In this document: positions 1-21,021 of the stretch, piece after piece | Layout of the letters: each line of letters begins with the position of its first letter | Numbering within the stretch: the first letter of the stretch is position 1 | DNA from: Candidatus Bathyarchaeota archaeon | Lineage (GTDB): Archaea > Thermoproteota > Bathyarchaeia > TCS64 | DNA length: 21,021 nucleotides | Assembly (NCBI GenBank): GCA_013619005.1 | Contig: JABXKY010000367.1 | Location: 1-21,021, forward strand | Direction of reading: 5' to 3' | Made by a program: the position numbers and the translations under genes | Notes under the pieces: generated by a model | Databases searched by the model: none | What the model saw: the letters and a program-made list of their open reading frames with translations, nothing else | Told to the model about the DNA's origin: nothing

Positions 1-63
1 CAGTTCAAGGGTGAACTCCTCGTTGGCAACGCCTCGGACGCCGTTTGAGCCGAACAGCTTCAT
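1..63 (-). CDS. glmM: Phosphoglucosamine mutase / phosphomannomutase family, N-terminal fragment
   Basis: Only the first 21 codons lie in the window; the gene runs off the left edge. They begin MKLFGSNGVRGVANEE, which is the N-terminal signature of alpha-D-phosphohexomutases (usual form LFGTxGxRG). The ATG overlaps the stop of the upstream nucleotidyltransferase by one base (TGATG), and a GGTGAT ribosome-binding match sits just upstream inside that gene, so the two are translationally coupled. In archaea this enzyme converts glucosamine-6-phosphate to the 1-phosphate (GlmM role) or handles mannose/glucose phosphates. Pairing with a sugar-1-phosphate nucleotidyltransferase favours the UDP-GlcNAc route, but 21 residues cannot settle the substrate. 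Confidence 0.75.
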   Translation of the reverse strand, partial: MKLFGSNGVRGVANEEFTLEL

Positions 64-1154
64 CACATCACCTGCTTGGGGACCAGAATACTTTCCTCTA
101 TTGTCTTACTGGGGCAGATACTGACCCTCTCAGTGATGGTGACGCCGTCCTTTATCTGAGCGTAGTCACCAATTAGGCTGCCTGACTCAACCTTAACCCA
201 CCGTTCCAAGACGCTGTTCTCCCCGAGGATGGCGCTCTTGACGCTACTATAGTCCTCGATGGTGACCCCATCAAAGACCACGCTGTTCTCAATTCTGCAT
301 CCCTTGCCGATCTGAACACCGTTTCCGATGGAAACGTTTGGCCCTATGATGCTATCCGCCCCTATCCTCACATTGTCGCCGAAGTTACATGGCTTCCTAA
401 TGACAACCGAGGGGTCAATCTCAGGGCTCTCGCCGCACTTGTTCAGGTTGTTCTTTGTCAACATCATCGCGTTGGCGCCCAGGTAGTCCTGAGGCTCACC
501 TATGTCCATCCAGAAGCCGTGGGACTCAAACCCGTATAGCTTGTTCTCCTCGGCAAGCTTGGGGAAGACCTCCGTCTCGATGCGGACCTTGCCTTCGTCC
601 GGTATGTAATCTAATATCTCGGGCTCCATGATGTAGATGCCCGCGTTGATGAGGTTGCTTGGGGCCTTTCCATACTCGGGTTTCTCAACAAACCTCGTGA
701 TCCTGCCCTCCCAGTCCAGCTCCACTGAGCCGTATCTAGTGGGGTCGCTCACCTGGGTCAATGCTATGGTAGCGACTCCGCCTTTCTCCTCGTGGTACTC
801 GATGAGCCTCTTGTAATCAAAATCAGTGAGAATATCCCCGTTCATCACCATGAAACGGTCGCCATTCATTATGTCCTTGGCCTTCTTGACGGGGCCACCC
901 GTGCCCAGCGGTCTCTGCTCCCTTGAGTACAGTATCCCAAGGTCGTACTTGGTGGGGCCAAGGTACCGAACCAGGGATTCCGCCATGTAGTAGACGGCCA
1001 GTACAACAGTATCGACGCTCTCCTCCTTTGAAAGCGCCTCCAGCGTGTAATCAATCAACGGCCTGTTGGCTATCGGGAAAAGCATCTTGGGTCTACTACA
1101 GCTCAACGGCCTGAGCCGAGTCCCAAATCCACCTGCGAGGACTAGGGCTTTCAT
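63..1154 (-). CDS. Sugar-1-phosphate nucleotidyltransferase with C-terminal left-handed beta-helix (archaeal GlmU-like)
   Basis: A 363-residue protein with two parts. Residues 1-235 are a nucleotidyltransferase domain: the nucleotide-binding loop LAGGFGTRLRPLS (6-18), the catalytic-type Lys23 in RPKML, the metal-binding NGD ending at Asp107, and FVEKPE. Residues about 245-345 hold hexapeptide repeats (for example IGADSIIGPNVSIGNG) that form a left-handed beta-helix. This arrangement matches archaeal bifunctional enzymes that acetylate glucosamine-1-phosphate and then make UDP-GlcNAc; mannose-1-phosphate guanylyltransferases look similar. Coupling by a one-base overlap to a GlmM-like gene favours the amino-sugar role. 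A TATA-like element about 35 nt upstream suggests this gene begins its own transcript. Confidence 0.85.
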   Translation of the reverse strand: MKALVLAGGFGTRLRPLSCSRPKMLFPIANRPLIDYTLEALSKEESVDTVVLAVYYMAESLVRYLGPTKYDLGILYSREQRPLGTGGPVKKAKDIMNGDRFMVMNGDILTDFDYKRLIEYHEEKGGVATIALTQVSDPTRYGSVELDWEGRITRFVEKPEYGKAPSNLINAGIYIMEPEILDYIPDEGKVRIETEVFPKLAEENKLYGFESHGFWMDIGEPQDYLGANAMMLTKNNLNKCGESPEIDPSVVIRKPCNFGDNVRIGADSIIGPNVSIGNGVQIGKGCRIENSVVFDGVTIEDYSSVKSAILGENSVLERWVKVESGSLIGDYAQIKDGVTITERVSICPSKTIEESILVPKQVM

Positions 1155-1183
1155 ACAACACTCGTCGCTAGAGGAGCCTGTAA

Positions 1184-1193
1184 CTTATTTAAG
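1184..1193 (-). promoter_or_regulatory. Putative TATA box for the GlmU-like/glmM operon
   Basis: On the minus strand the sequence CTTAAATAAG is an archaeal TATA-like element in an otherwise GC-rich region. A start about 26 nt downstream would give a leader of roughly 10 nt before the ATG at 1154. No strong Shine-Dalgarno site precedes that ATG, which fits a short-leader transcript. Confidence 0.4.
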
Positions 1194-1203
1194 AAATTTG
1201 ATG

Positions 1204-1953
1204 CTAAAATAGGTAGCCAAGTTCCTTGCTGAGCTGCGTGTTGCTTAGCCGCTCGTAGCGCTCGATGCTGCCCACATCGTACCAGAAGGCATCAGTCAGG
1301 TACGCGGCCACCTTCTCGACGTCTTGGACCATGTGCTGCACGACATCGCCCATGAGGTCGTAGCTCTGGTACTGGCCCTCCCCGTGCATCTTCTTCATCT
1401 CGCTGGCCACAGAGCCCTCAAGTACCATTATCCCTATGGTGGCTCGCAGGTCTAGCCGCGGCTTTTCCTTGAACTCAGTGACCCAGTCACCTTCAACCGT
1501 TCCCACGCCCTCGTTGATCTTGAGGCCAGTGGTGAGGGCCAAGGTCACACTTGCGCCTGTCTCGTTATGATGTTCAAGGAGTTTTCCCAAGTCTATGTTT
1601 GATACTATGTCGCCGTAGTAGACCACCAGTGTGTCATCGCTCGTGAAGGCGCCCTCCTTGTAGGCGTTCAGTATCGCGTTGGCGCTGCCCTTCCACTCGG
1701 GTTTGTCCTGGATGTACTCAAGGTTGACGCCGAACCTTTCCCCTTTATCGAAATAGTTCTCTATCTGAAGGTACCTGTAGCCGACCAAGAGAATTAGGTC
1801 ATTTATGTTGTGGTGCCTGTACAGCCTGAGGATGTACTCTAGGATAGGCTTCTCGCGGTACCCGATGGGGACCATGCATTTTTGGAGGTAGTTGGAGAGC
1901 GGCTTGAACCTGGTGCCCATTCCGCCCGCCATGATAATGCCCTTGACAGCCAA
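1204..1953 (-). CDS. Nucleotidyltransferase family protein (NDP-sugar pyrophosphorylase), catalytic domain only
   Basis: A 249-residue protein consisting of the sugar-nucleotidyltransferase fold alone. It has the loop IMAGGMGTRFKPLS (7-20), Lys25 in QKCMVPIG, a GD metal motif in VVYYGDIVSN and FKEKPRLDL, but no beta-helix tail. The start codon is TTG at 1951-1953. It is chosen because it gives a normal N-terminus (MAVKGIIMAGG) and lies two bases after the stop of the upstream small membrane protein gene. The substrate is unknown; glucose-1-phosphate thymidylyl/uridylyl and mannose-1-phosphate guanylyl activities are both possible. It sits next to a second, longer nucleotidyltransferase, so the region probably supplies activated sugars for glycan or lipid synthesis. 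Confidence 0.8.
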   Translation of the reverse strand: MAVKGIIMAGGMGTRFKPLSNYLQKCMVPIGYREKPILEYILRLYRHHNINDLILLVGYRYLQIENYFDKGERFGVNLEYIQDKPEWKGSANAILNAYKEGAFTSDDTLVVYYGDIVSNIDLGKLLEHHNETGASVTLALTTGLKINEGVGTVEGDWVTEFKEKPRLDLRATIGIMVLEGSVASEMKKMHGEGQYQSYDLMGDVVQHMVQDVEKVAAYLTDAFWYDVGSIERYERLSNTQLSKELGYLF

Positions 1954-1955
1954 GC

Positions 1956-2153
1956 CTACTCATCCCGTGCCAGCAGTAACATCAAACCGATGATAGCGGT
2001 TACAACGCCCATCAGGTTCATCAATGCGGGGTTAACGGGGTCATGAATTGTGCTGCCTGTGTTGACCACGAGCAGTATTCCCGTCAATAGGAACACGATG
2101 CCCGCGAGCACTGAGGCGAATCCTATGAAATCAAGTTTAGGTAAGTCCACCAT
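1956..2153 (-). CDS. Small membrane protein with two transmembrane helices
   Basis: A 65-residue protein with two hydrophobic segments, about residues 10-31 (FIGFASVLAGIVFLLTGILL) and 44-62 (MNLMGVVTAIIGLMLLLA), joined by a short polar loop. It ends in charged residues RDE. A strong ribosome-binding site (GAGGTG, 7 nt before the ATG) supports it as a real gene. Its stop is 2 nt before the TTG start of the downstream nucleotidyltransferase, so they are cotranscribed. I do not recognise the family. The link to a sugar-activating enzyme suggests, without proof, a role at the membrane in glycan or lipid-sugar metabolism. Confidence 0.7.
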   Translation of the reverse strand: MVDLPKLDFIGFASVLAGIVFLLTGILLVVNTGSTIHDPVNPALMNLMGVVTAIIGLMLLLARDE

Positions 2154-2185
2154 AGGCGTTCACCTCTTGGATGTGTCGATGAGGT

Positions 2186-2191
2186 AAAAAA
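2186..2191 (-). terminator. T-tract terminator after top6A
   Basis: Directly after the top6A stop the minus strand reads CCCTTTTTTAC, a run of six T's typical of archaeal intrinsic termination. It probably ends the rio1-KH-top6BA transcript, although the next gene lies only about 30 nt further on and read-through is possible. Confidence 0.4.
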
Positions 2192-2194
2192 GGG

Positions 2195-3280
2195 TTACAT
2201 TTCCAGCTTGGCTGGGAGGTACTCGTCAACGATGTAGGTGAGCCCGTACCGGCTGAACGCCTCCAGCTCTGCCTTCTGGTCAAGCTCGATGAGGATATCC
2301 AGTTCCTTCTGCCACAGGTCCCCGGTGTACCTGGGGTCCCTCTTGAGCTCTGTCAGGCGCTTCCTGTCGAACTCGGAGAGGGGCTCTGTCGGCAGTTTGT
2401 AGTCGATGATATCGGTCCCGTTGACCCCGATCCACTGGGCGGTGGGTGTACTGAGTCCCCTCAGGTGGGCCGCGTTCGCTGAGCCGCTTATTATGACCAT
2501 GGCGATGTGCAGCCCCCATGGGTCAGCGTCCGTGAATATGTAGACTGGAAGCCCGTGGTCCTTGCTGAGCCTGTTGATTATCCCCCTGGTGGCCCTGGGG
2601 CTCTGTCCAGCCGTGTGGATCAGTATGGCGTTGAACTTTTCGTGGGCCCGTTCCTCGACGAGCCTGGTGAACATGGCGCCCTTCTCCACCACAAGGACCT
2701 TGTCTGCCGTTGTCTCAACAAAGTCGCTGCTGGTCACAGCTGGGCCGATCATGGCTCCGTCGGGGTGATCAGTGAGGTTGGTCCTCCTTCCTTCGTACCC
2801 TGGAACCGTGTACTCGATGGTGAGGTCGCCGAATATGGATGACCGCTCCTCGGGGAAGATATGGAATTCCTCCCTGGCCCTGTTCAGCGCCACCTCCAGG
2901 TCCGTGATGATGTTGTCGGACTCCTGCTGTCCGCTGTACTCGATGTCACGCTGACCTCTAGCCGAGTAGTAGACCTCCCTCAAGGTGCTGGTCTTCCGTT
3001 GGCTCACAAGCTCCTTGGCGAACCAGCTGGTCCATACGAGCTGGGTGAAGGGCCTGATGTGGCGGATGTTCCTGCTGTGGCGCCTAATCATGCGTGGGCC
3101 GAGGATGTACTGGCGTTCATCAGGGTCGTACATGATGTTGTCGGTGCTGCGGCTCTGCATGTGTATCCAGGGGAACTCTCTGTTCTGTATCTGGTCATAG
3201 ATGAGCTGACCCATCTGGGTTAGGCTCTTCTCCATAGTATCGCGCTTGCGCTCCGCATCACTCTGAACTTTCTTCGACAA
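2195..3280 (-). CDS. top6A: DNA topoisomerase VI subunit A (Spo11-like)
   Basis: This is the DNA-cleaving subunit of the type IIB topoisomerase, which with subunit B relaxes and decatenates DNA using ATP. The 361-residue protein has the winged-helix cleavage motif REVYYSARGQRD (101-112), in which Tyr105 is the expected nucleophile. It also has a Toprim domain with Glu199 (VVEKGAM) and the acidic pair Asp251/Asp253 (FTDADPWG). The length is normal for the family. The start codon is TTG (3278-3280), preceded by a strong GGAGGT 8 nt upstream. That start lies inside the end of top6B, giving a 23-nt overlap and tight coupling that favours equal amounts of A and B. The next ATG (residue 16) would lose conserved length and has no comparable site. 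Confidence 0.96.
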   Translation of the reverse strand: MSKKVQSDAERKRDTMEKSLTQMGQLIYDQIQNREFPWIHMQSRSTDNIMYDPDERQYILGPRMIRRHSRNIRHIRPFTQLVWTSWFAKELVSQRKTSTLREVYYSARGQRDIEYSGQQESDNIITDLEVALNRAREEFHIFPEERSSIFGDLTIEYTVPGYEGRRTNLTDHPDGAMIGPAVTSSDFVETTADKVLVVEKGAMFTRLVEERAHEKFNAILIHTAGQSPRATRGIINRLSKDHGLPVYIFTDADPWGLHIAMVIISGSANAAHLRGLSTPTAQWIGVNGTDIIDYKLPTEPLSEFDRKRLTELKRDPRYTGDLWQKELDILIELDQKAELEAFSRYGLTYIVDEYLPAKLEM

Positions 3281-4847
3281 TCCGAGGGACCTCCTCTAAC
3301 GTGTTTTTCTCTTCCGGGATAACGGTGCTTACGGCCGCAAGAAGCGGGGTGATGTCCGGCAACTCCTCCCGCTCGCTGAGCCTTGTAGCAAACTGGGCGA
3401 TGACTGGCAGGTAGTTGTTGAATATGTTGAGCCTCCGCTTTTCACTCTGGATTCTGGTGCGTTTGCTGATGTAGCTCCTGACGCCCCTGGCGGCCTCCCT
3501 GATGGCGTTGGTGACTTCCTTCTCGACCTCCGGCTGGTCGGCCATGAACTCCTTGCCTACGCTCTTGTATGGGATCTTGGTACTGCACACGTGGACTGCT
3601 ATAACAATGGGGGTGTCCTTCTCCACGCTGTAAGTCTTCCAGTTGATGTTCCTATGAGCCGCCTTCCAGATGACGCCGCTACCCTCATCGAAGAGGAGTG
3701 GGATCCTGTTGGCGAACCTGTAGATGTGGATGCCAGGGCCGTGGCTCTTCCTGATTGTTTGGCCTGATGCCACCGCTGCCTCCACAATGAACGGATAGCC
3801 TAGGTACGTGCTGGGCTTTCGGGTGACAACCTTCAAGTAATCCTCGTCGGTGAGACCCAGCTCCTTGCTGATGCCTGTCTTGAACAGCTCTACCCCGATG
3901 GGGCTGAGGCAGCTCGCGATGGGTCGTTTAAAACCCCCATACTCTTTTGTTGACCTGACGATCCTGACCATTTCCTCCGAGGATAGCATCTTTGGTTTTG
4001 TCTTTAGGCTGACGCCGGCCATCTTGAGGAATTTTTCGGCTGTGATACTGCCCACGCCCTGGAAGTTCTCCATCATGAATGTCTTCATGTTCTTGGACTT
4101 GGCGGTGGATATCAGGCGCTTCACCGTCTCTACATCAACGCCGTGGGGGTGAGGCTTTACTGACTGCGGTTGCGGCGGCAGCGTTTCAGTGCCCCGCTCG
4201 TACTTGTAGAGTCTGCCCTTGGGGTCGATGTATGTGATGTCCGCGTAGGGAACCACCATGGCGGTCTGCTTCAGGTACTCGATGAGCCTGTGCATGATGC
4301 GGCTGTAATTCCCGTCCATCTGGATCTCGATGGATGTGCCCTTCCACCCTGTTGGGTTCTGGCGGATGTTGTGTTTGAAAATGTTGGCGCGGTTGTTCTG
4401 GATATCGATGTTCATGATGAACTCGTGGATATCCCCGCCCGTGCTGCTCTCGATCTTGACGGGCTCATGGGTCGTGATCTGTCCGTAGAGGACCGCCATG
4501 GTTCCTCCCAGACCGAATGTTCCCCTGGCCTGCTTGAGCTCGTACTTGCTGCCGTAGAATATCTGGCCGAAAGCGTTCGGTATGTGGTCCGCTGGGACAC
4601 CTGTACCGTTATCCTCGACCCTCATGATGTAGAACTTGGTCTCTGACTCCTTCTGTCCCTCCAACTCGCTTATTCTGAGGAATATGTTCGGTGGGACCTC
4701 GCGGCTCTCGGCTGCGTCGAGGCTGTTCTCCAAGAGCTCCCTGACCGCCGTGTAAGTGGCCCTGCTGGGGTTACTGAAGCCCGCTATCTCCCTGTTGCGG
4801 TAAAAGAAGTCCGACGGGCTCATCGATTGGTATTCAGGCTGCGCCAA
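3258..4847 (-). CDS. top6B: DNA topoisomerase VI subunit B (GHKL ATPase)
   Basis: This is the ATPase subunit whose dimerisation drives strand passage by topoisomerase VI. The 529-residue protein shows the GHKL motifs in order: RELLENSLDA (Glu40, Asn41), VEDNGTGVP (Asp79) and the glycine-rich lid GTFGLGGTMA (109-118). A helix-two-turn-helix region follows (about 250-330), then the transducer domain with RIPLLFDEG (381-389) and STKIPYKSVGKE, where Lys424 is the likely switch lysine. The start is taken as TTG at 4845-4847, which has GGGAG 8 nt upstream and lies 5 nt after the KH gene stop. The alternative ATG eight residues later (4823) lacks a ribosome-binding site. The gene is in one run with rio1 and the KH gene. 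Confidence 0.96.
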   Translation of the reverse strand: MAQPEYQSMSPSDFFYRNREIAGFSNPSRATYTAVRELLENSLDAAESREVPPNIFLRISELEGQKESETKFYIMRVEDNGTGVPADHIPNAFGQIFYGSKYELKQARGTFGLGGTMAVLYGQITTHEPVKIESSTGGDIHEFIMNIDIQNNRANIFKHNIRQNPTGWKGTSIEIQMDGNYSRIMHRLIEYLKQTAMVVPYADITYIDPKGRLYKYERGTETLPPQPQSVKPHPHGVDVETVKRLISTAKSKNMKTFMMENFQGVGSITAEKFLKMAGVSLKTKPKMLSSEEMVRIVRSTKEYGGFKRPIASCLSPIGVELFKTGISKELGLTDEDYLKVVTRKPSTYLGYPFIVEAAVASGQTIRKSHGPGIHIYRFANRIPLLFDEGSGVIWKAAHRNINWKTYSVEKDTPIVIAVHVCSTKIPYKSVGKEFMADQPEVEKEVTNAIREAARGVRSYISKRTRIQSEKRRLNIFNNYLPVIAQFATRLSEREELPDITPLLAAVSTVIPEEKNTLEEVPRIVEESSE

Positions 4848-4852
4848 GTGCT

Positions 4853-5431
4853 TTACTCCCTTCTACGGACGGGCTCGTACCAGAGCTCGCCCTTTTCTTT
4901 CCTCATCTTACGTCTAGACGCATATAGGTGATTCCACACGGTCTTGTGGAAACTTCCATTGAGAAGCATCTCAACCGCCTCTTTTGCCACCTGCAGCATC
5001 TCGTAGGGGCCTATCAGCGCCACTGTTCCGCCGTAGACGCTTACCTGGCACTCAGTTAGCTCCTCTAGGATCTCCCTGCTCTTGCCCTCCTTGCCTATTA
5101 TCCTGCCCCTGACCCTTTTCTGGGCGTTCTTGCTGGTGCCCACGTACTCCTCAAGGTCAATGACCATGATATCGTTGTCCTCGTCCTGGAGCATCAGGGC
5201 TTTCTTGGGGCTGAACCCCCTGCCTATTGCCTTGACTATGTTCTTGACCGTGAACATGACTGACACGTCGGGCTGGTCCTGGTTTACCTTGATCTCCACA
5301 CCGCCCGAGTCGCTCTCAACGGTGATTTTTACGCCGAAGGTTGACTCTATCTGTCTCCGTGTCTTGCCGTTGTTGCCTATGAGGACGCCGATGCGGTCGC
5401 CTGGGATTCTAATAAAGGTCTTCTGTTCCAC
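4853..5431 (-). CDS. Two-KH-domain RNA-binding protein (Dim2/Pno1/Krr1-like)
   Basis: A 192-residue RNA-binding protein with two KH domains. Both GxxG loops are visible: LIGNNGKTR (17-25) in KH1 and IIGKEGKSR (111-119) in KH2. The tail after residue 170 is basic (RRKMRKEK). The layout matches archaeal Dim2/Pno1-type proteins, which bind 16S rRNA near its 3' end during small-subunit maturation. The neighbour Rio1 kinase acts in the same process. The start is GTG at 5429-5431, backed by GGAGTG about 8 nt upstream, and it overlaps the end of rio1 by 23 nt. The best-known name for the archaeal family is 'KH domain-containing protein'; function is by family, not shown here. Confidence 0.9.
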   Translation of the reverse strand: MEQKTFIRIPGDRIGVLIGNNGKTRRQIESTFGVKITVESDSGGVEIKVNQDQPDVSVMFTVKNIVKAIGRGFSPKKALMLQDEDNDIMVIDLEEYVGTSKNAQKRVRGRIIGKEGKSREILEELTECQVSVYGGTVALIGPYEMLQVAKEAVEMLLNGSFHKTVWNHLYASRRKMRKEKGELWYEPVRRRE

Positions 5432-6212
5432 CTGTTATCCACTCCTTTAACTCCTCAGGGTCCCTTACCTGGGCTCCTTTTCTCCTGAAGAAGTAGTTCA
5501 CGTTCTGTATGTCCCTCTCGATGAGGGGCTCGGCCATTGGGTGAATGGTGAGCATGGCTTGGCTCACATCGAATATGACTGGCTTGCCCTCGTGGACCAT
5601 GATGTTGTACTCGCTGAGGTCGCCGTGGGCGATCCCAGCCTTCTGCCACATGAGCTGCATCTCAACGGTCACCTGGTCGTAGAACGCCTGCGGGTCCTCG
5701 GGGTCCATCTCCCTGAGCAGGGGCGCTGGTATGCCGTCCTCCCCTATGAACTCCATGACCAGGATGTTCCTGATGAACTTGTATGGCCTTGGGCTGTTGA
5801 CCCCGGCCTCCTCGCAGAGCTGGAGGTTGTTGAACTCCTTCTGGTTCCAGGTGTATATCATGGACCTAGTGTTCTTGCGTATACGCTTGAACCGCGGGTC
5901 ACCTTGGATGTACTGCATCATGCCCTTCCTGAACTCTGCGGTGTGGGTGTAGTAGATCTTGATGGCCAGCTCGCGTCCTTCCTTGTCGAGGGCGAAGTAG
6001 ACCCTGGCCTCCTTTCCGGCGTTGACGACGCCGTGTAGCTCATTGATGGTGCCCCCTGTGAAGAGCTTGAGCATCCCCTTCAACGTGAGGCGGTCGAACA
6101 CCTCCTCGATGACCCTGAACTCTTCCTTGTTCTTGTCCTTGAACAGGGCCTGCTCCTCGTAACGCCTCGTTATCCGGTCGTCGGCCTTGTCGTATTCTCT
6201 TTCACGTGACAT
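5409..6212 (-). CDS. rio1: RIO1-type serine/threonine protein kinase
   Basis: An atypical protein kinase/ATPase for late small-subunit ribosome maturation. From the chosen start the protein is 267 residues. Motifs: VVNAGKEARVYFA (62-74, RIO nucleotide loop), Lys85 in LAIKIYY, the catalytic loop HGDLSEYNI (196-204, Asp198) and the metal-binding FDVSQ (Asp215). The N-terminal 50 residues form the RIO-specific winged-helix part. I chose the ATG at 6210-6212 (MSREREYD) because GAGG stands just upstream. An in-frame ATG at 6266 would add 18 residues, has no ribosome-binding site and overlaps a possible upstream small ORF. The gene overlaps the KH gene by 23 nt, a conserved type of archaeal ribosome-maturation pairing. 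Confidence 0.94.
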   Translation of the reverse strand: MSREREYDKADDRITRRYEEQALFKDKNKEEFRVIEEVFDRLTLKGMLKLFTGGTINELHGVVNAGKEARVYFALDKEGRELAIKIYYTHTAEFRKGMMQYIQGDPRFKRIRKNTRSMIYTWNQKEFNNLQLCEEAGVNSPRPYKFIRNILVMEFIGEDGIPAPLLREMDPEDPQAFYDQVTVEMQLMWQKAGIAHGDLSEYNIMVHEGKPVIFDVSQAMLTIHPMAEPLIERDIQNVNYFFRRKGAQVRDPEELKEWITGGTEDLY

Positions 6213-6327
6213 GGTATGCCTCACAGAGTATGTCCTTGAGCAGAATGCCTTTACGGCGGAGGTCATCGGTCTTTTGGACCAGCCGCTCTTGTTCCCGCGG
6301 CCCAGGGATGTGGCTCTCCCTCAACAT
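6202..6327 (-). CDS. Possible small ORF (41 aa) upstream of rio1
   Basis: An ATG at 6325-6327 opens a 41-codon frame that ends in TGA overlapping the first codons of rio1. The product is charged and helix-like (for example REQERLVQKTDDLRRKGILL), with one Cys. Codon third positions are mostly G or C, as in neighbouring genes and unlike the AT-rich bases just upstream. A minus-strand TATA-like element at 6371-6380 would start transcription about 25 nt before it. There is no clear ribosome-binding site and I recognise no family. It could be a coupled leader peptide, a small ribosome-related protein, or chance. Confidence 0.35.
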   Translation of the reverse strand: MLRESHIPGPREQERLVQKTDDLRRKGILLKDILCEAYHVT

Positions 6328-6370
6328 TCTAGCTCATTGAGTGCCTCTACGGGAAGACTAATTGGATGCA

Positions 6371-6380
6371 GACTTAAAAA
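6371..6380 (-). promoter_or_regulatory. Putative TATA box for the rio1 operon
   Basis: The minus strand reads TTTTTAAGTC here. It is the only good TATA-like element upstream of rio1 and would start a transcript near 6350, ahead of the small ORF at 6327 and of rio1. This suggests the rio1-KH-top6B-top6A genes share one message. Confidence 0.45.
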
Positions 6381-6431
6381 GGAATCTGGGTACATTTGCC
6401 TTTGGGGTATTATTTACGCCTTATTCTTTGA

Positions 6432-6467
6432 TAAAAACCGTTTTTAGGGTTTGTTTTCCGTAAAAAA
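6432..6467 (-). terminator. Double T-tract terminator after sfsA
   Basis: After the sfsA stop the minus strand carries TTTTTT (6462-6467), then TTTTTATC (6429-6436), in a very AT-rich context. Paired T-runs of this kind are typical of archaeal transcription ends. Confidence 0.5.
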
Positions 6468-6469
6468 CG

Positions 6470-7162
6470 TTAATCTAGGTTAATTGGAACCCGTTTCAGG
6501 ATGGAAACCGTGTCCAGGTTGATGTCACAGATGAAAGCGTAGGCCTCAACGCCGTTCTCCACCGCGTTTCTGAGAGAGGCTGTGAACTCAGGGTCCATCT
6601 CCTCGTTGGGGCGCCACTCCCGCGCGTCGTTTCTCTGGATGACGAAGCATGCCGCTGCCCTGCCAAGCTCTAACGCCTTAACGAGGGTGTTCATATGCCT
6701 GGCCCCGCGCTTCGTGGGGGCGTCGGGGAACAACGCGACGCCGTCAACGACCAATGTGCAGGATTTTGCCTCCAGCAGGATCTGGTTCGCCCCGTCGGTG
6801 AGCTTTAGGTCAAGCCTTGAGTCGTGGAAGGTGGGCTCTGCTCTCTCAACCCTGTACCCCTCGAACTCGGGCAGGTCCTCATCGATGGCCTCTCTGAGCA
6901 TGTGGTTGGGCAGCCTGCTGTCTATGCTCACTAGGGTGTCGTTGTACTCCACCAGTGTGAGGTCGAACTTGGTCTTCCTGTGGGCGCCCTCCCTTGGGAT
7001 GACGTACACCCGGGTGCTCGGGACCATGAGCTCGTGCATCCTGCCGGGGTTGGGTATGAACGCCTCTACATGGTTTCCATTCAGGTTTACAACCCCGAGG
7101 AACCTATTGGGTCGCTTGACAAGGGTGGCTGACTGTGGTGGCACCGGGTGCTTCATATTCAT
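6470..7162 (-). CDS. sfsA: SfsA family protein (DNA/RNA nuclease-like fold)
   Basis: A 230-residue member of the 'sugar fermentation stimulation' family. The N-terminal OB-like part shows AFIPNPGRMHEL (34-45). The conserved core has SRLDLKL (115-121, Asp118), EAKSCTL (131-137, Glu131 and Lys133), FPDAPTKRGARHM (145-157) and VIQRND. The Asp/Glu/Lys pattern matches the PD-(D/E)XK nuclease-like fold assigned to SfsA; the cellular role is poorly defined. The ATG overlaps the stop of the upstream monophosphatase as ATGA, so the two genes are translationally coupled. The length is normal for the family. A second in-frame ATG two codons later is possible. Confidence 0.9.
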   Translation of the reverse strand: MNMKHPVPPQSATLVKRPNRFLGVVNLNGNHVEAFIPNPGRMHELMVPSTRVYVIPREGAHRKTKFDLTLVEYNDTLVSIDSRLPNHMLREAIDEDLPEFEGYRVERAEPTFHDSRLDLKLTDGANQILLEAKSCTLVVDGVALFPDAPTKRGARHMNTLVKALELGRAAACFVIQRNDAREWRPNEEMDPEFTASLRNAVENGVEAYAFICDINLDTVSILKRVPINLD

Positions 7163-7932
7163 CCCATAATTGACTCTATTTCTTCCAGCAACCTGGGGTT
7201 GCTGGCAGCCACCAGCTCCACCCTCGTGCCCTGGGTGAGCATCATGTCACCGAATAACTCGCCGTTGACCGTGTAAACCCCGCCAGCCTCCCTGATCATC
7301 AGTAACCCTGCCGAGATATCTGTGGCCCTCACGATCCCTCGGAGGTCTATATGGGCGTCCAGTGTCCCAGCGGCCACGCTGCAGAGGCTCATGGCGCTGC
7401 AGCCCTGCTGCCTGACGTGCCTGGACGCCCCGATGAGCCTTCCCAGCCTGTCCATGGATGGGTTCTTACTAATATCCATCCCAATCATTCCGTGGCGGTA
7501 CTTAATGTCGGGGGCTACGTTGATTGTGTCTTCGTCCAGCGTTGCCCCCGCTCCCTTTTCGGCGTAGAAAGTCTCCCCTGTGAAGAAGTTGGTGACGATA
7601 CCCGCAAGGGCGCCGCTTTGCTGATCCGTTTCACTGACGCTGATGCTGGTGACTGCCGGGCTCAACCCCCTCGCCAGGTTTGTGGTGCCGTCAACAGGGT
7701 CGGCCACCATGGTGAAACGCCCATCGCCTAAGACCTGGTCTCCTTCCTCGCTGACTAGGGTTATTCCGACATCTAGCTTCCCTAACGTCTCCAGAATGGC
7801 GTCCTGTGCCTGCAAGTCCAGGAGATCCTTGAACCTCTGGACGGGCATCGAGTTCCTCTGGTGAACGACTGATAGGACACTGCCCTGTATTTTATCACTT
7901 AGTTTGTGGAGAATACCGTGCCAGTCCACCAT
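7159..7932 (-). CDS. Inositol monophosphatase family protein (archaeal IMPase/FBPase type)
   Basis: A 257-residue Mg2+-dependent sugar or inositol phosphatase. Metal ligands are visible: SEEG (Glu62/Glu63), ADPVDGTTN (77-85, Asp78 and Asp81) and RATDISAG (202-209, Asp205), followed by MIREAGG. The replacement of the bacterial WDxAAG by TDISAG is usual for archaeal members, many of which also hydrolyse fructose-1,6-bisphosphate. The substrate cannot be told here; inositol phosphate for archaeal phospholipids or fructose bisphosphate are the main choices. The ATG lies about 30 nt after a TATA box with no ribosome-binding site, so the message is leaderless or nearly so. It is the first gene of a two-gene operon with sfsA. 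Confidence 0.88.
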   Translation of the reverse strand: MVDWHGILHKLSDKIQGSVLSVVHQRNSMPVQRFKDLLDLQAQDAILETLGKLDVGITLVSEEGDQVLGDGRFTMVADPVDGTTNLARGLSPAVTSISVSETDQQSGALAGIVTNFFTGETFYAEKGAGATLDEDTINVAPDIKYRHGMIGMDISKNPSMDRLGRLIGASRHVRQQGCSAMSLCSVAAGTLDAHIDLRGIVRATDISAGLLMIREAGGVYTVNGELFGDMMLTQGTRVELVAASNPRLLEEIESIMG

Positions 7933-7958
7933 ATCGATGAGGTATTCCCTCCGGCGTC

Positions 7959-7968
7959 TTTTATATTG
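7959..7968. promoter_or_regulatory. Shared, bidirectional TATA element
   Basis: The 10-mer TTTTATATTG (CAATATAAAA on the minus strand) is the only TATA-like element in the 47-56 nt between two divergent genes. Its centre is about 26-30 nt from the monophosphatase ATG at 7932 and about 26 nt from the glycosylase ATG at 7989. One element may therefore serve both, giving near-leaderless messages on each side. The same 10-mer recurs before moaA at 18911-18920. Confidence 0.5.
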
Positions 7969-7988
7969 TCACTGAGAACATGGTGTTG

Positions 7989-8558
7989 ATGTCGGTTCTC
8001 CTGAAAAAATTCTATCAAAGAGACACTGAGACCGTTGCCAAGGACCTGCTGGGTAAGATTCTGGTTCGCAGGCTCGGTGATGAGCTTATAGGTGGTATCA
8101 TCGTGGAGACCGAGGCATATTTCGATGCTGAAGACCCTGCGTCCCGTGCCTTCCACGGGAAAAAGCGGTACAACTCGGTGATGTTCGGTGAGCCCGGGCA
8201 CCTGTTCATCTACAACGTCCACCAGTACTGGATGCTCAACTTCATCGCCCACGATAATGGGGTCGGGGGTATCCTCATCAGGGCGATAGAGCCAACCATG
8301 GGGCTGGAATCCATGAGGGAGAACCGGCCGGTGAAGAATCTCAGGGACCTTACAAGTGGACCGGGGAAACTGACGCTGGCTCTTAACATCGACAAGTCCC
8401 TGAACGGGCTCTCGGTCACTGATGACTCATGCACCATCCATGTTCTGGACAACGAGTACAAGCATGAAATGGGGAAAAGCCACAGGATCGGCGTCACAAA
8501 GGACCTGCCGGAGCATTACAGGTTCTACGTAAAAAACAACAAATTTGTGTCAAAATAG
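7989..8558 (+). CDS. Alkyladenine (3-methyladenine) DNA glycosylase, Aag/Mpg family
   Basis: A base-excision repair enzyme that removes alkylated purines such as 3-methyladenine and hypoxanthine. The 189-residue protein shows family hallmarks: FYQRDTETVAKDLLGKILVRR near the start, IIVETEAYFD with the catalytic-type Glu, ASRAFHGKKRYNSVMF, the YNVHQYWMLNFI segment, LTSGPGKLTLAL, and the closing RFYVKNNKFVSK. I chose the ATG at 7989 because it lies about 26 nt after the TATA element, which fits a leaderless message. The ATG at 7980 adds three residues but is only about 17 nt from the TATA box. The gene converges on the CoA-transferase gene with 8 nt between stops. Confidence 0.93.
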   Translation: MSVLLKKFYQRDTETVAKDLLGKILVRRLGDELIGGIIVETEAYFDAEDPASRAFHGKKRYNSVMFGEPGHLFIYNVHQYWMLNFIAHDNGVGGILIRAIEPTMGLESMRENRPVKNLRDLTSGPGKLTLALNIDKSLNGLSVTDDSCTIHVLDNEYKHEMGKSHRIGVTKDLPEHYRFYVKNNKFVSK

Positions 8559-8566
8559 GGAGGGGT

Positions 8567-9727
8567 TTAGCCCTTCCACTGGACGATGGCGCCCGCCTTC
8601 TCCAGTGCAGTGAGCTCTTCCTCGGTCTTGCCCAGCTTCTCGGCCAGGACCTCGCGTGTGTGCTGGCCCAGCATTGGCGCCGCGCTCGTGACCTCTCCAG
8701 GGGTCTTGCTGAAGACCACCGGGAAGTTGGGTGCCTTGTAGCTGCCCACCGCTGGGTGGTCGACCTCGACCCACATGCCCCTTGCCTGGCTGTGGGGGTC
8801 CTCCATTGCCTCGTATGCCTCGTAGACGGGTCCAACCGGGAAGCCCAATCCCGCGAGGTACATGTGTGCCTCCTTGCGGGTCATATCCCCGATCTTCCCC
8901 ATGACCAGTTCACGGGTGAGCTCGTCGACCCCTAGCTCTGCCTTGAGTGCCTCGGTTGCCCTCGGTCTCTCGGTCATGAGGTAGACCCAGCCGTCGGCTA
9001 CCTGGAGAAGTCCTCCGACCCTTGGGGGCCTCGGGTTCTTCTTTCTGCGCTCGATGGGGCTCTCCTTGAACAGGTCGTAGGCTACGCTGGCGGTGCAGTT
9101 GAAGGCGGCCATGGTGTCGAACTGCGCGACGTCCACCATCTGGCCCTCGCCGGTGAGGTCCCTGTACCTGATGGCCGCCACGATGCTGAAAGCCGCGTAC
9201 ATAGCCGGCCCCAGGTCCCCCATGGCTCCCGACATGCTGATCGGCGGGCCGTCGTAGTTATAGTTCTTGCCAGTGGCGTAGGTGTGGCCGCTCATTGCCT
9301 CTGCGATGCTGGCGTATGAAGCGTTTTTACTGTATGGTCCCGTCTGGCCGAAACCAGACAGTGCCGCATAGATGATCTTTGGGTTCCATTCCTTGAGCAC
9401 ATCGTAGCCGAAGCCCAGGCGATCCATTGTCCCTGGGGCGAAGTTCTGCGCCACGACGTCGCTCTGCTTGACCAGTTCCTTGATCATCTCCTTGACCTCG
9501 GGGTTCTTGAGGTCCATGCTGATGCCTTTCTTTCCGAGGTTAAGGGCGTAGAACGTTGTTGATACGCCGTTCTTAAGCTCGCCCGGTCCCATCCTGCCGA
9601 TGGTACCCCACGGCGGCTCTACCTTGATTACCTCGGCTCCGAGTTCGGCCAGCATCATGGTGGTGTATGGGCCGAACCAGACGTGTGTGAAGTCCAGGAT
9701 CTTTATGTCCTCTAGTATTTTCTTCAT
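8567..9727 (-). CDS. CaiB/BaiF family (class III) CoA-transferase
   Basis: A 386-residue enzyme that moves CoA between acyl-CoA and a free acid. The N-terminus (ILDFTHVWFGPYTTMMLAEL) and GAEVIKVEPPWG (30-41) bind CoA. QNFAPGTMDRLGFGYD (94-109) and LSGFGQTGPY are typical. GAMGDLG places Asp171 at the position of the covalent catalytic aspartate of this family. The ATG at 9725-9727 is chosen because a TATA box lies exactly one promoter distance upstream; a TTG at 9736 would add three residues. The substrate is unknown: no acyl-CoA dehydrogenase, ligase or racemase lies nearby, and it is transcribed alone. Members act on oxalate, carnitine, bile acids, aromatic acids or 2-methylacyl-CoA racemisation. 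Confidence 0.92.
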   Translation of the reverse strand: MKKILEDIKILDFTHVWFGPYTTMMLAELGAEVIKVEPPWGTIGRMGPGELKNGVSTTFYALNLGKKGISMDLKNPEVKEMIKELVKQSDVVAQNFAPGTMDRLGFGYDVLKEWNPKIIYAALSGFGQTGPYSKNASYASIAEAMSGHTYATGKNYNYDGPPISMSGAMGDLGPAMYAAFSIVAAIRYRDLTGEGQMVDVAQFDTMAAFNCTASVAYDLFKESPIERRKKNPRPPRVGGLLQVADGWVYLMTERPRATEALKAELGVDELTRELVMGKIGDMTRKEAHMYLAGLGFPVGPVYEAYEAMEDPHSQARGMWVEVDHPAVGSYKAPNFPVVFSKTPGEVTSAAPMLGQHTREVLAEKLGKTEEELTALEKAGAIVQWKG

Positions 9728-9749
9728 GATAGGCAAACAAGATGGGATG

Positions 9750-9761
9750 CATATACATAAT
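9750..9761 (-). promoter_or_regulatory. TATA box for the CaiB-type CoA-transferase
   Basis: The minus strand reads ATTATGTATATG. Its centre is about 27 nt before the ATG at 9727, so transcription would begin at or within a base or two of the start codon. There is no Shine-Dalgarno site, consistent with a leaderless message. Confidence 0.55.
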
Positions 9762-9916
9762 GTTTGCCCAGTTTTAGGGGAGTTTTCTCTCGTCGTGCTT
9801 AAAAAGAGTCAACATTATCATCCACGCGGGAGGTTATATCCAGCCCTCGTTGAGATACGGTATTCATACGCTTTTGTCACCCTTCTTTCTGAAAAACCCC
9901 TGTGATCAGACCCCTT

Positions 9917-9930
9917 TTGCGCGCGCGCAA
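9917..9930. repeat. 14-bp palindrome of alternating GC
   Basis: TTGCGCGCGCGCAA is its own reverse complement and contains ten alternating G/C bases. Such tracts can adopt left-handed DNA under supercoiling or act as protein sites. It lies about 100 nt before the winged-helix regulator gene. Confidence 0.6.
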
Positions 9931-9980
9931 TATCTCCTGTGCTTCTTTCGGTACTTTTACCATACTCCACACTACTTCAG

Positions 9981-10014
9981 TAATTTATTTAACTGATAGG
10001 GTAATTTGTTTAAC
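9981..10014 (+). promoter_or_regulatory. Promoter with 13-bp direct repeat (likely operator)
   Basis: TAATTTATTTAAC (9981-9993) and TAATTTGTTTAAC (10002-10014) match at 12 of 13 bases and start exactly 21 bp apart, two DNA turns, so both face the same side of the helix. The first copy contains the TATA box (TTTATTTAA). Transcription would begin near 10014, just before the GTG at 10017. The arrangement suggests repression by a protein that binds both copies, most simply the winged-helix regulator encoded next. Confidence 0.55.
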
Positions 10015-10016
10015 CT

Positions 10017-10763
10017 GTGAGGCTTGATGAGGAGATAAGTGGGCTCCGCAGGGAGATTAACCAGTTCAGGACCGAGACCAGGCAGCGCCTGGAGGTCATC
10101 GAGAACGAGGTAAACAAGCAGGTGGCCCTCAACTACAACAGGACCATCGTCGATTACGTCACTGAGATGAGTCACGACCTTGTGGCCAACCTGAAATGCG
10201 ATAGACCAGAGGAGGAGGCACACTGCAAGGATAAGATGGGGGGGCTTCAAGAGGAGTACCTCGGTCTCCTGAAGGCGGGCAAGTTCACCGAGTCATACAA
10301 CGCTCTTGAGGTAGCGATGGAAAAACTGCTAATGATCAAGCAGAGCTTCGAGGAGATGGGGAGACCTGGGTGTGTCTCCTGTCTGGAGAACGAATCCAAG
10401 CTACTGCAGTCAAATATGCAGCTCCTCTCACAGCTGAGGCTCATCGAGACGCCGGCTGTCTCTCTGGCTCAGAACACGGCCACTGTTAACTCCCTTGACG
10501 CCGAGAAGGCAAGCGCACTCATCGTTAAACCCATCAGCAACAAGGTGAGGATACAGATCCTCCAGAGCATCTACAGGGGCGAGAACAGGTTCAACGACCT
10601 CTCAAAGGCTACGGGCCAGGAGGGCGGGCAGCTCCTCTATCATATCAGGAAGCTCAAGGACACCGCGTACCTGGACCAATTCGAGTCAAAGGACTATGTG
10701 CTGACGACAAAGGGCATGAAGGCGCTTGTGATGCTGGCCCAGCTGAGCCACGAGTTGAATTAA
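10017..10763 (+). CDS. Coiled-coil / winged-helix transcriptional regulator with paired cysteines
   Basis: A 248-residue protein. Residues 1-55 are a strongly charged helix likely to form a coiled coil (LRREINQFRTETRQRL). The middle holds Cys61, Cys70, Cys119 and Cys122 (CVSC), which could bind a metal or form disulfides. The C-terminal 80 residues are a winged helix of ArsR/MarR type (SNKVRIQILQSIYRGENRFND, then GGQLLYHIRKLKDTAYL). An in-frame stop just before the GTG at 10017 fixes the start, and the GTG lies about 29 nt after a TATA box with no ribosome-binding site. The family is unnamed to me. It is 4 nt from the DUF1080 gene, so both are expressed together. Confidence 0.75.
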   Translation: MRLDEEISGLRREINQFRTETRQRLEVIENEVNKQVALNYNRTIVDYVTEMSHDLVANLKCDRPEEEAHCKDKMGGLQEEYLGLLKAGKFTESYNALEVAMEKLLMIKQSFEEMGRPGCVSCLENESKLLQSNMQLLSQLRLIETPAVSLAQNTATVNSLDAEKASALIVKPISNKVRIQILQSIYRGENRFNDLSKATGQEGGQLLYHIRKLKDTAYLDQFESKDYVLTTKGMKALVMLAQLSHELN

Positions 10764-10767
10764 TCTA

Positions 10768-11616
10768 ATGATCGAGGGCAGATGGAATACGGTCGTAAGG
10801 CTGCGTGACAGAGATTACGCCTCCTGGTTCGAGATCAACAATGACGGGGGGCTATCAGGTAGGTTCGTGGGCATCGAGGGAAGCGCGAGATCCATGACTG
10901 AGGTTCGTTTCAAGGGAAATGAGCTGTACTTCAGGCTCCCTCCCCAGTACGAGAAGCGGGAAGGCGACCTGATCTTCAGGGGGACGCTGGTTGACGGGAA
11001 GATCAATGGAACTACCAATGACGACGAGGGTAACTGGGTCGAGTTCAGCGCTGTTTCTGCTCCCAAACTCAATTACCGCGAGGTGGAATGGGGAGAGCCG
11101 TTAAACCTCATCAGGGAGGACTTGTCCAACTGGGGGCAGAGGTTCTCGGATGACCCGAGCGGCTGGAAGGTCGAGAAAGGGATCATCAGTAACACCCCTC
11201 CGAGCGTGGACCTGGTCACCAAGGATAAGTACGCTGACTTCAAGCTCCACGCCGAGTGGAGGGTCCCCGAGAAGGGCAACAGCGGCATCTACCTCAGAGG
11301 CAGGTACGAGGTCCAGATACTTGACGACCACGACAGGGAGCCGGGTGACAGGTCAACGGGCTCAATATACGGCTACCTGAAGCCATCCAAGAAGGCAACA
11401 AAACCCGTGGGTGAGTGGAATTCCTTCGACATCACCTTCATCGGCCGCTGGGTAACAATCGTGTTCAACGGGGAAACCATCATAGATCGACGGGAAATAC
11501 CTGGCTTGACGGGCGGTGCACTGGACTCAAACGAGGGTGAACCTGGGCCAATCATGCTCCAGGGCGACCACAGGGCAGTGGAGTACAGGAACCTAGTCCT
11601 GGTTCCAGCCATTTAG
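10768..11616 (+). CDS. DUF1080 (3-keto-disaccharide hydrolase-like) domain protein, no signal peptide
   Basis: A 282-residue protein. Residues 1-100 are beta-rich and repetitive in style (GRWNTVVRLRDRDYASWFEI, GDLIFRGTLVDGKINGTT). Residues about 120-280 match the DUF1080 concanavalin-like fold: FKLHAEWRVPEKGNSGIYLRG is shown by its core NSGIYLRGRYEVQILDD (171-187), then TGSIYGYLKPS, EWNSFDITFIG and GPIMLQGD with VEYRNLVL at the end. Related bacterial proteins act on 3-keto-glucosides or bind glycans and are usually exported; here there is no signal peptide or membrane segment. It begins 4 nt after the regulator and converges on the DUF362 gene with a 4-nt overlap of stops. Its substrate is unknown. 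Confidence 0.82.
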   Translation: MIEGRWNTVVRLRDRDYASWFEINNDGGLSGRFVGIEGSARSMTEVRFKGNELYFRLPPQYEKREGDLIFRGTLVDGKINGTTNDDEGNWVEFSAVSAPKLNYREVEWGEPLNLIREDLSNWGQRFSDDPSGWKVEKGIISNTPPSVDLVTKDKYADFKLHAEWRVPEKGNSGIYLRGRYEVQILDDHDREPGDRSTGSIYGYLKPSKKATKPVGEWNSFDITFIGRWVTIVFNGETIIDRREIPGLTGGALDSNEGEPGPIMLQGDHRAVEYRNLVLVPAI

Positions 11617-12464
11617 AAGACGAGCTTGGCATCCAAGGCCCTGTCCCATTCCCTGTAGACGGCCCCGATACCATCCCCAACTACCTCGACGTCGTTCATC
11701 TCACCTATTCCGGCCTCGTGGAGCCACTTGACGTGGTCAATGGTCTCCGGGTTGATGCCGATACACCTTGCAGCGGTCGCATCCGCTGCCACCGCATCCA
11801 CGCTGGCGATAATGGTGTCCATCTTGACGGGTTCTCCCTGCCATGGCCCCTTGCCCGCCTTCCCGTAGAAGCCATCGATCACGCTCAGGTGTGGTGGCAG
11901 TGTCTTGACTATATCGTAGATGACGTTGTTCATGCCGTGGACGTGCATGGTGTACTTTCTCCGGGTGGTGAGCATCCCGAACATGTTCTTGAGCCCCATG
12001 GTGATGCTCGTGTGGTGCAATGTCTTCATGGTGGGCACTGTTATGATGGCGTTCTCCGTGGCCATCCTCGCCACCTTGAACTTTCTCACCTTTCTGGGAT
12101 CATCGACCACCAGCTCAACTTTGTCCTCGAGCTTCCTCATGTTCACGTACTCGGCTCCGAGGCGTTCTATGACCTCCATCATCCCCGTGGTGTGGATTGC
12201 CTCGTCTGGGGATGTTATTCCCCCCTCTGTCTCGACTACAATAGCCTTCTTTCCCAATTCGTGGACCCTGTTGATGACGGCCTCGATGACCACGGGGTCA
12301 GTGGTGATTCCCGTCTCGTAGGTGTGCGAAGTGATTAGGTTGGGCTTCACGAGCACCGTGTCCCAGGGCTCAAGCGCCTCCCTGTACGGGATCAAATCCA
12401 TTGCACGATAAACTGGTTCAAGGCCTCTCTCGCCCTTGACTATTGCTACCCTTGATAATGTCAT
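11613..12464 (-). CDS. DUF362 domain-containing protein
   Basis: A 283-residue protein of the DUF362 family. Conserved blocks are VLVKPNL (37-43), TTDPVVIEAVI, VVETEGG, KTLHHTSITMGLKNMFGML (147-165) and DAVAADATAARCIGI (223-237). Many family members carry added ferredoxin-like Cys clusters; this one has a single Cys (234), so no iron-sulfur domain is present. The biochemical role of the family is not established. The ATG is about 29 nt from a TATA-like element, without a ribosome-binding site. It is a single-gene unit, convergent with the DUF1080 gene and divergent from the ArsR gene. Confidence 0.88.
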   Translation of the reverse strand: MTLSRVAIVKGERGLEPVYRAMDLIPYREALEPWDTVLVKPNLITSHTYETGITTDPVVIEAVINRVHELGKKAIVVETEGGITSPDEAIHTTGMMEVIERLGAEYVNMRKLEDKVELVVDDPRKVRKFKVARMATENAIITVPTMKTLHHTSITMGLKNMFGMLTTRRKYTMHVHGMNNVIYDIVKTLPPHLSVIDGFYGKAGKGPWQGEPVKMDTIIASVDAVAADATAARCIGINPETIDHVKWLHEAGIGEMNDVEVVGDGIGAVYREWDRALDAKLVF

Positions 12465-12486
12465 TGAATCATTTCCCGCGTCATGC

Positions 12487-12500
12487 GATATTAATTATTT
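12487..12500 (-). promoter_or_regulatory. TATA box for the DUF362 gene
   Basis: The minus strand reads AAATAATTAATATC across this stretch. The centre lies about 29 nt before the ATG at 12464, giving a start of transcription within a few bases of translation. Confidence 0.45.
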
Positions 12501-12523
12501 GAACTGGGGGAAAAAAGGGAAAG

Positions 12524-12530
12524 TTTATAC
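12524..12530 (+). promoter_or_regulatory. TATA box for the arsR-hemerythrin operon
   Basis: TTTATAC follows a purine-rich BRE-like stretch (GGGAAAG). Transcription about 26 nt downstream would begin at or next to the ATG at 12551, so the first gene may be leaderless. The inverted repeat described separately starts 2 bp after this box. Confidence 0.55.
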
Positions 12531-12531
12531 A

Positions 12532-12553
12532 CATATGACCCACACATCATATG
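12532..12553 (+). promoter_or_regulatory. Perfect inverted repeat over the start site: likely ArsR operator
   Basis: CATATGA - 8 bp - TCATATG, with perfect 7-bp arms, spans from just after the TATA box to the ATG of the ArsR-type gene. The 22-bp size and twofold symmetry suit a dimeric winged-helix repressor. Binding here would block transcription initiation, so autoregulation is the simplest reading. Confidence 0.65.
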
Positions 12554-12910
12554 ACGAAATATTCAGATAAGGTGATGATGATGAAAAAAGACCTCTCGAT
12601 AATGTGTTATGGATTCTTCTCTACCCTCTCAAACCCAACACGCCTGGCGATCATCGAGGCACTGGTTGAAACACCCATGCACGTGAACCAGATAGCCGCG
12701 GAGCTTGAGCAGGAACAAAGCATGATCTCCCACAACCTCAAACATCTGGTAAATTGCCGCTTCGTATATGTGAAGAGAGAGGGAAAGCAAAGGGTCTACT
12801 CGGTCAACCACGAGACCGTGGACCCGTTGATGAAGGTAGTCGAGAACCATCACCACAAATTCTGTTTAGATGGCGAGGCATGCCACCTCAACGTGAAAAA
12901 GGAGAAATAA
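12551..12910 (+). CDS. ArsR-family transcriptional regulator with C-terminal His/Cys cluster
   Basis: A 119-residue winged-helix protein. FFSTLSNPTRLAIIEALVE (22-40) and MHVNQIAAEL, then QEQSMISHNLKHLVNCRFVYV (55-74), form the classic ArsR DNA-binding helices, and the wing is KREGKQRVYSV. Possible metal or redox ligands are Cys19, Cys69 and a tail cluster HHHKFCLDGEACH (100-112). The ATG at 12551 fits a leaderless start; a second choice is ATG 12581, preceded by GGTGAT. The gene is followed after 3 nt by a ScdA/Ric-like hemerythrin, and GGAG inside its last codons serves that gene. It probably senses a metal, iron-sulfur damage or nitric oxide and controls its own operon. Confidence 0.85.
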   Translation: MTKYSDKVMMMKKDLSIMCYGFFSTLSNPTRLAIIEALVETPMHVNQIAAELEQEQSMISHNLKHLVNCRFVYVKREGKQRVYSVNHETVDPLMKVVENHHHKFCLDGEACHLNVKKEK

Positions 12911-12913
12911 AAA

Positions 12914-13729
12914 ATGGCGATAAACGAGTCAAGCCCCTACGAGGAGGGCATGGAGGAGTACATGAACAGGGGCATCAAGGACGTAATCACCGAGCACCCA
13001 GAGCTTGAGGCGATACTAGACGATTACGATATCGGCTGCGGGGCATGCATGGTGGGGACATGCCTCCTCAAGGACATAGTGGACGTACACGGGCTCCCAT
13101 CTGAGACCGAGCGGGCGTTGATGGGCAGGATCACCAAGGTCATCTACCCCAACGCCGAGATCGAGACCTCTGAGGACGATGGAAAGGCGCAGGCGGAGAG
13201 GACATTCGCGTACTCTCCACCGGTCCAGATACTGGTGGACGAGCACAAGCTCATCAAGCGGCTCATCGCGTTGATCCCCTGCATAACGGAGTCAATGGAC
13301 CTGACCACCGAGGACGGGAGGCAGCTAGTGTTGGACGGCGTTGACTTTATCAAGACCTACGCCGATAGCTTTCACCACGCGAAGGAGGAGGACCTGCTGT
13401 TCAAGTACTTCGATGCGGACTCCGAGATCGTCTCGGCCTTCCACGAGGACCACAGGGTCGCAAGGAACCACGTCAAGAACATCCTGGAAGGGGTGAGCGA
13501 GAAGAACAGGGCAAAGGTCGCGGAGCACCTGGGCGCTTACAACGAGCTACTGCAGGTCCACATCAAGCGGGAGGACGAGATACTGTACCCCTGGATGGAC
13601 AGGAACATCTCATCGGAGCAGGAGACCGAGCTAGCAGCGTCATTCGACGAGGTCGCTGACAGGTTCGGCGACGTCAACGAAAGGTACGAGGTCTTCGTCC
13701 AGAGGCTCGAGAAGAGCTTCCTGAATTAA
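12914..13729 (+). CDS. ScdA/Ric-like di-iron hemerythrin domain protein
   Basis: A 271-residue protein with two parts. Residues 1-75 resemble the DUF542/DUF1858 N-terminal domain of ScdA/YtfE repair proteins, with the motif IGCGACMVGTC (Cys42, Cys45, Cys50). Residues about 100-265 are a hemerythrin four-helix bundle; candidate iron ligands are His111 (DEHK), His155 and Glu159 (FHHAKEEDLLF), His177/His180 (FHEDH), His216 and Glu220 (VHIKREDEILYP). Bacterial relatives repair iron-sulfur clusters after nitric oxide or oxidative stress. Unlike YtfE (CC motif), this protein has a CxxC-x4-C pattern. GGAG 9 nt before the ATG and the ArsR neighbour point to an inducible stress operon. Confidence 0.82.
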   Translation: MAINESSPYEEGMEEYMNRGIKDVITEHPELEAILDDYDIGCGACMVGTCLLKDIVDVHGLPSETERALMGRITKVIYPNAEIETSEDDGKAQAERTFAYSPPVQILVDEHKLIKRLIALIPCITESMDLTTEDGRQLVLDGVDFIKTYADSFHHAKEEDLLFKYFDADSEIVSAFHEDHRVARNHVKNILEGVSEKNRAKVAEHLGAYNELLQVHIKREDEILYPWMDRNISSEQETELAASFDEVADRFGDVNERYEVFVQRLEKSFLN

Positions 13730-13731
13730 CC

Positions 13732-13780
13732 TTTTTCCCTATTACCCGTTATTCCTCAACTTTAAAATATAATTATTTTT
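13732..13780 (+). terminator. T-tract terminators in the convergent gap
   Basis: Just after the hemerythrin stop the plus strand has CTTTTTCCC (13731-13739), and TTATTTTTG follows at 13773-13781. The short AT-rich gap separates two convergent genes and likely holds the transcription end of the plus-strand operon. Confidence 0.45.
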
Positions 13781-13813
13781 GCGTTATAGTAGGTAACCAA
13801 CTATTGGGAAAGT

Positions 13814-15097
13814 TTAGGTGACGGTGGACTTGTCGTCGCTGAACTTCTCGACGTCGCCGTCGTCGATGATGGCCTTCAGGGTCTGGGCGACCTTCCACAC
13901 GTCGTGGTAACTGACGTACAGTGGGATCGGCGCCAGTCTGATGATGTTCGGTGGACGATAGTCCGGGATAACTCCCTTAGCGACCAGCGCTTGGTTGATC
14001 CTCCATGCATCCTTGTGGAATACACCGACGTGTCCGCCCCTCCTCTTGTCCTCCCGAGGAGTCGCGATGCCGTAGTTGTACGGCTCCCCGCTGAGCATCT
14101 CATCGATAAGATACATGAGGTACTTTGTGATCTTCAGGCTTTTCTCCCTGATGTTCTCGATACCCGCCTCACGCATCATACGTAGGCTGCCCTCAATAGG
14201 AGCCGTGGATAGCATCGTGGTTGTCCCGATCTGCCAGGCAGTCGCCGACCCAGCAGAGTCGAACTCGGGCCTCATCTCGAACATGGTGCTGCGGTTGTTG
14301 CCGAACCATCCAGCCATGCCGGGCATCTCGTCCCAGTGCTTCTTGTTCACGTAGATGCTGCCGGTTGATCCCGGGCCTCCGTTCATGTATTTGTAGTTGC
14401 ACCAGAATGCGAAATCGCTGCCCCACTTACTGAAGTGGTGGGGGACAACCCCCGTGGAGTGGCTGCAGTCAAAACCGACGATGATGCCCCTCTTATGGGC
14501 TTCCTTCGTCATCCTCTCCATGTTCAGTAGCTGGCCGCTCTTGTAGTAGACGCTGGGCAGGAGAGCGAGCTGCACATCGTCGGTCATAGCCGCGATGATG
14601 TCGTCTTCCTCGATGGTCATGCCGTCTCTGCTCTTCACGAGGACCAAGTCCTCGTCTGGGTCCCCGCCCTTGAGCCTGATCTGTGCGCTCAACGCGTACA
14701 GGTCGCTGGGGAAATTCAACTCATCCGCTAGGATCTTCTTTTTCTTGCCCTCTGGCTTGTAGAAAGTCGATACCAGTGTATGCAGGTTGACGGTGGTTCC
14801 CCCCGTCACGACGCACTCGTTCTCTTCAGCTCCTACAAGCGGCGCCTGCAGGTTGCCCAGCTCGTCGGCGTAGTTGATCCACGGGATCTTGCCGCCGCCC
14901 CAGCCCTTGATACCCAGGACCTTCCACTCCTCGATGAGCCTGAGAAGCGTCCTCTCGGCGTCCTTGCTCATCAACCCGAGGCTGTTGCCATCCATGTAGA
15001 TCGAGTCTTCGAGATGGTAGAAACGGTCCTTGAACCCAGCCAGCGGGTCCTTGGCGTCCATCTCAAGCGCGAAACCCTCGCTTAGCCTAAACTCCAT
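13814..15097 (-). CDS. kynU: Kynureninase (PLP-dependent hydrolase)
   Basis: This enzyme splits kynurenine or 3-hydroxykynurenine into (hydroxy)anthranilate and alanine. The 427-residue protein is a fold-type I PLP enzyme. It shows YMDGNSLGLMSK (34-45) near the start, VVTGGTTVNLHTL (96-108), the PLP-pairing Asp210 in VGFDCSHSTG, the Schiff-base Lys236 in FWCNYKYMNGGPGS, and WFGNN. The C-terminal RPPNIIRLAPIPLYVS is typical of kynureninase and separates it from cysteine desulfurases. No tryptophan dioxygenase, formamidase or anthranilate pathway genes are in the window, so whether it serves tryptophan breakdown or NAD synthesis is open. It is 42 nt downstream of moeA but has its own TATA element. 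Confidence 0.9.
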   Translation of the reverse strand: MEFRLSEGFALEMDAKDPLAGFKDRFYHLEDSIYMDGNSLGLMSKDAERTLLRLIEEWKVLGIKGWGGGKIPWINYADELGNLQAPLVGAEENECVVTGGTTVNLHTLVSTFYKPEGKKKKILADELNFPSDLYALSAQIRLKGGDPDEDLVLVKSRDGMTIEEDDIIAAMTDDVQLALLPSVYYKSGQLLNMERMTKEAHKRGIIVGFDCSHSTGVVPHHFSKWGSDFAFWCNYKYMNGGPGSTGSIYVNKKHWDEMPGMAGWFGNNRSTMFEMRPEFDSAGSATAWQIGTTTMLSTAPIEGSLRMMREAGIENIREKSLKITKYLMYLIDEMLSGEPYNYGIATPREDKRRGGHVGVFHKDAWRINQALVAKGVIPDYRPPNIIRLAPIPLYVSYHDVWKVAQTLKAIIDDGDVEKFSDDKSTVT

Positions 15098-15125
15098 AAT
15101 TATCGGTGAAAAGAAAGGCGTCTCT

Positions 15126-15134
15126 GCTTTAAAC
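15126..15134 (-). promoter_or_regulatory. TATA-like element for kynureninase
   Basis: GTTTAAAGC on the minus strand lies between the moeA stop and the kynureninase ATG. Transcription from it would give a leader of about 8 nt. Read-through from the moa operon is also possible. Confidence 0.4.
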
Positions 15135-15139
15135 TGTGC

Positions 15140-16357
15140 CTAGACGTGGAGGAGGGTTACCTCGACTACCTCGCCCTCATCGGCCTTGTTGGTGCCTATG
15201 GGCAGGATGATGAAGCCGTCGGCGTGGGTCATGCTTGTGATGTCCCCGCTCTGCTTGTAGACCCTGTAAGCCCTGCCTTCCTCGATCCTGACGGTTATGA
15301 ACTGCTCCCTGTCGCTCTTTGATATCATCTCGTGTCCCATGGGCAGCTTTACCTTGACCCAGTGCTTGGCCTCAAGCCTGGCCATCTTGCGCAACGCCGG
15401 CATCAGGTACACGTAGCTGTTGTTGAGGCAACTGGTGGGGTACCCCGGCATACCGAACATGGGGGTGCCGTCCACCTCGCCGAACAGGGTGGGCTTACCC
15501 GGCTTGGTCTTGACGCCGTGGAAGTAGACCGTCCCCATCTCCTCCATTACCTCGCTGAACAAGTCCTTGGTACCCACGCTGCTGCCGCCGCTGACGACCC
15601 AGAGGTCATGCCCGGATGCAGTAGAGAGTGACTCCTTGATTGATTCAACGGTGTCCTCCACGATCCCGCAAACGACCGCGATGCCGCCGTTGGCCTCGAT
15701 GACCGTGGCCAGCGTGTAGCTGTTGATATCATAGATCTGACCCGGCTTCAGCGCCTGCCCCTGGGGCGCTATCTCGGGGCCGCTGCTGTATATGGCGACC
15801 CTGGGCTTCCTGTAGACCTCCACCTCGATGTACCCGAGGGCCGCGAGGGCTCCTATTACCCCCGGGGTGATGGTCTCGCCTTCACTGAGCACGTGCGTCC
15901 CAGTCTTCATATCGTCCCCTGCCTCAGCCATGTTCCTCGAGGGGACCACCGGTCTCTCAATTAACACCTTCTCGCCGTCCTTCCTGGTGTACTCCACCAT
16001 CACAACGGCGTCCGCGCCGGCCGGCATTGGTGCTCCGGTAGCTATCTCAAGGCACTCGCCGTCGTTGACAGTGCCATGGAATACGCCTCCCGTGTGCTGG
16101 ACCCCGATCAGCTTCAGTACTAGGGGATTCTCCTCGGTTGCCCCCTCTGTGTCCTTGGCCTTGACGGCGTAGCCATCCATGCTCGCCCTCGGGAAAGGCG
16201 GCACATCGAACCCCGCCACCACTTCCTCGGCCAGAACCCGCCCGTTTGAATCACCGATGGGCACCTTCTCGGTTCCCTCTATTGGCTTGATGTGACTGTC
16301 AATGATCTCCAGGGCCTTGATCCTTGGGGTCAACTCCCCGAATGGCTTCATGGTCAT
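15140..16357 (-). CDS. moeA: Molybdopterin molybdenumtransferase MoeA
   Basis: This enzyme inserts molybdate or tungstate into adenylylated molybdopterin. The 405-residue protein has the family blocks PPFPRASMDGYAV (53-65), ATGAPMPAGADAVV (106-119), SGGSSVGTKD (256-265), KTKPGKPTLFG (283-293) and GMPGYPTSCL (302-311). The tail (about 330-405) is the MoeA C-terminal beta domain. I place the start at ATG 16357 because it overlaps the moaB stop as ATGA; an upstream ATG at 16375 would add six residues and a 22-nt overlap. MoeA proteins of tungsten users and molybdenum users look alike, but the adjacent tungstate importer points to tungsten. It is the last gene of the moa operon. Confidence 0.94.
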   Translation of the reverse strand: MTMKPFGELTPRIKALEIIDSHIKPIEGTEKVPIGDSNGRVLAEEVVAGFDVPPFPRASMDGYAVKAKDTEGATEENPLVLKLIGVQHTGGVFHGTVNDGECLEIATGAPMPAGADAVVMVEYTRKDGEKVLIERPVVPSRNMAEAGDDMKTGTHVLSEGETITPGVIGALAALGYIEVEVYRKPRVAIYSSGPEIAPQGQALKPGQIYDINSYTLATVIEANGGIAVVCGIVEDTVESIKESLSTASGHDLWVVSGGSSVGTKDLFSEVMEEMGTVYFHGVKTKPGKPTLFGEVDGTPMFGMPGYPTSCLNNSYVYLMPALRKMARLEAKHWVKVKLPMGHEMISKSDREQFITVRIEEGRAYRVYKQSGDITSMTHADGFIILPIGTNKADEGEVVEVTLLHV

Positions 16358-16860
16358 CTTCTGTTCAGCTCCCATAGCATGTGCCCGACTCCCGGCAGTA
16401 TGATCTCGTTTAACGCGGTCCTCATGGCCCCCCTGCTGCCGGGGAGGCAGAACATGATCTTCTTGTTGACTATCCCGGCTGTTGAACGGCTCATCAACCC
16501 AGCCGTGCCCACCTCCTCGTAGCTGAGCCTCCTGAAGTGCTCCCCGAAGCCGGGCAGCTCCTTCTCGAACAAGCCCCTAGCGGTGTCAACGGTCTTGTCC
16601 ACGGAGCCTATTCCCGTGCCTCCGCTGGTGATGATGATCTGGGTCTCGCTGTTCTCGATAACATCCTTGAGCCAGTCTTTGATTTTGCCTGAGTCATTCG
16701 GTACGATCCCATACTCGGATACGAGGTGCCCTGCCTCCGATAGTAGCTTCTTTGCCAGTTTTCCCGTCTCATCCGTCTCAGGGGTCCTTGAGTCGCTTGT
16801 CACCAGCAGTGCGAAGGATGTGCTCACCTTCTGGTCCCGCGGGTGGTGGTCGTGGTTCAC
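16354..16860 (-). CDS. moaB: MoaB/Mog family molybdopterin adenylyltransferase
   Basis: This protein activates molybdopterin by adenylylation before metal insertion; archaeal MoaB does this job. The 168-residue protein has LLVTSDSRT (18-26), IITSGGTGIGSVD (76-88), the substrate-binding motif of the family, and FCLPGSRGAMRTAL (137-150). I place the start at GTG 16858-16860, which overlaps the moaC stop as GTGA. The open frame extends upstream to an ATG at 17034, but that extension is a shifted reading of moaC (rich in His, Gly and Arg) and is not protein-like. It is flanked by moaC and moeA, with coupling at both ends. Confidence 0.93.
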   Translation of the reverse strand: MNHDHHPRDQKVSTSFALLVTSDSRTPETDETGKLAKKLLSEAGHLVSEYGIVPNDSGKIKDWLKDVIENSETQIIITSGGTGIGSVDKTVDTARGLFEKELPGFGEHFRRLSYEEVGTAGLMSRSTAGIVNKKIMFCLPGSRGAMRTALNEIILPGVGHMLWELNRR

Positions 16861-17306
16861 TTGCCCTTCACCTTCTCGATGACCCTGATGTCGGTGATGA
16901 CGGTGTCCGGGTACTGGCCGTCCTCGTCCTTCTCCAGGTACTTTGTCATGTCCCAGATGTTGAGTAGCGTCACAGTCACCCCGGCGAGGGCCTCCATCTC
17001 CACGCCCGTCCTGGCGTGAGTGGTCACCGTGCACCTTGCCTCAATCGTGGTCTCGCCCAGCGTGTACTCGACATGGGCCTTCCCTATGGGGATGTTGTGG
17101 CACAGCGGGATCAAGTCCGGGGTGTTCTTCACCGCTAGAATCGCGGCTATCTCACCCACCGTCAACGGGTCTCCCTTCTTGATCTCCCCTTTCCTGATGG
17201 CATCAACTGTGGATGCCTTGAGCCTGATTACTCCCGTGGCTACCGCCTTACGGGCTACCGTCTCCTTCCCGGAGACGTCTATCATCTTTATCGGGTCCTC
17301 ACTCAC
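16857..17306 (-). CDS. moaC: Cyclic pyranopterin monophosphate synthase MoaC
   Basis: This enzyme converts the MoaA product to cyclic pyranopterin monophosphate. The 149-residue protein is full length. It shows KMIDVSGKETVARKAVA (7-23), DLIPLCHNIPIG (64-75), TGVEMEALAGV (100-110) and NIWDMTKYLEK (116-126), which contain the conserved His, Glu, Asp and Lys of the active site. The start is GTG at 17304-17306, preceded by a strong GGAGG 9 nt upstream, and it overlaps moaE by 8 nt. Confidence 0.96.
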   Translation of the reverse strand: MSEDPIKMIDVSGKETVARKAVATGVIRLKASTVDAIRKGEIKKGDPLTVGEIAAILAVKNTPDLIPLCHNIPIGKAHVEYTLGETTIEARCTVTTHARTGVEMEALAGVTVTLLNIWDMTKYLEKDEDGQYPDTVITDIRVIEKVKGK

Positions 17307-17715
17307 GTTTCTCTCCCTCCACCCAGAACTCGCCGTCGGGTGTAATCTCCTTCTTCCATATGGGCACGCGCTGCTTGAGCTCGTCTATGAAGTACTGGCA
17401 CGCCGTGAAGGCCTCCTTCCTGTGCCCCGCTGATATTGCTATGAACACGATCTCGTCACCAACAACCAGATCACCGTACCTGTGAACGATGGCCACCTCG
17501 TGGACGCCGAACTTGTCGATGCACTCCCGTCTGATGTCCTCCAGCTGCTTCCTGGCCATCTCCTCGAAGACCTGGATGCTCATGGTGGCCACCTGCTTGC
17601 CCTCGCTGTTGTCCCTGACTGTTCCCAGGAACTCCACGACGCAGCCGCTGGCCGGCGTCTTGACCATCTCAAGGATGGCTGCCTTGTCCGCTTCTTCTCT
17701 CTGTATCCAGATCAT
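17299..17715 (-). CDS. moaE: Molybdopterin synthase catalytic subunit MoaE
   Basis: This is the large subunit of molybdopterin synthase, which uses the thiocarboxylate of MoaD to add the dithiolene sulfurs. The 138-residue protein shows EFLGTVRDNSEG (28-39), HRYGDLVVGDEIVFI (78-92), SAGHRKEAFTAC (95-106) and DELKQRVPIWKKE (111-123), with the catalytic-type Lys114 and Lys121. The ATG at 17715 follows the moaD TAA by one base and has GGTGG just upstream. A GTG at 17724 would add three residues and overlap moaD by 8 nt. Confidence 0.95.
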   Translation of the reverse strand: MIWIQREEADKAAILEMVKTPASGCVVEFLGTVRDNSEGKQVATMSIQVFEEMARKQLEDIRRECIDKFGVHEVAIVHRYGDLVVGDEIVFIAISAGHRKEAFTACQYFIDELKQRVPIWKKEITPDGEFWVEGEKRE

Positions 17716-17716
17716 A

Positions 17717-17959
17717 TTAACCACCGCTCACCGGTGGGAAGAACGCCACCTTGTCATCCTGCTTAACCACTGTCTCTAGAGGAGCGAACGAGTTGTTGAT
17801 GGCCACAAGGATCTCCCTCTTCTCCGCTATCCTTGGGTACTTTTCCCTTACCTGGTCCCTGAGTTCAACGACGGTTATCCCGACTTTTGCCTCTATTTCC
17901 TCTTCGTTCAGGCCTGTGATGTCCCTGAACTGACCGTAATACGTTACCTTAATCCTCAC
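17717..17959 (-). CDS. moaD: Molybdopterin synthase sulfur carrier subunit MoaD
   Basis: A ubiquitin-like sulfur carrier of 80 residues that ends in PPVSGG, the Gly-Gly tail that is adenylylated and thiocarboxylated. The beta-grasp pattern is clear (MRIKVTYYGQFRDITG at the start, DDKVAFFPPVSGG at the end). The GTG start overlaps the moaA stop as GTGA. The activating E1-like enzyme (MoeB/HesA type) is not in the window and must be encoded elsewhere. Confidence 0.94.
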   Translation of the reverse strand: MRIKVTYYGQFRDITGLNEEEIEAKVGITVVELRDQVREKYPRIAEKREILVAINNSFAPLETVVKQDDKVAFFPPVSGG

Positions 17960-18876
17960 TCATCGTCCCTCCAGAAGGGGACCCGCCTCTCCACGGCCTC
18001 CTTGAACGCATCAAGGATCTCTTCCTCTGATGCCCCGCTCCTCATCAGCGACACGAATGGGACATGGTTGTCGTCCCTCATTAAACATGACTTTAGCTTG
18101 CCGTCGCTGGTTACCCTGATCCTTGTGCAGTAGGCGCAGAACTTGCTGTTGTGCATGGGCCTCACCACTTCCACCCGTGCCCCGTCCCTCAGGTGGTATA
18201 TCTTCCTGAGGTGCATCTCCCGCTCCACCACCCTCCCGGAGCGCCTCTCAAGCTCCTCCTCCACCGGCACCAGATCATAGTGGTACGAGTCGTAGTGCTC
18301 CACGCCGTCCTCAAGCTCCTGGAACTCAATGAGCTGCAACACACCTCCCACCTCCCTGCTGTAATCGATGAGGCTGTCGATCTCCTCGTGGTTGATGCCC
18401 TTCATGACCACCATGTTCAGCTTCACCGGGTTCAAACCGCACCTGACGGCCTCCTCTATCCCCGCCGTCACCGAGGCAGTACCGTTCCCCGTGATCTCCT
18501 CGAAGGACTCCGGGCACAGGGTGTGGAGGCTGACGTTCACCCGGGCCAGCCCCGCTTCCCTGAGGGGGCATGCAAGCTCCTCAAGCCTGCTCGCGTTGGT
18601 GGTCATGGAGACCTCCTTCACGAGTGGGCTGATTCGCCTTACAATCTCGACAATATCGTCGCGGATCAGAGGCTCCCCGCCGGTTAACTTGACCTTGGTT
18701 ATTCCCTGTTCCGCGGCCAGCTTGACTATCCTCTCGACCTCGTCGACGGTAAGCTCGTCCCCTGAGCCGTGCTCGCCCTCGTGGTGGCAGAAGAAGCAGT
18801 TGAAGTTGCATCTCTGGGTCAGGCTGATCCTGAGGCTGTTGATGGGCCTTCCGTAGGGGTCAACTAGTGTGGTCAC
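17956..18876 (-). CDS. moaA: GTP 3',8-cyclase MoaA (radical SAM)
   Basis: This enzyme carries out the first step of molybdopterin synthesis from GTP, with two 4Fe-4S clusters. The 306-residue protein has the radical-SAM motif Cys23-x3-Cys27-x2-Cys30 (RCNFNCFFC), KLTGGEPLIRDD (63-74, SAM binding), NVSLHTL and the second cluster Cys247/Cys250/Cys264 (FCAYCTRIRVTSDGKLKSC). Bacterial MoaA ends in Gly-Gly; this one ends in FWRDDE, as in other archaeal forms. The start is GTG at 18874-18876 with a weak GAGG upstream. It is the first gene of the moaA-D-E-C-B-moeA operon and is divergent from tupA. Confidence 0.95.
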   Translation of the reverse strand: MTTLVDPYGRPINSLRISLTQRCNFNCFFCHHEGEHGSGDELTVDEVERIVKLAAEQGITKVKLTGGEPLIRDDIVEIVRRISPLVKEVSMTTNASRLEELACPLREAGLARVNVSLHTLCPESFEEITGNGTASVTAGIEEAVRCGLNPVKLNMVVMKGINHEEIDSLIDYSREVGGVLQLIEFQELEDGVEHYDSYHYDLVPVEEELERRSGRVVEREMHLRKIYHLRDGARVEVVRPMHNSKFCAYCTRIRVTSDGKLKSCLMRDDNHVPFVSLMRSGASEEEILDAFKEAVERRVPFWRDDE

Positions 18877-18910
18877 TTTTGGGGTCGCCTCTCTTTTGAT
18901 GTGCTCTGGG

Positions 18911-18920
18911 TTTTATATTG
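18911..18920 (-). promoter_or_regulatory. TATA box of the moa operon
   Basis: CAATATAAAA on the minus strand, identical to the element at 7959-7968. It would start transcription about 12 nt before the moaA GTG. Fifteen bp separate it from the inverted repeat on its upstream side, so a bound regulator could affect it. Confidence 0.55.
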
Positions 18921-18935
18921 TTATGCATGGCTGCA

Positions 18936-18956
18936 CATATCGAACCCCTCGATATG
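18936..18956. promoter_or_regulatory. Perfect 21-bp inverted repeat between moa and tup promoters (likely metal-regulator operator)
   Basis: CATATCGA - ACCCC - TCGATATG has perfect 8-bp arms and a 5-bp spacer. It lies between the moaA TATA box (18911-18920) and the tupA TATA-like box (18957-18964), directly touching the latter. A further CATATC half-site is at 18967-18972, 31 bp from the first arm, about three helical turns. The position suits one dimeric regulator, of ModE/TunR-like or DtxR-like type, controlling both operons. Confidence 0.65.
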
Positions 18957-18964
18957 TATAAATA
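18957..18964 (+). promoter_or_regulatory. TATA-like box of the tup operon
   Basis: TATAAATA on the plus strand, 39 nt before the tupA ATG. Initiation about 26 nt downstream falls close to the GGAGGT at 18984-18989, so the true start may lie a little upstream. Alternatively the TTTTATATTG element at 18911 drives both directions. Confidence 0.45.
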
Positions 18965-18995
18965 AACATATCATGTCTTTGATGGAGGTACTCGT

Positions 18996-20003
18996 ATGTT
19001 AGGGTTCAAAATCAACCAAACAAGGTTTGCCATAGCCCTCGTCCTCGGGTTAGTCATCACCGGGGGCCTACTCAGGGTGGCAACGAGGCCCATCCCCACG
19101 CCCCCACTGATCATTTCAACCACCACGAGCCTATATGAGACGGGGCTACTCGACGAACTGAAGGAAAGTTTCGAGTCAGAAACCCCCGGAGCAACGGTTC
19201 TCTTCATCTCACAGGGGACGGGTCTCGCCATCGAGACAGCAAGGCGGGGCGACGCGGATATGATACTGGTTCACAGCCCATCCCAGGAGAAGGGTTTCAT
19301 TGAGAGCGGGCACGGGGTGAACCGCAAGGTGATCGCGTACAACTACTTCATCATCGTGGCCCCCGAATCGGACCCAGCGGGCATCAGTGGCCTAAACCCC
19401 CTTGATGCGCTGCTCAAACTGCAAGAGGAAGGCATGAACGGCAACGCTGTCTGGGTGAGCCGGGGCGATAACTCGGGCACCCACTCCAAGGAAAAGGGCC
19501 TATGGGGGGCCGCTGGGCTCGACTTGGACGAGATAACTGCACAGGAGTCCCCTGTCATGGGTGCGCCTTGGTACATCGAGGCGGGTGCTGGCATGACGGC
19601 AACGCTCCAGCTGGCCAACGAGAAGGACGCGTACACGCTCACCGACATGGCCACGTACCTCAAGAACCACGAGAACGGGAACATCGAACTCGTGAAGGTG
19701 GTGGACTCGGGTATGGAGACGCTGAACGTGTACAGCGCCATACTCTGCAACCCGGAGGTCAACCCCGACACAAACTATGATGTAGCCCTTGATTTCATCA
19801 GTTTCCTCCTCACCGACGAGGTCCAGGACCTGCTGGAAGTCTATGGGGCCGAGGAGTATGGGTCGACGCTGTTCAAGCCGTGGCTGCCCGAGCTGGAGAA
19901 CTCCGACTCTGAGATAGTTCAATGGGTCGAGGAGTACGCCTTCATCGAGGGCACCGAGTGCCCCGAGATATACCGGTACCAAAGTGGGGACTTATACGGA
20001 TAA
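18996..20003 (+). CDS. tupA: Tungstate ABC transporter substrate-binding protein TupA
   Basis: This is the extracellular, membrane-anchored binding protein that captures tungstate. The 335-residue protein begins with a short basic stretch and one hydrophobic helix (11-28, FAIALVLGLVITGGLLRV), likely a membrane anchor because no lipobox Cys is present. TupA hallmarks follow: STTTSLYETGLLDEL (41-55, with the oxyanion-binding TTTS), SQGTGLAIETARRGDADMILVH, WVSRGDNSGTHSKE (153-166) and PWYIEAGAGM (191-200). The ATG has a strong GGAGGT 6 nt upstream. TupA-type sequence indicates tungstate over molybdate, although some members bind both. It is divergent from the moa operon across a shared operator. 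Confidence 0.93.
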   Translation: MLGFKINQTRFAIALVLGLVITGGLLRVATRPIPTPPLIISTTTSLYETGLLDELKESFESETPGATVLFISQGTGLAIETARRGDADMILVHSPSQEKGFIESGHGVNRKVIAYNYFIIVAPESDPAGISGLNPLDALLKLQEEGMNGNAVWVSRGDNSGTHSKEKGLWGAAGLDLDEITAQESPVMGAPWYIEAGAGMTATLQLANEKDAYTLTDMATYLKNHENGNIELVKVVDSGMETLNVYSAILCNPEVNPDTNYDVALDFISFLLTDEVQDLLEVYGAEEYGSTLFKPWLPELENSDSEIVQWVEEYAFIEGTECPEIYRYQSGDLYG

Positions 20004-20020
20004 ACGGAGTCAATGATGCC

Positions 20021-20722
20021 ATGAGCTGGAACGCGATAACAGATGGGCTGGGTGAGGCCGTCAGGCTAATACTGACCCTTGATTCCACAGTTTTTCAGAT
20101 CACTCTTAGATCTCTTGAGACCGCGGGCTTGGCCACGTTGATTGCGACCCTCATAGGTCTACCATTAAGCGTCGTCATCACGATGAAGGATTTCCCGGGC
20201 AGGGATACGCTGAAGTTCCTTTTCAACGCCCTAGTCGGCATCCCCACCGTCACTCTGGGCCTGTTTCTTTACATGGTCATGGCTCGGAGCGGTCCGTTGG
20301 GGGCGTTCAACCTTCTATACACAGTTCAGGGCGTCGCCATCGGCCAGGCTTTTCTTATCCTACCGATAACCGTCACGTTCATAGTGAGCGCCATCGAGAG
20401 CAAGGGCTACGAGGTGAGGGACCTCGTGAGAACACTGGGGGCATCGGAGCTTCAGGCAGCGGTAGCTGTGCTTAGAGAGTCCTACGGTGGGGTCAGCTTG
20501 GCCATCATCTCCAGCTTCAACAGGGCTTTCGCGGAGCTGGGGATAGTGACCATGCTTGGCGCTAACATCCGCGGTGTTACCCGCGTTCTGACCACCGCCA
20601 TAGCACTTGAGACCAACAAAGGCCAGTTCGGGCTCAGCTTCGCGTTGAGCTTCGTTCTCCTCTTCGTGGTTTTCCTTCTCAACTATGTCATTCGCGTCTT
20701 GCAGGGAGGGGACCAGACATGA
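20021..20722 (+). CDS. tupB: Tungstate ABC transporter permease TupB
   Basis: This is the membrane permease of the importer. The 233-residue protein has about five or six hydrophobic helices (around 36-54, 66-88, 102-124, 158-178 and 206-226). The cytoplasmic EAA-like loop that contacts the ATPase is EVRDLVRTLGASELQAAVAVL (131-151). I place the start at ATG 20021 (MSWNAITDGL), 17 nt after tupA and with GGAG 11 nt upstream. The frame stays open to an ATG at 19922, but that part overlaps tupA out of frame and is Arg/His-rich. The stop overlaps tupC as ATGA. Confidence 0.93.
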   Translation: MSWNAITDGLGEAVRLILTLDSTVFQITLRSLETAGLATLIATLIGLPLSVVITMKDFPGRDTLKFLFNALVGIPTVTLGLFLYMVMARSGPLGAFNLLYTVQGVAIGQAFLILPITVTFIVSAIESKGYEVRDLVRTLGASELQAAVAVLRESYGGVSLAIISSFNRAFAELGIVTMLGANIRGVTRVLTTAIALETNKGQFGLSFALSFVLLFVVFLLNYVIRVLQGGDQT

Positions 20723-21021
20723 GTGTCCTTAGGCTAGAGGGTCTTGGAATGGTTTACGGGGAAAACCATGCCCTGAAGAACCTGAACCTATCCATAAGCC
20801 AGCGCACTCTCGGCCTGATAGGCAAGAGTGGCTCAGGGAAGACCACCCTGTTGAGGATACTTTCAGGTCTTCAATCACAGACATCGGGATCCCTGTATTT
20901 CAAAGAGGGTGAGGTCGACGAGAGCAACGTCCAGGGCCTCAGGCAAAAAGCGACCATGATTTTCCAGAACCCAAGCTTCATGCACGGTGATGTGAGGACA
21001 AACCTCGCCTACGGCCTCAGA
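20719..21021 (+). CDS. tupC: Tungstate ABC transporter ATP-binding protein TupC, N-terminal part
   Basis: The first 101 codons are in the window; the gene runs off the right edge. The frame starts at the ATG overlapping the tupB stop and shows a full Walker A motif LIGKSGSGKTTLLR (33-46) and the Q-loop IFQNPSF (81-87, Gln83). The opening MSVLRLEGLGMVYGENHALKN is typical of TupC/ModC-type ATPases. The signature motif, Walker B and any C-terminal regulatory domain lie beyond the window. Confidence 0.92.
   Translation, partial: MSVLRLEGLGMVYGENHALKNLNLSISQRTLGLIGKSGSGKTTLLRILSGLQSQTSGSLYFKEGEVDESNVQGLRQKATMIFQNPSFMHGDVRTNLAYGLR

Follow-up and report, generated by a model that had tools for sequence, protein, structure and literature searches.

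The tungstate-type importer operon tupAB(C) and the molybdopterin operon moaA-D-E-C-B-moeA, which lie head to head on a contig from Bathyarchaeia, are likely to be under ModE-like control exerted through two 24-bp boxes, A and B, located in the 119 bp between moaA and tupA. The observations in favour of this sequence-derived proposal are the conservation of the boxes among relatives, their match to the ModE consensus, the modE neighbourhood and, in part, the co-occurrence of box and modE. We infer that the boxes are bound by ModE with tungstate as the ligand, and likewise the sign of regulation at moaA.

Gene content of the locus

Coordinates and profile matches in the window (the whole analysed stretch of 21,021 nt) bear out the sequence-only reading that tup and moa-moeA diverge from each other (Table 1). 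The moaB-like gene probably starts further inside than listed; the listed start overlaps moaC. The contig end cuts tupC, of which the first 101 codons are present. TupA falls below the score of the curated equivalog profile, and its PDB relatives include 5my5 (E=1.2e-45) and 3lr1, named as tungstate-binding (E=3.3e-40); its substrate is presumably tungstate rather than molybdate. Against the dedicated TupB profile NF041773, tupB scores 156 bits, below the cut-off of 320. No Rfam family reached its gathering score within the window, and an RNA element was accordingly rejected. The earlier suggestion that the organism uses tungsten enzymes gains support from six matches to AFOR_N (aldehyde ferredoxin oxidoreductase family) in the genome. 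As for their co-regulation, the box scan gave no site on contigs C218 (twice), C41, C122 and C56 among the AFOR_N matches listed (five of the six).

Table 1. Genes and promoter elements of the moeA–tupC region (positions in the window)
Feature	Position	Strand	Evidence or remark
moeA	15140-16375	-	PF03453, PF00994 and PF03454, each above gathering score
moaB-like MoCF protein	16354-17034	-	PF00994, E=1.5e-28
moaC	16857-17306	-	NF008999, 207 bits (above cut-off 171)
moaE	17299-17724	-	PF02391, E=5.5e-36
moaD	17717-17959	-	TIGR01682, 67.2 bits (above cut-off 66.15)
moaA, GTP 3',8-cyclase	17956-18876	-	TIGR02668, 381 bits (above cut-off 325.25)
moa operon TATA-like element TTTTATAT	18911-18918	-	Sequence; minus-strand reading ATATAAAA
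Box A, putative ModE-type operator, 24 bp	18919-18942	.	Abuts moaA BRE/TATA; core GTTATG-N10-CATATC, 18920-18941
8-5-8 inverted repeat CATATCGA-N5-TCGATATG	18936-18956	.	Formed by the right half of A and the left half of B
Box B, putative ModE-type operator, 24 bp	18950-18973	.	Contains tupA TATA; core GATATG-N10-CATATC, 18951-18972
tup operon TATA-like element TATAAATA	18957-18964	+	Sequence; inside box B
tupA, tungstate-type binding protein	18996-20003	+	NF041772, 168 bits (below curated cut-off 400)
tupB, permease	19922-20722	+	NF038017, 181 bits (above cut-off)
tupC, ATPase, 3' end past contig	20719-21021	+	PF00005, E=2.8e-14

Two ModE-type boxes between moaA and tupA

The sequence-only reading had described a perfect 8-5-8 inverted repeat between the two operons, together with an extra CATATC half-site. 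Both are present, the half-site at 18967-18972, and the arms of the repeat can be extended to 9-5-9. Nevertheless, the intergenic region is made up of two like dyads, not of a single palindrome plus a spare half-site. GTTATG (18920-18925) complements the first CATATC, GATATG (18951-18956) complements the 'extra' one, and in each pair the partners are 10 nt apart; each box has no mismatches to its own core at this locus. The box consensus is roughly CGWTATGYA-N6-TRCATAWCG.

With up to three mismatches allowed, the 8-5-8 repeat occurs once in the window (0.06 expected). A search of the whole genome for further copies, as had been suggested, showed the perfect copy to be unique; the other copies, a single 2-mismatch site (C174) and eight 3-mismatch sites, were not taken to form a regulon. 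Scanning the same genome for the box returned 29 sites in total, many of them with two mismatches, versus 16 with a reversed control; the next best box (C131:5235, one mismatch) lies within a 249-aa open reading frame and was discarded.

The E. coli-type ModE consensus is ATCGNTATATA-N6-TATATANCGAT in the available text of PMC545781, and that of PMC2700814 gives a variant of the same element. The ModE dyad CGnTATATA-N6-TATATAnCG measures 24 bp from CG to CG, a spacing that is identical in boxes A and B. When the E. coli consensus was compared with 20,994 positions of the window, box A ranked first, with 14 of the 20 specified bases, and box B shared second place with one further site in the window (13/20 each), whereas the centre of the 8-5-8 repeat matched at 4/20.

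Conservation of the boxes

We compared 16 distinct moaA/tupA intergenic regions with the same gene order. Box A is present with at most one mismatch in 15 of them and box B in 13, with three mismatches in a further two and more than three in one; in the 15 regions with both boxes their centres are 30-64 bp apart. Inspection by eye indicates that their positions are also kept, A being upstream of the TATA-like element of moaA and B on or just downstream of that of tupA. An AT-rich element adjoins box A in the relatives shown, being weakest in L010. The two boxes are each conserved independently: the moaA box is retained without adjoining tup genes and the tupA box is retained where the neighbour is modE, not moaA.

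For wider scans we used a matrix trained on 30 home-family sites, whose scores within that family are partly circular because the home-family boxes are the training set. Scores of at least 15 were obtained for 36 of the 49 tupA upstream regions of other families versus 0 of 2940 dinucleotide shuffles. The 939,475 background positions (fetched loci, tupA upstream regions excluded) contained eight matches of at least 20, five upstream of Thorarchaeota moaA and three upstream of modE. The box was found upstream of genes for molybdenum/tungsten uptake or molybdenum cofactor (Moco) synthesis, namely tupA, moaA, wtpA and modE. Home-family modE is mostly without an upstream box, and among the fetched modE stretches only L133 has a site of at least 11 adjoining modE. 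Where moaA has no adjacent tup (a count that excludes L226 of G014, whose moaA diverges from tup), a box of at least 15 was found in 10 of the 12 cases lacking a detected upstream moaC-moaB pair versus 0 of the 10 cases with one; scores near the threshold were 14.0 (L233) and 14.8 (L245).

A probable ModE-like regulator

ModE-like genes were detected in 103 of the 151 genomes searched. The curated TIGR00637 cut-off was exceeded in only two of the 151, and in 24 of the 27 home-family genomes the matches (E from 7e-16 to 2e-26) were all below it. The N-terminal ModE winged helix is present, with the ModE proteins 2ijl, 1b9m and 1o7l as PDB relatives. The two tandem TOBE domains of classical ModE are absent from 21 home-family proteins (110-222 aa as called), which are named ModE-like here because their length permits at most one TOBE domain after the helix domain. 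Six home-family proteins were scanned, of which two contained one weak TOBE_2 stretch and four contained none; TOBE was matched by 20 of 43 members and TOBE_2 by 17 of 43 (E<=0.1; best 3.7e-06 and 1.8e-05, respectively). Taken alone, the similarity of the C-terminal part to the second TOBE domain of E. coli ModE was not significant.

The search across the 151 genomes found no modE in this metagenome-assembled genome (MAG; 85% complete), probably because the contig that appears to be syntenic, C98, ends about 1.6 kb before the expected place, at a point matching L123:2568 (modE sits at L123:4131-4652).

tupA was found in 68 genomes, of which 66 were counted after exclusion of G019 and G025, where the tupA match starts at the contig end. 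In 27 of the 66, modE diverges from tupA within 1.2 kb, and 23 of these 27 have a box of at least 15. Among genomes that are at least 90% complete, such a box occurs in 33 of 38 with modE versus 2 of 7 without. Over all 66 genomes the link between modE and box falls short of significance at a threshold of 18 (p=0.13) and has p=0.03 at 15, the genomes being related and the counts not independent. In eight modE-positive tupA genomes the region upstream of tupA scores below 15: G034 (-5.3), G125 (-4.3), G068 (1.0), G061 (4.5), G065 (10.4), G033 (11.9), G105 (12.7) and G124 (14.3).

Proposed regulation and its alternatives

In the proposed mechanism, a regulator with an N-terminal ModE-type winged helix and one putative C-terminal TOBE-like oxyanion-binding domain would bind the two boxes, B covering the TATA box of tupA and A the BRE side of the TATA box of moaA. 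With ample tungstate (or molybdate) in the cytoplasm, the dimer, loaded with metal, would occupy both boxes, hinder TBP/TFB and lower tungstate uptake; for the moa operon, co-repression would be the simplest option. The idea that tup and moa answer to a shared metal-linked regulator is supported as an inference, and the class of this regulator, which the sequence-only reading had left open, is narrowed to ModE-like.

A somewhat unlikely variant, which is a sub-model of ModE-like control and overlaps with it, is that the two signs are opposite, which is the E. coli pattern; once loaded with metal, the regulator would repress tup from box B and activate moa from box A. E. coli ModE is described as a repressor of modABCD and an activator of moa in the available text of PMC11980592, and activation of moa also appears in that of PMC2408646, although modABCD is said there to be upregulated. 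The conserved asymmetry of boxes A and B relative to the TATA-like elements, as judged by eye, speaks for this variant. However, box A appears to reach into the necessary position of the BRE with its proximal arm (18920-18925), which would leave TFB little room and therefore favours repression.

It is improbable that the boxes are read by a different regulator, such as one of the TunR/TaoR or DtxR type, and that ModE is just a frequent neighbour. Of the 11 tupA genomes in which no modE was detected, six do have a box of at least 15, but four of these six are less than 90% complete, and in G059 the tup contig stops 0.9 kb past the tupA gene, and it is on this downstream side that the congeners G115 and G119 have modE; G120, with a box and no detected modE, remains unexplained. 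The agreement of the box with the published ModE consensus also argues against such a regulator.

Finally, control of both promoters by a single dimer on the 8-5-8 palindrome, perfect and central as this repeat is, is highly improbable given its poor fit to the ModE consensus, the variable distance between box centres and the presence of perfect 8-bp arms in just 2 of the 16 intergenic regions. The sequence-only reading had regarded the repeat as the shared operator, a view that its absence from close relatives of like gene order would refute; the perfect form is indeed lost in the other 14, the congener G001 included. Complementary 7-bp arms, counted by eye, are kept in 7 of the 16 (in two of them about 37 bp apart), because both arms are box halves.

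Relation to known systems

The arrangement proposed here, ModE-like control through boxes A and B, shares with the E. coli ModE regulon (modABCD, moaABCDE) the 24-bp dyad geometry, most bases and a combination of transporter and Moco-synthesis targets. It differs in that the transporter is a tungstate-type (Tup) importer, that the two boxes lie on the TATA/BRE elements of one bidirectional archaeal promoter and that the regulator is long enough for a single TOBE domain instead of two. To judge by the title of Studholme and Pau (2003), cited in PMC545781, a ModE element had already been reported from Archaea, and ModE control of modABC in Methanosarcinales appears in the portion of PMC9765008 available. 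The TudE/ModE-like regulators of PMC11980592 combine a helix-turn-helix with one TOBE domain, an architecture that the present proteins may share, and are predicted to serve tungsten; that proposal, in the text available, is drawn from domain architecture in gut microbes, whereas the present one adds candidate operators and targets in Bathyarchaeia and the same box in Thorarchaeota. In Geobacter, tup also occurs alongside Moco genes in clusters with ModE sites, which decay after the loss of ModE, as in some modE-less genomes here; these clusters are bacterial, and a shared divergent promoter does not appear in the portion of PMC2700814 consulted. Among the titles listed in literature searches, none describes tup/moa operators in Bathyarchaeia.

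A possible wider regulon

We tentatively suggest that the boxes may mark a tungsten-tuned ModE-like regulon that extends across Bathyarchaeia and Asgard archaea (Thorarchaeota) and exposes an undescribed class of importer. In one genus (g35, four genomes), no TupA (E<=1e-20), WtpA or ModA was detected, and an exact box lies upstream of an ECF-type transporter gene (PF09819) in all four genomes. In both operons read (G063 and G070), proteins with molybdopterin domains come after the PF09819 gene; the G070 operon continues with two ABC ATPases and a CbiQ-type component, and a MobB-like gene is convergent. This operon could encode an importer of the energy-coupling-factor type for molybdate, tungstate or a pterin cofactor.

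The analysis thus offers a likely regulator class and exact candidate operators for tungsten homeostasis in a large class of uncultured archaea, and it corrects the position of the operator from the 8-5-8 repeat to two boxes. The motif is specific enough to help trace genes related to tungsten and molybdenum in MAGs, among them those of a candidate new type of importer. The placement of one ModE box on the BRE and of the other on the TATA box poses a testable question, namely how the position of the box sets the sign of regulation at an archaeal promoter.

Two boxes in the moaA/tupA gap

In the window, which is contig C50 of a MAG that is 85% complete, a 119-bp gap separates tupA, tupB and the start of tupC, running rightward, from moaA-D-E-C-B-moeA, running leftward; the nearest named relatives of this TupA come from Bathyarchaeota MAGs. 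The motif GWTATG-N10-CATAWC occurs twice in the gap, as the cores of box A and box B. The 8-5-8 inverted repeat, which the sequence-only reading took for a shared tup/moa operator, is present and has no other perfect copy genome-wide; it is composed of the right arm of box A facing the left arm of box B.

Comparison of the 16 distinct moaA/tupA intergenic regions in the home family (the archaeal family of the source genome) showed that, when no more than one mismatch to the core is allowed, box A is found in 15 regions (it is absent in locus L144) and box B in 13, the exceptions having three mismatches (L010 and L011) or more than three (L021). Scores against a symmetric matrix built from 30 sites, 15 of each box, ranged from 20.9 to 29.6 for A (n = 15) and from 14.6 to 28.0 for B (n = 16), values that are partly circular because training took in every A and B site there except the L021 B site. 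The A–B centre spacing in the 15 regions with both boxes was 30, 31, 36, 43, 50, 52, 62, 63 or 64 bp. Perfect 8-bp facing arms were retained in two of the 16 regions and 7-bp arms, read by eye, in seven, the outcome expected of two neighbouring boxes. The palindrome as operator thus gives way: its perfect arms are lost in 14 of 16 regions and the boxes are kept instead, at varying spacing, so that boxes A and B, rather than the repeat, look like the selected unit.

Among the flanking genes, locus L035 retains the order kynU-moeA-...-moaA-tupA, with 75% identity in kynU (kynureninase family).

Coordinates of the boxes, genes and operons discussed
Feature	Location	Content or position
Box A core	window 18920-18941	moaA/tupA gap
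Box B core	window 18951-18972	moaA/tupA gap
8-5-8 repeat	window 18936-18956	moaA/tupA gap
Kynureninase-family gene	window 13814-15097	past moeA
ArsR-type HTH gene, then hemerythrin-domain protein	window 12551-13729
Point equivalent to the end of own contig C98	L123:2568
modE	L123:4131-4652
Exact box	L163:1501-1524	upstream of 450-aa ORF; opposite side, 3' end of PHO4-family gene
Exact box	L182:1501-1524	downstream ORF without Pfam match
Peripla_BP_2 binding-protein gene	L171:1428-3023	exact box at start
Peripla_BP_2 binding-protein gene	L172:1509-2558	exact box at start
g35 box/ECF operon, G070	L249:740-5902	PF09819, two Oxidored_molyb (PF00174), two ABC ATPases, CbiQ
g35 box/ECF operon, G063	L247:838-4446	PF09819 gene, then two Oxidored_molyb (PF00174) proteins

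Distribution of the box

Of the 68 tupA-bearing genomes, 66 were searched with this matrix in the stretch of up to 400 bp ahead of tupA; the other two start at a contig end. A box scoring at least 15 was found in 36 of 49 genomes outside the home family, and in none of 2940 dinucleotide shuffles; stretches internal to tupA in the same 66 genomes scored 2.3 at most. Besides the tupA upstream regions, 939,475 positions of fetched loci gave eight matches of at least 20, five upstream of moaA (in Thorarchaeota) and three upstream of modE.

A search of 151 genomes for the exact pattern found it in 24 of them, at 25 sites in total, compared with one site for the reversed control; the source genome falls outside the 24, each of its boxes being one base off the strict pattern. 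By our own reading of context, the main groups are tupA (11 sites), wtpA (four) and an ECF-type operon (four), followed by Peripla_BP_2 binding proteins (two), modE alone (one), a molybdopterin-domain protein (one), the PHO4 neighbourhood in L163 (one) and L182, with no assigned context (one). The same box lies upstream of wtpA, which represents a different tungstate-binding protein family (L169, L177, L178 and L180), and in L177 and L178 modE is divergent from it. The genomes with Peripla_BP_2 boxes also carry WtpA and TupA; these Peripla_BP_2 genes may encode MolA-type oxyanion importers.

The moaA and tupA boxes also occur apart. Among solo moaA genes (no tup beside them), those with no detected moaC-moaB upstream carried a box of at least 15 in 10 of 12 cases, the two others, L233 and L241, scoring 14.0 and –2.7; those with moaC-moaB just upstream did so in 0 of 10 (highest, 14.8 in L245). 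In 16 of the 66 genomes the divergent neighbour of tupA is moaA. In another 27 it is modE, no more than 1.2 kb away; 23 of these have a box of at least 15, as do 14 of the remaining 23 genomes. In Thorarchaeota, a box precedes tup in 6/6 loci, and moaA has its own in all five loci where it was seen.

A candidate ModE-like regulator

The E. coli ModE consensus, printed as ATCGNTATATA-[N6]-TATATANCGAT in PMC545781 (a variant of the element is printed in PMC2700814), was run along the whole window without training. Box A was the top match (14 of the 20 specified bases) and box B joint second with one other site (13/20); the 8-5-8 centre scored 4/20. On this match, boxes A and B are candidate ModE boxes.

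ModE-like genes, mostly under the curated score, were found in 103 of 151 genomes and in 24 of 27 in the home family. Their products have a ModE-type helix-turn-helix and, in a sizeable share of the family members, weak C-terminal matches to TOBE models; alignment of this part with the second TOBE domain of E. coli ModE was not significant. They fit the single-TOBE architecture, termed TudE/ModE-like in the account in PMC11980592, more than classical ModE. The source genome, 85% complete, gave no match; its contig C98 stops short of the position of modE in L123.

In genomes of 90% completeness or more, box (at least 15) and modE tend to co-occur (33/38 with modE vs 2/7 without), a figure inflated by kinship among genomes; at a threshold of 18 in all 66 genomes the association was not significant (p = 0.13). 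Exceptions at 15 were eight modE-bearing genomes below and six above with no modE detected.

A candidate ECF-type importer in genus g35

The four members of genus g35 (G063, G085, G127 and G070) have ModE, and no TupA, WtpA or ModA was detected in them. In loci L249, L247, L166 and L167, a PF09819 ECF-type gene has an exact box in front of it; the gene is present in 4/4 g35 genomes vs 0/4 other genomes tried. A MobB-like gene is convergent with the operon in G070 and lies farther along, after the two Oxidored_molyb proteins, in G063, for which the content given covers the 9 kb fetched. This operon is a candidate Mo/W/pterin importer; it is separate from the main finding and merits a study of its own.

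Proposed mechanism

Read by eye, the tupA TATA box lies inside box B here, and in other genera a TATA-like element directly adjoins that box; box A, on the same reading, meets the moaA TATA box from upstream and lies over the BRE. Occupied boxes would be expected to impede TBP or TFB, so that tup would be repressed under metal-replete conditions, which is our firmest prediction. For moa, co-repression with tup would be simplest; activation by the metal-loaded regulator is a live rival that has a precedent in E. coli, where moa activation is described in the accounts in PMC2408646 and PMC11980592. We do not extend membership of the box regulon here to any AOR gene; the six AFOR_N matches in the source genome are in keeping with tungsten use by the organism.
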